Shown here: in pieces, positions 1-64,000 of the stretch | How the letters are laid out: the number at the start of each line of letters is the position of its first letter | How positions within the stretch are numbered: the stretch's first letter is position 1 | Origin: Mumia quercus | GTDB lineage: Bacteria; Actinomycetota; Actinomycetes; Propionibacteriales; Nocardioidaceae | Length of the DNA stretch: 64,000 bases | Direction: 5' to 3' | Assembly: GCF_025506335.1 (NCBI RefSeq) | Contig: NZ_JANZYO010000002.1 | Coordinates: forward strand, 234,221-298,220 | Notes under the pieces: model-generated | What the model was told of the DNA's origin: nothing | What the model saw: only the letters and a program-made list of their open reading frames with translations | Database searches by the model: none | Program-made: the position numbers and the translations under genes

Positions 1-12
1 AGCGGGGTGGGG

Positions 13-1227
13 TCAGGCGAGGAGGGCGTCGACGAAGCCTTCGGGCTCGAACGGCGCGAGGTCGTCAGCGCCCTCACCGAGACCGACGAGCTTGACGGGG
101 ACGCCGAGCTCGCGCTGGACGGCGATGACGATGCCGCCCTTGGCCGTGCCGTCGAGCTTCGTGAGGACGATGCCCGTCACGTCCACGACCTCGGCGAACA
201 CGCGGGCCTGGGTGAGGCCGTTCTGACCGGTGGTGGCGTCGATGACGAGGAGGACCTCGGTCACCGGCGCCTGCTTCTCGATGACGCGCTTGACCTTGCC
301 GAGCTCGTCCATGAGGCCCGCCTTGGTGTGCAGGCGACCGGCGGTGTCGACGACGACGGTGTCGTAGCCGCCCTCCTTGCCGGTCTTCACCGCATCGAAC
401 GCGATCGACGCGGGGTCGCCGCCCTCGGGCCCGCGTACGGTCGGCACGCCGACGCGCTCTCCCCAGGTCTGCAGCTGGTCGGCGGCCGCGGCGCGGAACG
501 TGTCGGCGGCACCCAGCAGCACCGTGTCGCCGTCGGCGACGAGCACGCGCGCGAGCCGGCCGACGGTCGTGGTCTTGCCGGCGCCGTTGACGCCGACCAC
601 GAGGACGACGCCAGGCGCACCGTCGGCACCCTTCGCCGCGACCGAGCGGTCGTACGACGGGTCGACCGACGTCAGCAGCTCCTCGCGCAGGATCGCCTTG
701 GCGCGCTCCGGGTCGGTGACGCCCTCGACCTTGATCCGGGTACGGAGGCGCTCGACCAGCTCCTGGGTCGGCGTGACGCCGACGTCGGCGGTCAGCAGGG
801 TGTCCTCGATCTCCTCCCAGGTGTCCTCGTCGAGACGGTCCCGGCTGAGCAGCGCCAGCAGGCCACGGCCGAGCGACGTCTGCGACCGGGCGAGCCGCTC
901 GCGCAGACGGACGAGCCGTCCGGCCGTCGGCGCCGGCTTCTCGATCTCCGGTGCCAGCGCTTCCTGCGTCGCGACGTTGCTGCCCTCGACGTTGTCGGTG
1001 TCGGCCTCGTCGATCTCCCCTGGCTCCGGCAGTGCCGGCTCGAGCCCGTCGCCGGTCGGCGTGGGCTCCTGCTCAGGGTGCTCGCGGAGGTCGTCGAGGC
1101 GACGGTCGACCGTGTCGGCAGGGGGCAGAGCCTTGCCGCGGGAGCCGATCACGAAGGCGGCGATGCCGCCGATCACGAGGACGGCGACGACCAGACCGAT
1201 GAAGACGAAAAGGGTAGCTTCAGACAC
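13..1227 (-). CDS. ftsY: Signal recognition particle receptor FtsY
   Basis: FtsY is the membrane-associated GTPase that docks SRP-ribosome complexes at the Sec translocon. The 404-residue product has an N-terminal hydrophobic segment (about residues 5-28), an acidic linker (about 35-95) and an NG domain. The G1 loop GVNGAGKTTT lies near residue 211, DTAGR near 291 and TKLDGTAKGG near 355. I chose the GTG at 1227, giving VSEATLFVF; the reading frame stays open upstream but that part is cydC in another frame. The start overlaps the end of cydC by 8 nt, so ftsY is probably translationally coupled to the cyd operon. The N-terminal membrane anchor is typical of actinobacterial FtsY. Identity is secure; the start is likely. 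Confidence 0.95.
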   Translation of the reverse strand: MSEATLFVFIGLVVAVLVIGGIAAFVIGSRGKALPPADTVDRRLDDLREHPEQEPTPTGDGLEPALPEPGEIDEADTDNVEGSNVATQEALAPEIEKPAPTAGRLVRLRERLARSQTSLGRGLLALLSRDRLDEDTWEEIEDTLLTADVGVTPTQELVERLRTRIKVEGVTDPERAKAILREELLTSVDPSYDRSVAAKGADGAPGVVLVVGVNGAGKTTTVGRLARVLVADGDTVLLGAADTFRAAAADQLQTWGERVGVPTVRGPEGGDPASIAFDAVKTGKEGGYDTVVVDTAGRLHTKAGLMDELGKVKRVIEKQAPVTEVLLVIDATTGQNGLTQARVFAEVVDVTGIVLTKLDGTAKGGIVIAVQRELGVPVKLVGLGEGADDLAPFEPEGFVDALLA

Positions 1228-2848
1228 GGTCAACGATCCTAGTCGGCGCGTCGAGTCGTACGACGTGCGACGCGGCCGCGAGAGCGCGTTCGTCGTGGCT
1301 GACCAGCAGGATCGACCGTTGCGGAGCGAGCGCGACAAGGTCCCGGAGGAGGGCCTCGGCGGTGGCTGCGTCGAGGTGCTCGGTCGGCTCGTCGAGCACG
1401 AGCACCCGGTGGTCGCCGAGGAGCAGCCGCGCGAGACCGAGTCGTTGACGCTCGCCCCCGGACAGGCGGTTGCCGTTCTCGCCGACCTCCGTGTCGAGCC
1501 CGTCGGGCAGCCCGTCGATGAACGGTCCGAGCCCGGCAGCACCGAGCGCGGCCCGCAGGGTCACGTCGTCCGCGTCGGGGTCGGCGATCCGGAGGTTCTC
1601 CCGGATCGTGGTGTCGAAGACGTGCTCGTCCTGTCGCAGGGTCGCCACCACGCGACGCACCTGCTCGCCGGTGAGGTCCGCCAGCGGGGTCCCCCCGAGC
1701 AGGATCGTCCCTGCGCGTGGCGCCGCGAGGCGCAGCAGGACGGCGGCGAGCGTCGACTTGCCGGAGCCGCTGGGCCCGGCGACGGCGACGACCCCTCCTT
1801 CAGGGAGGTCCAGGTCGAGGCCGCGGACCAGGTCGGGCCCGTCGCCCCAGCCGAGAGCGACGTCACGCAGCCGGAGGTCGAACCCGACCGGGTCCGGCGC
1901 GGGCGCGACAGGATCGGGGACGTCCTGCGGGGCCGAGACGAGCTCCTCGACGCGGCGGCGCGACGCGGCCGAGCGCAGGTCCTGCTGCTCGATCGCGCTC
2001 AGGCCCTCCACCGGCTCGGCGAGTGCGACCGGGGCGAGGACGACCACGGCGAGGAGCACCGGCGAGAGCGCCCCGTCGGCGACCGCCACGACACCGGTCC
2101 ACGCGATCAGGCAGGTCGCGACGCCGAGGCACAGGCGGACGATCAGCACACCGACGCCGTCGAGGAAGGCCGTGCGCCGCTCGGTGGCGGCGAGCAGGTC
2201 GCCGGTCCGCACCACCTCGGCGCGGGCCTGGTCGGCCGCTCCGTACGCGACGAGGTCCCGAGCGGACCGGACGGTCTGCGCGACTTCCCCGGCAAGGGCG
2301 CCCCGCAGGTCGGCGGTGGCCGCGTTCGTCTCGTCCCCGGCGAGGCGGACGACGACGATGACGCCGCACCACGCGGCCAGGACCGCGACAGCGAGGATGG
2401 CGCCGCCCAGCGGGAAGATCGCGAGCACGAGCCCGACGACGACCGCCGCCGAGAGCGCGGTGACGACCCGCGGGATCACGACGCGGACGATCCGGTCCTG
2501 GATCGCGTCGACGTCGGAGACGATGCGCGCGATCCGTTCGCCTCGCCGTCCGGCCGCCAGCCGCGACGGCGAGAGGCGTTCGAGCCGCTCGTACACGCTG
2601 AGGCGGATCTGCGTCCCGATCCGCAGCGCGCCGTCGTGGGTGAACAGCCGCTCGACGTAGCGCAGCGCCGCGCGGGCGATGCCGAACATGCGCACACCCG
2701 TGATCGCGACCATGAGGTACATGACCGGCGGGTGCTGTGCGGCACGCGAGATCAGCCACGCCGACAGGAGGAGCAGCCCGATGGACGACAGGCTGGCGAG
2801 GAGGCCGAAGAGGCCGCCGATGACGAGGCGACGTCGCGCGGTCGTCAT
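1220..2848 (-). CDS. cydC: CydC, ABC exporter subunit for cytochrome bd assembly
   Basis: CydC forms a heterodimeric ABC exporter with CydD that exports thiols (glutathione or cysteine in E. coli) and is needed to assemble cytochrome bd. The 542-residue product has a membrane domain in its first half and a nucleotide-binding domain with Walker A GPSGSGKSTL near residue 358, signature LSGGERQR near 462 and Walker B followed by DEPTEHLD near 483. The ATG at 2848 shares an ATGA overlap with cydD upstream. The end overlaps ftsY by 8 nt. Half-transporter architecture and position fit CydC; the exported molecule in an actinobacterium is not known from sequence. Confidence 0.92.
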   Translation of the reverse strand: MTTARRRLVIGGLFGLLASLSSIGLLLLSAWLISRAAQHPPVMYLMVAITGVRMFGIARAALRYVERLFTHDGALRIGTQIRLSVYERLERLSPSRLAAGRRGERIARIVSDVDAIQDRIVRVVIPRVVTALSAAVVVGLVLAIFPLGGAILAVAVLAAWCGVIVVVRLAGDETNAATADLRGALAGEVAQTVRSARDLVAYGAADQARAEVVRTGDLLAATERRTAFLDGVGVLIVRLCLGVATCLIAWTGVVAVADGALSPVLLAVVVLAPVALAEPVEGLSAIEQQDLRSAASRRRVEELVSAPQDVPDPVAPAPDPVGFDLRLRDVALGWGDGPDLVRGLDLDLPEGGVVAVAGPSGSGKSTLAAVLLRLAAPRAGTILLGGTPLADLTGEQVRRVVATLRQDEHVFDTTIRENLRIADPDADDVTLRAALGAAGLGPFIDGLPDGLDTEVGENGNRLSGGERQRLGLARLLLGDHRVLVLDEPTEHLDAATAEALLRDLVALAPQRSILLVSHDERALAAASHVVRLDAPTRIVDRV

Positions 2849-4539
2849 GCGCTCGCCCCCGTCGCGGCGGGAAGCGCGACGACCGTGTCGGCGTCGGCGA
2901 CGAGCGCGGGGCGGTGCGCCACGACCAGCACGGTGACCCGCGCCTCGCGCAGGCTGCGCCGTACCTCCTGCTCGGCCTCGGCGTCGAGGCCCGCGGTCGG
3001 CTCGTCGAGGATCATCACGGCCGCTCCCCCGAGACGTACCCGCAGCAGCGCCCGGGCGACCGCGAGCCGACGGCGCTCGCCCGCGGAGAGGTTCGCGCCG
3101 GCCTCGTGCACCTCTCGCTGCGGGTGCAGGTCGGGCGCTCCGGCGTCGCGCAGCGCTGCCGCGACGTCGTCGTCGGTGGCGTCCGGCGCGCCGAGGCGCA
3201 CGTTGGCGGCGACGGTGCCGGCGAGGACGCCGGGGACCTGAGGCACCCAGGCCAGGCGGGTGCGCCACGACGTGAGGTCGAGCGCGGCGAGGTCGTACGA
3301 CGTGCCGTCGGCGGCCCGTACGGTCACGTGGCCGGCGGTCGGGGCGACGAACCCCATCAGCACGTCGACGAGCGTGCTCTTGCCACAGCCCGAGGGGCCG
3401 GTCAGCGCGGTCACGCGCCCCGGCTCGAGCACCACCGACGTCGGGGGAAGGGCGGGGGTGCTGCGGCCCTCGTACGAGACGGTGACGCCGTCGACGACGA
3501 TCGTGGCCCCCGTGAGGTCCGGAGCGGCGAGCGACTCGCCCGCTGCTCGACCAGCGGAGGTGCCGTCGAGGATCTCGTACACGTCGTCGGCCACCGACTG
3601 TCCCTCCGCAGAGTCGTGGAAGTGGGTGCCGACCTGGCGCAGCGGCAGGTACGCGTCGGGCGCCAGGACCAGCACGAAGAGACCCGTCATCAGGGCCATG
3701 TGGCCCTCGACGATGCGCAGGCCGATGGACACCGCGACCAGCGCGACGGAGATCGTGGCCACCAGCTCGAGGACGAACGAGGACAGGAACGCCAGCCGCA
3801 GCGCGCCCATCGTCTCCGCGCGGTTGCGCTCCCCCACCTCGGCGATGCCCTTGGTCTGGTCGCGCGAGCGGCCGAACACCTTGAGCACGACGAGGCCGTC
3901 GAGGACGTCGGCGAAGTGGTGCCCGAGGCGGACCATCGCGCGCCACCGCCGCTCCGTACGCTCACGCGTCATGTAGCCGACGAGCACCATGAACACGACG
4001 ATCAGCGGCAGCGTGACCGCGATCGTGATCCCCGAGAGGGGGTCGGCGGCGAACACCGCCACGATCACGACGGCCGGCACGGTCAGGGCAAGCGCGAGCT
4101 GGGGCAGGTACCGCGCGAAGTACGTGTCGAGCTTGTCGAGACCCGGCCCGAGCAGGGTCATCACGTGCGTCGAGTCCGGCCGCGGCCCCGTGCCGGGCTG
4201 ACCGTCCAGCAGGCTCGCGACCACCTCCTCGCGCAGCTGCGTCTTGACCCGGACCGCTGCCCGGGCGGACACCACGTCGTGGATCCATCCGAGCAGCGCC
4301 CGTGCCAGCGTCGCCACCGCGAGCGCGGCGACCGCCGCCGTGACGACCGAGACCAGTCCGGAGCCCTCGAACCCCTTCGACACGATCCGCGCGATGAACC
4401 ACGACTGGGCGACGACCAGGCCGGCCATCACGGTCGCGATCACGACGCTGGTGACGAGGTACGCGCGCACCGCGCGGGAGCGGCGTACGAGGCGTGGGTC
4501 CAGCGGCCGGGTCGTCCCGGCGCGGTCGACGCTGCTCAT
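2845..4539 (-). CDS. cydD: CydD, ABC exporter subunit for cytochrome bd assembly
   Basis: This is the partner of CydC. The 564-residue product has an N-terminal membrane domain of about six helices and a C-terminal ATPase domain with Walker A GPSGCGKSTL near residue 379, signature LSAGERRRL near 485 and DEPTAGLD near 511. Walker A, signature and D-loop all look intact, as in CydC, so both sites of the heterodimer may hydrolyse ATP. The start at 4539 (MSSVDRAG) gives an ATGA overlap with the end of cydB, implying coupled translation. A longer open frame upstream is only a shadow of cydB. Confidence 0.92.
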   Translation of the reverse strand: MSSVDRAGTTRPLDPRLVRRSRAVRAYLVTSVVIATVMAGLVVAQSWFIARIVSKGFEGSGLVSVVTAAVAALAVATLARALLGWIHDVVSARAAVRVKTQLREEVVASLLDGQPGTGPRPDSTHVMTLLGPGLDKLDTYFARYLPQLALALTVPAVVIVAVFAADPLSGITIAVTLPLIVVFMVLVGYMTRERTERRWRAMVRLGHHFADVLDGLVVLKVFGRSRDQTKGIAEVGERNRAETMGALRLAFLSSFVLELVATISVALVAVSIGLRIVEGHMALMTGLFVLVLAPDAYLPLRQVGTHFHDSAEGQSVADDVYEILDGTSAGRAAGESLAAPDLTGATIVVDGVTVSYEGRSTPALPPTSVVLEPGRVTALTGPSGCGKSTLVDVLMGFVAPTAGHVTVRAADGTSYDLAALDLTSWRTRLAWVPQVPGVLAGTVAANVRLGAPDATDDDVAAALRDAGAPDLHPQREVHEAGANLSAGERRRLAVARALLRVRLGGAAVMILDEPTAGLDAEAEQEVRRSLREARVTVLVVAHRPALVADADTVVALPAATGASA

Positions 4540-5555
4540 GCCGCGCTGTGCTCCACCGGGGCGCCCGGGATGGACTCGACGCTGATCCGCTTGCGGAAGA
4601 CCCAGTAGCTCCAGGCCTGGTAGCCCAGCACGATCGGGACGAAGACCACCGCGACCCAGCTCATGATCTGGAGCGTCTTGGGCGTGGAGGCCGCGTTCTC
4701 GACCGTCAGGCTGTACGCGGGGTCGAGCGTCGAGGGCATCACGTCCGGGAACAGCGCGACGAACAACGCGGTGACCGCGAACCCGATGGCCGCCATCGTG
4801 CCGATGAACGCCCACCCGTCGCGTCGGGCCCAGGCGGCCACGAGCCCGCCGACGAAGGTGAGAGCAGCCAGGCCGGACAGCGCCCAGACCCACAGCTCGT
4901 CGTGCTCGAGGCACGTCCAGGCGAGGAACACGACCGCGAGGACGGCGGCGACCAGACCCACCCGCAGCGAGGCGTCGCGCGCCCGCTCGTGGATGATGCC
5001 GCGGGTCTTCAGCGCGAGGAAGTTCGCGCCGTGGGTGAGGAACAGCGTCAGCGTGACCGCGCCGGCCAGCAGTGCGTACGGGTTGAGCAGGTCGAAGAAC
5101 GAGCCGACGTAGTTCTTGTCGGCGTCGATCTCGACACCGCGGACGATGTTGCCGAACGCCACGCCCCACAGGAGGGCGGGGACGTAGGAGCCGAAGATGA
5201 TCGCGGCGTCCCAGCGCTTCTTCCAGGTGGCGTCGTCACGCTGGTGGCGGTACTCGAAGGCGACCCCTCGGACGATCAGCGCCACCAGGATCAGCAGCAG
5301 CGGCAGGTAGAACCCGCTGAACAACGTCGCGTACCACTCGGGGAACGCCGCGAAGATGCTCGCTCCCGCGACGATCACCCAGACTTCGTTGCCGTCCCAC
5401 AGGGGGCCGATCGTGTTGATCATCGTGCGGCGCTCGCGGTCGTCACGACCGAGGAAGGGCAGCAGCATGCCCACGCCGAAGTCGAATCCCTCGAGCACGA
5501 AGTACCCGATGAAGAGGAACGCGACGATGCAGAACCAGAGTGTGGTGAGTTCCAT
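4536..5555 (-). CDS. cydB: Cytochrome bd ubiquinol/menaquinol oxidase subunit II
   Basis: CydB is the second integral membrane subunit of the bd-type quinol oxidase, which reduces oxygen to water with high affinity and does not pump protons. The 339-residue product is strongly hydrophobic with about eight or nine helices. It opens with MELTTLWFCIVAFLFIGYF and contains the characteristic LEGFDFGVGMLLPFLG segment in the first 40 residues and GNEVWVI near residue 55. It lies 15 nt downstream of cydA and overlaps cydD by 4 nt. Actinobacteria use menaquinol, which is the likely electron donor. Confidence 0.95.
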   Translation of the reverse strand: MELTTLWFCIVAFLFIGYFVLEGFDFGVGMLLPFLGRDDRERRTMINTIGPLWDGNEVWVIVAGASIFAAFPEWYATLFSGFYLPLLLILVALIVRGVAFEYRHQRDDATWKKRWDAAIIFGSYVPALLWGVAFGNIVRGVEIDADKNYVGSFFDLLNPYALLAGAVTLTLFLTHGANFLALKTRGIIHERARDASLRVGLVAAVLAVVFLAWTCLEHDELWVWALSGLAALTFVGGLVAAWARRDGWAFIGTMAAIGFAVTALFVALFPDVMPSTLDPAYSLTVENAASTPKTLQIMSWVAVVFVPIVLGYQAWSYWVFRKRISVESIPGAPVEHSAA

Positions 5556-5570
5556 GATTCCTCTCCCTTC

Positions 5571-6983
5571 TCAGTAGGCGAACGCCATGGGCTTGTCTTC
5601 GGGCTGCTTGCCGGTCTCGTTGTCGGGATCGACGTCGGGCAGCCCCTTCCTGATCGCCGAGAGCAGCAGCTTGACCTCGACGACCGCCAGCGCGCCGTAC
5701 AGGAGGGTGAAGACGATCATGGACGTGAGGACCGTGCCTGCGCCGACGTTCGGTGAGACGCCTGCCTCGGTCCGCATCAGCCCGAAGACGATCCAGGGCT
5801 GACGACCCATCTCGGTGAAGATCCAGCCGAACGAGTTCGCCGCGAGCGGGAGCAGCGGAGCCGCGACCGCCAGCCAGATCGGCCAGCGCCGGTCGCTCCT
5901 CGGGATCCTCCCCTTGCGGGTCGACCAGAGCATCCAGGCGCCGATCAGCATCGCGAGCCCACCGGCGGTGATCATCATGCGGAACGACCAGTAGGCGACG
6001 GGGATGTTCGGCTTGTAGTTGCCGGGGCCGAACTGTTCCTCGTACTGGGCCTGGAGGTTGTTGATGCCCTGCACCTCGCCGTCCCACGTGCCGGTGGCCA
6101 GGTACGACAGGATGTGCGGGACCTCGAGCTGGAAGAGCGGTTCGTCACCGTCGAGCGAGCCGATGGTGAGCAACGAGAACGGAGCAGGCTGCTCGGTCTC
6201 GTAGAGTGCCTCGGCCGCCGCCATCTTCATCGGCTGGACCTCGGTCATGACCTTGCCCTGGATGTCACCGGTGACGATCGTGCCGAGGCCGGCGACGATG
6301 AGGGTGACGGCGCCCAGGCGCAGGCTGGAGCGGAACGCGTCGGCGTCGACCGGCTTGCGGCGGATCAGCCACCACAGCGAGACCGCGGCGACCAGTCCGC
6401 CGGCGACCATGAACGCGCCGAACAGGGTGTGGGGCACGGTGATGAGGACGACCTTGTTGGTGAGGACGTCGGTGAAGCTCTCCAGCTCCGCTCGGCCGCG
6501 CTCCTCGTTGAAGGTGTAGCCGACCGGGTTCTGCATGAACGAGTTCGCGGCGAGGATGAAGTACGCCGACAGGGCGGTACCGATCGCGGCGAGCCACATG
6601 CACGCGTTGTGCAGCGCGGGCGAGAGCTTGTCCCACCCGAAGATCCAGATGCCGAGGAACGTCGACTCGAGGAAGAAGGCCAGCAGGCCCTCGACCGCGA
6701 GCGGTGCCCCGAAGATGTCACCGACGAAGCGGGAGTAGTCCGACCAGTTCATCCCGAACTGGAACTCCTGCACGATGCCGGTGACGATGCCCATCGCGAA
6801 GTTGATCAGGAACAGCTTCCCGAAGAACTTCGTCAGCCTGAGCCACTTCTCGTTGCGCGTGCGTACCCAGGCCAGCTCTAGACCTGCGACGAGGAACGAG
6901 AGCCCGATCGTGATCGGGACGAAGAAGAAGTGATAGACGGTCGTGATGCCGAACTGCCACCGCGCCAACTCGAGTGCTTCCAT
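5571..6983 (-). CDS. cydA: Cytochrome bd quinol oxidase subunit I (short Q-loop type)
   Basis: CydA carries haems b558, b595 and d and the quinol site. The 470-residue product has the conserved N-terminal His18 in YHFFFVP, a second His in TVPHTLFGAF, the QPMKMAAAEA stretch and the GRQPW motif in EMGRQPWIV. It is shorter than E. coli CydA (522 aa), consistent with the short Q-loop class found in actinobacteria and firmicutes. The start has a GGGAGAG Shine-Dalgarno close by. It is the first gene of cydABDC, and the region upstream carries dyads shared with a divergent blaI-like gene, so oxidase expression may be under that repressor. Confidence 0.96.
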   Translation of the reverse strand: MEALELARWQFGITTVYHFFFVPITIGLSFLVAGLELAWVRTRNEKWLRLTKFFGKLFLINFAMGIVTGIVQEFQFGMNWSDYSRFVGDIFGAPLAVEGLLAFFLESTFLGIWIFGWDKLSPALHNACMWLAAIGTALSAYFILAANSFMQNPVGYTFNEERGRAELESFTDVLTNKVVLITVPHTLFGAFMVAGGLVAAVSLWWLIRRKPVDADAFRSSLRLGAVTLIVAGLGTIVTGDIQGKVMTEVQPMKMAAAEALYETEQPAPFSLLTIGSLDGDEPLFQLEVPHILSYLATGTWDGEVQGINNLQAQYEEQFGPGNYKPNIPVAYWSFRMMITAGGLAMLIGAWMLWSTRKGRIPRSDRRWPIWLAVAAPLLPLAANSFGWIFTEMGRQPWIVFGLMRTEAGVSPNVGAGTVLTSMIVFTLLYGALAVVEVKLLLSAIRKGLPDVDPDNETGKQPEDKPMAFAY

Positions 6984-7065
6984 GTCTCTCCCATGGCTAA
7001 CTTCATGTCACGCTAGTACCAGCGGTCCCTCCCGGCGATTCGGCACGTCACTCGTCGTCGGGCAT

Positions 7066-7139
7066 CTACGACACGCTGTAGGAGACAACCTACTACGCAT
7101 CGTCGTAGATCTCCCAGCGGGGTACGACGCCGTGTCGTA
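7066..7139. promoter_or_regulatory. Three BlaI-like operator dyads between cydA and the blaI-like gene
   Basis: Three dyads built on TAC and GTA half-sites lie in the divergent intergenic region. Site 1 is 7066-7081 (CTAC, N8, GTAG, imperfect). Site 2 is 7090-7108, close to CTACnACGnnnCGTnGTAG. Site 3 is 7123-7139, TACGAC, N5, GTCGTA. Site 3 falls where the -35 region of the blaI-like gene should be, since its probable -10 TAGACT is at 7148-7153, seven bases before the GTG start. BlaI/MecI repressors are known to bind palindromes of TACTACA/TGTAGTA type, so autoregulation is likely; control of cydABDC is inferred from position. Confidence 0.7.
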
Positions 7140-7160
7140 GCAGCCCGTAGACTGTCCCTC

Positions 7161-7568
7161 GTGGCACGACTGGGAGAACTCGAACGCGAGGTGATGGACC
7201 TCCTCTGGGACGCGGATGCCCCGCTGACCGGACGGGAGGTCCTCGACCTGCTCACGCCGACGCGTGACCTCGCTTACACGACGGTGACGACGATCCTCGA
7301 CCGCCTGGCGCGCAAGCACGTCGTCGCGCGCGAGCGCCACGGCCGCGCCTTCACGTACGCCCCGCGGGTCGGCCGCGACGAGCTGACGGTCACCCTGATG
7401 CACGAGGTGCTCGCCTCCGCCGGCGAGGACCGTACGGCGGCGCTCGTCCACTTCGCCGAGACCGCGAGCGTCGACGACGCGCAGGCTCTGCGGGACGCGC
7501 TCGCGCGCATCGAGGCGAAGAACGCGCCTCCGCCGGCGGCGGAGCCCGTCGAGCTCGAGACCCCGTGA
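7161..7568 (+). CDS. BlaI/MecI/CopY-family transcriptional repressor
   Basis: The 135-residue product is a winged-helix repressor of the BlaI/MecI family. It opens with LGELEREVMDLLW and has the family's recognition region (TGREVLDLL, then YTTVTTILDRLARKHVV) in the first 60 residues. The C-terminal half is helical and suited to dimerisation. In characterised systems a membrane metalloprotease inactivates the repressor on sensing beta-lactams; here such a protease is the next gene, overlapping by 4 nt. The GTG start at 7161 follows a -10-like TAGACT by seven bases, suggesting a leaderless transcript. The divergent neighbour is cydABDC rather than a beta-lactamase, which is the odd point. Confidence 0.9.
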   Translation: MARLGELEREVMDLLWDADAPLTGREVLDLLTPTRDLAYTTVTTILDRLARKHVVARERHGRAFTYAPRVGRDELTVTLMHEVLASAGEDRTAALVHFAETASVDDAQALRDALARIEAKNAPPPAAEPVELETP

Positions 7569-8461
7569 CCACCCCGCTGCTCCTGGGCCTGATCGGCCTC
7601 GCCCTCGCCCAGCCCGTTCCCGCCCTCCTCGCGCGGATGGAGTGGCCCTACCGCGCGCCCCGCGCCGCGGTCGTCCTCTGGCAGGCGCTGGCGCTGGCCG
7701 CGATCCTCGCCATGGTCGGCGCCGGCCTCTCCGCGTCTCTGTGGCTCGTGGTGCACGAGGGCGCTCCCAACCCGGCGCCGGACGCCTGGCGGGTCGCCCT
7801 GCACGTCGCCTTCATGGCCCTGACCCTCGTCGTCGTGCTCCGGACCGCCTGGTCGATGATCGTGGTCGCCATCGAGGTACGCGCCGTCCGCCGACGTCAC
7901 CGGACCCTGGTGGACCTGGTCGCGAGCCGCGACGCCGCCGGCCGCTCGGTCCGCATCCTCGACGCCCCCGAGCCCCTCGCGTACTGCCTGCCCGGCATGG
8001 ACGCCCGCGTCGTCCTCTCCCGCGGGACGCTCGCCTCGCTGGAGCCCTCCGAGCTGGAGGCCGTCCTCGCCCACGAGCGCGCGCACCTACGGGCTCGCCA
8101 CGACCTCGTGCTCGACGCCTTCACCGCGCTCCACCGCGCCTTCCCCCGGGTGCTGCGCAGCGACGCCGCGCTCGACTCGACCCGGGTCCTCGTCGAGCTG
8201 CTGGCCGACGACCACGCGCGGCGCGCGAGCGGCACCACTCCCCTGGCGCGTGCGCTCGTCAAGATCGGCACCCAGCCCGCCCCGGCCGGGACGCTCGGCG
8301 CCACGACGACCCTCGTACGCCGGATCGAGCGGCTCGAGGAAGACGGGAAGGGCCGCCGCGAGGCAGCTGCGTGCTACCTGACGGCGGCCCTCGTCGTGCT
8401 CGGCCCGACGATCAGTCTCGCGGTGCCCTGGATGAGCTCAGCGTGGGCAACCCTGAGCTGA
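7565..8461 (+). CDS. M56-family membrane zinc metalloprotease (BlaR1/MecR1-like)
   Basis: The 298-residue product has about three hydrophobic segments in the first 110 residues and a last one near the C-terminus (about 270-295). Between them is a zinc-protease core with HERAH at residues 170-174, the HExxH signature. LPGMDARVVLSRG, just before it, is typical of M56 proteins. It lacks the extracellular penicillin-binding sensor domain of BlaR1, so the stimulus is unknown. It follows the blaI-like repressor with a 4-nt overlap and probably cleaves or otherwise inactivates it. The 3' end overlaps a convergent small gene by 50 nt. Confidence 0.88.
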   Translation: MTTPLLLGLIGLALAQPVPALLARMEWPYRAPRAAVVLWQALALAAILAMVGAGLSASLWLVVHEGAPNPAPDAWRVALHVAFMALTLVVVLRTAWSMIVVAIEVRAVRRRHRTLVDLVASRDAAGRSVRILDAPEPLAYCLPGMDARVVLSRGTLASLEPSELEAVLAHERAHLRARHDLVLDAFTALHRAFPRVLRSDAALDSTRVLVELLADDHARRASGTTPLARALVKIGTQPAPAGTLGATTTLVRRIERLEEDGKGRREAAACYLTAALVVLGPTISLAVPWMSSAWATLS

Positions 8462-8666
8462 CGTCCTCGCGGTCCCGTGCGTTCGGGTGACGTCCGATCC
8501 CCGCCCGCTGCGCGAGCGACTCGAGAAAGCGATCGAGCGGCTCTGCGGCGGGCAGGTTCTCGGGCAGGCGCTTCCCCTGGTAGGGGTAGGCGAGCACGGC
8601 CGCGAGCAGGACGGCGGCAAGGACGATGAGCAGCATGACGGGCACGATGACGATGGCCGGCGACAT
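8412..8666 (-). CDS. Small single-pass membrane protein, unknown function
   Basis: This 84-residue protein starts with a hydrophobic helix (about residues 4-27, rich in V, L and A), followed by a short basic patch and a soluble tail. The start at 8666 has a G-rich element about 10 nt upstream. It runs convergently into the M56 protease gene and overlaps its last 50 bases. Codon use is normal for the window and the N-terminal membrane helix looks real. The C-terminal residues that lie antisense to the protease may not be conserved. No family recognised. Confidence 0.55.
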   Translation of the reverse strand: MSPAIVIVPVMLLIVLAAVLLAAVLAYPYQGKRLPENLPAAEPLDRFLESLAQRAGIGRHPNARDREDVSSGLPTLSSSRAPRD

Positions 8667-8757
8667 GAAGTGAGAACCCCCCGGATCGGTCTCATTCGGA
8701 CTGCTTCAGGTTCTCATACCGTCGGCCGTTCGTCGGATCGGGGCACGACGACCCGGC

Positions 8758-9204
8758 TCACGCCCCCGTTCGGTCGTCGAGCACGGGGTCGCTCTTCGTC
8801 CCCCCAGCGCGACTGCTGACGTCACGGATGCCGAGCCCGATGAGGATGAAGAGCAGGCCCACCGCCGCCGCCATCGCGGCCACGCCGAACGCGAGGACGG
8901 ACGTGAACAGCGACGCCTGCAGGAAGGCCGAGTCCATCGCGGTCTCGCGCAGCGGGTCCTCGCGGTCGAGCTCGGCGTACGTCTTCCCGCCAGTGATGTC
9001 GAGCGTGTGCTTGTCGATGACCTTCGCCTGGCAGTAGGCGCTGATCGGACCCCGGACCGGGTCACCTGCGGCGCAGTCGGCATCGTCGGCGACGGTGATC
9101 TTCTGGTCGGACAAGGTCGTGGAGACGACCACCCAGGTGGCGATCGAGGCCACGATCATCAGAGCACCCAGAATGATCGAGGCGATGGAGGCTGTCTTGC
9201 GCAT
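8758..9204 (-). CDS. Two-helix membrane protein, unknown function (often misnamed LigA in actinobacteria)
   Basis: The 148-residue product has a helix near residues 8-28, an extracellular region of about 70 residues with two cysteines (CAAGD and AYCQA) that could form a disulfide, a second helix around 95-120 and a short polar tail. The ATG at 9204 (MRKTASIAS) has GAAGG upstream. From memory, similar actinobacterial proteins are labelled aromatic ring-opening dioxygenase LigA in databases; nothing here resembles a dioxygenase. Function unknown. It stands alone, divergent from the acetyltransferase at 9354. Confidence 0.7.
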   Translation of the reverse strand: MRKTASIASIILGALMIVASIATWVVVSTTLSDQKITVADDADCAAGDPVRGPISAYCQAKVIDKHTLDITGGKTYAELDREDPLRETAMDSAFLQASLFTSVLAFGVAAMAAAVGLLFILIGLGIRDVSSRAGGTKSDPVLDDRTGA

Positions 9205-9353
9205 GACGGTCCCTTCGAAGGGTCGGATCTCGTTCTGCTGACACCTCTGACCTATCGCCGCGCACCGGCGCTGGCAATCCACCGCGCCGACGAGCGCGAT
9301 ACTGAGCCGCAAACGTGTTCGACCCGCGGCGGCGCCCTGCGTACGCTCGGCGG

Positions 9354-9920
9354 GTGCCTCTCCCCCGCGTCCGCATCGTGCACCTTCCCCCGTCAACGCT
9401 CGCCGCGCTGGCCGACGGCGACCTCCACGCCGCCAACGCGACCTCGCCCGTGCCGTTGTCCGAGGGGTTCGTCGCCGACAGCTTCCGGGCGGTCTGGCGG
9501 CTGCGGGCTCGCCAGGTCGTCGAGGACCCCGCCGCTGCCGCGTGGGTGACCGGCGCGGTCTGGGACGAGGACGCCGAGATCGCCGTCGGGCGGGCCGGGT
9601 TCCACGGACCGCCCGACGACGACGGGATGGTCGAGATCGGGTACGAGATCGATCCTCCGCACCGCCGCCGCGGCTACGCCCGGGCCGCCCTGGCGACGCT
9701 GGTGGACCGGGCCGACGCCGACCCGGCCGTCCAGGTCGTGCGCGTGACGATCGCCCCCGACAACACCGCGTCTCGCGACCTCGCGCTGCCGTACGGGTTC
9801 GTCCACGTCGGCGAGCAGTGGGACGAGGAGGACGGGCTCGAGCTCGTGTACGACAGGCCGGTACGCCGTCCTCAGCCGCGCCGTGCGTCGTCGCCGGTTC
9901 CCGGGGACTCGGCAGGGTAG
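9354..9920 (+). CDS. GNAT-family N-acetyltransferase
   Basis: A GCN5-related acetyltransferase of about 188 residues. The acetyl-CoA pyrophosphate-binding signature is visible in GYEIDPPHRRRGYARAAL, and the later VTIAPDNTASRDLALPYGF matches the usual GNAT strand-helix region that positions acetyl-CoA. The architecture resembles the RimJ/RimL-like group, but the substrate cannot be told. The frame is open to 9315, but I prefer the GTG at 9354 because TACGCT about eight bases upstream looks like the -10 of a leaderless promoter. The 3' end overlaps the convergent bestrophin-like gene by 49 nt. Confidence 0.8.
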   Translation: MPLPRVRIVHLPPSTLAALADGDLHAANATSPVPLSEGFVADSFRAVWRLRARQVVEDPAAAAWVTGAVWDEDAEIAVGRAGFHGPPDDDGMVEIGYEIDPPHRRRGYARAALATLVDRADADPAVQVVRVTIAPDNTASRDLALPYGFVHVGEQWDEEDGLELVYDRPVRRPQPRRASSPVPGDSAG

Positions 9921-10855
9921 CTCTCGACGATCTCGGCCGCAGCGGCGCGCGCCGCCTCCTCGTCGACCTCCGGCGCCTCGCCCGCCTCTGCCGCCTCGTC
10001 GGCCGCGGCCTGCGCCTCTTCGACCTCGGTGAGCCGCTCCTCGATGACCTCGGCGCGCGCGGCGACGTCGGCACCGGACAGGTCTCCGCTCGCCTCGCCC
10101 GCGTGCGCGTGCACCACGAACTCGGTCAGCAGGAAGAGGCTGACGTCGTCGTCCGTGCGCTCCTGGCCGACCTTGAACGGCTTGTCGATCACGTCGATGA
10201 TCCGCAGCAGGTAGACGAAGAAGAACGACAGGAACCCGACCGTCACCAGCGACTCGACGTACCCGCCCATGTCGGTGAACATCAGCATCACGAGGATGAT
10301 CGCGACGAGGCTGGTGATCATCGCCTTGGCCGACGGCAGGAACTCCTCGCGCTGGATGTGGTAGACCCGCAGCGTCGACTTGCGCAGCGCCGCCTGCTCC
10401 GAGCGCAGCCGGACGATGTAGTTGGCGGGGACGTCGGACTCCTCGAGCTCGAGCAGCGAGTCGCCCAGCTCCTCGACCGCGTTCTGGCACTCGCGCCCGG
10501 TCCCGTCGTTGATGTCGGCGCGCAGGCCGGTGACGACGGAGATCAGCCGCTGACGGAGGGTCGGCAGGTCGGGCTTGCCCCACACCGCGCTCATGGCCTC
10601 GCCCTCACGCAAGAACGTATAGAGGCTGGCGGCGACGTCGGTCGGCGCACGCTCGGCGTCGCGGTAGTCCGAGAGCGTCCCCGCGACGACGAGACCCATG
10701 ACGAACACGCCGCCGCCGATGATGCTCGAGGCCAGTGGCGTCGTCTCCATCCCCGTGACACCGACCGACCACAGGACGGCCCGGATGACGACCAGGACGG
10801 CGACGACGAGGATCGTCTCCCCCGCCACGCGATAGTTGCTCAGCAGACGCTTCAT
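9872..10855 (-). CDS. Bestrophin-like (DUF4239-type) membrane protein
   Basis: The 327-residue product has two N-terminal helices (about 11-30 and 40-60), a helical cytosolic stretch rich in charged residues, a second pair of helices near 190-235 and an acidic Ala/Glu-rich tail. The two hairpin pairs separated by a helical domain resemble the DUF4239 or bestrophin-like proteins of actinobacteria, possible anion channels. The start at 10855 (MKRLLSNYR) has GGGGGAG just upstream; an open frame continues to 10945 but lacks such a site. The acidic tail lies antisense to the acetyltransferase end. Channel activity is inference. Confidence 0.65.
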   Translation of the reverse strand: MKRLLSNYRVAGETILVVAVLVVIRAVLWSVGVTGMETTPLASSIIGGGVFVMGLVVAGTLSDYRDAERAPTDVAASLYTFLREGEAMSAVWGKPDLPTLRQRLISVVTGLRADINDGTGRECQNAVEELGDSLLELEESDVPANYIVRLRSEQAALRKSTLRVYHIQREEFLPSAKAMITSLVAIILVMLMFTDMGGYVESLVTVGFLSFFFVYLLRIIDVIDKPFKVGQERTDDDVSLFLLTEFVVHAHAGEASGDLSGADVAARAEVIEERLTEVEEAQAAADEAAEAGEAPEVDEEAARAAAAEIVESYPAESPGTGDDARRG

Positions 10856-10941
10856 TGCTCCCCCGATGGATGTGTTTGCTCCTGCGAACGACACCCTAGG
10901 GGCTGGCGGACGACCGCGCCGGAAACCGTCGTCCTCGCGGG

Positions 10942-11373
10942 TCACCGCACCAGCGGAGCCACCACCGTACGGATCGCGTCCGGCACCGGCGTGACCTCGC
11001 GGCCCGCGCGGGTGACGTAGACGTGGACGAACCGCCCGATCGCGGCGGGCTCTGGCACCTCGCCCTGGAAGAGCCCGATCTCGTAGACGATCGAGGAGGT
11101 GCCGAGCTTCTCGACCGCGAGCCCGACCTCGACGTCCGCCGGGAAGCCGAGCTCGCGCTTGAACCGGCAGCCGGTCTCGACCACGAGCCCGATCGCGTCG
11201 AGCCGACGGATGTCGGTGCCGGTCGCCTCGATGAGGTAGCCGTTCACCGCCGTGTCGAAGTACGAGTAGTACGTCACGTTGTTCACGTGGCCGTACACGT
11301 CCTCGTCGGACCAGCGCGTCGTGATCCGTCGCAGCACCGGGAAGTCGTCGCGTGTCGGGAGAGTCTCGCTCAC
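10942..11373 (-). CDS. Acyl-CoA thioesterase (4HBT hotdog fold)
   Basis: A 143-residue hotdog-fold thioesterase. The segment TTRWSDEDVYGHVNNVTYYSYFD carries the 4-hydroxybenzoyl-CoA thioesterase signature, with an acidic residue and the GHVNN turn. These enzymes hydrolyse acyl-CoA thioesters; the acyl group is not predictable. It follows smc on the same strand after 17 nt and precedes the bestrophin-like gene, so it may be read through from smc, though there is no obvious functional link. Confidence 0.85.
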   Translation of the reverse strand: MSETLPTRDDFPVLRRITTRWSDEDVYGHVNNVTYYSYFDTAVNGYLIEATGTDIRRLDAIGLVVETGCRFKRELGFPADVEVGLAVEKLGTSSIVYEIGLFQGEVPEPAAIGRFVHVYVTRAGREVTPVPDAIRTVVAPLVR

Positions 11374-11390
11374 GCGCCGACGATAGCGGC

Positions 11391-14300
11391 CTAGGCCGGC
11401 TCGGCCTCGCGCATCCGCTGACTGATCACGGCCGAGACGCCGTCACCGCGCATCGACACGCCGTACAGGGCGTCGGCGACCTCCATCGTGCGCTTCTGGT
11501 GCGTGATCACGATGAGCTGGCTGTTCTCGCGCAGCTCCTCGTAGATCTCGAGCAGACGTCCGAGGTTGGTGTCGTCGAGCGCCGCCTCGACCTCGTCGAG
11601 GATGTAGAACGGGCTGGGCCGTGCCTTGAACAGCGCCACCAGGAAGGCGACCGCGACCAGCGACCGCTCGCCACCGGAGAGCAGCGACAGGCGCTTCACC
11701 TTCTTGCCCGGGGGACGCGCCTCGACCTCGATGCCGGTCGTGAGCATGGACGACGGGTCGGTGAGGACCAGCCGCCCCTCGCCGCCGGGGAACAGGCGCG
11801 AGAACACGCCCTCGAACTCGCGGCTCACGTCCTCCCAGGCGCTGGTGAACACCTGCTCCACGCGCTGGTCGACCTCGGTCACGATGTCGAGGAGGTCCTT
11901 GCGGGTCTTGCGGAGGTCCTCGAGCTGCTCCGAGAGGAACTTGTGCCGCTCCTCGAGCGCCGAGAACTCCTCCAGCGCCAGCGGGTTGATCTTGCCCAGC
12001 AGCGCGAGGGCCTTCTCGGCGGCCTTGAGCCGCTTCTCCTGCTCGGACCTCACGTACGGGACCGGCTCGGGGTCGGGCTCGTCCTCGGCGGCGTCGGCCG
12101 GACGGGGTACGGGCACGAGCGCCTCAGGTCCGTACTCCGCGACGAGCGCGTCGGCCTCGATGCCGATCTCCTCCAGCGCCCGCGTCTCCAGCGCCTCGAT
12201 CCGCAGCCGCTGCTCGGCACGGGCGACCTCGTCGCGGTGCACCGAGTCGGTCAGGCGCGCGAGCTCGACGGAGAGGTCGCGCAGCTGTCGTCGTACGTCG
12301 GCGAGCTTCTGCTCACGCTCGGCCCGAGCCGACGTGATCGCGTCCCGCGCCGTCTTGGCCGCGGCGAGCGACACCGCGAGGTGCTCCAGGACCACCTGCG
12401 TCGCCTCGCCCACCGCCCGCGCGGCGGCACCCTCGCGGCGCATGCGCTCGCGTCGGGCACGGTCACGCTCGCGCGCGGCACGCTCCTCGGCGGCGCGACG
12501 GCGCAGCCCTGCGGCACGGCCGGAGATCGCGCGGGCGCGCTCCTCGCTCGTCCGGAGGGCGAGGCGTGCCTCGGTCTCCTCGGCGCGCCGCTGCTTCGCG
12601 ACCTCCCCGAGCTGGTCGAGAGGAGCGGTGTCGGGCTCCTCCTCGGGAGCGCTCTCGGCGTCGGCCAGCCGCTGCTCGAGCGAGGCGAGCCCGGACGACG
12701 CATCGTCGCGGGCCTTCTGCGCGTTCGCGATGGCCTGCGCGAGACGTGCCGCCTCGTCGCGGGCCGCCTTCACCGTCGAGCCGAGCTGGGCAAGCTTCTC
12801 GGTGAGGGCGTTGGCCTTCGCCTCCGACTCGCGCCGCTTCGCCGTCGCGACGTCGAGCCGCTGCTTGGCCTCGTCGCGCTGCGTCTTCAGGCGGGCGACC
12901 TCGGCGTCGAGCTCCGTACGACGTCGCGCCACGTCGCGCAGCCCTTCGGCAGCGTGGTCGACGGCCGCCTGCACTTCGATGAGGCTCGGGACGTCCTGGG
13001 ACCCGCCGGCGACGTAGTGGCTGCCGACGACGTCTCCGTCGCGGGTCACCGCCGTCACCGACGGCTCGCGCTCGACGAGGTCACGGGCCGCGGCGAGGTC
13101 GTCGACGACCGCGACCCGGTCGAGGAGGCGGCCCAGCGCGGCGAGCACGCCCCTGGGCGCCTCGACGACGTCGACCGCGTACGCGGCACCGCCGGGCAGT
13201 GCCGGCCAGCCACTCCGCACAGGCTCGGGCGCCGACCCCACGACGAGGCCCGCGCGCCCGTCCTCGCTCGTCTTGAGCGCGTCGACGGCGGTCAGTGCGG
13301 TCCGGAGGTCGTCGACGGCGACGGCATCGGCGGCAGGGCCGAGGGCAGCGGCGACCGCAGCCTCGTAGCCGGTCCGTACGGTGACGACGGCGGCGACGGA
13401 GCCCAGGACACCGCCCAGGCGCTCGGCAGCCCCGAGGACCGCTCCCGCGCCGTCCTTGCGGGAGAGGCCCATCTCGAGGGCCTCCTTGCGCGCCTCGAGC
13501 CCGGCGCGCTCGCGGTCGGCGGCGTGCACCGCGTCCGTGGTCTTGGCGAGCTGGTCGGTGAGGTCGGCGAGCGCAGCCTCGGCGCCCTCGATCTCGGCGG
13601 TGAGGCCGGTCTCGCCGGAGTCGAGCCCGGCCACCTGCGTCTCCGCGACGGTGAACTCGTGCTGGGCACGCTCGGCGCGCTTCTCAGCGAGGTCGCGGTT
13701 CTCCTCGAGCCGGCCGATCTCCTCCTCGGCCGCGAGCACGCGCGTCCGCAGGGTGTTGACCTGCCCCGTCAGACGGGCCAGGCCCTCTCGACGGTCGGAC
13801 GCGGCGCGCAGGAGGTCGGCGATGCGCCGCTCCTCCGCCTGGTACGCAGCCTCGGCGGCCTTGCGTACGGCGATGGCGTCCTCGAGGCCCTTCTCGGCGC
13901 CGGCGACCTCCTCGGAGATCGCCTTCTCCTGAGCCTCGAAGCGGCCGGCCTCCTCCTCGAGCTCCTCGGGGTCCCGGCCCCGGCGCTCGTCGGTCGGCAT
14001 CGCGGCGGCGTTGCGCACCCGCTCGGCGGCGAGGCTTGCCGTGCCCTGGACGCGGTCACGGAGGTTGTTCAGGCCGTACCAGGTGTCCTGGGCGGCCTGG
14101 AGCCGCGGCGCGTCCTCGCGCAGCGCGTCCTCGAGCGCGGCCTCCTCGGTACGCATGGCGGCGACGGAGCCTTCGACCGCGGTCCGCTTCAGCCGCAGGG
14201 CCTCCTCGTCCGCGAGCTCTGACTGCAGCTGCTCGCGCGCCCGCACGACGTCGTCGGCGAGGAGACGGGCTCGCGCGTCACGGACGTCGGCCTGGACGAC

Positions 14301-14948
14301 GGCGGCCTTGCGGGCCACCTCGGCCTGCCGCCCGAGAGGCTTGAGCTGGCGGCGGATCTCGGCGAGGAGGTCCTGGAGCCGCGTCAGGTTGCCCTCGGTG
14401 GCCTCGAGCTTGCGGAGCGCCTTCTCCTTGCGCTTGCGGTGCTTGAGGACGCCCGCCGCCTCTTCGACGAAGCCGCGACGGTCCTCCGGCGAGGCGTGCA
14501 GGACCGAGTCGAGCTGGCCCTGGCCGACGATGACGTGCATCTCCCGACCGATGCCGGAGTCGCTGAGGAGCTCCTGGACGTCGAGGAGACGACAGTGGTT
14601 GCCGTTGATGGCGTACTCGGAGCCGCCGTTGCGGAACATCGTCCGCGAGATCGTGACCTCGGCGTAGTCGATCGGCAGCGCGCCGTCGGAGTTGTCGATC
14701 GTGAGGACGACCTCGGCACGGCCCAGCGGGGCGCGGCCGGAGGTGCCGGCGAAGATGACGTCCTCCATCTTGCCGCCACGCAGGGACTTCGCTCCCTGCT
14801 CGCCCATGACCCACGCGAGGGCGTCGACGACGTTGGACTTGCCGGAGCCGTTGGGTCCGACGACACAGGTGATGCCGGGCTCGAGCTGGAGGTGGGTGGC
14901 GGACGCGAAGGACTTGAACCCACGCAGCGTCAGGCTCTTGAGGTGCAA
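11391..14948 (-). CDS. smc: Chromosome segregation protein SMC
   Basis: SMC is the core ATPase of bacterial condensin and acts with ScpA/ScpB to compact and segregate chromosomes. The 1185-residue product has Walker A GPNGSGKSN at residues 31-39, two long coiled coils, a Gly/Ala-rich hinge around 500-660, the signature LLSGGERSL near residue 1090 and Walker B YILDEVEAALDD near 1120. Length is normal. The best start is a TTG at 14948 (reading MHLKSLTLRGFKSF): AAGGAG sits six bases upstream, and no in-frame ATG or GTG is nearer. In mycobacteria smc and ftsY are adjacent; here about 10 kb including the cyd operon lies between them on the same strand. Confidence 0.96.
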   Translation of the reverse strand: MHLKSLTLRGFKSFASATHLQLEPGITCVVGPNGSGKSNVVDALAWVMGEQGAKSLRGGKMEDVIFAGTSGRAPLGRAEVVLTIDNSDGALPIDYAEVTISRTMFRNGGSEYAINGNHCRLLDVQELLSDSGIGREMHVIVGQGQLDSVLHASPEDRRGFVEEAAGVLKHRKRKEKALRKLEATEGNLTRLQDLLAEIRRQLKPLGRQAEVARKAAVVQADVRDARARLLADDVVRAREQLQSELADEEALRLKRTAVEGSVAAMRTEEAALEDALREDAPRLQAAQDTWYGLNNLRDRVQGTASLAAERVRNAAAMPTDERRGRDPEELEEEAGRFEAQEKAISEEVAGAEKGLEDAIAVRKAAEAAYQAEERRIADLLRAASDRREGLARLTGQVNTLRTRVLAAEEEIGRLEENRDLAEKRAERAQHEFTVAETQVAGLDSGETGLTAEIEGAEAALADLTDQLAKTTDAVHAADRERAGLEARKEALEMGLSRKDGAGAVLGAAERLGGVLGSVAAVVTVRTGYEAAVAAALGPAADAVAVDDLRTALTAVDALKTSEDGRAGLVVGSAPEPVRSGWPALPGGAAYAVDVVEAPRGVLAALGRLLDRVAVVDDLAAARDLVEREPSVTAVTRDGDVVGSHYVAGGSQDVPSLIEVQAAVDHAAEGLRDVARRRTELDAEVARLKTQRDEAKQRLDVATAKRRESEAKANALTEKLAQLGSTVKAARDEAARLAQAIANAQKARDDASSGLASLEQRLADAESAPEEEPDTAPLDQLGEVAKQRRAEETEARLALRTSEERARAISGRAAGLRRRAAEERAARERDRARRERMRREGAAARAVGEATQVVLEHLAVSLAAAKTARDAITSARAEREQKLADVRRQLRDLSVELARLTDSVHRDEVARAEQRLRIEALETRALEEIGIEADALVAEYGPEALVPVPRPADAAEDEPDPEPVPYVRSEQEKRLKAAEKALALLGKINPLALEEFSALEERHKFLSEQLEDLRKTRKDLLDIVTEVDQRVEQVFTSAWEDVSREFEGVFSRLFPGGEGRLVLTDPSSMLTTGIEVEARPPGKKVKRLSLLSGGERSLVAVAFLVALFKARPSPFYILDEVEAALDDTNLGRLLEIYEELRENSQLIVITHQKRTMEVADALYGVSMRGDGVSAVISQRMREAEPA

Positions 14949-15111
14949 GCCATGCTCCTTCGCACGACGACGGTCGGACGGCGCTGAGGTGCAGCCGGGC
15001 GGCTGCGGGCAGCGGGGAAGGATGCCGGTCTCAGCGTAGGTGACCGACGGGGGTCGTCCGTCGCGCCACGCCCGGACCGCGCGACATCGCTCGCGCGCCG
15101 GGAACCGCGGA

Positions 15112-15309
15112 TCAGGAGCCGGCGGGCTCGAGGAGATCGGCGGTCGAGAGGTCCACGCGACCGAGGTCGGAGGAGCCTGCCAGCTCGTCGTTCTCGTGCT
15201 TGAGCCGGATCACCTCGGCCTCGAGCTCGGCGATGCGGCGTCGGAGCTGCGCTTCGCGGGCCTGGTGGACGTTCGGCGTCGCCACGTATCCGAGGAGAGC
15301 CTTAGCCAT
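15112..15309 (-). CDS. Small coiled-coil protein, unknown function
   Basis: A 65-residue protein beginning MAKALLGYVATPN and continuing as a charged heptad-like helix (about residues 17-44, REAQLRRRIAELEAEVIRLK), then an acidic tail. The start at 15309 has GAAGGA about seven bases upstream; the frame is open for 39 more codons, but that part is compositionally non-coding. Small actinobacterial proteins of this shape are common and of unknown function. It lies upstream of smc on the same strand, with a 163-nt gap. Confidence 0.7.
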   Translation of the reverse strand: MAKALLGYVATPNVHQAREAQLRRRIAELEAEVIRLKHENDELAGSSDLGRVDLSTADLLEPAGS

Positions 15310-15452
15310 CGGAATCCTTCGCATCGGGAGTGGTCGGGTCGGCGCACACACCGATCCGGCGAGGACGAGCCGGGACGGCGGACTACGCCGTCTCCCAGTG
15401 TCGCACCGACGGGGCAATCGGGTCAATGTGGCCTTGCCCTCCCCCTCCTTCG

Positions 15453-15515
15453 CCCGCGAGTCACTCCCGGCCCGGCGGCGGGTGACTCGCGGGTGCGCCA
15501 GGAGTGACTCGCGGC
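15453..15515. repeat. Hairpin with a third repeat copy, possible dispersed element
   Basis: CCCGCGAGTCAC at 15453-15464 pairs perfectly with GTGACTCGCGGG at 15482-15493. A third copy of GTGACTCGCGG lies at 15504-15514 in direct orientation. The remainder of 15310-15579 holds the ROK promoter and operator and no gene. There is no T-run, so a simple terminator is doubtful. The arrangement of one inverted and one direct copy suggests a small palindromic intergenic repeat. Confidence 0.5.
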
Positions 15516-15543
15516 GTGGGAGGTAACGAATTCGCGACAGTGG

Positions 15544-15577
15544 TTGACGAAGGTTTGTTAGTACGCTGAACTAACAA
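15544..15577 (+). promoter_or_regulatory. Promoter and perfect palindromic operator of the ROK regulator
   Basis: TTGTTAGT at 15555-15562 and ACTAACAA at 15570-15577 form a perfect 8-7-8 inverted repeat ending two bases before the GTG start at 15580. A -35-like TTGACG is at 15544-15549 and a -10-like TGAACT lies 17 bases further on, inside the repeat. A ROK repressor bound here would block its own promoter; the same site is likely to be repeated at its targets. Confidence 0.7.
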
Positions 15578-15579
15578 CT

Positions 15580-16752
15580 GTGATCCAGCCGACAGACGCC
15601 TCGCGGGAAGCACGGACGGTCCCCCCGTTGCGCCAGCGGCCGTCGCGCCGGGCGACCGAGAAGGTCCTCGCGTCCGACACCCGCCGCCACCACCTGTCGC
15701 TGATCCTCCAGTGCCTCGCCGACGAGGGCCCGCTGAGCCGCGCCGACCTCTCCCGCGCGACGGCTCTCACCCGCGTCACCGTCTCCGACCTCGTCAACGA
15801 GCTGCTCGCCGACGGCCTCGTGCGCGAGCTCGGCACCAAGCCCGGCGCCCGTCCCGGCAAGCCCGCGACACTGCTCGGCCTCGTCCACGACGCCGCCCTC
15901 ATCGTCGCGCTCGACCTCTCTGACGACACCGTGCTGCAGGGGGCGCTGCTGGCACTGGACGGCGAGATCGTCTCGCGGCACTCCGTCCCCCTCGGCGACG
16001 CGCGTGGCGACTCGGCGGTGGACCGCGTGGTCGAGCTGGTCCGCGCCCTCGTCGACGCGTCCGCCCGGCCCGTCCTGGGCGTGGGCATCGGCACGCCGGG
16101 CGTGGTCGACGACGCCGGCGTCGTCCTCCAGGCGCCCAACCTCGACTGGTACGACCTGCCGCTGGCCGAGACGGTCGGGGCCCGGGTGGGACTTCCGGTC
16201 TCGGTCGCCAACGACGCCAACATCGCCGCGCTGGCGGAATGCACGTTCGGAGCCGGCGACGCCGACGGCCTGCTGCTCGTCGCGGTCGGCCACGGCGTCG
16301 GTGGCGGCATCCTCATGGACGGCACGGTCCTGGGCGGGCCGCTGCTGTCCGCCGGAGAGATCGGCCACGTGGTCGTCGAGCCGGACGGCGCTCCCTGCGC
16401 GTGCGGCAACCGCGGTTGTCTCGAGACCGTCCTCGCCGTCCCCCACCTGCGAACCCGTCTCGCCACTGCCAGCGCCAACGCGGTCGAGTCCGAGCTGCGC
16501 GCGGTCGGCGCGACGCTCGGCACGGTCCTCGCTCCCATCGTCACGACCCTCGGCGTCACCGACGTCGTGCTCTACGGCCCCGCCGAGCTGCTCGACGGTC
16601 CTCTCCTGGAGGCCGCGCGCGACACGGTGACGGCGCGGAGCATGCCGGCGATCGCCGAGCACCTCGACGTGCGGATGGCGTCGCTCGCACGCGACGTCGT
16701 CCTCACGGGCGCAGCGGCGCAGGTCCGCTACGCCCAGCTAGGGGTCGTCTGA
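15580..16752 (+). CDS. ROK-family transcriptional regulator (NagC-like)
   Basis: The 390-residue product has an N-terminal winged helix (about residues 38-85, with SRADLSRATALTRVTVSDLV) fused to a ROK sugar-binding domain. The GVGGGIL loop and the zinc site CACGNRGCLE (near residue 272) are present. NagC/Mlc-type ROK regulators bind amino sugars or their phosphates and repress uptake genes. It stands directly upstream of a lipoprotein-permease-NagZ-kinase-NagB cluster, so GlcNAc or a derivative is the likely effector. A perfect palindrome sits on its own promoter. The GTG start lies immediately after that palindrome. Confidence 0.85.
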   Translation: MIQPTDASREARTVPPLRQRPSRRATEKVLASDTRRHHLSLILQCLADEGPLSRADLSRATALTRVTVSDLVNELLADGLVRELGTKPGARPGKPATLLGLVHDAALIVALDLSDDTVLQGALLALDGEIVSRHSVPLGDARGDSAVDRVVELVRALVDASARPVLGVGIGTPGVVDDAGVVLQAPNLDWYDLPLAETVGARVGLPVSVANDANIAALAECTFGAGDADGLLLVAVGHGVGGGILMDGTVLGGPLLSAGEIGHVVVEPDGAPCACGNRGCLETVLAVPHLRTRLATASANAVESELRAVGATLGTVLAPIVTTLGVTDVVLYGPAELLDGPLLEAARDTVTARSMPAIAEHLDVRMASLARDVVLTGAAAQVRYAQLGVV

Positions 16753-16834
16753 GACGAGCCCTCCCCGCTCCTCTCGTACGACTCTCCCCCCGGAAGGCCT
16801 TCCCCCGAGGCCGTCACCCCTGAAGGAAGACACC

Positions 16835-18082
16835 ATGAAGAACCTCACGCGACTGGCGGTCCTCGGCGTGGTCTCCGCACTCGCCCTAACCGCATGCGGG
16901 TCGGACTCCGACGACGCCTCAGGCGGCACCACCGTCGTCAAGCTCTGGCTGGCCGGCGAGAAGGACACGCCTGAAGAGCTCACGACGTGGCTCGAGAAGG
17001 AGTACGAGGCCCAGAACGAGGGCACCGACCTCAAGATCGAGCGCATCGACTGGGGCGAGCTGATCCCGCGCCTCCAGACCGCCCTGAGCGACGCCGGTCA
17101 GACGCCGGACGTCTTCGAGATCGGCAACACGCAGTCGCCGACGTTCACCTCCGTGGGCGCGTTCACGGACCTGAGCGACAAGCTGGCCGACCTGGGCGAC
17201 AACGTCGGGCCGGAGAGCTTCCTCGAGGCGGGCGCGTACGACGACAAGCAGTTCGCGGTCCCGTACTACTGGGGCTCGCGCTACGTCTTCTACAGCAAGA
17301 AGGCGTTCGCCGACGCCGGCATCCAGCCGCCCGCGAACCTGGCCGACTTCAACAAGGCCGCCGTCACGCTGAAGGAGAAGTCGGACGCGAAGGACTTCTC
17401 TGGCTTCTGGGTGCCCGGCCAGGACTGGCGCAACGGCATCTCGTGGATCTTCGCCCACGGCGGCGACATCGCCGTCCAGGAGGGCGACGCGTGGGTCGGC
17501 AAGCTGGCCTCCCCCGAGAGCCTCAAGGGCCTCCAGGAGTGGAAGACGCTCTCCGACAAGGCCAGCACCGCGCCGAAGGACGGGCTCGACGAGGAGTCGT
17601 GGGTGCCGTTCAACAACGGTGAGGCCGCGATGTTCATGGCCCCGGGCTGGGCGCGCTGGAGCGTCGAGGAGGACAAGGCTGCCGACCTGGGCGGCTTCGC
17701 GCTCCCGGGTGTCGGTGGTGGCGCGGCTCCGGTGTTCGCCGGCGGCTCGAACATCGGCATCTCCGCCAAGTCGAAGAAGCAGGAGGAGGCGTTCGCGCTC
17801 CTGCAGCTGATCTACAGCGACGAGTACCAGGCGAAGCTCGCCGAGAACGGCCTCGGCCCGGCCAACCCCGACTTCACCTCCAAGATGGGTGACGACGAGT
17901 TCGCGCAGGCGTCGATCGCCGCCGCCTCCGGCTCGAAGCTCACGCCCGCCTCCCCGCACTGGACCGAGGTGGAGACGACGAAGGTCATGGAGGAGTTCTT
18001 CGGCAAGGTCGCCGGCGGCGCGGACGTCGCCAAGACGGCCGCGGAGTACGACGCGAAGCTCGAGGCGATCCTCAACAAGTGA
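16835..18082 (+). CDS. Sugar ABC transporter substrate-binding lipoprotein
   Basis: The 415-residue product has a signal peptide with lipobox LTAC (Cys21) and the fold of family 1 extracellular solute-binding proteins, with KLWLAGEKD at the start of the mature domain and VPYYWGSRYVFYSKKAF in the usual region. The downstream genes encode NagZ, a ROK kinase and NagB, so the cargo is probably GlcNAc, chitobiose or a peptidoglycan fragment. A GGAAG Shine-Dalgarno precedes the ATG. A strong stem-loop lies immediately after the stop codon, before the permease genes. Confidence 0.88.
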   Translation: MKNLTRLAVLGVVSALALTACGSDSDDASGGTTVVKLWLAGEKDTPEELTTWLEKEYEAQNEGTDLKIERIDWGELIPRLQTALSDAGQTPDVFEIGNTQSPTFTSVGAFTDLSDKLADLGDNVGPESFLEAGAYDDKQFAVPYYWGSRYVFYSKKAFADAGIQPPANLADFNKAAVTLKEKSDAKDFSGFWVPGQDWRNGISWIFAHGGDIAVQEGDAWVGKLASPESLKGLQEWKTLSDKASTAPKDGLDEESWVPFNNGEAAMFMAPGWARWSVEEDKAADLGGFALPGVGGGAAPVFAGGSNIGISAKSKKQEEAFALLQLIYSDEYQAKLAENGLGPANPDFTSKMGDDEFAQASIAAASGSKLTPASPHWTEVETTKVMEEFFGKVAGGADVAKTAAEYDAKLEAILNK

Positions 18083-18088
18083 CGTGGA

Positions 18089-18122
18089 GACCCCGCCGTG
18101 ACTCCCCCGGCGCGGCGGGGTC
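18089..18122 (+). terminator. Intra-operon stem-loop after the binding-protein gene
   Basis: GACCCCGCCG at 18089-18098 pairs perfectly with CGGCGGGGTC at 18113-18122, loop 14 nt. There is no T-run. Such a hairpin between a binding-protein gene and its permease genes usually stabilises the upstream mRNA or attenuates read-through, so that more binding protein than permease is made. Confidence 0.6.
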
Positions 18123-18149
18123 CCACCCCTCCCCCACGACAGGCACCCC

Positions 18150-19115
18150 ATGGCTCAGGCGATGACCACCCCCGACGCGCCCCCGGCGCGCACCGACCCG
18201 CAGCCGCCCCGGCTGCGGACCCGCCGGCGGCGCCCCGCGCCGTACCTCTTGCTGGTCCCGGCGCTCGGCACCTTGGCCCTCGGCCTGGGCTACCCACTGG
18301 TGCGACAGGTGGTGATGTCGTTCCAGGAGTTCGGCCTCGCCCAGCAGTTCGGCACCGCCGACCCCGAGTGGATCGGGCTCGACAACTACGCCGACGTCCT
18401 CACCGACGCCACCACGTGGGCGGTCGTGGCCCGCTCGCTCGCGTTCTGCCTGGCCGCCGCGACGCTCACCATGCTCCTCGGCACCGTCGTGGCGCTGCTG
18501 ATGCGCCAGCTGTCGACGGCCCCGCGGATCGTCCTGCAGGTGTCGATGCTCGCGGCGTGGGCGAGCCCGCTGGTCGCGAGCCTCACGGTGTGGAACTGGC
18601 TGTTCGACAGCCGCTACGGCATCGTCAACTGGTTCTTGGTGACGCTCGGCTTCGAAGGGATGGACGGCTACAGCTGGTTGGCCAACCCGTGGACGTTCTT
18701 CCTCGTGGCCGGTGTCATCGTCGTCTGGATGAGCGTCCCGTTCGTGGCGTTCAGCCTGTACGCGGCGCTGACGCAGGTGCCCGAGGAGACGATCGAGGCC
18801 GCCCAGCTCGACGGCGCGACCCGGACGCAGCGGTTCCGCTTCATCGTCGTGCCGACGATCCGGCCGGTGCTGTCGATCGTGATGCTGCTGCAGATCGTGT
18901 GGGACCTGCGGCTGTTCGCCCAGATCAAGTACCTCCAGAACGCCGGAGGGACGGTCAGCGAGACCAACCTCCTCGGCACGTACCTCTACCAGCTCGGCGT
19001 CGCGCAGAGCGAGTACGGCGTCGCCTCCGCGGTCGCGATGCTCATGCTGCTGCTGACGTTGGGTCTCACCTTCGGCTACGTCCGCTCCCTGCTGCGTGAG
19101 GAGCGCACCGCATGA
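18150..19115 (+). CDS. Sugar ABC transporter permease (MalF-like)
   Basis: A 321-residue inner-membrane permease with six predicted helices. The EAA loop, which contacts the ATPase, is visible as EAAQLDGATRTQRFRFIVVP near residues 214-233. The N-terminal 30 residues are Pro/Arg-rich and cytosolic. It pairs with the next permease, which it overlaps by 4 nt. No ATPase is encoded in the operon; a MsiK-type ATPase is encoded convergently at 23288-24361 and probably energises it. Confidence 0.88.
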   Translation: MAQAMTTPDAPPARTDPQPPRLRTRRRRPAPYLLLVPALGTLALGLGYPLVRQVVMSFQEFGLAQQFGTADPEWIGLDNYADVLTDATTWAVVARSLAFCLAAATLTMLLGTVVALLMRQLSTAPRIVLQVSMLAAWASPLVASLTVWNWLFDSRYGIVNWFLVTLGFEGMDGYSWLANPWTFFLVAGVIVVWMSVPFVAFSLYAALTQVPEETIEAAQLDGATRTQRFRFIVVPTIRPVLSIVMLLQIVWDLRLFAQIKYLQNAGGTVSETNLLGTYLYQLGVAQSEYGVASAVAMLMLLLTLGLTFGYVRSLLREERTA

Positions 19116-19975
19116 CCGTCACCACGCCCCTCGCCCGCAACCGCCGCCCGCGCGCCGGGCGGACCGCCCTCAACGTCCTCGCGCTGCTGCTCGCCGCCGT
19201 CTGGGCGTTCCCGGTGTACTGGATGGTCAACGGGTCCTTCCAGAGCCTCAGCCGGCTGCGCTCCCCCGAGCCCGCCTGGCTCCCGTTCGGCGAGGGCACC
19301 AGCGCCGACGCGTACGGCCGCGTGGTCGACGCCTCCTTCTGGGACTCGATGCAGCTCAGCCTCGTGGTCACGCTGCTCGCCGTCGGGTGCGGGCTCGTCT
19401 TCGCGTTCCTGGCAGCCCTCGCGATCTCGCGCTTCCGGATCCGCGGCAAGGGCGCCTTTGTCGTGGTGATCCTCGTGGTCCAGATGATCCCTGCCGAGGC
19501 GCTGTTCATCTCGCAGTACAAGATGCTGTCCGGCTGGGGGCTGTTCAACACGATCGCCGGCCTCACGGTGCTGTACCTTGCGATGATCCTGCCGTTCACG
19601 ATCTGGATGCTGCGCGGGTTCGTCGCGGGCGTCCCGGCGGACCTCGAGGAGGCGGCGATGGTCGACGGGTGCAGCCGTTTCCGTGCGTTCTTCACGATCA
19701 CCTTCCCGCTGCTCGCTCCCGGGCTCGTCGCGTGCGGCGTCTACGGCTTCCTCCAGTGCTGGAACGAGATCACGCTCGCCACCGTGGTGATGGACCCGTC
19801 GAACCGCACCGTGCCGCTGTGGCTGCAGGGCATGACCACCGTCTCCAACAAGGCGATCGACTGGCCCGCGGTGATGGCCGGTGCCACGCTCGTGGCCGTT
19901 CCGGTGATCGCGCTGTTCATGCTCGTCCAGAACCGGATGGCCAGCGGGATGGTGTCTGGGGCGGTCAAGGGATGA
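19112..19975 (+). CDS. Sugar ABC transporter permease (MalG-like)
   Basis: The 287-residue second permease has six predicted helices and an EAA loop, EEAAMVDGCSRFRAFFTITF, near residues 179-198. MalG-type features such as FPVYWMVNGSFQ follow the first helix. It overlaps the first permease and the NagZ gene by 4 nt each, so translation of the block is coupled. Substrate is inferred from the catabolic genes that follow. Confidence 0.88.
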   Translation: MTVTTPLARNRRPRAGRTALNVLALLLAAVWAFPVYWMVNGSFQSLSRLRSPEPAWLPFGEGTSADAYGRVVDASFWDSMQLSLVVTLLAVGCGLVFAFLAALAISRFRIRGKGAFVVVILVVQMIPAEALFISQYKMLSGWGLFNTIAGLTVLYLAMILPFTIWMLRGFVAGVPADLEEAAMVDGCSRFRAFFTITFPLLAPGLVACGVYGFLQCWNEITLATVVMDPSNRTVPLWLQGMTTVSNKAIDWPAVMAGATLVAVPVIALFMLVQNRMASGMVSGAVKG

Positions 19976-21468
19976 GCGACGCCACCGCCGTACGTCGTGC
20001 CGCGCACCGCGTGGTCCTGGGCGCCTTCGACGGCACCGAGGTCCCTGCGTGGGTGCCCGCGCTCGTCGACGCGGGCCTGGGAGGCATCTGCCTGTACGGC
20101 AACAACCTGTCGGCCGGTCCGGAGGCCGCGGCCGCCCTCGCCCGCGAGATCAGCACGGCAGCGCCCACGCTCGCCCTCGCGCTCGACGAGGAGGGCGGCG
20201 ACGTCACGCGGCTGCACTACACGACCGGCAGCCCGTACCCCGGCAACGCCGTCCTCGGACGCGTCGACGACCTGGCGACGACCCGCGCCGTGGCGGCGGC
20301 GATCGGCGCGGAGCTGAAGGACGCGGGGGTCTGGTTGAACCTCGCCCCCGACGCGGACATCAACTCCAACCCGCGCAACCCCGTGATCGGCACGCGCAGC
20401 TTCGGCGCCGACCCGGACCTGGTTGCCCGGCACACGGCGGCCTGGGTCGAGGGGTTGCAGGCGCTGGGGGTGGCGGCGTGCGTGAAGCACTTCCCCGGGC
20501 ACGGCGACACCTCTGCCGACTCCCACGTCGCGCTGCCGCGCGTCGACGCCGACCTGGCGACGTTGCGCGCGCGCGAGCTGGTCCCGTTCGTGGCGGCGGT
20601 CGGGGCGGGTGCCGCGACCGTGATGACGTCCCACCTCGTGCTCCCCGCGCTGGACCCTGACCATCCGGCGACGATGAGCCGTCGCATCCTCACCGGTCTC
20701 CTGCGCGAGGAGATGGGCTTCGACGGCGTCATCGTCACCGACGCCCTCGACATGGCCGGCGCCAGCGCCACGCTCGGCGTCCCCGCCGCAGCCGTCGCCT
20801 CGCTCGCGGCGGGGGCCGACCTGCTCTGCATCGGGCCGTCGCTGCGGGGCCGTGGCGCCGACGACGTCCTCGACGTGGTCGACGCCGTCGTCGCCGCCGT
20901 CGCCGCCGGGTCGTTGGCATCGTCACGGCTCTTCGACGCGGCCGCGCGGGTCGACGCGCTGTGCGCCGCCTACGGCACCGGCGCCGCGCCGTACGACCCG
21001 TCCGTCGTGTCCGCCGGCCGCGAAGCCGGTCGTCGGGCGGCCACGCTCGCCACGGATCCGGTCGGTCCGTTGCCTCCTGGCCGCCCGCTCGTGCTGCGGC
21101 TGGAGTCGGGCGCCAACATGGCGGTCGGCGAGGCCGCGTGGGGCGACCTCGGCATCCCTGACGCCGAGGTCCGGGCGGTCCGGGGCGACGTGCCCGACAC
21201 CGCGGAGGTGGTCGCCCACCCCGGCCCGGTGCTCGTCATGGGGCGCTCGATCGCCGCGGACCCGGAGGTCTGGTCGTGGGTACGCACCCTCGTGACCTCC
21301 CGACCTGACACCGTGGTCGTCGAGCTGGGCTGGCCCTCACCGGAGGTCGCGGCGCTCCCGCGGGTCGTCCGTGGCTGGGGTGCCGCGCAGCCGCCGTCGC
21401 AGGCGGTCGGCGCGGCGGTCGTACGAGCCGAGCGGGAGGCCTTCCCGCCCGACGGAGAGGAACGATGA
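19972..21468 (+). CDS. nagZ: Glycoside hydrolase family 3 beta-N-acetylhexosaminidase (NagZ-like)
   Basis: This enzyme removes beta-linked N-acetylglucosamine from chitobiose or peptidoglycan fragments. The 498-residue product has the NagZ signature KHFPGHGDTSADSH starting at Lys172; the His and Asp of this loop are the family's general acid-base dyad. The likely nucleophile is Asp257 in VTDALDMAG. A C-terminal region beyond the barrel (about 330-498) makes it longer than E. coli NagZ (341 aa), as in Gram-positive forms. There is no signal peptide, so it acts in the cytosol on imported sugar. It overlaps the genes on both sides by 4 nt. Confidence 0.88.
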   Translation: MSDATAVRRAAHRVVLGAFDGTEVPAWVPALVDAGLGGICLYGNNLSAGPEAAAALAREISTAAPTLALALDEEGGDVTRLHYTTGSPYPGNAVLGRVDDLATTRAVAAAIGAELKDAGVWLNLAPDADINSNPRNPVIGTRSFGADPDLVARHTAAWVEGLQALGVAACVKHFPGHGDTSADSHVALPRVDADLATLRARELVPFVAAVGAGAATVMTSHLVLPALDPDHPATMSRRILTGLLREEMGFDGVIVTDALDMAGASATLGVPAAAVASLAAGADLLCIGPSLRGRGADDVLDVVDAVVAAVAAGSLASSRLFDAAARVDALCAAYGTGAAPYDPSVVSAGREAGRRAATLATDPVGPLPPGRPLVLRLESGANMAVGEAAWGDLGIPDAEVRAVRGDVPDTAEVVAHPGPVLVMGRSIAADPEVWSWVRTLVTSRPDTVVVELGWPSPEVAALPRVVRGWGAAQPPSQAVGAAVVRAEREAFPPDGEER

Positions 21469-22427
21469 GCGCAGTCAGGATCGGACTGGACATCGGCGGG
21501 ACCAAGGTGCACGGGATCGCCGCCGACGTCGACCGCCCCGACGAGGCGCTCGCGCAGGTGCGGACCCCGACGGTCGTGGGCCCGGCAGGTGTCGTCGCGA
21601 CCGCGCTAGAGGTGGTCGAGCGCCTGATCGACGCGCTCCCGCGCGGCACCGAGCTGGTCGCCGTCGGTGCCGGCATCCCCGGCGCGGTCGACGACGACGG
21701 GGTCCTCAGCAACGCGGTGAACCTCGCGATCACAGAGCCGCTCGACCTGCGGGGCGCGCTCGCTCGCGCCCTCGCAGTGCCCGCCACCGTCAACAACGAC
21801 GTCAACGCCGCCGCCCGGGGTGCCGCCACGTGGCTGCGCAGCCGCGGCGAGGCCGAGGACGTCGCCCTGCTGTCGGTGGGCACCGGGCTCGCGGCCGGGT
21901 TCGTGCTGGACGGACGCATGCGCCGCGGCGCGTACGGGCTGGTCGGCGAGATCGGGCACCTGGCCGTCGTCGCCGACGGGCCGCGCTGCTCCTGCGGCCA
22001 GCACGGGTGCCTCGAGCTGTACGCGTCGGGCCGCGGGCTCGCACGCCAGTGGCCGTACGACGGGCCGGGGCCGCAGCCGGTCGCGGTCTTCGACGCCGCC
22101 GACGCCGGCGACCAGCAGGCAGTCGCGGTCCGCGACACGTTCCTGCACTGGCTGGCTGAGGCGATCCGCATCCTCACGCTGAGCGTCGACCCTGCCCGGA
22201 TCGTCCTCACCGGCGGCGTGATGCGGCTGGGTTCCCGCGTCGTCGACCCGTTGTTCGCGCAGCTGGGCTGCGACGCGTCAGCCTCGGCGTTCGCGGCGAG
22301 CATGCGCCTGCGCGAACGGACCCTCGCGCTGCCGACCGACTACCCTGCAGCGGCCCTGGGCGCGGCCGAGCTGACCGCCCCGCCGGCGCCCCGTACCCCG
22401 GAAGGAGACCCCGCGTGGAGGTCGTGA
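21465..22427 (+). CDS. ROK-family sugar kinase, probable N-acetylglucosamine kinase
   Basis: The 320-residue product has the N-terminal phosphate-binding motif LDIGGTKV, the catalytic Asp in NNDVNAA and a zinc site CSCGQHGCLE near residues 179-188. There is no DNA-binding domain, so it is a kinase. Placed between NagZ and NagB it most likely phosphorylates GlcNAc released in the cytosol; glucosamine or MurNAc are alternatives. It overlaps nagZ by 4 nt and nagB by 13 nt. Confidence 0.85.
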   Translation: MSAVRIGLDIGGTKVHGIAADVDRPDEALAQVRTPTVVGPAGVVATALEVVERLIDALPRGTELVAVGAGIPGAVDDDGVLSNAVNLAITEPLDLRGALARALAVPATVNNDVNAAARGAATWLRSRGEAEDVALLSVGTGLAAGFVLDGRMRRGAYGLVGEIGHLAVVADGPRCSCGQHGCLELYASGRGLARQWPYDGPGPQPVAVFDAADAGDQQAVAVRDTFLHWLAEAIRILTLSVDPARIVLTGGVMRLGSRVVDPLFAQLGCDASASAFAASMRLRERTLALPTDYPAAALGAAELTAPPAPRTPEGDPAWRS

Positions 22428-23194
22428 TCTGCACGTCGGCCGAGGAGATCGGCAGGCACGTCGCCGACGTGTACGAGGAGGCGCTGCGGCGGCCCGACCC
22501 CGTGATCGGCCTCGCGACCGGCTCGTCGCCGCTGCTCGCCTACCAGGAGCTGATCCGTCGCCACCGCGAGGAGGGCCTGTCGTTCGCGGGCGCGACCGCG
22601 TTCTTGCTCGACGAGTACGTCGGGCTCCCCGCGGCGCACCCCGAGTCGTACGCGGCGGTGATCCGTCGCGAGCTCGTCGACCACGTGGACCTGGCCCCGG
22701 CACGGGTGCACTCCCCCGACGGCACCGCAACGGACCTGCCTGCCGAGTGCGCGCGCTACGAGGCGCTGATCGCGCGGGCCGGCGGGATCGACGTCCAGCT
22801 CCTCGGGATCGGCACGGATGGGCACGTCGGGTTCAACGAGCCGATGTCGTCGCTGTCGTCGCGGACGCGGCCGAAGACGCTCACGGAGCAGACGCGCCAG
22901 GACAACGCGCGCTTCTTCGGCTCCGTCGACGACGTGCCCCGGCACGTCCTCACCCAAGGGCTCGGCACGATCGGCGAGGCGCGGCACCTCGTGCTCGTCG
23001 CCACCGGCGAGGGCAAGGCCGAGGCGGTCGCGGCCGCCGTGGAGGGCCCGCTGTCCGCACGGTGCCCCGCGTCCGTCCTGCAGTGGCACCCGCACGCGAC
23101 CGTGTTCGTGGACGAGGCGGCGGCGTCGCACCTGGACTTCGCCGACTACTACCGGCACGCCCTCGCCCACAAGCCCAAGTGGCAGGGGTTCTGA
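22415..23194 (+). CDS. nagB: Glucosamine-6-phosphate deaminase
   Basis: NagB converts glucosamine-6-phosphate to fructose-6-phosphate and ammonia, linking amino sugars to glycolysis. The 259-residue product has GLATGSSP near residue 32, LDEYVGL near 64 and GIGTDGHVGFNEP near 130, all family signatures; the catalytic Asp and His are present. The GTG start at 22415 follows GGAAGGAGA closely and lies inside the kinase gene end. The nagA deacetylase, needed between GlcNAc-6-P and this step, is not in the window and must be elsewhere. Confidence 0.94.
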   Translation: MEVVICTSAEEIGRHVADVYEEALRRPDPVIGLATGSSPLLAYQELIRRHREEGLSFAGATAFLLDEYVGLPAAHPESYAAVIRRELVDHVDLAPARVHSPDGTATDLPAECARYEALIARAGGIDVQLLGIGTDGHVGFNEPMSSLSSRTRPKTLTEQTRQDNARFFGSVDDVPRHVLTQGLGTIGEARHLVLVATGEGKAEAVAAAVEGPLSARCPASVLQWHPHATVFVDEAAASHLDFADYYRHALAHKPKWQGF

Positions 23195-23206
23195 GCGTAC
23201 GCCCCG

Positions 23207-23271
23207 CCCCGATGTGGGCACTTTCCCACCGAATCGGCAGTGAGTTCGGGGGGAAAGTGCCCACATCGGGG
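23207..23271. repeat. Perfect 21-bp inverted repeat between convergent genes
   Basis: The arm at 23207-23227 (begins CCCCGATGTGGG) is exactly complementary to the arm at 23251-23271 (ends CCCACATCGGGG), with a 23-nt loop. It sits between nagB and the convergent ATPase gene, so it can end transcription from both sides. The arms are longer and more perfect than a terminator needs and there is no T-run, so a mobile palindromic element of REP or MITE type is possible. Confidence 0.75.
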
Positions 23272-23287
23272 AGGAGACGGGGCTGGG

Positions 23288-24361
<1,074 letters not shown>

Positions 24362-24539
24362 GGCTGAAACATCCCTTCAGCGGCAGGAACGTGCCGCACG
24401 ATCCGAGTGAAGTGGAGACGAGCCCGGGGCCCGGGCTTGCGCTTATTGTTGCCGAGGACGACTTATCCGTCCATGGATGGCGCCGAACCGTTATCGACGC
24501 CTTCCCGGCCCTTGGTGCGCGCTGCTAGATTCGTCGGCT

Positions 24540-25133
24540 GTGACCGCGTCCCCCGATCGTCCACCGCCCGCGCCTGCCTCGGGCACCGAGCCGGTGTTCG
24601 TCGACGCCTCGGGCCGCCGCGCGCACCGTACGCGTCGCTGGGCGCTGGTCCTGGCACTCCCCGCCGCCGCGTACGTCCTCGCTCTCGGCAGCACCGTGCT
24701 GGGCGGCCCGACCCTCCCGTCGGCGCTGCTGCCTCCCGCGCTGCCCGAGCCCACGGCTCCGGCCGCGCCGGACACGCCGCGCCCCGAGGCCGGCTCCGCG
24801 TCGCGTGCGACCCCGTCCGATCCGGCGAGCGTCGACCCGTCCGACGGCCCGACGTCACCGGACGGCACGTCGGACGACCGCCCCTCGCACGAGGCGGACC
24901 AGCAGCCCGACGACGCGCCCTCGCAGCCGTCGCCGACCGAGCAGGTGACGGCCCCGGCGCCCACCCCGTCCGCAGCGCCCACCACCCCGGCGCCCACCAC
25001 GCCGGCGCCGACGACCGGCCGTCCGACCGAGCCGGGCAACAGCGACGAGGCGCACGAGGAGCACAAGCCCGACGACGAGCGCGGGTCGTCGACCACGGCG
25101 CCGGGCCGTACGAAGGCCACGGCCGCCCCCTGA
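24540..25133 (+). CDS. Membrane-anchored Pro/Thr-rich protein, partner of the deacetylase-glycosyltransferase
   Basis: I read this from a GTG at 24540 because TAGATT, a good -10, ends eight bases upstream, implying a leaderless transcript. The 197-residue product has a cytosolic N-terminus, one helix (about residues 37-57) and a long disordered extracellular tail of Pro, Ala, Thr, Ser and Asp with repeated PTTPAPT units, ending in a charged patch. No domain is recognised. The next gene, a polysaccharide synthase, starts two bases after its stop, so the tail may act as a wall-spanning spacer or assist polymer export. That role is inference. Confidence 0.6.
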   Translation: MTASPDRPPPAPASGTEPVFVDASGRRAHRTRRWALVLALPAAAYVLALGSTVLGGPTLPSALLPPALPEPTAPAAPDTPRPEAGSASRATPSDPASVDPSDGPTSPDGTSDDRPSHEADQQPDDAPSQPSPTEQVTAPAPTPSAAPTTPAPTTPAPTTGRPTEPGNSDEAHEEHKPDDERGSSTTAPGRTKATAAP

Positions 25134-25134
25134 C

Positions 25135-27306
25135 ATGGACCTGCACGGGACGGCGCGCCACCGCACGGCGCGCGAGGTCCGGCCGCGGGCGCACTGGGTG
25201 CTCCTCGCGGTCCTGCTGCCGACCCTCGCCGCGGCTCTTCTCGTGCAGGGGTACGCGCGGCACATGTTCGGCTCGACCCCGGACGGCGCCGTGGCGGCGT
25301 CGGGCGAGGCGCACGCCGTGCCGGCCGAGGTCACCACGGGCGGTCCGCTCATCGACGCGCGAGGCGGCGCCGTACGTACGCTCGCCCCCGCGCCAAAGAC
25401 GGTGGCGCTCACCTTCGACGACGGCCCCGATCCCGTGTGGACGCCGAAGATCCTCGACGTGCTGGCCGCGCACGACGTCCACGCCACCTTCTTCGTGGTC
25501 GGCACGCAGGTCGCCGACCACCCCGGTCTGACCCGCCGGATCGTCGACGAGGGCCACGAGATCGGGATGCACACGTTCTCGCACGCCGAGCTGGCCGCGG
25601 TCCCGGCCTGGCGACGCCAGCTGGAGCTGCAGGAGTCCCAGCTGATGCTCAACGGCGCGACCGGGACGACCAGCTCGCTGCTGCGGCCCCCGTACTCCTC
25701 GACCGTCGACGCGCTCGACGACCCGCAGTGGGACGTGCTGCGCGAAGCGTCCGCCGAGGGCTACGTCACTGTCCTCTCCACCCTGGACAGCGAGGACTGG
25801 CGCCGTCCCGGCGTCGACGAGATCGTGGCCCGCTCGACGCCGCCCGACGATGCCGGCGCCGTCCTCCTCATGCACGACGCCGGCGGAGACCGCAGCCAGA
25901 CCGTGGCCGCGCTCGACCGTCTTCTCCCCTCGCTCGAGCGCACGGGCGTGACGGTCGGCAGCGTCGGCGAGACCACGGGCATCGAGGGCGCGTCCGGACC
26001 GGCCCCCAAGGCCCAGGCGTGGCAGGGCCGGGCACTGCTCGTCGCATTCGGCGCGAGCACCTGGATCTTGCGCGTGCTCACCGCCGCGCTGCTCGTCGCC
26101 GGTGCGCTGGCGGTCGGACGGTCGGTGCTCCTCGTCGTCGCCGCCCGACGGCACCGGCGACGCAGCGTCGACCGGTGGGGGCCGCTCCTGCCCCCTGAGC
26201 TGTGCCCGCCGGTGACGATCGTCGTCCCCGCGTACAACGAGAGCGCCGGCATCGAGGCTGCGGTCCGTTCCCTCGTCGCCTCCGACGTCGTGGTCGAGGT
26301 GATCGTCGTGGACGACGGCTCGACCGACGGGACGGCCGAGCTCGCCGAGTCGCTCGGCCTCCCGGGTGTCCGGGTGATCCGCCAGGAGAACGCCGGCAAG
26401 CCCGCCGCGCTCAACACCGGAATCGCCGCCGCGTCGCACGACATCGTCGTCATGGTCGACGGCGACACGGTGTTCGAGCCGAGCACGGTCCGCCACCTGC
26501 TCCTCCCGTTCACCGACCCGGAGGTCGGCGCGGTCTCCGGCAACGCCAAGGTCGCGAACCGCGGCGGCCTGCTGGGACGCTGGCAGCACATCGAGTACGT
26601 CGTCGGCTTCAACCTCGACCGGCGGCTGTTCGACCTCGCCGAGTGCATGCCGACCGTGCCCGGCGCGGTCGGCGCGTTCCGGCGCAGCGCGCTGCTCGCC
26701 GTGGGCGGCGTCAGCGAGCAGACGCTCGCCGAGGACACCGACCTGACGATGGCGCTCCTGCGCGACGGGTGGCGCGTCGTCTACCAGGAGGACGCCCGTG
26801 CCTGGACGGAGGCGCCCGCGACGCTCGGTGCCCTGTGGCGGCAGCGCTACCGCTGGTGCTACGGGACGCTGCAGGCGATGTGGAAGCACCGCGGCGCCTT
26901 CGTCCAGCGTGGACGTGCCGGACGCTTCGGTCGCCGCGGCCTCACGTACCTGACGCTCTTCCAGGTGCTGCTGCCGCTGCTCGCGCCGGTCGTCGACGTC
27001 TTCGCCCTGTACGGCCTGGTCTTCCTCGACCCGCTGTACGTGATCGGTCTCTGGCTCGCGTTCCTCTGCCTGCAGCTCGCGACCAGCGTGTACGCCTTCC
27101 GGCTCGACGGTGAGCGGCTCGGCCCGCTGTGGACGCTCGCGCTGCAGCAGGTCGTCTACCGGCAGCTGATGTACCTCGTGGTCATCCAGTCGGTGTGGAC
27201 GTCGTTCGCGGGTCTGCGGCTGCGGTGGCAGCGCATGGAGCGTCACGGGTCCCTGGAGGTCCCCGTCGCCTCGCCGGAGCCCGAGGAGCCGGTGCGCGCC
27301 CGATAG
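25135..27306 (+). CDS. Fusion of polysaccharide deacetylase (NodB) and processive glycosyltransferase family 2
   Basis: The 723-residue product has an N-terminal helix (about 20-40), then a NodB deacetylase domain (about 85-280) with TFDDGPDP at 93-100, HTFSH near 147 and RPPY near 183, the metal-binding and catalytic motifs. A second helix near 300-325 leads to a GT2 domain with VPAYNES near 363, DDGSTDG, the DGD metal motif, EDTD near 532 and QRYRW near 570, as in processive synthases (NodC, PgaC, cellulose synthase). Three or four helices end the protein. It probably makes and partly deacetylates an exported GlcNAc-type polymer, with the NodB domain outside. The fusion order is known in actinobacteria; the polymer is not established. 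Confidence 0.9.
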   Translation: MDLHGTARHRTAREVRPRAHWVLLAVLLPTLAAALLVQGYARHMFGSTPDGAVAASGEAHAVPAEVTTGGPLIDARGGAVRTLAPAPKTVALTFDDGPDPVWTPKILDVLAAHDVHATFFVVGTQVADHPGLTRRIVDEGHEIGMHTFSHAELAAVPAWRRQLELQESQLMLNGATGTTSSLLRPPYSSTVDALDDPQWDVLREASAEGYVTVLSTLDSEDWRRPGVDEIVARSTPPDDAGAVLLMHDAGGDRSQTVAALDRLLPSLERTGVTVGSVGETTGIEGASGPAPKAQAWQGRALLVAFGASTWILRVLTAALLVAGALAVGRSVLLVVAARRHRRRSVDRWGPLLPPELCPPVTIVVPAYNESAGIEAAVRSLVASDVVVEVIVVDDGSTDGTAELAESLGLPGVRVIRQENAGKPAALNTGIAAASHDIVVMVDGDTVFEPSTVRHLLLPFTDPEVGAVSGNAKVANRGGLLGRWQHIEYVVGFNLDRRLFDLAECMPTVPGAVGAFRRSALLAVGGVSEQTLAEDTDLTMALLRDGWRVVYQEDARAWTEAPATLGALWRQRYRWCYGTLQAMWKHRGAFVQRGRAGRFGRRGLTYLTLFQVLLPLLAPVVDVFALYGLVFLDPLYVIGLWLAFLCLQLATSVYAFRLDGERLGPLWTLALQQVVYRQLMYLVVIQSVWTSFAGLRLRWQRMERHGSLEVPVASPEPEEPVRAR

Positions 27307-27316
27307 TGTCGGGCGC

Positions 27317-27808
27317 GTGGACTCCCTCTTCGACCCCCCGGCCGAGCGCTGGCAACGAGTCTCGGTCAAGCTCCGCACCGTGCACCGCATCGTGCTCGCG
27401 GTCTGGGTCACCCTCCCTGCCGTGGTCGCGTGCGCGCTGGTCGCGCTCCTCCTCCAGTGGTGGTGGCTCGTGGCGCTGGTCGCGGCGGTGGCGCTCGCCG
27501 GCCTCGTCTGGGGCTGGTTCTGGGCAGCGCGCAGCCAGGCGGCGTGGGGTTTCGCCGAGAACGCCGAGGACCTGTGGATCCGCCACGGCGTCGCGTGGCG
27601 GCGCCTCGTCGCCGTGCCGTACGGACGTGTCCAGTACGTCGACGTGACAGCCGGCCCGCTGGAGCGCGCGTACGGCATCGCGAAGGTCTCGCTGCACACC
27701 GCCTCGTCCTCGACGTCGGCCGTGATCCCCGGGGTGCCCGCGGACGACGCCGTACGCCTGCGTGACCGTCTCACCGAGCTGGGCAAGACCCGTGGCTCCG
27801 GGATCTGA
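27317..27808 (+). CDS. PH-domain (bPH2, YdbS-like) membrane protein
   Basis: The 163-residue product has two close helices (about residues 28-72) followed by a bacterial PH-like domain with LWIRHGVAWRRLVAVPYGRVQYVDV, the strand pattern typical of the YdbS/DUF304 family. YdbS and YdbT of Bacillus protect against other Bacillus toxins, but the general function is unclear. The next gene encodes the larger partner with overlapping ends. A GTG start at 27317 has GGGCGC upstream only; it is the first start in frame. Confidence 0.82.
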   Translation: MDSLFDPPAERWQRVSVKLRTVHRIVLAVWVTLPAVVACALVALLLQWWWLVALVAAVALAGLVWGWFWAARSQAAWGFAENAEDLWIRHGVAWRRLVAVPYGRVQYVDVTAGPLERAYGIAKVSLHTASSSTSAVIPGVPADDAVRLRDRLTELGKTRGSGI

Positions 27809-29165
27809 GCCGCCACCGGCGGTGCAGGGCCAGCGCACCCACCCGGCGAGCGCGTTCGTCCGGGTGTGGATCTGGATCGCCGCCGGCGTGGTCGCCTTCG
27901 GCCGCGACGTCGTCGAGGGCGGCGGCGACCGCAGCCTGCTGTCGATCCTGTGGATCGGCCTGGCGCTGGTCGGCGCGGCGGCGCTGCTCGGCGTCGTGTT
28001 CGGCTACCTCTCGTGGAGCTTCACCCGCTACTTCATCGACGGTCGCGAGATCCGCCTCGAGAGCGGCGTGCTCACCCGCAAGTCGCGACGCGCCCCGTAC
28101 GAGCGCATCCAGTCCGTCGACATCGCCGAGCCCTTCGCCGCCCGGATCTTCCGTCTGTGCGAGCTGCGCATCGAGCTGGCCGGCGGCGACGACTCGCGCC
28201 TGTCCCTGCAGTACCTCCGCCACGCCGACGCCGACCGGCTGCGCCACCTGCTGCTCCAGCGCGCCTACGAGTCGGGGTCGCACGCCGTCGCGGCCCCGGC
28301 AGCCGCGACCGGGGAGCCGGGTGCGCCCGTGCCGAGCCCGCACCTCGACCTCTCCCCGCCGATCCTCGTCGTCCGCCCCGTACGGCTGGTGGTGGCGACG
28401 GTGGTGTCGACGGAGTTCCTCGCGCCCGCGGCGTTCATGCTGGTGCTGGTCGTGGTCGGGATGGTGTTCCCCGGTGTCGTGATCGTCGGTGTGCTGCCGT
28501 TCCTCTTCTGGATCGGCCAGGTGATCATGTCGCGCGTGATCGCCCAGTGGGACTTCACGCTGCGCCGCGGAGCCACGGGTCTGCACGTGACCCGCGGGCT
28601 CCTGTCCCGCGTCTCGCAGACCATCCCGTACGACCGGGTGCAGGCCGTCGTGGTCCACCAGGCCGCTCTGTGGCGCCCGTTACGTCTGCAGCGCGCCGAC
28701 GTCACGGTCGCCGGGGCGTCCCGCGAGACCGACAGCGCGAGCAGCAGCACCGACACGCTCGTCCCGGTGGCTCGACCGGACGAGATCCGGATGGTGCTGG
28801 GCGAGCTGTTCGCCGACGTCGATCCCGCCGTCGTCCCGCGCGCGCGTGCGCCGCGGCGGTCGTGGCTGTTCGCGCCGGTCGGCTGGCGTTTCCGGTCCGC
28901 GGGCTGCGACGCGCACGCCTTCGTCGCCGACCGCGGTTGGGTCATGCACCGGACCGACGTGGTGCCGCACGCCAAGACCCAGTCCGTCGCGATCACGCAA
29001 GGGCCGTGGCAGCGGCGCCGCGGCCTCGCCAACCTCGCGGTGCACACGCCCGACGGACCCGTCGAGGCGCAAGCGCTGTCGCTCGCGTCGTCCGACGTCC
29101 GCGGCCTCGCCGAAGCCCAGCTCGCGCACGCCCGCGCCGCCCGCGAGGTCCGCGGGGAGGCCTGA
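27792..29165 (+). CDS. PH-domain (bPH2, YdbT-like) membrane protein
   Basis: The 457-residue product has two helices near residues 18-75, a first PH-like domain (IRLESGVLTRKSRRAPYERI), two more helices around 205-250, a second PH-like domain (LHVTRGLLSRVSQTIPYDRV) and a third copy near the C-terminus, giving a triple-repeat layout. This is the partner usual for the preceding YdbS-like gene. I chose the GTG at 27792, which overlaps the upstream stop by 17 nt; a GTG at 27762 is also in frame. The pair may sense or organise membrane lipids; this is inference. Confidence 0.8.
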   Translation: MAPGSEPPPAVQGQRTHPASAFVRVWIWIAAGVVAFGRDVVEGGGDRSLLSILWIGLALVGAAALLGVVFGYLSWSFTRYFIDGREIRLESGVLTRKSRRAPYERIQSVDIAEPFAARIFRLCELRIELAGGDDSRLSLQYLRHADADRLRHLLLQRAYESGSHAVAAPAAATGEPGAPVPSPHLDLSPPILVVRPVRLVVATVVSTEFLAPAAFMLVLVVVGMVFPGVVIVGVLPFLFWIGQVIMSRVIAQWDFTLRRGATGLHVTRGLLSRVSQTIPYDRVQAVVVHQAALWRPLRLQRADVTVAGASRETDSASSSTDTLVPVARPDEIRMVLGELFADVDPAVVPRARAPRRSWLFAPVGWRFRSAGCDAHAFVADRGWVMHRTDVVPHAKTQSVAITQGPWQRRRGLANLAVHTPDGPVEAQALSLASSDVRGLAEAQLAHARAAREVRGEA

Positions 29166-29167
29166 GG

Positions 29168-30310
29168 TCAGCCGCCGGAGGTCGCGTCCTCGGCCGCCGG
29201 GTCGATCCGCGCCACCTCGCGGGAGGCCAGCCACCCGTCGGGGAGCGCGACGCGCTTCGGGCTGCCCTGCCGCCCGCGCGGCTTGCCGAGCTCCCCGACC
29301 GGGTACGGCTCGTCGTGGTCCAGGTCGGCGAGCAGCGCGTCGAGGTCGGCGAGGGAGCTGATGGTCGCCAGCGCGTGCCGCATCTGGCCCCCGGCACGGA
29401 AGCCCTTGAGGTACCACGCGACGTGCTTGCGGAACTCGATGCAGCCCCGCTCCTCCCCCATGTCCGCGGCGAGCAGCTCGGCGTGACGACGCATCCAGGC
29501 GGCGACCTCCCCGAGGGTCGGCATCGCGGTCTGCGGCTCGCCGGCGAACGCCGCCGCCAGGTCGCGGAACAGCCAGGGGCGTCCGAGGCAGCCGCGGCCG
29601 ACCACGACACCGTCGGCACCGGTCTGCTCGACCATCGCCAGCGCGTCCGAGGCCTCCCAGATGTCGCCGTTGCCGAGCACCGGGATGTCGACGGCCTGCT
29701 TCAGCGCCGCGATCGACTCCCAGTCGGCACGCCCGGAGTAGTGCTGGGCCGCCGTGCGCCCGTGCAGCGCGATCGCCGCGCACCCCGCCTCCTGCGCGAT
29801 GCGGCCGGCGTCGAGGTACGTCAGGTGGTCGTCGTCGATGCCCTTGCGGGTCTTCATCGTGACCGGGACCCCGTACGGCGCCGCGGCGCGCACCGCCTCG
29901 TGGAGGATCTCGCCGAGCAGCGTCGCCTTCCACGGAAGCGCCGCTCCCCCGCCCTTGCGGGTGATCTTCGGGACGGGGCACCCGAAGTTGAGGTCGACGT
30001 GACCCACGCCGTGGTCCTCGCAGAGGATCCGCACGGCCTGCCCGATGTAGACGGGGTCGATCCCGTACAGCTGCACCGAGCGCACCGTCTCGGCCTCGGC
30101 GAAGCTCAGCATCCGCAGGCTGATCGGGTCGCCTTCGACGATGCCGCGCGACGTGATCATCTCGCAGACGTAGAGCCCTGCCCCCTGCTCGGCGCACAGC
30201 TGCCGGAACGCCGCGTTCGTGACACCGGCCATCGGCGCGAGCACCACCGGCGTCGCGACCTCGAGGTCGCCGAGGCGCAGCGCGGGGCGTACGGGAGCGG
30301 TCGTGGGCAT
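29168..30310 (-). CDS. dusB: tRNA-dihydrouridine synthase (DusB-like)
   Basis: Dus enzymes reduce uridines in the tRNA D-loop using FMN and NADPH. The 380-residue product has LAPMAGVTNAAFRQL at the N-terminus, the catalytic Cys in NFGCP, MKTRKG and the FMN phosphate-binding stretch GADGVVVGRGCLGRPW, followed by a C-terminal helical RNA-binding domain. I chose the ATG at 30310 with GGGAGA ten bases upstream. It follows alaA by 35 nt on the same strand. DusB is the usual actinobacterial member; the modified position is not deducible here. Confidence 0.93.
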   Translation of the reverse strand: MPTTAPVRPALRLGDLEVATPVVLAPMAGVTNAAFRQLCAEQGAGLYVCEMITSRGIVEGDPISLRMLSFAEAETVRSVQLYGIDPVYIGQAVRILCEDHGVGHVDLNFGCPVPKITRKGGGAALPWKATLLGEILHEAVRAAAPYGVPVTMKTRKGIDDDHLTYLDAGRIAQEAGCAAIALHGRTAAQHYSGRADWESIAALKQAVDIPVLGNGDIWEASDALAMVEQTGADGVVVGRGCLGRPWLFRDLAAAFAGEPQTAMPTLGEVAAWMRRHAELLAADMGEERGCIEFRKHVAWYLKGFRAGGQMRHALATISSLADLDALLADLDHDEPYPVGELGKPRGRQGSPKRVALPDGWLASREVARIDPAAEDATSGG

Positions 30311-30345
30311 GGGAACCATTCTCCCAGGCACGGCAAGCGACCGAC

Positions 30346-31557
30346 TCAGGCGGCGTACGTCTCCAGGAACCGCGCGATCCGGCCGATCGCGTCCTCGAGG
30401 TCCTCCACGCGTGGCAGCGTGACGAGGCGGAAGTGGTCGGGCGTCGGCCAGTTGAAGCCGGTCCCCTGCACGACGAGCAGCTTCTGCTCCCGCAGCAGCT
30501 CGTACGCGAACTTCTCGTCGTCGTCGATCGGGTACACCGCCGGGTCGAGCCGCGGGAACATGTACAGCGCCCCCTGCGGCTTCACGCACGTGACGCCCGG
30601 GATCGCCGTCAGCAGCTCGTACGCACGGTTGCGCTGCTCGAGCAGCCGACCGCCCGGCAGGAGCAGGTCGTTGATCGACTGCCGCCCGCCGAGGGCGGTC
30701 GCGATCGCGTACTGCGAGGGCACGTTGGGGCACAACCGCATGTTCGCGAGCATGTTGAGGCCCTCGACGTACGAGTGCGCGTGGTGCTTCGGGCCCGAGA
30801 GGATCATCCAACCGCTGCGGAAGCCGGCGACCCGGTACGCCTTCGAGAGACCGTTGAACGTGACGCACAGCAGGTCGTCGGCCAGCGAGGCCACGCAGGT
30901 GTGCTGCGCGTCGTCGTACAGGATCTTGTCGTAGATCTCGTCGGCGTAGACGATCAGGTTGTGCTCACGGGCGACCTGCACGAGGTCGCGCAGGACCTCC
31001 GGCGAGTAGACGGCGCCCGTCGGGTTGTTCGGGTTGATGATGACGATCGCCTTGGTGCGGTCGGTCACCTTCGCCCGGACGTCGTCGAGGTCGGGGTTCC
31101 AGTCCGACGCCTCGTCGCAGCGGTAGTGCACGGCCGTGCCGCCGGCGAGGCTGACCGCGGCCGTCCACAGCGGGTAGTCGGGCATCGGGACGAGCACCTC
31201 GTCACCGTCGTCGAGCAGCGCCTGCATCGCCATGACGATGAGCTCGGAGACCCCGTTGCCGAGGTAGACGTCGTCGACGTCGATGCCGGGGACGCGCTCC
31301 TCGTAGTGCTGGACGACGGCACGCCGCGCGGGCAGCAGACCCTGCGAGTCGCTGTATCCCTGGGCCTGGTGGAGGTTGGCGATGATGTCGACGAGGATCT
31401 CGTCGGGCGCCTCGAAGCCGAACGGCGCCGGGTTGCCGATGTTGAGCTTGAGGATGCGGTGACCCTCGTCCTCGAGGCGCTTGGCCTCCTCCAGCACCGG
31501 ACCCCTGATGTCGTACAGGACGTCCGCCAGCTTGGTCGACTGCATCACCTCGCGCAT
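30346..31557 (-). CDS. Alanine/aspartate-type aminotransferase (AlaA-like, class I)
   Basis: A fold-type I PLP aminotransferase of 403 residues. The PLP-binding Lys is in SKAYRVAGFRSGW, and NPNNPTGAVYS supplies the Asn that hydrogen-bonds the cofactor. Similar proteins (E. coli AlaA; the product labelled AspC in M. tuberculosis) transfer amino groups between glutamate and pyruvate or oxaloacetate. The start at 31557 (MREVMQSTKLADV) fits family length; an ATG at 31545 is an alternative. It lies 22 nt after the lipoprotein gene and upstream of dusB on the same strand. Confidence 0.86.
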   Translation of the reverse strand: MREVMQSTKLADVLYDIRGPVLEEAKRLEDEGHRILKLNIGNPAPFGFEAPDEILVDIIANLHQAQGYSDSQGLLPARRAVVQHYEERVPGIDVDDVYLGNGVSELIVMAMQALLDDGDEVLVPMPDYPLWTAAVSLAGGTAVHYRCDEASDWNPDLDDVRAKVTDRTKAIVIINPNNPTGAVYSPEVLRDLVQVAREHNLIVYADEIYDKILYDDAQHTCVASLADDLLCVTFNGLSKAYRVAGFRSGWMILSGPKHHAHSYVEGLNMLANMRLCPNVPSQYAIATALGGRQSINDLLLPGGRLLEQRNRAYELLTAIPGVTCVKPQGALYMFPRLDPAVYPIDDDEKFAYELLREQKLLVVQGTGFNWPTPDHFRLVTLPRVEDLEDAIGRIARFLETYAA

Positions 31558-31579
31558 GGACCAAGCATGCCAGCGTGGG

Positions 31580-32179
31580 TCAGGAGACCGGCCAGGAGAC
31601 CGGCGTGGCGAGATCCTCGGTGCGCACCTGCACCGACGTGAGCGTGGCGCCCTGCGGGACGAGCAGCACGAAGCAGGCCTTCGTGCTGGCGCCGGCGTCG
31701 AACGTCTTGGGCAGCACCCCGCCCGGGCAGCGGTCGTACGGCTCCCCGGCGAACCGCGTCGGCGGGAAGTACGTGTCCGTCGAGTCGAACCCGTACAGCG
31801 GGACTGCCGCGCCACCGAGCGGGTCGGGCCCGTCGTTGCGTACGTCGACCGAGACGAAGTACGGGGTCGAGGCCGCGGACGCCGGGTCGAGGACGTACCC
31901 GGCGAGGTCGCTCGCCCGGCCCGGCTTGACCGACGTCACGGTGACCGTGAGGGCGCTGGCCGCCTTGCCGACCGGGTAGCCGACCGTCGCGGGCTTGCCG
32001 ACGTCGAGCGTCGTACCCGCCTCGGTCAGCGTCACGCCCTCGGGGACGTCGACGGCCGAGGTGGCCGTCGTGGCCCCCTTCGCGGGCTTCTCGTCGTCCC
32101 CGCTGCACCCGCCGAGCACGAGCGCCGCGGACGCGACCATCGCCAGGACCGCGGCGCGGCGACCCGTACGAGGCGTCAT
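31580..32179 (-). CDS. Lipoprotein, unknown function (DUF4352-like fold possible)
   Basis: The 199-residue product has a signal peptide with lipobox LGGC (Cys25), a Ser/Thr/Ala linker and a beta-rich domain with [20 protein letters not shown] and [17 protein letters not shown], the pattern of immunoglobulin-like DUF4352 domains. Two further cysteines (YDRCPGG and KACFVLL) may pair. Its ATG overlaps the glyS stop (ATGA), so it is co-translated with glycyl-tRNA synthetase despite having no evident link. Confidence 0.75.
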
Positions 32180-33576
32180 GCGCCGATGAGCCGCGCGGCC
32201 AGGTAGGCGGGGACCTGGTCGAGCGCGACCCGCTCCTGCGCCATCGTGTCGCGCTCGCGGATCGTCACCGCCTGGTCGTCGAGCGTGTCGAAGTCGACGG
32301 TGATGCAGAACGGGGTGCCGATCTCGTCCTGGCGGCGGTAGCGGCGACCGATCGCGCCGGCGTCGTCGAAGTCCACGTTCCAGGACTGGCGCAGCTCCGC
32401 GGCCAGGTCGCGCGCGGCCGGGCTGAGACGCTCGTTGCGCGACAGCGGCAGGACGGCCGCCTTCACCGGCGACAGCCGCGGGTCGAGCGCGAGCACCGTG
32501 CGCTTGTCGACACCACCCTTGGCGTTGGGGGCCTCGTCCTCGCGGTAGGCGTCGACGAGGAATGCCATCAGCGACCGGTTGACACCGGCTGCGGGCTCGA
32601 TGACGTAGGGGGTCCAGCGCTCGCCGGCCTCCTGGTCGAAGTACGTCAGGTCGTTGCCGGAGTGCTTGGAGTGGGTCCCGAGGTCGAAGTCGGTGCGGTT
32701 GGCGACGCCCTCGAGCTCGCCCCACTCCGAGCCGGCGAAGCGGAAGCGGTACTCGATGTCGACCGTGCGCTTCGAGTAGTGCGAGAGCTTCTCCTGCGGG
32801 TGCTCGTACAGGCGCAGGTTGTCGGCGGAGACGCCGAGGTCGGTGTACCAGCGCATGCGCTCGTCGATCCAGTACTGGTGCCACTCCTCGTCCGTGCCGG
32901 GCTTGACGAAGAACTCCATCTCCATCTGCTCGAACTCGCGGGTACGGAAGATGAAGTTGCCGGGCGTGATCTCGTTGCGGAACGACTTGCCCATCTGCGC
33001 GATGCCGAACGGCGGCTTCTTGCGGGCGGCCGCCATCACCAGAGCAAAGTTGACGAAGATGCCCTGCGCGGTCTCCGGGCGGAGGTAGTGCATGCCCTCC
33101 TCGGAGTCGACCGGGCCGAGGAAGGTCTTGAGCAGGCCCGAGAACTGGCGAGGCTCGGTCCACTGGCCGCGCGTGCCGCAGTTCGGGCAGACGACGTCGG
33201 CCATCGCGACGTCGTCGGGAGAGATGACATCGCCCTTCTTCGCCGCCTTCTCCGCGTACGCCTCCTGGAGGTGGTCCTCACGGAAGCGCTTGTGGCAGTG
33301 CTGGCACTCGATCAGCGGGTCGGTGAACACGTCGACGTGGCCGGAGGCCTCCCAGACCTTGCGCGGCAGGATCACCGAGGAGTCGAGGCCGACCACGTCG
33401 TCACGGCGCTGCACCATCGCACGCCACCACTGGCGCTTGATGTTCTCCTTGAGCTCGACACCGAGCGGACCGTAGTCCCAGGCGGAGCGGGTGCCGCCGT
33501 AGATCTCGCCGCTGGGGAAGACGAATCCCCGGCGCTTGGAGAGGCTGACGACGGTGTCGATGACGGAGGCAGGCAC
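32176..33576 (-). CDS. glyS: Glycyl-tRNA synthetase (class II, alpha2 type)
   Basis: The 466-residue enzyme charges tRNA-Gly. It has the dimeric GlyRS layout: [18 protein letters not shown] at the N-terminus, zinc-binding pairs CQHCHKRF and CPNCGT in the insertion, motif 2 in FRNEITP, and the C-terminal anticodon-binding domain with [11 protein letters not shown]. The GTG at 33576 is the only suitable start. In M. tuberculosis glyS lies next to the zinc regulators smtB and zur; here the znu/zur cluster is 1.8 kb away on the other strand. Confidence 0.95.
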
Positions 33577-33709
33577 GAGAGGACTCGCTTTCCGGCTGGG
33601 TGTCGGCGGGCATCTGGGCGCACCGTGGCGCGCCGCGCCCGAGTGGGCCGGTCCAGGCTATCGGACCGGCCCGCGGCGCCTCACCCGCCGTCGCCCCACC
33701 GGCACGCTG

Positions 33710-34702
33710 TCACTCGCGGCCGGACGACACCCAGAGCGGATCGGCCGAGCGGCCGCCCACCACGGCGTCCGAGACCTCGTCGAGCGCTGCCATCGCGTCG
33801 GTGTCGAGGCGTACGGACAGCGCGCCGAGGTTCTCGTCGACGCGCGCGGCCTTGCGCGTACCGGGGATGGGCACGACGGGCAGGCCCCACCGCTCGCCCT
33901 GCGCGTGCACCCACGCCAGCGCCACCTGTGCCGGTGTCACCCCGAGGTCTCCCGCGACCCGACGGACGGTCTCGACCACGACCTGGTTGGCGTCGAGGTT
34001 GTCGGCGTCGAAGCGCGGGAAGGTCCGCCGCATGTCGCCCTCGGGGATCTGTGTGCCGACCGATCCGGCGAGGAACCCGCGCCCCAGCGGCGAGTACGGC
34101 ACGAAGCCGACGCCGAGCTCTGCCGCCGCCGGCACGACGTGCGTCTCGACGTCGCGGCTCCAGATCGACCACTCGCTCTGCACGGCCGTGATCGGGTGCA
34201 CGGCGTGCGCCCGCCGCAGCTCGTCCGCCGTGACCTCCGAGAGGCCCAGGTGACGCACCTTGCCCTCCGCCACGAGCTCCGCCATGGCGCCGACGGTCTC
34301 CTCGATCTCGACCCGCGTGTCGACGCGGTGGAGGTAGTAGAGGTCGATCACGTCGGTGCCGAGCCTGCGCAGAGACTCGTCCGCGCACTCGCGGACGTAC
34401 GCGGCGTCGCCGCGGGTGGTGCGCCGGCCCGTACGGATGTCGCCGGAGACGCCGAACTTGGTGGCGACCTGGGCCTCGCCCGGGCGACGAGCCAGGAGCC
34501 GTCCGACGAGCTCCTCGTTGCTGCCGTTGCCGTAGACGTTCGCGGTGTCGAGGAACGTCACGCCGACGTCGAGGGCGTGCTCGAGGGTCGCGAGCGCGCT
34601 GTCGTCGTCGGTCCCGCCGTACACCGCGGTCAGCGCCATCGCACCGAATCCCTGCGGGCTCGTCCGCAGGCCGTCTCCGAGGTCGATCTTGTCCAGGCTC
34701 AT
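33710..34702 (-). CDS. Aldo/keto reductase
   Basis: A 330-residue NADPH-dependent oxidoreductase of the AKR superfamily. DTANVYGNGSNEELVG carries the catalytic Asp and Tyr, ATKFGV the Lys and YYLHRVD the His region; PIPGTRKAARVDENLGA near the C-terminus binds NADPH phosphate. This group of AKRs reduces small aldehydes and dicarbonyls, but the substrate cannot be assigned. The ATG at 34702 is preferred; TTG at 34714 is in frame without support. Confidence 0.88.
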   Translation of the reverse strand: MSLDKIDLGDGLRTSPQGFGAMALTAVYGGTDDDSALATLEHALDVGVTFLDTANVYGNGSNEELVGRLLARRPGEAQVATKFGVSGDIRTGRRTTRGDAAYVRECADESLRRLGTDVIDLYYLHRVDTRVEIEETVGAMAELVAEGKVRHLGLSEVTADELRRAHAVHPITAVQSEWSIWSRDVETHVVPAAAELGVGFVPYSPLGRGFLAGSVGTQIPEGDMRRTFPRFDADNLDANQVVVETVRRVAGDLGVTPAQVALAWVHAQGERWGLPVVPIPGTRKAARVDENLGALSVRLDTDAMAALDEVSDAVVGGRSADPLWVSSGRE

Positions 34703-34727
34703 GTCGACGCCCAAGGCGTGACGCCGC

Positions 34728-35048
34728 TCACCTATTCCCGTCGCTCGGCGGGTCGTGCGCGACGACGTCGGCGTATGCGTCGGTGTAGGCGCCCGGCTCC
34801 TCCAGCGCGTACGCGTACGGCCCCGCCGTCGCGAGCTTGACGTCGTACGAGGACAGGGCCCGTCGATAGGACCCGACGCTCTCCCACCGCGTCGTCAGCG
34901 TCCACAGCGCGGGGTCGTCGAGGTTGCGCCCCGCGAAGGCGTCGACGAATCCGGGTCGTACGGAGAACGCGTCTGCGACCGCGCGCAGCTGCGCAGCGAA
35001 GGCGTCGGCCTGCTCGGAGGGCGCCTGGAAGCGCGTGATGACCAGCAC
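34728..35048 (-). CDS. Antibiotic biosynthesis monooxygenase (ABM) domain protein
   Basis: A 106-residue ferredoxin-like fold protein with MLVITRFQAP and WTLTTRWESVGSYRRALSSYD, the two strands of the ABM family. Members include quinone monooxygenases and haem-degrading enzymes; the His and Asn residues of known haem oxygenases are not obvious, so function is open. GTG start at 35048. It lies 25 nt upstream of the aldo/keto reductase on the same strand. Confidence 0.78.
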   Translation of the reverse strand: MLVITRFQAPSEQADAFAAQLRAVADAFSVRPGFVDAFAGRNLDDPALWTLTTRWESVGSYRRALSSYDVKLATAGPYAYALEEPGAYTDAYADVVAHDPPSDGNR

Positions 35049-35093
35049 CCGCGCAGCCTAGTCGCGGGGGTACGGGTGCGGCAGGATGTCGCC

Positions 35094-35360
35094 ATGAGCG
35101 ATCGGTACGAGCGGCTGCAGACCTCGCGCGGAGCGCGCATCGTGATCCCGGTCCTCGGCGCCGTGCTGCTGGTCGCCGGCCTGTCGGCGCCGCCCGTCCT
35201 CGCCATCCCCGCGCTGGTCGTGCTCGTCCTCTTCGTCGGGTGGCTGGCCCTGCGCTCTCCGGTCCACGGCGCTCGTCTGGATCGCGTGCGGCTGCTGGTG
35301 CTGGGCGTCCTCGTCGCCCTGCTGGTCGGACGGGTCGCAGGTGCGCTCGACCTGATTTGA
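35094..35360 (+). CDS. Small two-helix membrane protein (DUF6703-like)
   Basis: The 88-residue product has a basic N-terminus (MSDRYERLQTSRGARI), two closely spaced helices (about residues 17-52) and a third hydrophobic stretch near 66-85. From memory it matches an actinobacterial family of unknown function labelled DUF6703. The ATG at 35094 has AGGA ten bases upstream. Its stop codon lies inside the Zur palindrome of the znu operon, so Zur bound there would sit over the end of this gene. Confidence 0.7.
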   Translation: MSDRYERLQTSRGARIVIPVLGAVLLVAGLSAPPVLAIPALVVLVLFVGWLALRSPVHGARLDRVRLLVLGVLVALLVGRVAGALDLI

Positions 35361-35375
35361 GAATGATTCTCAAAT
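35355..35375. promoter_or_regulatory. Zur box upstream of znuA
   Basis: ATTTGAGAAT at 35355-35364 and ATTCTCAAAT at 35366-35375 flank a single central base, a perfect 10-1-10 palindrome. This matches the actinobacterial Zur consensus of TGAnAATGATTnTCA type. It lies 18 bases before the znuA start, over the promoter, and includes the stop codon of the upstream gene. The zur gene is last in the same operon, so the operon should be zinc-repressed and self-regulated. Confidence 0.93.
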
Positions 35376-35392
35376 GCAATAGCCTTTTCGTC

Positions 35393-36349
35393 ATGCCCCT
35401 CAGCTCTTTTCTGCGGCGACCTGTGTCCGCCTTCGCCCTCGTCCCCGTCGCGCTCGGCGTCGCAGCCTGCGGGTCCGACGGCGGCGGGTCGGGCGGTGAC
35501 GAGGTGCGCGTGACCGCGTCGGCGTACCCGTTCGCCTACATCGCCGAGCAGGTCGGGGGCGCCGAGGTGAAGGTCGACAACCTGACGAGCCCCGGCGTGG
35601 AGCCTCACGATGCCGAGCTGACCCCGCGCCAGCTCGGCGGGATCCGGGAGGCCGACCTGGTCGTCTTCCTCGACGGCTTCCAGCCCCAGGTCGACGACGC
35701 CATCGCACAGGCCGACCTCGACAAGGAGGCGCTCCTCGACGTCGCCGACGTGGTCGAGCTGCTGACCACCTCCGACGACGGCCACACGCACGTCGAGGGC
35801 GATGACGACCACGGTCACGACCATGACGGCCTGGACCCGCACGTCTGGCTCGACCCGACACGCATGGCGAGCATCGCCGACGCGATCGCCGACCGGCTCG
35901 TCGAGATCGACCCCGACAACGCCGACGCGTACCGCGAGAACGCCGCCGCCCTCGACGCCGAGCTCACCGCTCTCGACAAGGCGTTCCGCACCGGGCTGGC
36001 GCGGTGCGAGACGCGCACGTTCGTCACGAGCCACGCCGCCTTCGGCTACCTCGCCGACGCCTACGACCTCGAGCAGGTCGCGATCGCGGGGATCGAGCCC
36101 AACACCGAGCCGTCGACCCAGCAGCTGGCCGACATCGTCCAGCTCGTCAAGACCGAAGACATCACCACGGTCTTCACCGAGGAGCTCACGAGCCCTCGCA
36201 CGGCAGACACCATCGCTCGAGAGGCAGGCGTGACGACAGCCGTCCTCGACCCCATCGAAGGGCTGAGCGACGCGACCGAGGACGAGACGTACCTGACCCT
36301 CATGCAGAAGAACCTCGCAGCCCTCCAGAAGGCGAATCGCTGCTCATGA
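35393..36349 (+). CDS. znuA: Zinc ABC transporter substrate-binding lipoprotein ZnuA
   Basis: ZnuA captures zinc outside the membrane. The 318-residue product has a lipobox VAAC (Cys26), a cluster A-I fold with VEPHDAEL, then an Asp/His-rich metal loop near residues 130-150 (HTHVEGDDDHGHDHDG) and LDPHVWLDP, a conserved zinc ligand region. Later VTSHAAFGYLA supplies another His. I chose ATG at 35393 as it gives a proper signal peptide; a start at 35363 would lie in the Zur box. It overlaps znuC by 4 nt. Manganese binding is less likely given the Zur box and His loop. Confidence 0.94.
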   Translation: MPLSSFLRRPVSAFALVPVALGVAACGSDGGGSGGDEVRVTASAYPFAYIAEQVGGAEVKVDNLTSPGVEPHDAELTPRQLGGIREADLVVFLDGFQPQVDDAIAQADLDKEALLDVADVVELLTTSDDGHTHVEGDDDHGHDHDGLDPHVWLDPTRMASIADAIADRLVEIDPDNADAYRENAAALDAELTALDKAFRTGLARCETRTFVTSHAAFGYLADAYDLEQVAIAGIEPNTEPSTQQLADIVQLVKTEDITTVFTEELTSPRTADTIAREAGVTTAVLDPIEGLSDATEDETYLTLMQKNLAALQKANRCS

Positions 36350-37131
36350 CCGACACCGCCCCGCTCTCCGTCAGCGACCTCCACGTCTCCCTCGGCGGCC
36401 GCGAGGTGGTCCGCGGCGTCTCGCTGACGGTCGCGCCGGCCGAGTTCGCCGTGCTGCTCGGCAGCAACGGCTCCGGCAAGACGACGCTGATGCGCGCCGC
36501 GATGGGCGTCATCCCCGCCACGTCCGGGGAGATCCGGCTGTTCGGGACCCCGTTGCGCCGCTTCCGGCAGCACCAGCGCATCGGCTACGTCCCCCAGCGC
36601 TCGACGGCCGCCGCCGGAGTGCCGTCCACGGTGCACGAGGTCGTGATGAGCGGGCGTCTCTCGCGCCGTCCGTTCGCCGGTCTCGCCTCGCGCGAGGACA
36701 AGGCCGCTGTCGCCGAGGCGCTCGCCCTCGTCGACCTCGCCGCGTACGCCCGCACGCCGGCGTCCGAGCTGTCGGGCGGCCAGCAGCAGCGCGTGATGAT
36801 CGCACGGGGGCTCGCCTCGCGCCCCGACCTGCTCGTGATGGACGAGCCGACCGCCGGCGTCGACGCGCGCAGCCAGGTCGCGCTCGCCGACCTCTTCGCA
36901 CGGCTGCTCGGCGAGGGCCGCACGATCTTCATGGTGGCCCACGAGCTCGGCCCGTTCGAGCCGCTGATCGACCGCGCCGTCGTGCTGCGCGAGGGCCGGG
37001 TGGCCTACGACGGACCCTGCTCGGGTGGCAACCTCGCCGAGGAGTCCGAGCCGCACAACCAGCATCACCCGCACCTCACGGTCCCCCAACCGCACGTGGG
37101 CATCGAGGAGTCAGGAGCGTGGCCGGCGTGA
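36346..37131 (+). CDS. znuC: Zinc ABC transporter ATPase ZnuC
   Basis: The 261-residue ATPase has Walker A GSNGSGKTT near residue 39, signature LSGGQQQR near 142 and DEPTAGVD near 166, with the H-loop His in MVAHELG. The C-terminal tail carries several histidines (EPHNQHHPHLTVPQPH), as is common for zinc transport ATPases, perhaps sensing or buffering zinc. It overlaps znuA and znuB by 4 nt each. Confidence 0.93.
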   Translation: MTDTAPLSVSDLHVSLGGREVVRGVSLTVAPAEFAVLLGSNGSGKTTLMRAAMGVIPATSGEIRLFGTPLRRFRQHQRIGYVPQRSTAAAGVPSTVHEVVMSGRLSRRPFAGLASREDKAAVAEALALVDLAAYARTPASELSGGQQQRVMIARGLASRPDLLVMDEPTAGVDARSQVALADLFARLLGEGRTIFMVAHELGPFEPLIDRAVVLREGRVAYDGPCSGGNLAEESEPHNQHHPHLTVPQPHVGIEESGAWPA

Positions 37132-37982
37132 ACGAGATCCTCTCCTACGACTTCATGCAGATGGCGCTCGTCGCCGCGCTGATCACCGGACTGACCGCGC
37201 CCGCCATCGGCACGTACCTCGTCCAGCGCCGGCTCGCCCTGCTCGGCGACGGGATCGGCCACATCGCCCTCACCGGCGTGGCGGCCGGACTGCTCACCAA
37301 CACCCAGCCGCTGGTGACAGCGGTGGTCGTGAGCATCCTCGGCGCGGTCGCGATCGAGCTCATGCGGACGTACGGCCGCACCAGCGGCGACGTGGCCCTC
37401 GCGCTGCTGTTCTACGGCGGCATCGCGGGCGGCGTGATGCTGACCAACCTCGCGGGCGGCTCGGCGTCGACCCTCAACAGCTACCTCTTCGGCTCGATCA
37501 CGACGATCGACAGCACCGACCTCACCATCGTCGTCGTCCTCGGCGCCGTCGTCATGCTGCTGTCGGCCGGGCTGTCACCGCAGCTGTTCGCGGTGTGCCA
37601 GGACGAGGAGCACGCGCGGGTCTCCGGCGTGCCGGTGCGGGCGTACGCGCTTCTCATCGCGGTGCTCGCCGCCGTCACCGTCACCGTCTCGATGCGGACC
37701 GTCGGCCTCCTGCTGGTCTCGGCACTGATGGTCGTCCCGGTCGCTGCGGCGCAGCAGGTGACCCGCAGCTTCCGCGCGACGTTCGTCCTCGCCATGGTGA
37801 TCGGCACCTTCGCCGCGGTCGCCGGCGTGCTCGGCAGCTACCAGATCGACACGCAGCCGGGACCGACGATCGTCATCGTGGCGCTCGCGGTGTTCCTCGT
37901 CGTGGCCCCCGTCGGCCACGTCGTACGCTCGCGGCGACGGCCCGCGACGTCCGCCCCTGAGCCCGTGGAGGAGACGGCATGA
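37128..37982 (+). CDS. znuB: Zinc ABC transporter permease ZnuB
   Basis: The 284-residue product has eight or nine predicted helices and belongs to the ABC-3 metal permease family, with MQMALVAALITGLTAPAIG at the start and LLVSALMVVPVAAAQQ in the conserved late helix. I place the start at GTG 37128, which overlaps the znuC stop as GTGA and has GGAG about ten bases upstream; GTG at 37119 is the alternative. It overlaps zur by 4 nt. Confidence 0.93.
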   Translation: MNEILSYDFMQMALVAALITGLTAPAIGTYLVQRRLALLGDGIGHIALTGVAAGLLTNTQPLVTAVVVSILGAVAIELMRTYGRTSGDVALALLFYGGIAGGVMLTNLAGGSASTLNSYLFGSITTIDSTDLTIVVVLGAVVMLLSAGLSPQLFAVCQDEEHARVSGVPVRAYALLIAVLAAVTVTVSMRTVGLLLVSALMVVPVAAAQQVTRSFRATFVLAMVIGTFAAVAGVLGSYQIDTQPGPTIVIVALAVFLVVAPVGHVVRSRRRPATSAPEPVEETA

Positions 37983-38371
37983 CCGAGACGCCCGTACGCA
38001 CGACCCGCCAGCGCCGGGCAGTGGCGGCCGTGATGGACGACCTCGACGGGTTCGCGAGCGCGCGGGAGATCCACGACGCGCTGCGCGACCGCGGGGAGTC
38101 GGTCGGTCTGTCGACGGTCTACCGCAACCTGCAGGCGCTCGCCGACGCCGACGAGGTCGACGTGCTGCGCAGCGACGACGGTGAGACGCTCTACCGCCGT
38201 TGCCGCACCGATCACCACCATCACCACCTCGTGTGCCGGGAGTGCGGGCGCACGGCGGAGGTCCAGGGTCCGGCCCTCGAGCGGTGGGTCGAGCAGGTCG
38301 GAGCCGAGCACGGCTTCCGTCAGATGTCGCACACGCTCGAGATCTTCGGGACTTGTGACCGGTGTGGGTGA
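37979..38371 (+). CDS. zur: Zinc uptake regulator Zur (Fur family)
   Basis: The 130-residue product has the Fur-family winged helix (TTRQRRAVAAVMDDL, then STVYRNLQALAD) in the first 65 residues, a poly-His metal site DHHHHH and two CxxC zinc pairs, CREC and CDRC, which hold the structural zinc. With zinc it should bind the palindrome at 35355-35375 and repress the operon. As the last gene of znuACB-zur it is itself repressed by zinc. The last gene overlaps the next by 4 nt. Confidence 0.94.
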   Translation: MTETPVRTTRQRRAVAAVMDDLDGFASAREIHDALRDRGESVGLSTVYRNLQALADADEVDVLRSDDGETLYRRCRTDHHHHHLVCRECGRTAEVQGPALERWVEQVGAEHGFRQMSHTLEIFGTCDRCG

Positions 38372-39246
38372 TCCTCGGCGAGGCCGACTGGCGGGCGCGC
38401 GCTGACGCGCACCGTCTCCGCGCCGAGCCGTACGTCGCCGGCCGGCTGGCGCGGCGCGGCCGTGGCGAGAAGCACCCGGTCGACGACTTCCTGTTCGAGT
38501 ACTACGGCTACTCCCCCGCCCGGCTAACCCGATGGCACCCCGGTGCAGGCGTGCTGCTCGCAGGTGACGCCTCGGAGTACGCGGCGCTGGGGTCGTACGC
38601 GTCCGTGAGGCTCGACGACGGCCGTACGGCGGTGGGGGCGGACCTCTCACGCCTGGCCGGCCGCCGCGACGGCATGGAGTGGATCCGCGGCCTGCTCGCG
38701 CGCACCACCGAGCGGACGGCGCGGCTCGACTGCTTCGGCCTGCACGAGTGGGCGATGGTGTACCGGCAGACCCCGGACGAGGTCCGGCACGCGGCGTGGC
38801 CGCTGCGCCTGGGCAGCAACGGGACCGACGCGGTCGTCGAGGCGCACCAGCTGCGCTGCAGCCACGTCGACGCCTACCGCTTCTTCACCCCGGCGGCGGC
38901 GCCGCGCAACGCCCTCGCACCGACCCGGGAGACGCAGCGCGCGCTCGAGCAGCCGGGCTGCCTCCACGCCAACATGGACCTCTACAAGTGGGCGATGAAG
39001 CTCGCCCCGTACGGTGACTCCGCGCTGCTTCTGGACTGCTTCGCGCTCGCCCGCGACGTCCGCGAGCTCGACATGCGGGCGGCCCCGTACGACCTGACCG
39101 CGCTGGGCTACGAGCCGGTCCGGATCGAGACGGCGGAGGGCAAGGCCGAGTACGTCCGCCTCCAGCGTGCCCATGCCGAGCGCGCAGCGGGCCTGCGCGC
39201 ACGCCTGCTCGAGGACTACGACCGCGTCCTCGCGCTCGCCGGCTGA
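38368..39246 (+). CDS. Conserved actinobacterial protein, often labelled 3-methyladenine DNA glycosylase
   Basis: The 292-residue product begins with ILGEADWRARADAHR and has several Trp, His and Cys residues (DCFGLHEWAMVYR, RCSHVDAYRFF, GCLHANMDLYKWA). From memory such proteins carry the label 3-methyladenine DNA glycosylase in actinobacterial genomes, without a motif I can confirm here, so I treat function as unknown. I start it at GTG 38368, overlapping the zur stop as GTGA; GTG 38362 is in frame. As the sixth gene of the zinc operon its expression may fall under Zur, and the conserved His and Cys could bind metal. Confidence 0.7.
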   Translation: MILGEADWRARADAHRLRAEPYVAGRLARRGRGEKHPVDDFLFEYYGYSPARLTRWHPGAGVLLAGDASEYAALGSYASVRLDDGRTAVGADLSRLAGRRDGMEWIRGLLARTTERTARLDCFGLHEWAMVYRQTPDEVRHAAWPLRLGSNGTDAVVEAHQLRCSHVDAYRFFTPAAAPRNALAPTRETQRALEQPGCLHANMDLYKWAMKLAPYGDSALLLDCFALARDVRELDMRAAPYDLTALGYEPVRIETAEGKAEYVRLQRAHAERAAGLRARLLEDYDRVLALAG

Positions 39247-39283
39247 CCTGACCCGTCCGAGGCGACCCGCCCGACGCCGTACA

Positions 39284-39323
39284 GGCGCGGGTGGAGGACC
39301 GCCGTCTGCCCTCCACCCGCGCC
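39284..39323 (+). terminator. Strong terminator hairpin after the zinc operon
   Basis: A 14-bp perfect stem, GGCGCGGGTGGAGG at 39284-39297 with its complement at 39310-39323, loop 12 nt. It lies 38 nt past the stop at 39246 and has no T-run, which is usual for GC-rich actinobacteria. The rest of 39247-39532 holds no gene; the ROK operator is at its end. Confidence 0.7.
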
Positions 39324-39438
39324 GCCACACCCACCATGCCTGGCAGCGCTGCGCCGCCGGAGGGTTGCGCTCACCCTGACCGCAACGCGACACGCCCGTT
39401 CTCGGCGTCCGAGACACCTGCGCGAGACCGCCTGCACC

Positions 39439-39458
39439 CGATAAGGTCCTTCTTATCG
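39439..39458. promoter_or_regulatory. Palindrome upstream of the second ROK regulator
   Basis: CGATAAG and CTTATCG flank a 6-nt spacer at 39439-39458, a perfect 7-6-7 inverted repeat in an unusually AT-rich patch that continues to about 39480. It is about 75 bases upstream of the gene start and could be the operator of this ROK protein. Confidence 0.5.
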
Positions 39459-39532
39459 CGTAACTTTATGTACTTAGTAGCGACGCGACGGGACCGTGTC
39501 GCCCAGGGGAACAGCGAGGACATGTGAAGACC

Positions 39533-40720
39533 ATGACGCAGGAGAGCTCCACCGCAGGGCTCGTGCTCCGCACCGTCCTCCACCTCGGTGTCGCCTTCCG
39601 CGACCAGGTCGCCGAGGCCACCGGGCTGAGCGCGGCCACGATCGGTCGCCAGGTCACCTCCCTCGTCCGGCGCGGCCTGCTGCGGGAGCGGCCCGACTGC
39701 ACCCGCTCCGGTCACGTCGGCCGCCCGAGCATCCCCGTCGAGGTCGACGACCGCCTGCTCGCCGTCGGCGCCGTCCACATCGGCCGCCTCGTCACCACCG
39801 TCGCGGTCACCGACCTGCGCGGCCGCGTGCTCGGCGTCGCCCACCTCCCCACCCGCGGGGCCGACCCCGACCTCGTCCGGTCCGCCGCACGCCGGCTGAT
39901 CGGATTGCACGCCGGCATCGGCGACCGTACGCTCGTCGCCGCCGCGGTCGTCGCCCCGTGGGAAGCGCTCGACCGCTCCCCCGCCGTCGCAGGGCGGGCG
40001 CTGCGCGACGCCACCAGCCTCCCGACCTCGACCGCCGACCACGTCGCCGCCGTCGCCGCGGCCGACCTCCTCTTCTCCCCCGAGCACGCGCAGGGCACGA
40101 CCACGTACGTCTACGCGCGCGAGACGGTGGGCGTCGCGACGATCCACAACGGCGTGATCCCCTCGGGCGGACGCCGCACCGGCAGCGTCACGCACCTGCC
40201 CACGACCTCCGACGCCCCCTGCCGCTGCGGCGCCCGAGGCTGCCTCGGCGCGACGGTCGCCGCGATCGGTCCCCGCGCGGCCGCCGCCGGGCTCGTCGAG
40301 CGCCCGGACGTGGAGCTGGTCCACGCGGCTGCGCTCGGCGGCGACCCCGACGCGCACCAGCTCCTCATCGACCGGGCCGCGCACCTCGGCCGCGCGCTCG
40401 CGATCGTCCGCGACCTCCTCGACCCCGACCGTCTCGTGCTCGCGGGCCAGGCGTTCACGGCCTACCCGGCAGCCTCGCCGGTCGTGCTCGAGTCCTTCCG
40501 GCAGACGACAGGCCTCGGGCCGGTCCCGATCACGCTGTCACGGTTCGGGGCCGAGGTGCAGGCCGCGGCCGCCGGCGCCATCGCGCTCGGCCCTCTCTAC
40601 CGCGACCCGCTGGCCGCGCTCGACCGGCACTCGCGGCTCCTGCAGCGCACCCGCCACGCGCTGCGCGGTCGGTCCGCGACCTCCGGCTCGGCCGCCGCCG
40701 TACGGCTGCAGCCCGCGTGA
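39533..40720 (+). CDS. ROK-family transcriptional regulator
   Basis: The 395-residue product has an N-terminal helix-turn-helix (FRDQVAEATGLSAATIGRQV) and a ROK domain with the zinc site CRCGARGCLGA. The ATP-binding and catalytic Asp motifs of ROK kinases are not recognisable, so it is a pure regulator. No sugar genes sit beside it; the next gene is a secreted peptidase, so the effector is unknown. I start it at ATG 39533, with GAGGA about 12 bases upstream; GTG 39524 is in frame. The C-terminal 60 residues are Arg/Ala-rich and probably disordered. Confidence 0.8.
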   Translation: MTQESSTAGLVLRTVLHLGVAFRDQVAEATGLSAATIGRQVTSLVRRGLLRERPDCTRSGHVGRPSIPVEVDDRLLAVGAVHIGRLVTTVAVTDLRGRVLGVAHLPTRGADPDLVRSAARRLIGLHAGIGDRTLVAAAVVAPWEALDRSPAVAGRALRDATSLPTSTADHVAAVAAADLLFSPEHAQGTTTYVYARETVGVATIHNGVIPSGGRRTGSVTHLPTTSDAPCRCGARGCLGATVAAIGPRAAAAGLVERPDVELVHAAALGGDPDAHQLLIDRAAHLGRALAIVRDLLDPDRLVLAGQAFTAYPAASPVVLESFRQTTGLGPVPITLSRFGAEVQAAAAGAIALGPLYRDPLAALDRHSRLLQRTRHALRGRSATSGSAAAVRLQPA

Positions 40721-40852
40721 GTCTCGCAGATACGTTCCCCATCTGACGGCATCGACAGACCCGACCCCCGAATCGACCTCTAGCGGAGAGGCCGCAAGGG
40801 CTGCCATGGTGGTGGTGCGACAAGATCCTCGCCCTCACCACCAGGAGCGGCC

Positions 40853-42151
40853 ATGTTCCGCAAGACCTCGATCGGTTTCGCAAGTCTCGTCACGCTTCTC
40901 GCGCTGACCGCACCGGCGACCGCGACCGCGACACCGGCACCCGCCGTCGACGCGCCCACGACCCAGATCACGACCGAGCACTGGGACGGCATCGCCGACT
41001 TCCGCCGCGGCACGTGGGACGGCCTTCGCCCGGGCGCGGGCGGCAGCCTCGTCGTCTCGCCGCGCACGACCCAGACCCGGACGTACGCCGACCCGCACGG
41101 CGACGGCACCACCCGCACGTACGAGTACGGCAGCTGGACCTCGCCCGTCGTCGCCCCGGGCTACAAGATCGACGAGTCGATCACCTCGTGGAACGCCCTC
41201 ACCCCCACCGGCACCTTCGTGGAGACCACGTTCCGCGGGCAGCGTCCCGACGGCACCTGGACCAAGTGGTACGTGATGGGTCGCTGGGCCTCCGGGGACG
41301 ACTTCGCGAACGGCGACATCCACCGCACGTCGCTCAACGGGCAGGGCGACGCCGACGCCAACATCTGGACCGACACCTTCTCGGCGCGGACCGGCAAGGA
41401 GCCTGTCGCCTACCAGACCCGGGTGACGCTGCTGCGCCCCGAGGGGAGCACCGCGACGCCGCGGCTCAACGGCGTCACGACGATGACGAACGAGCTGCTC
41501 GGTGGCGACGACGGGGTCACCAGCGACTTCACCCTCGGCCGGCACGTCGAGCTGGCCGTCCCCCGGTTCTCGCAGAACATCCACAAGGGCGAGTACCCGG
41601 AGTTCGGCGGCGGCGGCCAGGTCTGGTGCTCGCCGACGTCGACGACGATGGTGCAGTACTACTGGGGCAAGAAGTACCAGGTCCCGGCGAGCGAGCTCAC
41701 CGACATCGTCGCGCCGAACGGCGACCCGCAGGTCGACTACGCCGCGATGATGACATGGGACTACACGTACGACGGCGCGGGCAACTGGCCGTTCAACGCC
41801 GCGTACGCGCACACCTTCGGGCTCGAGACGTTCGTGACGCGGCTGCGCTCGCTGGCCGAGGCCGAGCAGCTGGTCGCCGCGGGCATCCCCGTCATCACCT
41901 CGCTGTCGTGGGACCTCGAGGAGATGCCGGAGGCCGGCTACGACACGGACGGCCACCTCATGGTGATCATCGGGTTCACGGCCGACGGCGACCCGATCCT
42001 CAACGACCCCGCGTCGAGCAGCAACGAGGCGGTCCGCAACGTCTACACCCGCGAGAACTTCGAGAAGGTGTGGCAGGACTCGACGAACGGCGTCTCGTAC
42101 GTCTACCACCCGAAGAACGTGAAGCTCCCCCGCGGTACCGGCAACTGGTGA
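40853..42151 (+). CDS. Secreted C39-like cysteine peptidase
   Basis: The 432-residue product has a signal peptide (hydrophobic core about 9-22, cleavage near ATATPA) and a C-terminal peptidase C39-like domain. The catalytic Cys259 is in GGGQVWCSPTSTTMV, His368 in DGHLMVIIGF and the third residue in LNDPASS; the order matches papain-like C39_2 proteins. Residues 35-230 form a beta-rich domain of unknown role. It is exported and likely cleaves proteins or peptides in the envelope. A Shine-Dalgarno CCAGGAG precedes the ATG. It has its own transcription unit. Confidence 0.88.
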   Translation: MFRKTSIGFASLVTLLALTAPATATATPAPAVDAPTTQITTEHWDGIADFRRGTWDGLRPGAGGSLVVSPRTTQTRTYADPHGDGTTRTYEYGSWTSPVVAPGYKIDESITSWNALTPTGTFVETTFRGQRPDGTWTKWYVMGRWASGDDFANGDIHRTSLNGQGDADANIWTDTFSARTGKEPVAYQTRVTLLRPEGSTATPRLNGVTTMTNELLGGDDGVTSDFTLGRHVELAVPRFSQNIHKGEYPEFGGGGQVWCSPTSTTMVQYYWGKKYQVPASELTDIVAPNGDPQVDYAAMMTWDYTYDGAGNWPFNAAYAHTFGLETFVTRLRSLAEAEQLVAAGIPVITSLSWDLEEMPEAGYDTDGHLMVIIGFTADGDPILNDPASSSNEAVRNVYTRENFEKVWQDSTNGVSYVYHPKNVKLPRGTGNW

Positions 42152-42157
42152 GCTGCT

Positions 42158-42188
42158 GGACGGGGGACCCAGGCCGGGTCCCCCGTCC
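42158..42188. terminator. Bidirectional terminator between the C39 peptidase and cimA
   Basis: GGACGGGGGACCC at 42158-42170 pairs perfectly with GGGTCCCCCGTCC at 42176-42188, loop 5 nt. It lies between two convergent genes, 7 nt past the peptidase stop and 2 nt beyond the cimA stop, and can stop transcription from both. Confidence 0.85.
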
Positions 42189-42190
42189 GG

Positions 42191-43795
42191 TCAGAGCCCG
42201 TGGCGGCGAAGCCCGTACGTGAAGGCGTCGAGGAGCGCCTCCCACGACGCCTCGACGATGTTGTGCCCGACGCCGACGGTGGTCCAGGTGTCGGTGCCGT
42301 CGGTGGTCCCGATGAGGACCCGGATGCCGGCGTCCGTGCCGCCGGCCTCGTCGAGGATCCGTACGCGGTAGTCGTTGAGCCCGAACGAGGCGACGTCGGG
42401 GAAGGCGCGCTCGATCGCCTGCCGCAAGGCGTGGTCGAGCGCGGAGACAGGGCCGTTGCCCTCCCCCGTCACCACGTACCGCTGCCCCCCGGCCACGATC
42501 TTGACCGTCGCCTCGGAGGGCGCCTCCTCGCCCGCCGCGTGGTGCGACTCGGTGATGACCCGCCACGACTGCACGTCGAAGTACGACGCCCGCTCGCCCT
42601 CGACCATCTCCGCGAGCAGCAGCTCGAAGGACGCGTCGGCCGCCTCGAACGTGTAGCCCGCCTGCTCCCGCTCCTTCACGACCTCGGTCACCTTCGCGAG
42701 CGTGTCCGTGTCGCCGCTGAGGTCGAAGCCCAGCTCCTTGCCCTTGAGCTCGATCGTCGCGCGGCCCGCCATCTCCGAGACGAGCAGCCGCATGTCGTTG
42801 CCGACCAGCTCGGGGTCGATGTGCTGGTAGAGATCGGGGTCGACGCGGATGGCGCTCGCGTGCAGCCCGGCCTTGTGCGCGAAGGCGGAGACACCCGTGT
42901 ACGGCTGGCGCGCCGCCGGCGGATAGTTCGTCACCTCGGAGATCGCGTGGGCGATCCGGCTGGCCTCGCGCAGCGCGCCGGACGGCAGCACCTTCTGGCC
43001 CAGCTTGAGCTCGAGGTTCGCGACGCAGGTCACCAGGTCGGCGTTGCCGGTCCGCTCGCCGTACCCGTTGACGCATCCCTGCAGGTGCGTGGCCCCCTCC
43101 GCAACCGCCGCGAGAGAGTTGGCCACCGCGCACCCGGTGTCGTTGTGCGCGTGGATGCCGAGCCTCGCACCCGTCGTACCGGCGACGTCGGCGACGATCT
43201 CGCCCACCCAGTGCGGCAGCATGCCGCCGTTGGTGTCGCAGAGCACGACGACCTCGGCCCCCGCCTCGGCGGCCGTACGGACCACCTCGAGCGCGTACGC
43301 CCGGTTGCGGCGGTAGCCGTCGAAGAAGTGCTCGCAGTCGAGGAACACCCGCTGCCCGTTCTCACGCAGGTGGGTGACGGTGTCGCGCACCATCGCGAGG
43401 TTCTCCTCGAGCGAGGTCCGCAGCGCCAGCTCGACGTGCCTGTCGTGGCTCTTCGCGACCAGCGTCACCACCGACGCCCCCGACTCGCGCAGCGCAGCGA
43501 CCAGCGGGTCGTCGGCGGCGGCCACGCCTGCCCGCCGCGTCGCCCCGAAGGCGGCGAGCGTCGCGTTCTCCAGCCGCAGCTCCGTACGGGCGCGAGAGAA
43601 GAACTCGGTGTCCTTCGGGTTGGAGCCGGGCCACCCGCCCTCGATGTAGCCGACACCGAGCCTGTCCAGGTGGCGTGCGATGACGAGCTTGTCGGCGACG
43701 GAGAGGTTGAGGCCCTCCTGCTGGGCGCCGTCGCGCAGCGTCGTGTCGTACACGTGGAAGGTGGGGTCGGTCGCGGTCTGCGTCGGCTCGGTCAT
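42191..43795 (-). CDS. cimA: (R)-citramalate synthase
   Basis: CimA condenses pyruvate and acetyl-CoA to citramalate, the threonine-independent entry to isoleucine synthesis. The 534-residue product is a DRE-TIM metallolyase: DTTLRDGAQQEG at the N-terminus, HAHNDTG with metal-binding His residues, NGYGERTGNA, and a C-terminal LeuA-type regulatory domain (about 400-534). The motif order and the extra spacing favour CimA over 2-isopropylmalate or homocitrate synthase. A leader peptide and a terminator lie in the 173-nt upstream region. It may supply isoleucine where threonine deaminase is limiting; leuB in this window can carry out the later step. Confidence 0.92.
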   Translation of the reverse strand: MTEPTQTATDPTFHVYDTTLRDGAQQEGLNLSVADKLVIARHLDRLGVGYIEGGWPGSNPKDTEFFSRARTELRLENATLAAFGATRRAGVAAADDPLVAALRESGASVVTLVAKSHDRHVELALRTSLEENLAMVRDTVTHLRENGQRVFLDCEHFFDGYRRNRAYALEVVRTAAEAGAEVVVLCDTNGGMLPHWVGEIVADVAGTTGARLGIHAHNDTGCAVANSLAAVAEGATHLQGCVNGYGERTGNADLVTCVANLELKLGQKVLPSGALREASRIAHAISEVTNYPPAARQPYTGVSAFAHKAGLHASAIRVDPDLYQHIDPELVGNDMRLLVSEMAGRATIELKGKELGFDLSGDTDTLAKVTEVVKEREQAGYTFEAADASFELLLAEMVEGERASYFDVQSWRVITESHHAAGEEAPSEATVKIVAGGQRYVVTGEGNGPVSALDHALRQAIERAFPDVASFGLNDYRVRILDEAGGTDAGIRVLIGTTDGTDTWTTVGVGHNIVEASWEALLDAFTYGLRRHGL

Positions 43796-43875
43796 GTCAT
43801 CTCCTGCTCGGGGCGCGCGGTCGGCGTCTCCTCCCGAGGGGCCGGCCGCGTCCGCGCGTCATCGGGCCCGCCCAT

Positions 43876-43903
43876 AAAAAATGCCCCTCGGTGTACGAGA
43901 GGC
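43876..43903 (-). terminator. Attenuator terminator of cimA
   Basis: On the minus strand the mRNA forms a stem from GCCTCTCG and CGAGGGGC (43903-43896 with 43890-43883; one G-U pair) with loop TACAC, followed at once by six U (43881-43876). This rho-independent terminator lies between the leader peptide and cimA. A competing pairing is visible upstream: GCGCGTC at the end of the leader peptide matches GACGCGC just before the terminator. Confidence 0.82.
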
Positions 43904-43927
43904 TGCGCGTCGGACCCGGGAGGTGGA

Positions 43928-43969
43928 TCAGACGCGCCGACTAATGACGAGGCAGGTCACGCGAAGCAT
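43928..43969 (-). CDS. Leader peptide of the cimA attenuator
   Basis: A 13-codon open frame reads MLRVTCLVISRRV. Six of its 13 residues are Leu, Val or Ile (L, V, L, V, I, V), as expected of a leader that senses charged branched-chain tRNAs. The ATG at 43969 follows TAGAGT, a -10-like box, by six bases, so the message is probably leaderless and the peptide is the first thing translated. Ribosome stalling on low branched-chain tRNA would favour the antiterminator and allow cimA expression. This control is inferred from layout. Confidence 0.75.
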   Translation of the reverse strand: MLRVTCLVISRRV

Positions 43970-43975
43970 GGGCCC

Positions 43976-43985
43976 ACTCTAGACT
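43976..43985. promoter_or_regulatory. Overlapping divergent -10 boxes
   Basis: The minus -10 (TAGAGT, 43981-43976) and the plus -10 (TAGACT, 43980-43985) share two bases. The first serves the cimA leader, the second the oxidoreductase at 43995, which starts nine bases further on. RNA polymerase cannot occupy both, so the two promoters should compete. Confidence 0.55.
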
Positions 43986-43994
43986 GACGGGACC

Positions 43995-45077
43995 ATGACT
44001 TCCACCGCTGCCCTCGACAACGTGTCCAACCTGACCGTGCGGCTGGCGAGCCGGCCTCAGGGAGAAGCGACGGTCGACAACTTCGCGCTGGCGCGTGAGT
44101 CGATCCCCACGCCCGGCGACAACGAGGTGCTCCTGCGCACGATCTACCTCTCGCTCGACCCCTACATGCGCGGCCGGATGTCCGAGGCGGAGTCGTACGC
44201 CGAGCCCGTCCCGGTCGGCGGGATCATGGAGGGTGGCACGGTCTGCGAGGTGATCGAGTCCCACACCGACATGGTCGAGGTCGGCGACATCGTCCTCGCG
44301 CACACCGGCTGGCAGGAGTACGCCGTCGCGTCCGACAAGGCGGTCCGCACGATCGACAGCACGAGCGCCCCGATCTCTACCGCGCTCGGCGTCCTCGGGA
44401 TGCCCGGTTTCACCGCGTACGCAGGTCTGCTGCAGATCGGCGCCCCTCAGCCGTCGGAGACGGTCGTCGTCGCCGCGGCCGCCGGTCCCGTCGGGTCCGC
44501 CGTCGGCCAGATCGCGCAGCTGAAGGGCGCCCGCGCCGTCGGCATCGCCGGTGGTCCCGAGAAGGTCGCGTACGTCAAGGAGGAGCTGGGCTTCGAGGTC
44601 GCGCTCGACCACCGCGCCCCGGACTTCGCCGACAGCCTCGCGGCGGCGACCCCGGAGGGCATCGACGTCTACTTCGAGAACGTCGGCGGCAAGGTCTTCG
44701 ACGCGGTCCTCCCCCGCATGAACGAGTTCGGACGCATCCCCGTCTGCGGCCTCGTCTCGCAGTACGACACGACGTCGCTTCCGGCGGGGCCCGACCGGGT
44801 CCCGATGCTGATGAGCCGCATCCTGACCAAGAGCCTGACCGTGCGCGGCTTCATCCAGCGGGAGTTCGTCCGCGCCTACTACCGCGACTTCCTGCAGGAC
44901 ATGCGGGGGTGGTTGGCGGCCGGCAAGATCCACTACCGCGAGGACGTGGTGCACGGCCTCGAGAACGCGCCCGAGGCGTTCCTCGGCATGCTGCGCGGCG
45001 AGAACTTCGGCAAGCTCGTCGTCCAGGTGGGCGACGACCCGACGGCCTCTCCCCCGCCCGCGACGGCGGCCTCGTGA
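43995..45077 (+). CDS. NADP-dependent oxidoreductase (MDR superfamily, CurA-like)
   Basis: A 360-residue zinc-independent medium-chain reductase. It has SLDPYMRGRM near residue 52, GMPGFTAYAGLLQIG and the nucleotide-binding AAAAGPVGSAVGQIAQLKG near 160-180, then YFENVGG. This subfamily includes curcumin reductase CurA and leukotriene B4/2-alkenal reductases, which reduce the C=C bond of enones and enals. The substrate is unknown. Its stop overlaps the next gene by 4 nt (GTGA), so the two are co-translated. Confidence 0.9.
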   Translation: MTSTAALDNVSNLTVRLASRPQGEATVDNFALARESIPTPGDNEVLLRTIYLSLDPYMRGRMSEAESYAEPVPVGGIMEGGTVCEVIESHTDMVEVGDIVLAHTGWQEYAVASDKAVRTIDSTSAPISTALGVLGMPGFTAYAGLLQIGAPQPSETVVVAAAAGPVGSAVGQIAQLKGARAVGIAGGPEKVAYVKEELGFEVALDHRAPDFADSLAAATPEGIDVYFENVGGKVFDAVLPRMNEFGRIPVCGLVSQYDTTSLPAGPDRVPMLMSRILTKSLTVRGFIQREFVRAYYRDFLQDMRGWLAAGKIHYREDVVHGLENAPEAFLGMLRGENFGKLVVQVGDDPTASPPPATAAS

Positions 45078-45763
45078 CCCGACCTGTCCCCGTCCCCGAG
45101 GTGGTGACCGCGCTCTACGTCGTTCTCACGGACGAGCCGCTGGACACCGACCTCGCCGCACCTCCCGTCCCGCCGCCGAGCCTGCTGCTCGCGCGCGGCT
45201 CCAGCCCGAAGGCCGTCCGGTTCGCCGAGTCGCTCCCGTACGCGACCGCAGTCACAGCCGACTCGTCGCCGAGCGAGGCGGTCGAGACACAGCGGCGTAC
45301 GCAGGCGGCGGCGCGCGCCCTCGCGGCGGAGCACGTCGGCGTCGTCGTCGATGCCGCGGTGCCCCGCCTGCTCACGTCCCCGTCGCACCCTGACCTCGTC
45401 CGCGCGAGCGACTGGTTCGTCCTGGAGCACCCGAGCGACGACGTGTCCACCACGCACGGGCTGACGCGGTTCGGGCTGCCGGAGCTCGTGGTCACCGACG
45501 TCGAGGACGGGCGCCTGCCGATGTACGACGCGGTGCTCACCGGTGTCGCGCAACGCATCGTCGAGGAGTGGCCCGACAACGACCCCGTCGGGCCGGCCAC
45601 GATCACGTTGCGCGACGTCGCGCGCGGATACGGCGACGCGTCCGCCGGCGGGGACGACCCGACGCTGGCGCGCAGCGTCGACGTCACCCTGACGTACGAC
45701 GCCGAGGACGAGCGGATCGTCGTGACGCTGCACGACGATCCCGCCGTCGCCCTCTTCGCCTGA
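45074..45763 (+). CDS. Hypothetical protein coupled to the oxidoreductase
   Basis: The 229-residue product shows no recognised domain. It has no signal peptide or membrane helix and alternates hydrophobic strands with acidic loops. Internal features are LLLARGSSPKAVRFAESLPYA and WFVLEHPSDD. Good codon use and the GTGA overlap with the gene before support it as real. Function unknown. Confidence 0.6.
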   Translation: MTRPVPVPEVVTALYVVLTDEPLDTDLAAPPVPPPSLLLARGSSPKAVRFAESLPYATAVTADSSPSEAVETQRRTQAAARALAAEHVGVVVDAAVPRLLTSPSHPDLVRASDWFVLEHPSDDVSTTHGLTRFGLPELVVTDVEDGRLPMYDAVLTGVAQRIVEEWPDNDPVGPATITLRDVARGYGDASAGGDDPTLARSVDVTLTYDAEDERIVVTLHDDPAVALFA

Positions 45764-45774
45764 GCCTCTCCGGG

Positions 45775-46875
45775 TCAGGCGACGCGGTGCATCCACCCGT
45801 GCGAGTCGGGCGTACGACCGTACTGCAGGTCGATGAGCGCCTCGCGGATCGCCATGGTGACCTTGCCGCCGTCGCCGTCGCTGCTGACGACCTCGCCGCC
45901 GTCCCAGCGCAGGGAGCCGACGGGCGTCACGACCGCCGCGGTGCCGCAGGCGAACACCTCGGTGACCCGGCCGCTGGTGACACCGTCGATCCACTCGTCG
46001 ATGCTGAAGCGGCGCTGCTCGACCGTGTAGCCGAGGTCGGTCGCGATCGTGCCGAGCGCGTCGCGGGTGATGCCCTCGAGGATCGAGTCGCTCGCCGGCG
46101 TGACGATGGTGCCGTCGTCGTGGACGAAGTAGAGGTTCATCCCGCCGAGCTCTTCGATGTAGGTGTGCTGCTCGGAGTCGAGGAAGACGACCTGCTCGCA
46201 CCCGTGCTCGGCGGCGATCTGCTGCGGGAGGAGGCTCGAGGCGTAGTTGCCGCCGCACTTCGCGGCGCCGGTGCCTCCCGCGCCGGCACGGGCGTACTCG
46301 CGCGACAGCCAGATGTTGACCGGCTTCACGCCGCCGGAGAAGTACGCGCCGGCGGGCGACGCGATCACGCAGTACGTGACGTGCTTGCTCGGCCTGACAC
46401 CGAGGAACGCCTCGGAGGCGAACATGAACGGCCGCAGGTACAGGCTGGTCTCACCGCCGGTCGGGACCCATGCCCGGTCGGTCTGGACGAGGGCGTCGAT
46501 CGACCCGATGAACCAGTCGGTCGGGAGCTCGGGAAGCGCCAGGCGCTGGGCGGACCGCGCGAACCGCTCGGCGTTCGCCTCCGGACGGAACGTCCAGATC
46601 GAGCCGTCGGCGTGCGCGTAGGCCTTGAGGCCCTCGAAGATCTCCTGCGCGTAGTGCAGGACAGCGGTCGCCGGGTCGAGCTGGAGCGGGCCGTACTGCT
46701 TGACCGTGGGCGCGGTCCATCCGGTCTGCGGCGTCCACTCGGCGGTGAACATGTGGTCGGTGAAGTGCACCCCGAACCCGGGGTTGGCGAGGATCTCGGC
46801 GCGACGCTGCTCGGGCACGGGCGAGGGCGTCGGCTCCAGCGCGTACGAGAACGTGGCGTCGGCGGAGGTGGTCAT
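45775..46875 (-). CDS. ilvE: Branched-chain amino acid aminotransferase
   Basis: IlvE makes the last step of Leu, Ile and Val synthesis by transferring an amino group from glutamate. The 366-residue fold-type IV enzyme has the PLP Lys in GAAKCGGNYASSLLPQ, EELGGMNLYFV and FACGTAAVVTPVG, all class IV signatures. The ATG at 46875 (MTTSADATF) gives the normal length. It follows leuB by 49 nt on the same strand and probably shares its transcript. Confidence 0.95.
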   Translation of the reverse strand: MTTSADATFSYALEPTPSPVPEQRRAEILANPGFGVHFTDHMFTAEWTPQTGWTAPTVKQYGPLQLDPATAVLHYAQEIFEGLKAYAHADGSIWTFRPEANAERFARSAQRLALPELPTDWFIGSIDALVQTDRAWVPTGGETSLYLRPFMFASEAFLGVRPSKHVTYCVIASPAGAYFSGGVKPVNIWLSREYARAGAGGTGAAKCGGNYASSLLPQQIAAEHGCEQVVFLDSEQHTYIEELGGMNLYFVHDDGTIVTPASDSILEGITRDALGTIATDLGYTVEQRRFSIDEWIDGVTSGRVTEVFACGTAAVVTPVGSLRWDGGEVVSSDGDGGKVTMAIREALIDLQYGRTPDSHGWMHRVA

Positions 46876-46924
46876 GGTTGGCACGGTACTTGACCTTTCG
46901 GACGGTGACGAGAGGGGACCTGGG

Positions 46925-47989
46925 TCACACCTCGGATACGTCACCGGCCACGCGCGCCGCGATGGCCTCCCCCACCTCCTTGGTGGTGCGCTTGCCCGTA
47001 CGGGAGGTGATGTCGGCGGCGATCGCACGGTCGACCTGAGCGGCGGCCTCGGACAGCCCGAGGTGGTCGAGCATCAGCGCGACGGACCCGATGGCGGCCG
47101 TCGGGTCCGCGATGCCCTGGCCCGCGATGTCCGGCGCGGAGCCGTGGACCGGCTCGAACATGCTCGGAGCCGTACGGTCGGGGTTGACGTTGCCGCTCGC
47201 TGCGAGGCCGATGCCTCCGGAGATGGCTCCGGCGAGGTCGGTGAGGATGTCGCCGAAGAGGTTGTCCGTGACGATCACGTCGAACCGCGCAGGGTCGGTC
47301 ACGAGGAAGATCGTCGCCGCGTCGACGTGCAGGTAGTCGACGGTGACGTCGGGGAACTCCGGCGCGACGGCGGCGACGATGCGCGACCAGAGGTTGCCGG
47401 AGTGCACGAGGACGTTGGTCTTGTGGACGAGCGTGAGCTTCTTGCGGCGGGCCTGCGCACGCGCGAAGGCGTCACGGACGACGCGCTCCACGCCGAAGGC
47501 GGTGTTGAGGCTGACCTCGGTCGCCACCTCGTGCGGGGTGTCGGCCCGGAGCCTGCCGCCGTTGCCGACGTACGGGCCCTCGGTGCCCTCGCGCACGACG
47601 ACGAAGTCGACGTCGCCGGGGTCGCGGAGCGGGGAGTCCACCTGTGAGTACGTCTTCGTGGGACGCAGGTTCACGTAGTGGTCGAGCTCGAAGCGAAGAC
47701 GGAGCAGGAGGTTGCGCTCCAGGAGGCCGGCAGGCAGTCGGGGATCGCCCGGCTTGCCACCGATCGCGCCGAGAAGGATGGCGTCGTGGCCGCGGATCTC
47801 GGCCAGCGTCGCGTCAGGAAGGACCTCTCCCGTGTCGAGGTAGTGCTCGGCTCCGAGCACGTACGTCGTCTGCGCGAACGTCACGTCGTGGACGCGCGCG
47901 ACCTCGTCGAGGACGCGGGTCGCCTCCGCGACGACCTCGGGGCCGATCCCGTCTCCGGGGATGACGGCCAGGGAGAAGCTGCGTGTCAT
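46925..47989 (-). CDS. leuB: 3-Isopropylmalate dehydrogenase
   Basis: LeuB oxidises 3-isopropylmalate in leucine synthesis, and related enzymes also act on 3-methylmalate from citramalate. The 354-residue product has [42 protein letters not shown] with Asp metal ligands and [19 protein letters not shown] start at ATG 47989, which follows a -10-like TAGAGT by seven bases. A palindrome just upstream (48014-48032) may be an operator. It is followed by ilvE. Confidence 0.95.
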
Positions 47990-48013
47990 GTCTCGCACTC
48001 TACTCGTACGGGT

Positions 48014-48032
48014 CCCAGCATCTGATACTGGG
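48014..48032. promoter_or_regulatory. Palindrome upstream of the leuB promoter
   Basis: The 19-bp sequence CCCAGCATCTGATACTGGG fits CCCAGnATCnGATnCTGGG, a near-perfect dyad. It is centred about 35 bases before the leuB start, close to the -35 region. The symmetry suits an IclR- or LysR-type dimer controlling leucine genes (such as the LtbR/NdgR family of actinobacteria), but no such gene is in the window. Confidence 0.6.
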
Positions 48033-48059
48033 ATCTCACGATCCGGTCAGACTGGCGGG

Positions 48060-48212
48060 TCAGTTGTCGTCGGGGCGCGGCCCGCCGTTGTCCCGCAGGT
48101 CCAGGGCGGTCTGGACGGGGTTGCGCGGGCCGTCGGCGCGCGCGTCGTCGCTCATGGAGCTGTCGGACCAGTGGCGGCTCGGGCCCCACTCGGAGTACTG
48201 CATCTCGTACAT
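48060..48212 (-). CDS. 50-residue microprotein, unknown function
   Basis: A short reading frame starts at ATG 48212 with AGGAGA about six bases upstream, a very good Shine-Dalgarno. The product begins MYEMQYSEWGPSRHWSD and is polar with no helix; it ends in GPRPDDN. Trp, Tyr and Met are frequent for so short a peptide, and codon use is normal. Such a length escapes most gene finders. Function unknown. Confidence 0.6.
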   Translation of the reverse strand: MYEMQYSEWGPSRHWSDSSMSDDARADGPRNPVQTALDLRDNGGPRPDDN

Positions 48213-48355
48213 CGGTCTTCTCCTGTCAGAAGAGGGCGCACGTGGCGCCGGAGGGAAGCGGCGGCCGAACGGCTGAGAACCGAGTCCCCGGGACGGGAGA
48301 GATCAGGAGCGGTGCTGCGGGATCCTCGCTGCGGGTCGTCGGCCAACGCCAAGCA

Positions 48356-48392
48356 CCGCGGCGAGGTGTCGGCCTAGTGGGCCTCGCCGCGG
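48356..48392. other. Hairpin in the 316-nt gap 48213-48528
   Basis: CCGCGGCGAGG at 48356-48366 pairs perfectly with CCTCGCCGCGG at 48382-48392, loop 15 nt; AAAGGAGG follows at 48394-48401 with no convincing gene after it. The rest of the gap between the microprotein and the methyltransferase shows only the latter's promoter. It may be a small RNA or an untranslated leader of the methyltransferase. Confidence 0.4.
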
Positions 48393-48528
48393 CAAAGGAG
48401 GAATACGACCTGCGTCCGCATGATGCTGTCGACTGTAGGCGCGTCGAGGCGATCGTGCCAGCGGTTCTGGCAAGGATCTCGCCGATTGAGACTCTTGTCC
48501 GAGCCCTGACATGTGAAAGACTCGCCCT

Positions 48529-49092
48529 GTGAGCGCCCCCACCGAAGTACCCCCTCTCGTCGCGCGTGCCCTCGACCTCTCGAGGCGCAAGGGCTTCATC
48601 ACGGCCACGCGCAACGAGACCGGTCGCCTGCTCGCTGCGCTCGCGGCCTCCCGGACGGGCACGCTCGCCGAGCTCGGCACCGGGTGCGGCGTCGGCTCCG
48701 CCTGGCTGTCGAGCGGAGTCGCGAAGGGGTCGCGGGTCGTCAGCGCCGAGCTCGACCCGTCGCTCGCCGAGGCCGTGCAGGACCTCTTCGCCGACACGCC
48801 GTCGATCGAGGTGACCTCGGGAGACTGGAGCGCACTCGAGCAGCACGCGCCGTTCTCGCTGCTGTTCGTCGACGTGCGCGACGTCAAGCGCAGCGTCGAC
48901 CTCGTCGCCGACCTCATGGAGCCCGGCGGCATCGCCGTCCTCGACGACTTCACGCCGTCCTTCACCTGGCCGCCGATCTACGAGGGCCGCGTGGACGTCG
49001 TCCGCGAGCAGTGGCTGACCGACGAGCGGTTCATCGCCGTCGAGGTCATGGTCGCCGAGGACGCGTCGGTCATCCTCGCGACCCGCGTCTGA
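48529..49092 (+). CDS. Class I SAM-dependent methyltransferase (O-methyltransferase-like)
   Basis: The 187-residue product has the SAM-binding glycine loop AELGTGCGVGSAWLS near residues 46-60, VVSAELDP (motif II acidic residue) and FSLLFVDVRD near 110. It resembles the small catechol-type O-methyltransferases, but lacks enough motif for a substrate. GTG start at 48529, without an obvious Shine-Dalgarno. It runs alone towards the convergent yczE-type gene, ending 9 nt before it. Confidence 0.82.
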   Translation: MSAPTEVPPLVARALDLSRRKGFITATRNETGRLLAALAASRTGTLAELGTGCGVGSAWLSSGVAKGSRVVSAELDPSLAEAVQDLFADTPSIEVTSGDWSALEQHAPFSLLFVDVRDVKRSVDLVADLMEPGGIAVLDDFTPSFTWPPIYEGRVDVVREQWLTDERFIAVEVMVAEDASVILATRV

Positions 49093-49101
49093 CCTGAGGC
49101 G

Positions 49102-49782
49102 TCACGCGGGCTCGGGCGCAGGCTCGCGCTCTGGCACCCGCGCCTGGACGAACGGCAGGAAGAGCTGCACGAGCGGTCCGATCGCCAGCGCGTAGAGCAC
49201 GGTCCCGACGCCGACGGTGCCGCCGAGGACCCACCCGAGGGCGAGGACGGCGACCTCGACGGACGTCCGCATGAGCCGCACGCTGTAGCCGGCACGACGG
49301 ACGAGGCCGAGGAAGAGTCCGTCTCTCGGGCCGGGTCCGAGGTGCGCCCCGATGTAGAGCGCGCCGGCGAGGCCGTTGAGCACCACACCCGCCACCAGCA
49401 TCACGACACGCAGCGCGAGAGAGTCGGGCTGCGCGAGGAGCCAGAGCCCTTGGTCGACGGCGATGCCGATGAGGAGGACGTTCAGGATCGTCCCGAGGCC
49501 GGGCCACTGCCGCAGCGGGATCCACAGCACGAGGACGAGCGCACCGACGAGAATCGTGATCTGCCCGAAGGTGAGGGGCAGGTAGTGCGTCAGCCCTTCG
49601 TGGAACACGTCCCACGGGTCGAGCCCGAGGCCGGCCTCGATCATCAGCGCCATCGACCACCCGTACAGCAGGAGTCCGAAGACCAGCTGAGGCAACCGTC
49701 GGCCGAGGCCGCCGGAGCGCAGCTGCTCGAAGGGCGACTGGGTGTTCGGGGTGTAGGGAGCGCGGGCCATAGACGCCATCAT
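49102..49782 (-). CDS. YczE/YyaS/YitT-family membrane protein
   Basis: The 226-residue product has five predicted helices after a polar N-terminus and the family signature GLGLDPWDVFHEGL around residue 60. YczE homologues are often found beside MocR-type regulators; a MocR gene is divergent here, 50 nt away. It probably transports or helps export an unknown small molecule. Three ATG codons at 49782, 49779 and 49770 are in frame; the first is used. Confidence 0.82.
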   Translation of the reverse strand: MMASMARAPYTPNTQSPFEQLRSGGLGRRLPQLVFGLLLYGWSMALMIEAGLGLDPWDVFHEGLTHYLPLTFGQITILVGALVLVLWIPLRQWPGLGTILNVLLIGIAVDQGLWLLAQPDSLALRVVMLVAGVVLNGLAGALYIGAHLGPGPRDGLFLGLVRRAGYSVRLMRTSVEVAVLALGWVLGGTVGVGTVLYALAIGPLVQLFLPFVQARVPEREPAPEPA

Positions 49783-49791
49783 GGCAACAAC

Positions 49792-49832
49792 TGGACTACC
49801 TTTCGATAGCCAATCGTGGAAGAGTGGCTTAC
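49792..49832. promoter_or_regulatory. Repeated TGGnnTAC-like motifs between yczE and the MocR gene
   Basis: Three copies of a related motif lie in the divergent region: TGGACTAC at 49792-49799, TGGCTATC on the minus strand at 49805-49812 and TGGCTTAC at 49825-49832, touching the MocR start. MocR regulators usually bind two directly repeated half-sites plus an inverted one, so this set fits their operator. Confidence 0.5.
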
Positions 49833-51272
49833 ATGGCTGCTGCCACGTTGTCCGCCGCCCGCATGCTGACGCTGCTCGACCTCGCACCCGACGACCCTCC
49901 CGGCTACCGCGAGCTCGCCGACCTGGTGCGCCTGCTCGTCCTCGACGGACGCATCGCCGCCGGCACGCGGATGCCGAGCGAGCGCGAGCTCACCGACGCG
50001 CTGCCCGTCAGCCGGACGACGGTCACCCGCGCGTACGGCGTGCTGCGCGAGGCGGGCCTGCTGACCTCTCGGCGCGGCTCGGGCAGCGTGGTCACGCTCC
50101 CCCGCGGCACCCGCCCGCCGTACATGCCCGCCGCCGGCTCGAGCATGGTCGGCTGGACCATCGCGGCGGGTCAGGCGGCGCCGGGCGTCGGGCTGGCATA
50201 CGGACGCGCGCTGGAGCAGCTCCCGGAGTACCTGTCGCAGGCGGGCTACGAGACGCTCGGCGTGCCCGTGCTGCGCGAGCTCCTCGCGCAGCGCTACGCA
50301 GAGCGAGGACTCCCGACCGACCCTGACCAGATCCTGGTGACCTCCGGCGCGCAGTCCGCCCTCAGCCTGGTCGCCCGTACGCTCGCCTCGCGCGGCGACC
50401 GGGTGGCCGTGGAGAGCCCGACGTACGCCAACGCCATCGACTCGCTGCGCCGCTCGGGCCTTCGGGTCCTCGGCGTCCCCCACGACGGCCACCGGCTCGA
50501 CCTCGACGCGCTGGCCGGGGCCGTCCGCGCGGCGCCGGTCGCGTGGGCGTACCTGATCCCGGACTTCCAGAACCCCACCGGCTCGCTCATGGACGACGTG
50601 ACCCGGCAGGACGTCGCCTCCATCCTGCGCCGCTCCACCACCACGCCGATCGTCGACGAGACGATGGCCGAGCTCGCGCTCGACGTCGACGAGCGGGCGA
50701 TGCCGGTGCCGCTGGCGGCGCACCACCCCGGCGCCCTCACGGTGGGATCGGCGAGCAAGACGTTCTGGGGCGGCCTGCGGATCGGCTGGATCCGAGCGCC
50801 TCATGCGGACGTGCCCCGGCTGGTGGCCGCCCGCGAGACGTTCGACATCGGCACGGCCGTGCTCGAGCAGCTCGCGGTCGCCGAGCTGCTCCGGGTCCGC
50901 GGCGAGCTCCTCGAGGGGCGCCGCGAGCGGCTGCGTGCGCGGCGCGACGAGCTCGTCACCGCCCTGCGCGACCGGCTCCCGGACTGGGGAGTCAACTCGC
51001 CGGTCGGCGGCCTGTCGCTGTGGATCCGCCTCCCCGCGCGTGCGTCGAGCCGCCTCGCGGTCGCCGCCGAGGCGCACGACCTGCTCCTGACGGCCGGGCC
51101 GCGGTTCTTCCCCGACGGGGGCGGCGAGACCTCGTTGCGACTCCCGTACGCCCGCACGTCGGAGGACCTCGCCGACGCGGTGGACCGTCTGGCGCTGGCC
51201 TGGGACGACGTCCTCGACGGGCGCGCAACCCCATCGGCTCCGTCCCGACGCCGGCCCGTGCTCACCGCGTAG
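49833..51272 (+). CDS. MocR-family regulator (GntR domain fused to aminotransferase-like domain)
   Basis: The 479-residue product has an N-terminal GntR winged helix (about residues 25-90, with GTRMPSERELTDALPVSRTT) and a C-terminal fold-type I aminotransferase-like domain. The PLP-binding Lys is in GSASKTFWGGLRIGW. MocR proteins sense PLP or amino compounds and do not act as free aminotransferases. It is divergent from yczE, a typical pairing. Start at ATG 49833 with GGAAGA ten bases upstream; the frame opens at 49824. Confidence 0.9.
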   Translation: MAAATLSAARMLTLLDLAPDDPPGYRELADLVRLLVLDGRIAAGTRMPSERELTDALPVSRTTVTRAYGVLREAGLLTSRRGSGSVVTLPRGTRPPYMPAAGSSMVGWTIAAGQAAPGVGLAYGRALEQLPEYLSQAGYETLGVPVLRELLAQRYAERGLPTDPDQILVTSGAQSALSLVARTLASRGDRVAVESPTYANAIDSLRRSGLRVLGVPHDGHRLDLDALAGAVRAAPVAWAYLIPDFQNPTGSLMDDVTRQDVASILRRSTTTPIVDETMAELALDVDERAMPVPLAAHHPGALTVGSASKTFWGGLRIGWIRAPHADVPRLVAARETFDIGTAVLEQLAVAELLRVRGELLEGRRERLRARRDELVTALRDRLPDWGVNSPVGGLSLWIRLPARASSRLAVAAEAHDLLLTAGPRFFPDGGGETSLRLPYARTSEDLADAVDRLALAWDDVLDGRATPSAPSRRRPVLTA

Positions 51273-51311
51273 CCCTGTCACGGTCGCGCGGTAGCCGGAC
51301 ATGGACAGGAC

Positions 51312-51881
51312 GTGACGACTTCAGAACGGGTGCGCGAGGAACGCTTCCGCGCGCTGTACTCGGCCCACTTCGATGCGCTGCTCGCCTACGCGGTGCGGCG
51401 GACCCGACATCCCGACGATGCGGCCGACCTGGTCGCGGAGACCTTCCTCGTCGCCTGGCGCCGGCTCGACGAGCTGCCGACGGGTGACGAGAGCCGGCTC
51501 TGGCTGTACGTGGTGGCCCGTCACGTCCGCTCGAACGCCGAACGCAGCGGCCGTCGCCGCGAGCGCCTCGGCGAGCGGTTGCGCCAGCAGCTCACCGACG
51601 CGTTCGTGCCCGACCCGGCGGTCCGCGTCACCGAGCACGCCGCCGTACGCGCGGCGCTGCAGCGACTGGGGCCTGACGACCGCGAGCTCCTGATGCTGTC
51701 GGCATGGGAGGGCCTCGAGCCCCGCGAGATCGCCCACGTCCTCGAGATCAGCCCCACCGCAGTACGGACCCGTCTGTCCCGTGCTCGCCGACGGCTGCGC
51801 GATGCCCTCGGTGACGCGTCCCCTGCTCCCGGACACGAGATGAGTGTCCGCACCGCACCGAGTCCCCAGGAGGGACGATGA
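51312..51881 (+). CDS. ECF-family RNA polymerase sigma factor
   Basis: The 189-residue product has sigma region 2 (FRALYSAHFDALLAYAVRRT, then DDAADLVAETFLVAWRR) at residues 10-60 and region 4 (LGPDDRELLMLSAWEG, then EIAHVLEISPTAVRTRLSRAR) at about 115-165. The adjacent membrane gene, joined by an ATGA overlap, occupies the place of an anti-sigma factor. GTG start at 51312. Its target promoters are unknown. Confidence 0.92.
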   Translation: MTTSERVREERFRALYSAHFDALLAYAVRRTRHPDDAADLVAETFLVAWRRLDELPTGDESRLWLYVVARHVRSNAERSGRRRERLGERLRQQLTDAFVPDPAVRVTEHAAVRAALQRLGPDDRELLMLSAWEGLEPREIAHVLEISPTAVRTRLSRARRRLRDALGDASPAPGHEMSVRTAPSPQEGR

Positions 51882-52984
51882 ACGACCACCAGCTCGACCG
51901 TCTGCTCGGCACCGCCGACCCGTACGCCGCCGCCGCGTTCTCCGACCTGCACGGCGCCGACCACGCTCTCTTCGAGGAGATCGTGGCCGAGGACCCAGGG
52001 GCTTCGCAGCCCGCATCTCGCCCCCCGCACCGGACTCGGTCCGCCCGTTCCTGGCGGCTCCCGCTGGCCGGAGCGCTCGCGTCCGCCGCAGTCCTCACCA
52101 CCGCCCTCGTGGTCCCCGCCTGGGTGGGTTCGGACGGCGCACCTGACTCGACCCCTGCAGCGCCTCCGGTCACCTCCGAGCCACCTGTCGTCACGGCTCC
52201 TGTCACGTACGCGGCCGCCGTCGTGGAGGCTGCGCGACGTCAGCCTCGTCTGCTGATCGGCGCGGCCGGCTGGACGGTGACCGACGTCTACGGGTTCCGC
52301 GCCGACGAAGGCACCATCGTCTTTGCGAACGGCGAGCGTCAGCTCGAGATGACCTGGTATCCCGACGATGCCTATGACGGCTACTACGAAGACCGCCTCG
52401 ACGTCTCCGAGCCGAGGCCGTACTCCCTCGACGGCCGGACCGGGAGCGAGTTCCGCTACTCGTCGAAGGACCTCGCCGTGATGCTGCCTCCACGTGACGG
52501 GTCGTTCGTCGAGATCCGCACGGGCACCGGCGGATGGAAGGACCGCGACGACATCGTCCGGGTCATCGACACCATCCGCGGCGTCTCGGTCACCACGTGG
52601 CTGAAGGCGATGCCGCCCGAGATCGTGACGCCCGCCCGCGCGACCGAGGTGGTCGACGAGCTCCTCACCGGAGTCCCGCTCCCCCCTCGATTCGACCGAG
52701 GTGCCCTCGCCGACCTCGGCACCAACGACCGCTACCAGCTGAGCGCTCAGGTGCTCGAGCGCGTGGTCTGCGGATGGACCGGTGAGCTCCAGCGCGCCGA
52801 CGAGGCAGGAGATGCCGGCGCGAGTCGGGCCGCCCGCGAGGCGCTGGCCAGCGGTCGGGAGTGGCCGCTGCTCGCGCCGATGGACGCCCGAGGAGAGTAC
52901 GCCGACGGTGTGCGCGCCGTCGCCGAGGCAGCGGCGGACGGGCTTACGACGCTCACGATCCGCGAGAGGTCCGGGTGTCCGTGA
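51878..52984 (+). CDS. Membrane protein coupled to the ECF sigma factor, possible anti-sigma factor
   Basis: The 368-residue product has a cytosolic N-terminus of about 58 residues, one helix (about 60-83), a Pro-rich linker and an extracellular domain of about 260 residues (SRQPRLLIG-like region near 120, later VVCGWTGELQRADEAGD). It lacks the HxxxCxxC zinc motif of typical anti-sigma factors, so any binding to the sigma factor would be through an unrelated short N-terminal segment. The ATGA overlap and topology support the role; it is otherwise unproven. Confidence 0.6.
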   Translation: MNDHQLDRLLGTADPYAAAAFSDLHGADHALFEEIVAEDPGASQPASRPPHRTRSARSWRLPLAGALASAAVLTTALVVPAWVGSDGAPDSTPAAPPVTSEPPVVTAPVTYAAAVVEAARRQPRLLIGAAGWTVTDVYGFRADEGTIVFANGERQLEMTWYPDDAYDGYYEDRLDVSEPRPYSLDGRTGSEFRYSSKDLAVMLPPRDGSFVEIRTGTGGWKDRDDIVRVIDTIRGVSVTTWLKAMPPEIVTPARATEVVDELLTGVPLPPRFDRGALADLGTNDRYQLSAQVLERVVCGWTGELQRADEAGDAGASRAAREALASGREWPLLAPMDARGEYADGVRAVAEAAADGLTTLTIRERSGCP

Positions 52985-52993
52985 GGCGAGCCG

Positions 52994-53662
52994 TCAGGCC
53001 TCCGGCCAGGCCTCGCCGCGCCACGAGGCGTCCCAGAACATCCACTCGAACCGCGTCGCCCGCTCGTACGCCGCGAGCATCTCGTCGCGCCGCGTGTCGG
53101 TGGCGGCCTCCGCGAGGCGATCGGTCCAGCACTCCATCCGGGTGACGGCGGCGTCGAAGGCAGGGTCGGAGTAGGTGGCGATCCAGGCCCCGTACGGGTG
53201 GTCGGGATCGCTCGCCTGCGCCGCGACCGCCCGCCCCACCTCGAGGTAGACGCGGAAGCACGGCAGGATGCCGGCGAGCCCGATCTCGACCGGCGCGTAC
53301 GCAGCGTCGGCGAGCAGGCTCGACGCGTACGCCGTGCAGGTCGGGGTGGGTGCTGCGGCGTCGGGGCCGTCGGGGTCGAGCCCGCGGGGCACGAGGAAGT
53401 CCTCGTGCATCAGGCGCTCGGCCTCGACGGCCTCGGCGGCCGCCCGCGCCAGCTCGGCCGAGAGGCCAGGACCGCCGGCGCGTGCTGCCAGCATCGCGAG
53501 CGCGCGGGCGTACCGGGTGAGGTAGTGGGCGTCGTCGACGAGGTAGCGCGTGAAGACGTCCTCGGGCAGCGTCCCGTCGGCGAGCCCGGCGACGAACGGG
53601 TGGGCGAGGATCGCGTCGTACCAGCCGCCGACGTGCTTCCAGGCGTCCTCGGAGAAGGTCAT
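52994..53662 (-). CDS. tenA: TenA-type thiaminase II / aminopyrimidine aminohydrolase
   Basis: TenA salvages thiamin breakdown products by hydrolysing amino-pyrimidines. The 222-residue all-helical product has YLVDDAHYLTRYARALA in the second helix, the catalytic Cys in LPCFRVYLEVG, and the C-terminal FEWMFWDASW. The Cys places it in the TenA_C subgroup. I start at ATG 53662, overlapping the thiD stop as ATGA. It is the last gene of the thiM-thiE-thiD-tenA operon and so is under the TPP riboswitch. Confidence 0.92.
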   Translation of the reverse strand: MTFSEDAWKHVGGWYDAILAHPFVAGLADGTLPEDVFTRYLVDDAHYLTRYARALAMLAARAGGPGLSAELARAAAEAVEAERLMHEDFLVPRGLDPDGPDAAAPTPTCTAYASSLLADAAYAPVEIGLAGILPCFRVYLEVGRAVAAQASDPDHPYGAWIATYSDPAFDAAVTRMECWTDRLAEAATDTRRDEMLAAYERATRFEWMFWDASWRGEAWPEA

Positions 53663-54462
53663 CGGCGCTCCCTCCACAGGTGGTCGATCGGGCCGTGGCC
53701 CTGACCGACGGAGAAGGTGGCACCGCTGCGCAGCGCCTCTGTCAGATACTCCTTCGCCTCCTCGACCGCCTGCCGTAGGGGCAGTCCGAGCGCGAGCCCG
53801 GAGGCGATCGCCGACGACAGCGAGCAGCCGGTGCCGTGCGTGTTCGGGGTGTCGACGCGCGGTGCGGTGTAGACCCGCAGACCGTCGGCGTCCGCCAGCA
53901 CGTCGACGCTCGTGGGACCGCCGAGGTGACCGCCCTTGACCAGCACCGCGGCCGCCCCGGTCTCGCGCAGCGCGACGGCCGCCGTCTCGAGCCCGGCGGC
54001 GTCGGTCGCCGCCTCCGTACGAGACAGGACCGCGGCCTCCGGCACGTTGGGCGTGACGACGGCGACCTTCGGCAGCAGCGTCGTCCGGATCGCGTCGACG
54101 GTCTCGTCAGAGACCAGCCGGTCGCCGGAGGTCGCGACCATCACCGGGTCGAGCACCACGGGCACCTCCGTGGTGGCGAGCACCTCCGCGACGGTGACGA
54201 CGACGTCGGGCGTGCCGAGCATCCCGATCTTGATCGCGCCGACCTCGAGGTCGGCGAGGACCGCCCGGACCTGGTCGGCGACGAACGACGGCGGCACGGC
54301 GTGGATGCCGGTGACGCCGCGGGTGTTCTGAACGGTGAGCGCGGTCAGCGCGGCCGCCCCGTACACGCCGAGCGCGGAGGCCGTCTTGAGGTCGGCCTGG
54401 ATCCCGGCACCACCGGACGGGTCGGACCCGGCGATCGAGAGCATCACGGGCACCGTCGCCAT
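53659..54462 (-). CDS. thiD: Hydroxymethylpyrimidine (phosphate) kinase ThiD
   Basis: ThiD phosphorylates HMP and HMP-P for thiamin synthesis. The 267-residue ribokinase-fold enzyme has IAGSDPSGGAGIQADLKT at the N-terminus, LVKGGHLGG and the catalytic Asp region NTHGTGCSLSSAIA. The start at 54462 shares one base with the thiE stop. The length is normal for a single-domain ThiD. Confidence 0.95.
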   Translation of the reverse strand: MATVPVMLSIAGSDPSGGAGIQADLKTASALGVYGAAALTALTVQNTRGVTGIHAVPPSFVADQVRAVLADLEVGAIKIGMLGTPDVVVTVAEVLATTEVPVVLDPVMVATSGDRLVSDETVDAIRTTLLPKVAVVTPNVPEAAVLSRTEAATDAAGLETAAVALRETGAAAVLVKGGHLGGPTSVDVLADADGLRVYTAPRVDTPNTHGTGCSLSSAIASGLALGLPLRQAVEEAKEYLTEALRSGATFSVGQGHGPIDHLWRERR

Positions 54463-55127
54463 CACCGCGCCGCCGTACGGGCGTCGAGCGCCCCGTCGAC
54501 CTCGGCCCGCAGGGCCCGGGCGGCTTCGCGCGGGTCGCGCGCCGAGCAGATGGCCGACACGACGCACACGCCGTCAGCTCCCGCGGCGACGACCGACGCC
54601 GCGTTGTCCGCCGCGATCCCGCCGATCGCGACCAGCGGCAGGTCGGCGGGGACGGCGTCGCGCAGGCGCCGTACGCCCTCCAGACCCCACGGGGGAGTCG
54701 TGTCCGTCTTGGTCGGTGTCGGCCACACCGGGCTGACGGCGACGTAGCTGCACGCTGCGAGCGCCTCGGCGTCGTCGAGCTGCCCGAGGTCGTGCAGCGA
54801 CCATCCGATCACGGCGTCGTCGCCGAGCACCTCGCGTGCACGCGCAGGGTGCAGGTCGTCCGGTCCGACGTGCAGCCCGGCCCCGGGGATCGCCCGTGCG
54901 GCGTCGAGGTCGTCGTTGACGAGGAACACCGCCGGGGTCCCGGCCAGCTGTGCGGCCAGGCGGGAGCCGGTGCGGACGAGGTCGTCGCGCGACGACGTCT
55001 TGTCGCGCAGCTGCACCGCCGTGACCCCGCCGTCGACCGCGGCCGCAGTGACGCCGACGACGTCGGCCCCGTCCGGCACCGGCCCGGTGACGAGGTAGAG
55101 CCGCAGGTCCGTCGCGCGCGCGGGCAT
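54462..55127 (-). CDS. thiE: Thiamin-phosphate synthase ThiE
   Basis: ThiE joins HMP-PP and thiazole phosphate to thiamin phosphate. The 221-residue TIM barrel has AVQLRDK, FLVNDDLDAARA, HVGPDDLHPARAREVLG and VAIGGIAADN, the substrate and pyrophosphate sites. It shares one base with thiM and one with thiD, so the three are tightly coupled. Confidence 0.94.
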   Translation of the reverse strand: MPARATDLRLYLVTGPVPDGADVVGVTAAAVDGGVTAVQLRDKTSSRDDLVRTGSRLAAQLAGTPAVFLVNDDLDAARAIPGAGLHVGPDDLHPARAREVLGDDAVIGWSLHDLGQLDDAEALAACSYVAVSPVWPTPTKTDTTPPWGLEGVRRLRDAVPADLPLVAIGGIAADNAASVVAAGADGVCVVSAICSARDPREAARALRAEVDGALDARTAAR

Positions 55128-55918
55128 CAGCGTGCGGCGACCGCGGCAACCGCGTCCGACGACAGCGTGGACAGGGCGTCCAGCAGGCGCCAGCGCAGCG
55201 AGCCCGGCCCTTCGGCGAGCGGGGCAGCCTGCTCGATCGCCGCGGTGAGGATCGCCAGTGCGCTCGCCGACGCCTCGAACGGGTCGTCGTGCACCGCGCA
55301 CGCGGCGGCGACCAGGGCGCTCGCGGAGCACCCGAGCGCGGTGATCATCGGTGCCCGCGCGTCGCCACCACGGATCTCGGTGGTGCGCGTGCCGTCCGTG
55401 ACGACGTCGACGGCGCCGGTCATCGCGACGACCGTCTCGAGCTTGGAGGCGAGCGCCTCGGCGTCCGTACGGACCTCGGAGGTGTCGGCGTCGGCGTCGA
55501 CACCTCGTCCGGCGCCCGTCGAGGTGGCGATCGAGAGGATCTCGCTCGCGTTGCCGCGGATGACCGTCGGGTGGTGCTCGAGGAGGGCGGCCGCGGACTC
55601 GCGCCGGTACGCCGTGGCGCCGACCGCGACAGGGTCGAGGACCCAGGGCTTGCCAGCGGCCGAGGCGACCTCGACGGCTGCCAGCATGCCGTCGACCCAC
55701 GGCGGGGACAGCGTGCCGATGTTGGCGACGACGGCCTGGGCGATCCCGGCGAACTCGCCGGCCTCGCGCGCGTCGTGGACCATCGCCGGGGACGCGCCGG
55801 CCGCGTTGAGCAGGTTGGCCGCGATGTCCATCGAGACGTAGTTGGTGATGACCTGCACCAGCGGGCCGTGCGCCCGGAGCTGGTCGTGGACGTGGACAGC
55901 AGTACGTGGTTCGAGCAT
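55127..55918 (-). CDS. thiM: Hydroxyethylthiazole kinase ThiM
   Basis: ThiM phosphorylates salvaged hydroxyethylthiazole. The 263-residue ribokinase-like enzyme has TNYVSMDIAANLLNAAGASPAMVHD, NASEILSIA and the catalytic Cys in ALGCSASALVAA. The start at 55918 (MLEPRTAV) is just downstream of a TPP riboswitch. A thiazole synthesis gene (thiG) is absent from the window, so this operon is suited to salvage. Confidence 0.95.
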   Translation of the reverse strand: MLEPRTAVHVHDQLRAHGPLVQVITNYVSMDIAANLLNAAGASPAMVHDAREAGEFAGIAQAVVANIGTLSPPWVDGMLAAVEVASAAGKPWVLDPVAVGATAYRRESAAALLEHHPTVIRGNASEILSIATSTGAGRGVDADADTSEVRTDAEALASKLETVVAMTGAVDVVTDGTRTTEIRGGDARAPMITALGCSASALVAAACAVHDDPFEASASALAILTAAIEQAAPLAEGPGSLRWRLLDALSTLSSDAVAAVAAR

Positions 55919-55920
55919 CA

Positions 55921-56000
55921 GGCTCCCTCTCGCCGGTATGACCCGGATCAGGTTCGGCGGGTGTGTTCTCAGCCCTTCGGGCACCCCGGCCTTGCAACTG
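55921..56000 (-). promoter_or_regulatory. TPP riboswitch upstream of thiM
   Basis: Read on the minus strand, GGGGTGCC, GGGCTGAGA, GAACCTGATCC and GGGTCATACC follow one another, the conserved THI-box segments that fold into the two helical arms and bind thiamin pyrophosphate. The sequence ends 2-3 bases before the thiM start with GAGAGGGAG, which can serve as the Shine-Dalgarno to be sequestered. Control is thus probably translational. Confidence 0.95.
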
Positions 56001-56098
56001 CTGGCGACGATAACAGACGGCGTCGAGGCCCTTCCGCCCCGTGGCGAGGACCGCTAGCGTGCGGTCAACCCACCCGCTCCTTCCCCCGAGGGGTACGC

Positions 56099-56236
56099 AT
56101 GGCTCCCGGTCGTCGCGTCCGTCGCGCGTGGCGCCGCGGAGGTGCGCGCGAGGTCTATCTCGCGTCCCGCCGCTGGCTCGCCCGCCTCATCTACCCAGGA
56201 GACCTCCCACCGGCCCGGAGACGCCGACGGCGGTGA
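56099..56236 (+). CDS. Possible 45-residue basic microprotein
   Basis: An ATG at 56099 with GAGGGG six bases upstream opens a frame encoding a very Arg-rich peptide (MAPGRRVRRAWRRGG, later RRWLARLIYPG) ending in a run of six Arg. Composition could reflect plain GC-rich sequence, and its stop lies within a terminator arm. The Shine-Dalgarno makes it worth listing. No known family. Confidence 0.3.
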   Translation: MAPGRRVRRAWRRGGAREVYLASRRWLARLIYPGDLPPARRRRRR

Positions 56237-56278
56237 GCCAGGTCCCACGCCGGTGCTGCGCGTGGGACCGGACTCACC
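56232..56278. terminator. Terminator hairpin before ilvC end
   Basis: Arms at 56232-56250 (GGTGAG..GGTCCCACGC) and 56260-56278 are complementary over 19 positions with two mismatches, loop 9 nt. It separates the microprotein frame (plus) from the end of ilvC (minus, stop at 56303) and can terminate both. Confidence 0.75.
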
Positions 56279-56302
56279 GCCGGCCGTGCGGACGTACGAG
56301 GG

Positions 56303-57950
<1,648 letters not shown>

Positions 57951-57957
57951 GAGTGGC

Positions 57958-59712
57958 TCAGATCTCCTCGTCGCCGAAGTCGGGTGCCATGTCGCGTGCG
58001 ATCTGGATCAGGTCGTTGCTGAGTCCCGCGGGGACCATCGGCCACACCATCGCGTCACGGTGCACGACGAAGTCGATCACGACCGGGACGTCGTTGATCG
58101 ACATCGCCTTCTCGATCACGTCGTCGAGGTCGTCCGGGCTCTCGCAGCGCAGCCCGACGCAGCCGTAGGCGTCGGCGAGCTTGACGAAGTCTGGGATCCG
58201 CGCAGCGTCGGAGCCCGTCTGCAGGTCGGTGTTGGAGTAGCGGCCCTCGTAGAAGAGCGTCTGCCACTGCCGGACCATGCCGAGCGAGGAGTTGTTGATC
58301 ACCGCGACCTTGATCGGGATGCCCTCGAGCGCGCAGGTGGCGAGCTCCTGGTTGGTCATCTGGAAGCAGCCGTCGCCGTCGATCGCCCAGACGACCTCGC
58401 CCGGGCGAGCGACCTGCGCACCCAGCGCGGCCGGGACGGAGAAGCCCATCGTCCCCATGCCGCCAGAGTTGATCCAGCGTGCGGGGCGCTCGTGACCGAT
58501 GAAGTTGGCGGCCCACATCTGGTGCTGACCGACACCGGCGGTGTACGTCGCGTCGGGCCCGGCGATCTCGCCGATGCGCTGGATGACCCGCTGCGGCGAC
58601 ATCGTGCCGTCCTCGGGGTCGTCGTAGCCCAGCGGGTAGCGGTGCGCGACCTCCTGCATCTGCTGCTGCCACGCGGTGTAGTCGGCGGGGTGCTCGGCGA
58701 ACTCGGCCTGCAGCGCCACGACGAGGTCGGCGATGACCTCGCGGGCGTCACCCACGATCGGCACGTCGGCCACGCGGTTCTTCGAGATCTCGGCGGGGTC
58801 GATGTCGGCGTGGATCACCTTGGCCTCGGGAGCGAAGGACCCGAGGTCGCCGGTGACCCGGTCGTCGAAGCGGGCGCCGAGCGAGATCAGCAGGTCGCTC
58901 TTCTGGAGCGCGCCGACGGCGGCGACGGTGCCGTGCATCCCGGGCATGCCGAGGTGCAGCGGGTGACTGTCGGGGAACGCCCCGCGCGCCATCAGGGTGG
59001 TGACGACGGGGATGCCAGTCATCTCGGCGAGGACCTTGAGCTCGGTCGAGGCGTTGGCCTTGACGACGCCGCCGCCCACGTAGAGCACGGGGCGCTGCGC
59101 CTCGGCGATCAGACGCGCGGCCTCGCGCACCTGCTTGCCGTGAGGCTTGGTGGTCGGGCGGTAGCCGGGCAGGTGCAGCTCGGTCGGCCAGGCGAAGCTC
59201 GTCGTGGCCTGCAGCGCGTCCTTGGAGATGTCGACGAGGACCGGACCGGGACGCCCCGTCGAGGCGATGTGGAACGCCTCGGCGATCGCACGCGGGATCT
59301 CGGCCGGGTCCGTCACGAGGAAGCTGTGCTTGGTGATCGGCATCGTGATGCCGCGGATGTCGGCCTCCTGGAAGGCGTCCGTCCCGATCGCGCGGCTGGT
59401 CACCTGGCCGGTCACGGCGACGATCGGCACCGAGTCCATGTACGCGTCGGCGATCGCGGTGACGAGGTTGGTGGCGCCGGGCCCGGAGGTCGCCATGCAG
59501 ACGCCGACCCGGCCGCTCGCGACCGCGTACCCCTGGGCCGCGTGGCCCGCGCCCTGCTCGTGACGGACAAGGATGTGGCGGATCTTCTCGGAGTCCATCA
59601 ACGGGTCGTACGCCGGAAGGATCGCGCCTCCCGGGATGCCGAAGACGACCTCGACCCCGGCGTGCTCCAACGCCTGGACGAGGCTTTGAGCCCCGGTGAT
59701 CTGCTCGCTCAT
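57958..59712 (-). CDS. ilvB: Acetolactate synthase large (catalytic) subunit
   Basis: The catalytic subunit joins two pyruvates, or pyruvate and 2-ketobutyrate, with TPP, FAD and Mg2+. The 584-residue product has [20 protein letters not shown] near the N-terminus, the TPP-activating Glu region [11 protein letters not shown] and the TPP motif with GDGCFQM and the Asn of INNSS. Start at ATG 59712 with AAGGGA upstream. A leader peptide and a strong terminator lie 150 nt upstream, so the ilvB-ilvH-ilvC operon appears to be attenuated. The feedback is through ilvH. Confidence 0.95.
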
Positions 59713-59798
59713 CGCTGTCCCTTCATGCCGACCGGCCGGCGCCGGTAGATCGGGTCGGGCGGGTGCCCTTCGTGCGGGGTGTCCTGATTCGTGACAAC

Positions 59799-59834
59799 AA
59801 AAAACCCCTCGGCCCGCCTGGGCATTCGAGGGGT
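59799..59834 (-). terminator. Attenuator terminator of ilvBHC
   Basis: On the minus strand ACCCCTCG (59834-59827) pairs with CGAGGGGT (59811-59804) over eight bases with an inner small hairpin in the 15-nt loop, followed by six U (59804-59799). It is a rho-independent terminator between leader peptide and ilvB. The stem core resembles that of cimA's terminator (CCTCTCG/CGAGGGG), pointing to a shared design. Confidence 0.87.
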
Positions 59835-59861
59835 GACGCGGGACCGGTGACCGGTCGCGCG

Positions 59862-59891
59862 TCAGTGACGTACGAGAAGGAGGTTGCGCAC
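59862..59891 (-). CDS. Leader peptide of the ilvB attenuator
   Basis: A 9-codon frame, GTG to TGA, reads MRNLLLVRH: three consecutive Leu codons and a Val codon. Its start lies six bases after the -10 CACTCT, so it is probably translated from a leaderless RNA. This matches the Leu/Val control expected for acetolactate synthase: scarce charged Leu- or Val-tRNA would stall the ribosome and prevent the terminator at 59799-59834. Confidence 0.82.
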
Positions 59892-59897
59892 GAGACA

Positions 59898-59926
59898 AGA
59901 GTGCGTGACCGGTCGTTACGGGTCAA
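59898..59926 (-). promoter_or_regulatory. Promoter of the ilvB operon
   Basis: On the minus strand TTGACC (59926-59921) and CACTCT (59903-59898) are separated by exactly 17 bases. The -10 is six bases from the leader GTG, so transcription should begin at or next to the start codon. Confidence 0.75.
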
Positions 59927-59950
59927 GCCAGCCACCCTGCGATCTCACAT

Positions 59951-59986
59951 CGTGAGACCGCCGTCCCACATGACGGCGGTCTCACG
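59951..59986 (-). terminator. Terminator hairpin after ilvD
   Basis: CGTGAGACCGCCGTC at 59951-59965 and its exact complement at 59972-59986 form a 15-bp stem with loop CCACAT. It lies 17 nt beyond the ilvD stop and separates ilvD from the ilvB promoter, so these are distinct units. Confidence 0.82.
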
Positions 59987-60003
59987 ACGATCACGGGCGT
60001 ACG

Positions 60004-61692
60004 TCACCCCAGGACGGCGCCGTCGGCCGCGGAGCCGACGAGCTTGGCGTACTTCGCGAGGACGCCTCGCGGCGGGACGACCGGAAGCTTCGGGGCCCAT
60101 CCCTGCTTGCGGCGCGCGAGCTCGTCGGGATCGATCTCGACGTCGAGGCGACGGTTCGCCACGTCGAGGGTGATCGGGTCGCCGTCGGCGACGAACGCGA
60201 TCGGACCGCCGTCGACCGCCTCCGGCGCGACGTGGCCGACGCACAAGCCGGTCGTGCCGCCCGAGAAGCGGCCGTCGGTCAGCAGGAGGACGTCCTTGCC
60301 GAGGCCCGCCCCCTTGATCGCGCCGGTGATGGCGAGCATCTCGCGCATGCCCGGACCGCCCTTGGGGCCCTCGTAGCGGATGACGACGACGTCGCCCGCG
60401 GTCACCGTGCCGTCAGCGAGGGCAGCCATCGCCGCCTTCTCGCCGTCGAAGACGCGCGCGGTACCGCTGAAGACGGTCTCGTCGAAGCCCGCGCTCTTGA
60501 CGACGGCACCCTCCGGCGCCAGCGTGCCCTCGAGGATCGTGAGGCCGCCGGTCGCGTGGATCGGGTTGTCGAGCTTGCGGATCACGTCGCCGTCGACCGC
60601 GGTCGTGACGAGCTCGGCGAGGTTCTCGCCCATCGTCTTGCCGGTGACCGTGAGGGTGTCGCCGTTCATCAGGCCCGCGTCGAGCAGCGCCTTCATGATC
60701 ACGGGGATGCCGCCGACCTTGTCGACGTCGTTCATCACGTAGCGGCCGAACGGCTTGAGGTCGCCGAGGTGCGGGACCTTCTCCCCGATCCGGACGAAGT
60801 CGGCGAGGGTGAGGTCGACCTCCGCCTCGCGCGCGATCGCGAGCAGGTGGAGCACCGCGTTGGTCGAGCCGCCGAGGGCCATGACCACCGCGATCGCGTT
60901 CTCGAAGGCCGGCTTGGTGAGGATCTGGCGGGCCGTGATGCCCTGGCGGAGCAGGTTGACGACGGCCTCGCCCGAGCGGCGGGCGAACCCGTCGCGGCGG
61001 CTGTCGACGGCCGGCGGCGCAGCCGAGCCGGGCAGCGACATCCCGAGCGCCTCGGCGACGGACGCCATCGTGTTGGCGGTGTACATGCCGCCGCAGGCAC
61101 CCTCCCCCGGGCAGATCGCGCGCTCGATGCGGTCGACCTCGTCTCGCGAGATCAGGCCCTTGAGGCAGGCACCGACCGCCTCGAACGCGTCGATGATCGT
61201 GACGTCCTTGCCGTCGACCTGGCCCGGCATCGTCGAGCCCGCATAGAGGAAGACGCTGGACAGGTCGAGCCGCGCGGCCGCCATCAGCATGCCCGGCAGG
61301 CTCTTGTCGCAGCCGGCCAGCAGGACCGACCCGTCGAGCCGCTCGGCCATCATCACCGTCTCGACGGAGTCGGCGATGACCTCGCGCGACACGAGCGAGT
61401 AGTGCATGCCCTCGTGACCCATCGAGATGCCGTCGGAGACCGAGATGGTCCCGAACTCCAGCGGGTAGCCACCCGCCGCGTGCACGCCGTTCTTCACCGC
61501 GTCCGACAGTCGGTCGAGGGAGAGGTTGCAGGGCGTGATCTCGTTCCAGCTGGAGGCGACGCCGATCTGGGGCTTCTCCCAGTCTTCGTCGCCCATGCCG
61601 ACTGCCCGGAGCATGCCGCGCGACGCGGCGCTCTCCAGTCCGTCGGTGACGTCGCGGCTGCGCGGCTTGATGTCGGGAGTCTCGGAGGCCAT
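60004..61692 (-). CDS. ilvD: Dihydroxy-acid dehydratase
   Basis: IlvD dehydrates the dihydroxy acids to 2-keto acids with an Fe-S cluster. The 562-residue product has the cluster cysteines in AGCDKSLPG (near residue 125) and [17 protein letters not shown] (near 195), and the third in a conserved region with Ser/Thr near [11 protein letters not shown] at 61692 follows TAATCT by seven bases, suggesting a leaderless promoter. It is a separate unit from ilvBHC, ending in its own terminator. Length is normal for actinobacteria. Confidence 0.95.
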
Positions 61693-61835
61693 GTATGCAA
61701 GATTACGACCGTCGCGCAGCGTCGTGACCCGCGGGACCGCTCCGCGAGAAGACGCTCTGCGAAAACCCGTCCCCGTGACCGCTCCGGCCGCTACGGTCCG
61801 TTCGACCCTGTAGACGGACCTCACGAAGGACGGCT

Positions 61836-62315
61836 GTGAACGACACCCCCGCTCAGACCCCCCACCCGCAGGCACCCCCCGGCTCCTACGCCGCGGCTGC
61901 GCCCCCGGCAGGTGCGCCCGGCGCCTCCGTGGCGTACGCGCCGCCGCCGTCGCACGGCCCTCTCGGCAACGTGCGCTCCACCGGCATCTGCATCCTCCTC
62001 GCGATCATCACCTTCGGCATCTACACGTGGGTCTGGTGGTTCAAGACGCACAACGAGATGAAGCGGCACAGCGGCGCCGGCGTGGGCGGCCCCGTCGCCC
62101 TGATCCTCGCGATCTTCGTCCCGTTCGTCATGGCCTTCGTCAGCTCGAGCGAGGTCGGCGGGCTGTACGAGCGCCGCGGCGAGCGCAAGCCGGTCAGCGG
62201 CGCGACGGGGCTGTGGTACTTCCCGGGCAGCTTCATCGTCATCGGCCCGATCGTGTGGTTCGTCAAGACCAACGGCACGCTCAACGCGTACTGGCGCTCG
62301 CTCGGCGCCTCCTGA
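61836..62315 (+). CDS. DUF4234-type small membrane protein
   Basis: The 159-residue product has a Pro/Ala-rich cytosolic N-terminus of about 45 residues and three predicted helices, with [26 protein letters not shown] between the first two; this fits the DUF4234 family. Trp-rich segments at the membrane boundary are typical. Function unknown. The GTG at 61836 has GAAGGA about seven bases upstream. Confidence 0.8.
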
Positions 62316-62357
62316 CGTACGGGACCGGCGCTCTCGCCTCGGGGCGGGACGCCGGGC

Positions 62358-62930
62358 TCAGCGTGCGTCGAGGACGTACGGCGCGTACGCGACGTAGACG
62401 CACGCGACCGCCCAGATCACGCTGACCATCGTCCCGATGATGAAGCGCTCGGCAGCGCCGGAGTGCGGGACGCCGCGCGGTCGGGCGGTCTCCTGCGCGC
62501 GCAGCTCCGGGTAGCGTCCGAGCCCCTTGACGGCGAGCACGATCGCGACGCCCTCCGGCCACCGGGCGGCCAGCGCACCGAACACCGCGAGCCGCTCCAG
62601 CGCGCCGATCCAGGCACCCCCTCGCAGGACCTCGGCAGCCGCCCTGACGGTCGCACCCTCGGGCTCGGCCGGGCGACCGGAGTCGATCGCCTCGAACGCG
62701 GCCGTGGTCACCACCGCTCCGCCGCACACGGCGAGCACGAGAGCGAAGAGCACCAGGACGTCGTGGCGTGAGCCGGTGACGGGGTCCTCGAAGATCGTGG
62801 CGACGACCGCCAGTGCGAGCGCGACGGCGAGCCCTCCCCCGGTGACGAGCCGTACCGTCGTCGTGCGCGCGAACGCCCACCCGACGAGGGCCACCGCCGC
62901 AGCGGCGATCACGATCACGTACGCGGTCAT
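62358..62930 (-). CDS. Membrane protein coupled to a SatD-like regulator
   Basis: The 190-residue product has helices near residues 3-20, 27-48, 57-76 and 164-186 with a cytosolic loop between, containing RGGAWIGALERLAVFGALA. No family is certain. It starts 13 nt after the SatD-like gene and is probably co-transcribed with it, a pairing also seen in SatD-type loci where the partner is a membrane protein. Confidence 0.68.
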   Translation of the reverse strand: MTAYVIVIAAAAVALVGWAFARTTTVRLVTGGGLAVALALAVVATIFEDPVTGSRHDVLVLFALVLAVCGGAVVTTAAFEAIDSGRPAEPEGATVRAAAEVLRGGAWIGALERLAVFGALAARWPEGVAIVLAVKGLGRYPELRAQETARPRGVPHSGAAERFIIGTMVSVIWAVACVYVAYAPYVLDAR

Positions 62931-62943
62931 CCGGGGTCCGTCC

Positions 62944-63561
62944 TCATCGACTCGCCTTCTGCTCGGGGTCGCTCGCGGCCAACAGGCGCGCGGCGAGCGT
63001 ACGACCCCGACGCTCCTCGGTCCACCCCGCAACCGCGAGTCGGCGACTCATCGCCTGTGCGGAGATGCCGAGGGCGCTGGCCGCCTCCCGCTGCGTCGGC
63101 GGGTGCGGTGAGCCGGCATGCCCCATCGCGTCGACGGCTTCCCAGCCGGCCTCGCTGCGGCGCCCCAGCAGGCTCGCGAGCAGCCAGAGCGCGGACTCGG
63201 CGTCCTCGGCCAGCTCCCCCTCCTCCGCGCGGACCACCACGGGTTGCGGCTCGACCTTGGCCCGTTCGACCGCCGCACGGGCTCGGACGTACGCCGGGCC
63301 GCGGCCGGCTCGCGTCGTGGCCGGGAGCGGCCCCTCGACCTCCCCGACGCCGACTCCGATCCACCAACGGCCGTCGCGCAGCGCGCGGACCACGACACGG
63401 ACCACGTCGTCCGGGGAGTCGAGGAGGCCCTGGACCTCGTCGCCCGCGGTGCGTTCGAAGGCACGGACGGGCTCGACCGTGGTGGCCAGGTCCTCCAGCA
63501 GCTCCGGGACCGCGTCGTTCCCGCGGCGGCTGCCGCGCTGATCCAGCGTCATCACGTACAT
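62944..63561 (-). CDS. SatD-like protein with a C-terminal helix-turn-helix
   Basis: The 205-residue product has an N-terminal SatD-type domain with AFERTAGDEVQGLL and GVGVGEVEG, later GPAYVRARAAVERAK, which resembles the SatD family of unknown biochemical role. Its C-terminal 60 residues look like a helix-turn-helix (PTQREAASALGISAQAMSRR), so it may bind DNA. ATG at 63561 with GAGGAG upstream. The region upstream carries several TTGATC/GATCAA repeats that could be its operator. Confidence 0.72.
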   Translation of the reverse strand: MYVMTLDQRGSRRGNDAVPELLEDLATTVEPVRAFERTAGDEVQGLLDSPDDVVRVVVRALRDGRWWIGVGVGEVEGPLPATTRAGRGPAYVRARAAVERAKVEPQPVVVRAEEGELAEDAESALWLLASLLGRRSEAGWEAVDAMGHAGSPHPPTQREAASALGISAQAMSRRLAVAGWTEERRGRTLAARLLAASDPEQKASR

Positions 63562-63584
63562 CGCGGCTCCTCAATGGTGAGGCA

Positions 63585-63630
63585 TTGATCAGAAAGGATC
63601 AACTGCCGTTGATTGATTGCCTGTGATCAA
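63585..63630. promoter_or_regulatory. TTGATC/GATCAA palindromes upstream of the SatD-like gene
   Basis: TTGATC and GATCAA flank six bases at 63585-63602, a perfect 18-bp palindrome. A second, looser pair is at 63609-63630 (TTGATT and GATCAA). The region is much more AT-rich than its surroundings. They lie 24 to 70 bases upstream of the start and suit binding by the C-terminal HTH of that gene product. Confidence 0.6.
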
Positions 63631-63656
63631 TCTACCATCATTGACGGTCGGTGTCC

Positions 63657-64000
63657 TCAGACCAGAGCAGCACGCACGCTCATCACGTCGGGAAGGTGCG
63701 AGGCCACCTCGCGCCACGACTCGCCCTCGTCGTCGCTCGCGAAGACGGACCCGTCCCGGGCGCCGAGGTAGAGACCGGCCGCGAGGCCGTGGGCCGGCCC
63801 GTCGTCAGCGCTGAACGCGTCCCGCATCACGGCGGCGTACGAGGTCTCGGGCAACCCCTTGCCAAGCTCGCGCCACGTCCGGCCCGCGTCGTCCGAACGC
63901 CACACGCGAGGCGCCCCTCCGGGAGGCATGCGGTCGGAGTCGGCGACCAGCGGGAACACGTACACGGTCTCCGGACGGCCGGGGTGGACGACGATCGGGA
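63657..64000 (-). CDS. BNR/sialidase-like repeat protein, 3' end only
   Basis: The frame runs off the right edge of the window and ends at 63657. The visible C-terminal part has two BNR-type Asp-box repeats: VWRSDDAGRTWREL and VFASDDEGESWREV. Such beta-propeller modules are found in exo-sialidases, photosystem assembly proteins and secreted adhesins. The complete protein and export signal lie outside the window, so no enzyme activity is claimed. Confidence 0.7.
   Translation of the reverse strand, partial: PIVVHPGRPETVYVFPLVADSDRMPPGGAPRVWRSDDAGRTWRELGKGLPETSYAAVMRDAFSADDGPAHGLAAGLYLGARDGSVFASDDEGESWREVASHLPDVMSVRAALV

Follow-up and report, generated by a model that had tools for sequence, protein, structure and literature searches.

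A probable, chiefly isoleucine-reading attenuator before actinobacterial cimA, with a hairpin abutting its terminator

Why should the gene for citramalate synthase be preceded by a very short reading frame in which codons for branched-chain amino acids recur, and by two hairpins set end to end? The question arises on the minus strand of a 64-kb stretch of the Mumia quercus genome (the window), where sequence and relatives point to the open reading frame MLRVTCLVISRRV* (43928..43969) as a candidate leaderless leader peptide. Its codons, from 43969 to 43928, are ATG CTT CGC GTG ACC TGC CTC GTC ATT AGT CGG CGC GTC TGA, and direct reading of the strand bears out the first-pass annotation, which had counted six Leu, Val or Ile residues among the 13. 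Further along the same strand lie a hairpin (P1), an intrinsic terminator (T), the sequence AGGAG (43801..43805), a candidate ribosome binding site, and cimA itself (42191..43795, 534 amino acids; a TIGR00977 equivalog match at 636.2 bits, where the cut-off is 450), the gene that we propose to be controlled; leuB and ilvE are its neighbours, and ilvB also falls within the window. We read the locus as ribosome-mediated transcription attenuation of cimA with P1 as the switch hairpin, and give this reading, which covers both the existence of regulation and its direction, a probability of roughly 0.7 on the strength of sequence analysis.

The leader and hairpins at the Mumia quercus locus

Six nucleotides 5' of the leader ATG stands a -10-like box, TAGAGT (43976..43981, minus strand), recognized from the sequence and from congeners: TAGAGT, TAAGGT or TAGGAT occurs 6-7 nt 5' of the leader start in the M. 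quercus genome and five congeners. Across the 83 leaders described below, the distance from such a box to the start codon is 6-7 nt in 56 and 10 nt in 20, counts that lean upward since the choice of start codon favoured reading frames with such a box. A longer leader frame is excluded at the window locus because an in-frame TAG lies inside the box. Translation of the cimA leader thus probably starts at the RNA 5' end or close to it, as first proposed, and the spacing of the box is consistent with this; the accompanying claim that such translation is unusual was mistaken, since a survey of S. lividans, in the portion drawn on here, reports 17% of transcripts to be leaderless and the IlvL and LeuL leaders among them (PMC8079986). 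Leaderless leader peptides are ordinary in actinobacteria, and the surprising part of the locus is the geometry of its two hairpins. On the other side of the promoter, 25 nt separate the leader ATG (43969) from the start of a divergent curcumin-reductase-like gene (43995, NF058644), and the divergent -10 boxes overlap within 43976-43985, with TAGAGT for the cimA leader on the minus strand and TAGACT for the curcumin-reductase-like gene on the plus strand having two bases in common.

P1 (GCGCGUCUGAUCC / GGGUCCGACGCGC; 43905..43937, minus strand), identified by folding, comparison, covariation and the masking computation described below, is proposed as a ribosome-position-sensitive, steric antiterminator. 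Its 5' arm starts within the last codons of the leader, and GCGCGTC, read from 43937, is matched by GACGCGC, which runs to 43905. One nucleotide later begins T (43876..43903, minus strand; folding and covariation), which in RNA is GCCUCUCG uacac CGAGGGGC followed by A UUUUUU, and in DNA GCCTCTCG-tacac-CGAGGGGC at 43903-43883 with an A and six T down to 43876. The hairpin with six U that had been described before cimA is therefore there, ending at 43876, and what had been called a competing pairing of GCGCGTC with GACGCGC turns out to be P1 itself, which takes no bases of T and ends 1 nt before it. The leader stretch folds at -38.6 kcal/mol (z = -3.70, equalled in 0 of 200 shuffles), and the unconstrained fold sets P1 and T side by side. 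A scan of 42500-46500 and of six relatives against Rfam returned no family at its gathering score, only sub-threshold matches, of which anti-hemB over the cimA leader stretch (19.4 bits against 49.5 needed) and Atu_C8 over the leader of one relative, L037 (26 bits against 50), were rejected.

Could such an arrangement arise by chance? We scanned both strands of the whole 64-kb window for a short open reading frame with a hairpin no more than 5 nt from a terminator, and only two places matched, the cimA leader and a leader before ilvB, so we reject a chance origin. Among 600 windows sampled at random from the fetched loci, a set that itself contains leaders, there were 26 matches; 25 are, by their peptides, leaders identified in the comparisons below or shortened forms of them, and the last is a one-residue peptide in the locus L137. 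A non-regulatory origin, in which a constitutive terminator of some upstream transcript happens to follow a chance short reading frame, would account for T, for which a terminator alone suffices. It leaves aside that conservation across families extends to the codons, P1, the -10 box and the spacing, and there is no close upstream transcript to terminate, because the adjacent gene is divergent and ilvE, the next identified gene upstream on the same strand, ends ~1.8 kb away. We regard this origin as highly improbable.

Conservation and reach before cimA

Is the arrangement peculiar to one genome? We compared 86 cimA upstream regions, taken from the M. quercus genome, five congeners and the best 80 of 587 relatives from named actinobacterial records, and found leader, P1 and T in 83, the regions without a leader being L029, L032 and L049. 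The first detection favoured Ile codons and a -10 box in choosing the reading frame; rerun with no preference for Ile, it again gave 83/86. The first-pass annotation had named a lack of conservation of codons and hairpin in relatives as what would count against it, and its proposal came through this comparison intact. Among the 83 leaders we count 64 different peptides and 82 different sequences from leader to T; 24 come from records with Streptomyces titles and resemble one another closely, a kinship that inflates P values, and two (L046 and L079) have uncertain start codons. In Streptomyces-type loci among L054-L084, the interior of P1 is ~50 nt long and much alike between species.

The codons of the window leader are CTC-GTC-ATT, or Leu-Val-Ile, at -14, -11 and -8 from P1, and with these three positions occupied by three different amino acids a strictly Ile-only reading of this leader was rejected. 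The congeners have LFI, VII, VVI, VII and LII where the window leader has LVI, and outside the genus the run is mostly III, II or LII. Every one of the 83 leaders has at least one Ile codon and 78 have at least two, the window leader having a single one, at -8. The mixture of Leu, Val and Ile codons originally noted thus characterizes the genus of the window, whereas its relatives chiefly carry codons for Ile, the product of the CimA pathway. The window leader probably exemplifies an attenuator of cimA that is widespread and reads chiefly isoleucine. Rare codons are a known theme of attenuator leaders; here the rare AUU accounts for 111 of 183 Ile codons in the leaders (L001, L005-L089) against 21 of 1316 in the cimA coding sequence (first 500 codons, L005-L084), a preference that fits a codon-sensing role, and GUA appears in nearly all of the ilvB leaders discussed below.

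Both hairpins have changed in a compensatory manner. In 39 aligned sequences, 96.6% of cells are paired and 7 of 15 pairs have changed on both sides; pair 26-53 occurs as UA, CG, AU and UG (6 sequences not paired) and pair 28-51 as GC, CG and AU (8 not paired), while the outer four pairs of P1 (GCGC) are invariant and hence uninformative on pairing. The covariation score is 0.281, against 0.150 +/- 0.011 in shuffled alignments (0 of 500 as high) and at most 0.102 in slid controls. Four of five covariation measures exceed all 500 shuffles; the fifth, the number of further pair types, is not above its control in these sequences (15 against 16.1 shuffled, with 452 of 500 as high).

How far does the element extend? 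A model, R1, trained on 39 short-P1 sequences that include no Streptomyces, recovers at E<1e-6 44 of 47 loci on which it was not trained, many of them near relatives of training sequences, and every one of the 26 long-P1 loci is among those recovered; the three not recovered are the loci without a leader. In the M. quercus genome it finds at E<=1 only the cimA leader and the ilvB leader, among the 150 scored of 14,382 first-look candidates. In a class sample of 296 genomes, R1 finds a match at E<=0.01 in 210, cimA is present at E<=1e-120 in 234, and both occur in 195, where a match anywhere in the genome is counted and need not be a cimA leader; among the 150 matches listed, 94 are in genomes with a listed cimA, and 90 of these 94 lie on the strand of the cimA match, 29-234 nt ahead of it. 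Of the 39 genomes with cimA and no R1 match, 25 belong to one family and have small genomes (1.2-2.2 Mb). We inspected ten R1-negative cimA upstream regions: in three (L180, L181, L186) cimA lies, by eye, at or within ~60 nt of the end of an ilvE-like frame, and in two (L176, L178) a TAGACT box stands 7 nt from the start of cimA itself, as if cimA had become leaderless there once the switch was lost. These five regions suggest loss or replacement of the switch.

Hairpin geometry and the position of the ribosome

The spacing of the two hairpins is strikingly regular. Extended as far as its pairing goes, T starts 0 nt after P1 in 57 leaders, 1 nt in 24, 2 nt in one and 3 nt in one (n=83), which makes the junction flush (0-1 nt) in 81/83 although P1 spans anything between 23 and 77 nt; nearness as such is in part a consequence of the search for P1, which was limited to ends 1-5 nt before the trimmed T, but neither the fit to 0-1 nt nor the lack of overlap upon extension is a product of the detector. 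Extended T reaches into P1 in 0/83.

This geometry bears on whether the leaders attenuate in the classical manner, with an overlapping antiterminator that has gone unrecognized, in which some upstream stretch would pair with one arm of T while the ribosome is stalled. Trp-type attenuators work by an overlapping antiterminator. The excerpted text of Seliverstov 2005 (PMC1262725) moreover calls Streptomyces leuS leaders classical. Masking, folding of truncated transcripts, a helix search and outward extension of P1, all directed at secondary-structure helices, did not find such an element. P1 can be extended outward by 1-2 pairs in only 4 of the 83 leaders and has no outward extension in 79; the longest upstream helix with the 5' arm of T averages 4.07 bp against 4.60 for shuffled arms, and that with the 3' arm 5.71 against 5.85; and in transcripts ending before the 3' arm of T, pairing of the 5' arm averages 0.23 with the ribosome stalled at Ile and 0.44 with it at the stop codon, the reverse of what an overlapping model needs. 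In the 83 leaders, extension and helix search thus revealed no antiterminator that excludes the terminator by shared bases, and we consider the classical explanation unlikely.

What, then, would the ribosome change? We masked the RNA that it would cover, assuming that its leading edge reaches 12 nt beyond the first base of the codon in the A site. When that codon is the first Ile codon, the five initial pairs of P1 keep a probability above 0.5 in 80/83 leaders; when it is the stop codon, they do so in 1/83. A second measure, the mean over all P1 pairs (above 0.4) at fixed distances whatever the codon, with edges from +10 to +15, has P1 kept in 81-83 of the 83 leaders at -14, in 30-83 at -11, in 1-70 at -8 and in 0-1 at the stop codon; for an A site at -8, the number is 29/83 at an edge of +12 and lower at larger edges. 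According to these computations, a ribosome standing at the stop codon blocks P1, whereas an early stall mostly leaves it able to form. The window leader is one of three exceptions, because its only Ile codon is at -8: a ribosome reading that codon abolishes the five initial P1 pairs (0.0). As a mean over all pairs at an edge of +12, P1 of the window leader stands at 0.92 with the ribosome at Leu (-14), 0.77 at Val (-11), 0.53 at Ile (-8) and 0 at the stop codon; as the contrast is weaker at Ile, sensing in this leader would have to rely more on Leu and Val.

Equilibrium folding predicts T in 82/83 leaders with the ribosome in either place, and therefore base pairing alone gives no switch. As P1 forms upon an early stall and not when the ribosome finishes, the logic of end-product control would make it the antiterminator. 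We propose that the probably leaderless leader (thirteen codons in M. quercus) is translated while P1 and T are being transcribed. With charged tRNA ample (Ile in the family at large; Leu, Val and Ile in M. quercus), the ribosome would reach the stop codon and cover the 5' arm of P1, T would form, and transcription would stop before cimA. With charged tRNA short, the ribosome would stall at the codons 14-8 nt before P1 and leave P1 free to fold against T and keep it from zipping to its base in the exit channel of RNA polymerase; T being hindered, polymerase would read through into cimA. Since termination requires the hairpin to close down to its base within that channel, a rigid, GCGC-clamped helix abutting the base of T should hinder it. 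For this steric step, in which P1 would prevent T merely by abutting it, we put the odds at about even.

P1 might instead act as a pause hairpin, making RNA polymerase wait for the ribosome as the trp 1:2 hairpin does, with T modulated by coupling or by factors such as Rho or NusG and not by P1. P1 is GC-rich and is made first, and in the masking computation it is opened by the advancing ribosome; a role in pausing nevertheless leaves unexplained both the flush fit of 0-1 nt in 81/83 leaders despite the varying span of P1 and how starvation would raise readthrough, and we think it improbable, somewhat more so than the classical explanation.

Codon exchange and relation to known systems

The window itself holds a second copy of the design, in the leader VRNLLLVRH* before ilvB (59805..59891, minus strand), located by an R1 match (59796-59876, 23 bits) and by the scan for leader-hairpin arrangements, with P1 again flush against T. 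Elsewhere, 16 loci fetched from 60 listed R1 matches that were not placed next to cimA proved to precede ilvB in four cases (L100, L101, L105, L109), an isopropylmalate-synthase-like gene in one, leuS-like genes in three and cimA after all in eight, gene names in L100-L115 being assigned by eye from the translation and ilvB of G057, G015 and G028 confirmed by search. The leader before the isopropylmalate-synthase-like gene is MTNLLLT* (L102), and those before the leuS-like genes are MRRTLLLT*, MRSALLLT* and MRRNLLLT* (L103, L104, L106), all ~290-380 nt into the oriented locus. In the M. quercus genome, a Leu-run reading frame, MYIARLLLRCRGEGSH*, stands at 616-666 of the locus L002 before a gene that by eye is leuA-like; a terminator was not seen by eye there, and the arrangement is similar to the published LEU element.

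A detector blind to codons found this chassis upstream of 29/30 ilvB and 10/30 leuS loci in the class sample, where the sets are the best-scoring 30 of 55 and 30 of 59 genomes with a match among 60 sampled, three leuS upstream regions are shortened by contig ends, and the 29 ilvB detections keep three that have no run of branched-chain codons and look wrong (L119, L130, L139) and one with a perhaps misplaced P1 (L117). The same detector found no chassis before leuS of the M. quercus genome. On average, cimA leaders carry 2.2 Ile, 0.47 Leu and 0.34 Val codons before P1, ilvB leaders 0.52, 1.45 and 1.41, and leuS leaders 0.2, 2.8 and 0.5, and at least two Ile codons precede P1 in 78/83 cimA leaders, 0/29 ilvB leaders and 0/10 leuS leaders (Fisher P 9e-27, overstated since the sequences are related). 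The codons are thus exchanged on one chassis, with Ile before cimA, Leu and Val before ilvB and Leu before leuS; in this chassis the codons lie no more than 20 nt ahead of a GC-rich P1 that adjoins T. Two ilvB loci (L135 and L138) encode exactly MRTRILVLGKRVG, the IlvL peptide of S. lividans, which is reported as leaderless in the portion of the survey drawn on here (PMC8079986). Tentatively, and with somewhat less confidence than in the steric step itself, we suggest that actinobacteria possess a single codon-swappable chassis, in which a GC-clamped hairpin that takes no bases of T sits flush against the terminator and blocks it sterically, and which is retuned by a few codons to Ile for cimA, Leu and Val for ilvB, and Leu for leuS and some leuA genes.

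Conservation of leader, P1 and T, together with the match of codons to gene, speaks for the leader-peptide attenuator of cimA that the first-pass annotation had proposed, and its remark that such control is little described agrees with our search of the open-licence literature, which found no report of cimA attenuation and no paper on antitermination by an abutting hairpin. The accessible text of Seliverstov 2005 predicts ilvB, leuS, leuA and trp leaders in actinobacteria with no mention of cimA, and states that codon changes in the S. coelicolor ilvB leader were, contrary to expectation, without effect on regulation (PMC1262725); that of the S. lividans survey lists eight leaders, with cimA and citramalate absent (PMC8079986). 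For M. tuberculosis ilvB1, the part of a 2026 study available to us describes how changing LVVI to AAAA abolished induction by an inhibitor of IlvB1, and its authors put forward the same logic for the ribosome (PMC13236596).

The citramalate route to isoleucine would thus have its first step under a widespread, ribosome-read RNA switch for which we found no description. The comparison also exposes a common anatomy under the ilvB and leuS leaders of actinobacteria, where the S. coelicolor ilvB mutants have been reported not to fit textbook attenuation. If P1 does act by abutting T and not by shared bases, it would be a second way to build an antiterminator, reprogrammable by codon change.

How does the element compare with known attenuators? 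With the trp-type attenuators of enterobacteria it has in common the regulatory codons, the hairpin dependent on ribosome position and the terminator before the gene, but P1 and T of cimA share no bases. The LEU element of actinobacterial leuA likewise has a branched-chain leader; the leuA leader has, in the portion of the S. lividans survey drawn on here, no typical terminator (PMC8079986), whereas the cimA leaders have one, and its position between leader and Shine-Dalgarno sequence, the latter ~70 nt beyond the U-tract, argues against a LEU-type pseudoknot between a Leu run in the leader and the Shine-Dalgarno sequence. Closer are the Streptomyces leuS leaders (LeuL2 of S. lividans; Fig. 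4 in the excerpted Seliverstov 2005), whose chassis is the one found here in 10/30 leuS loci; they differ in their Leu codons and in serving an aminoacyl-tRNA synthetase gene. Closest in anatomy are the actinobacterial ilvB (ilvBNC/ilvBHC) attenuators, exemplified by IlvL (MRTRILVLGKRVG) of S. lividans and the LVVI-encoding uORF of M. tuberculosis ilvB1, which have a similarly short leader with branched-chain codons before a GC-rich hairpin that adjoins a terminator. Their leaders are rich in Leu and Val, with GUA, whereas those described here chiefly encode Ile, by AUU or AUC, and the gene that they precede is cimA.
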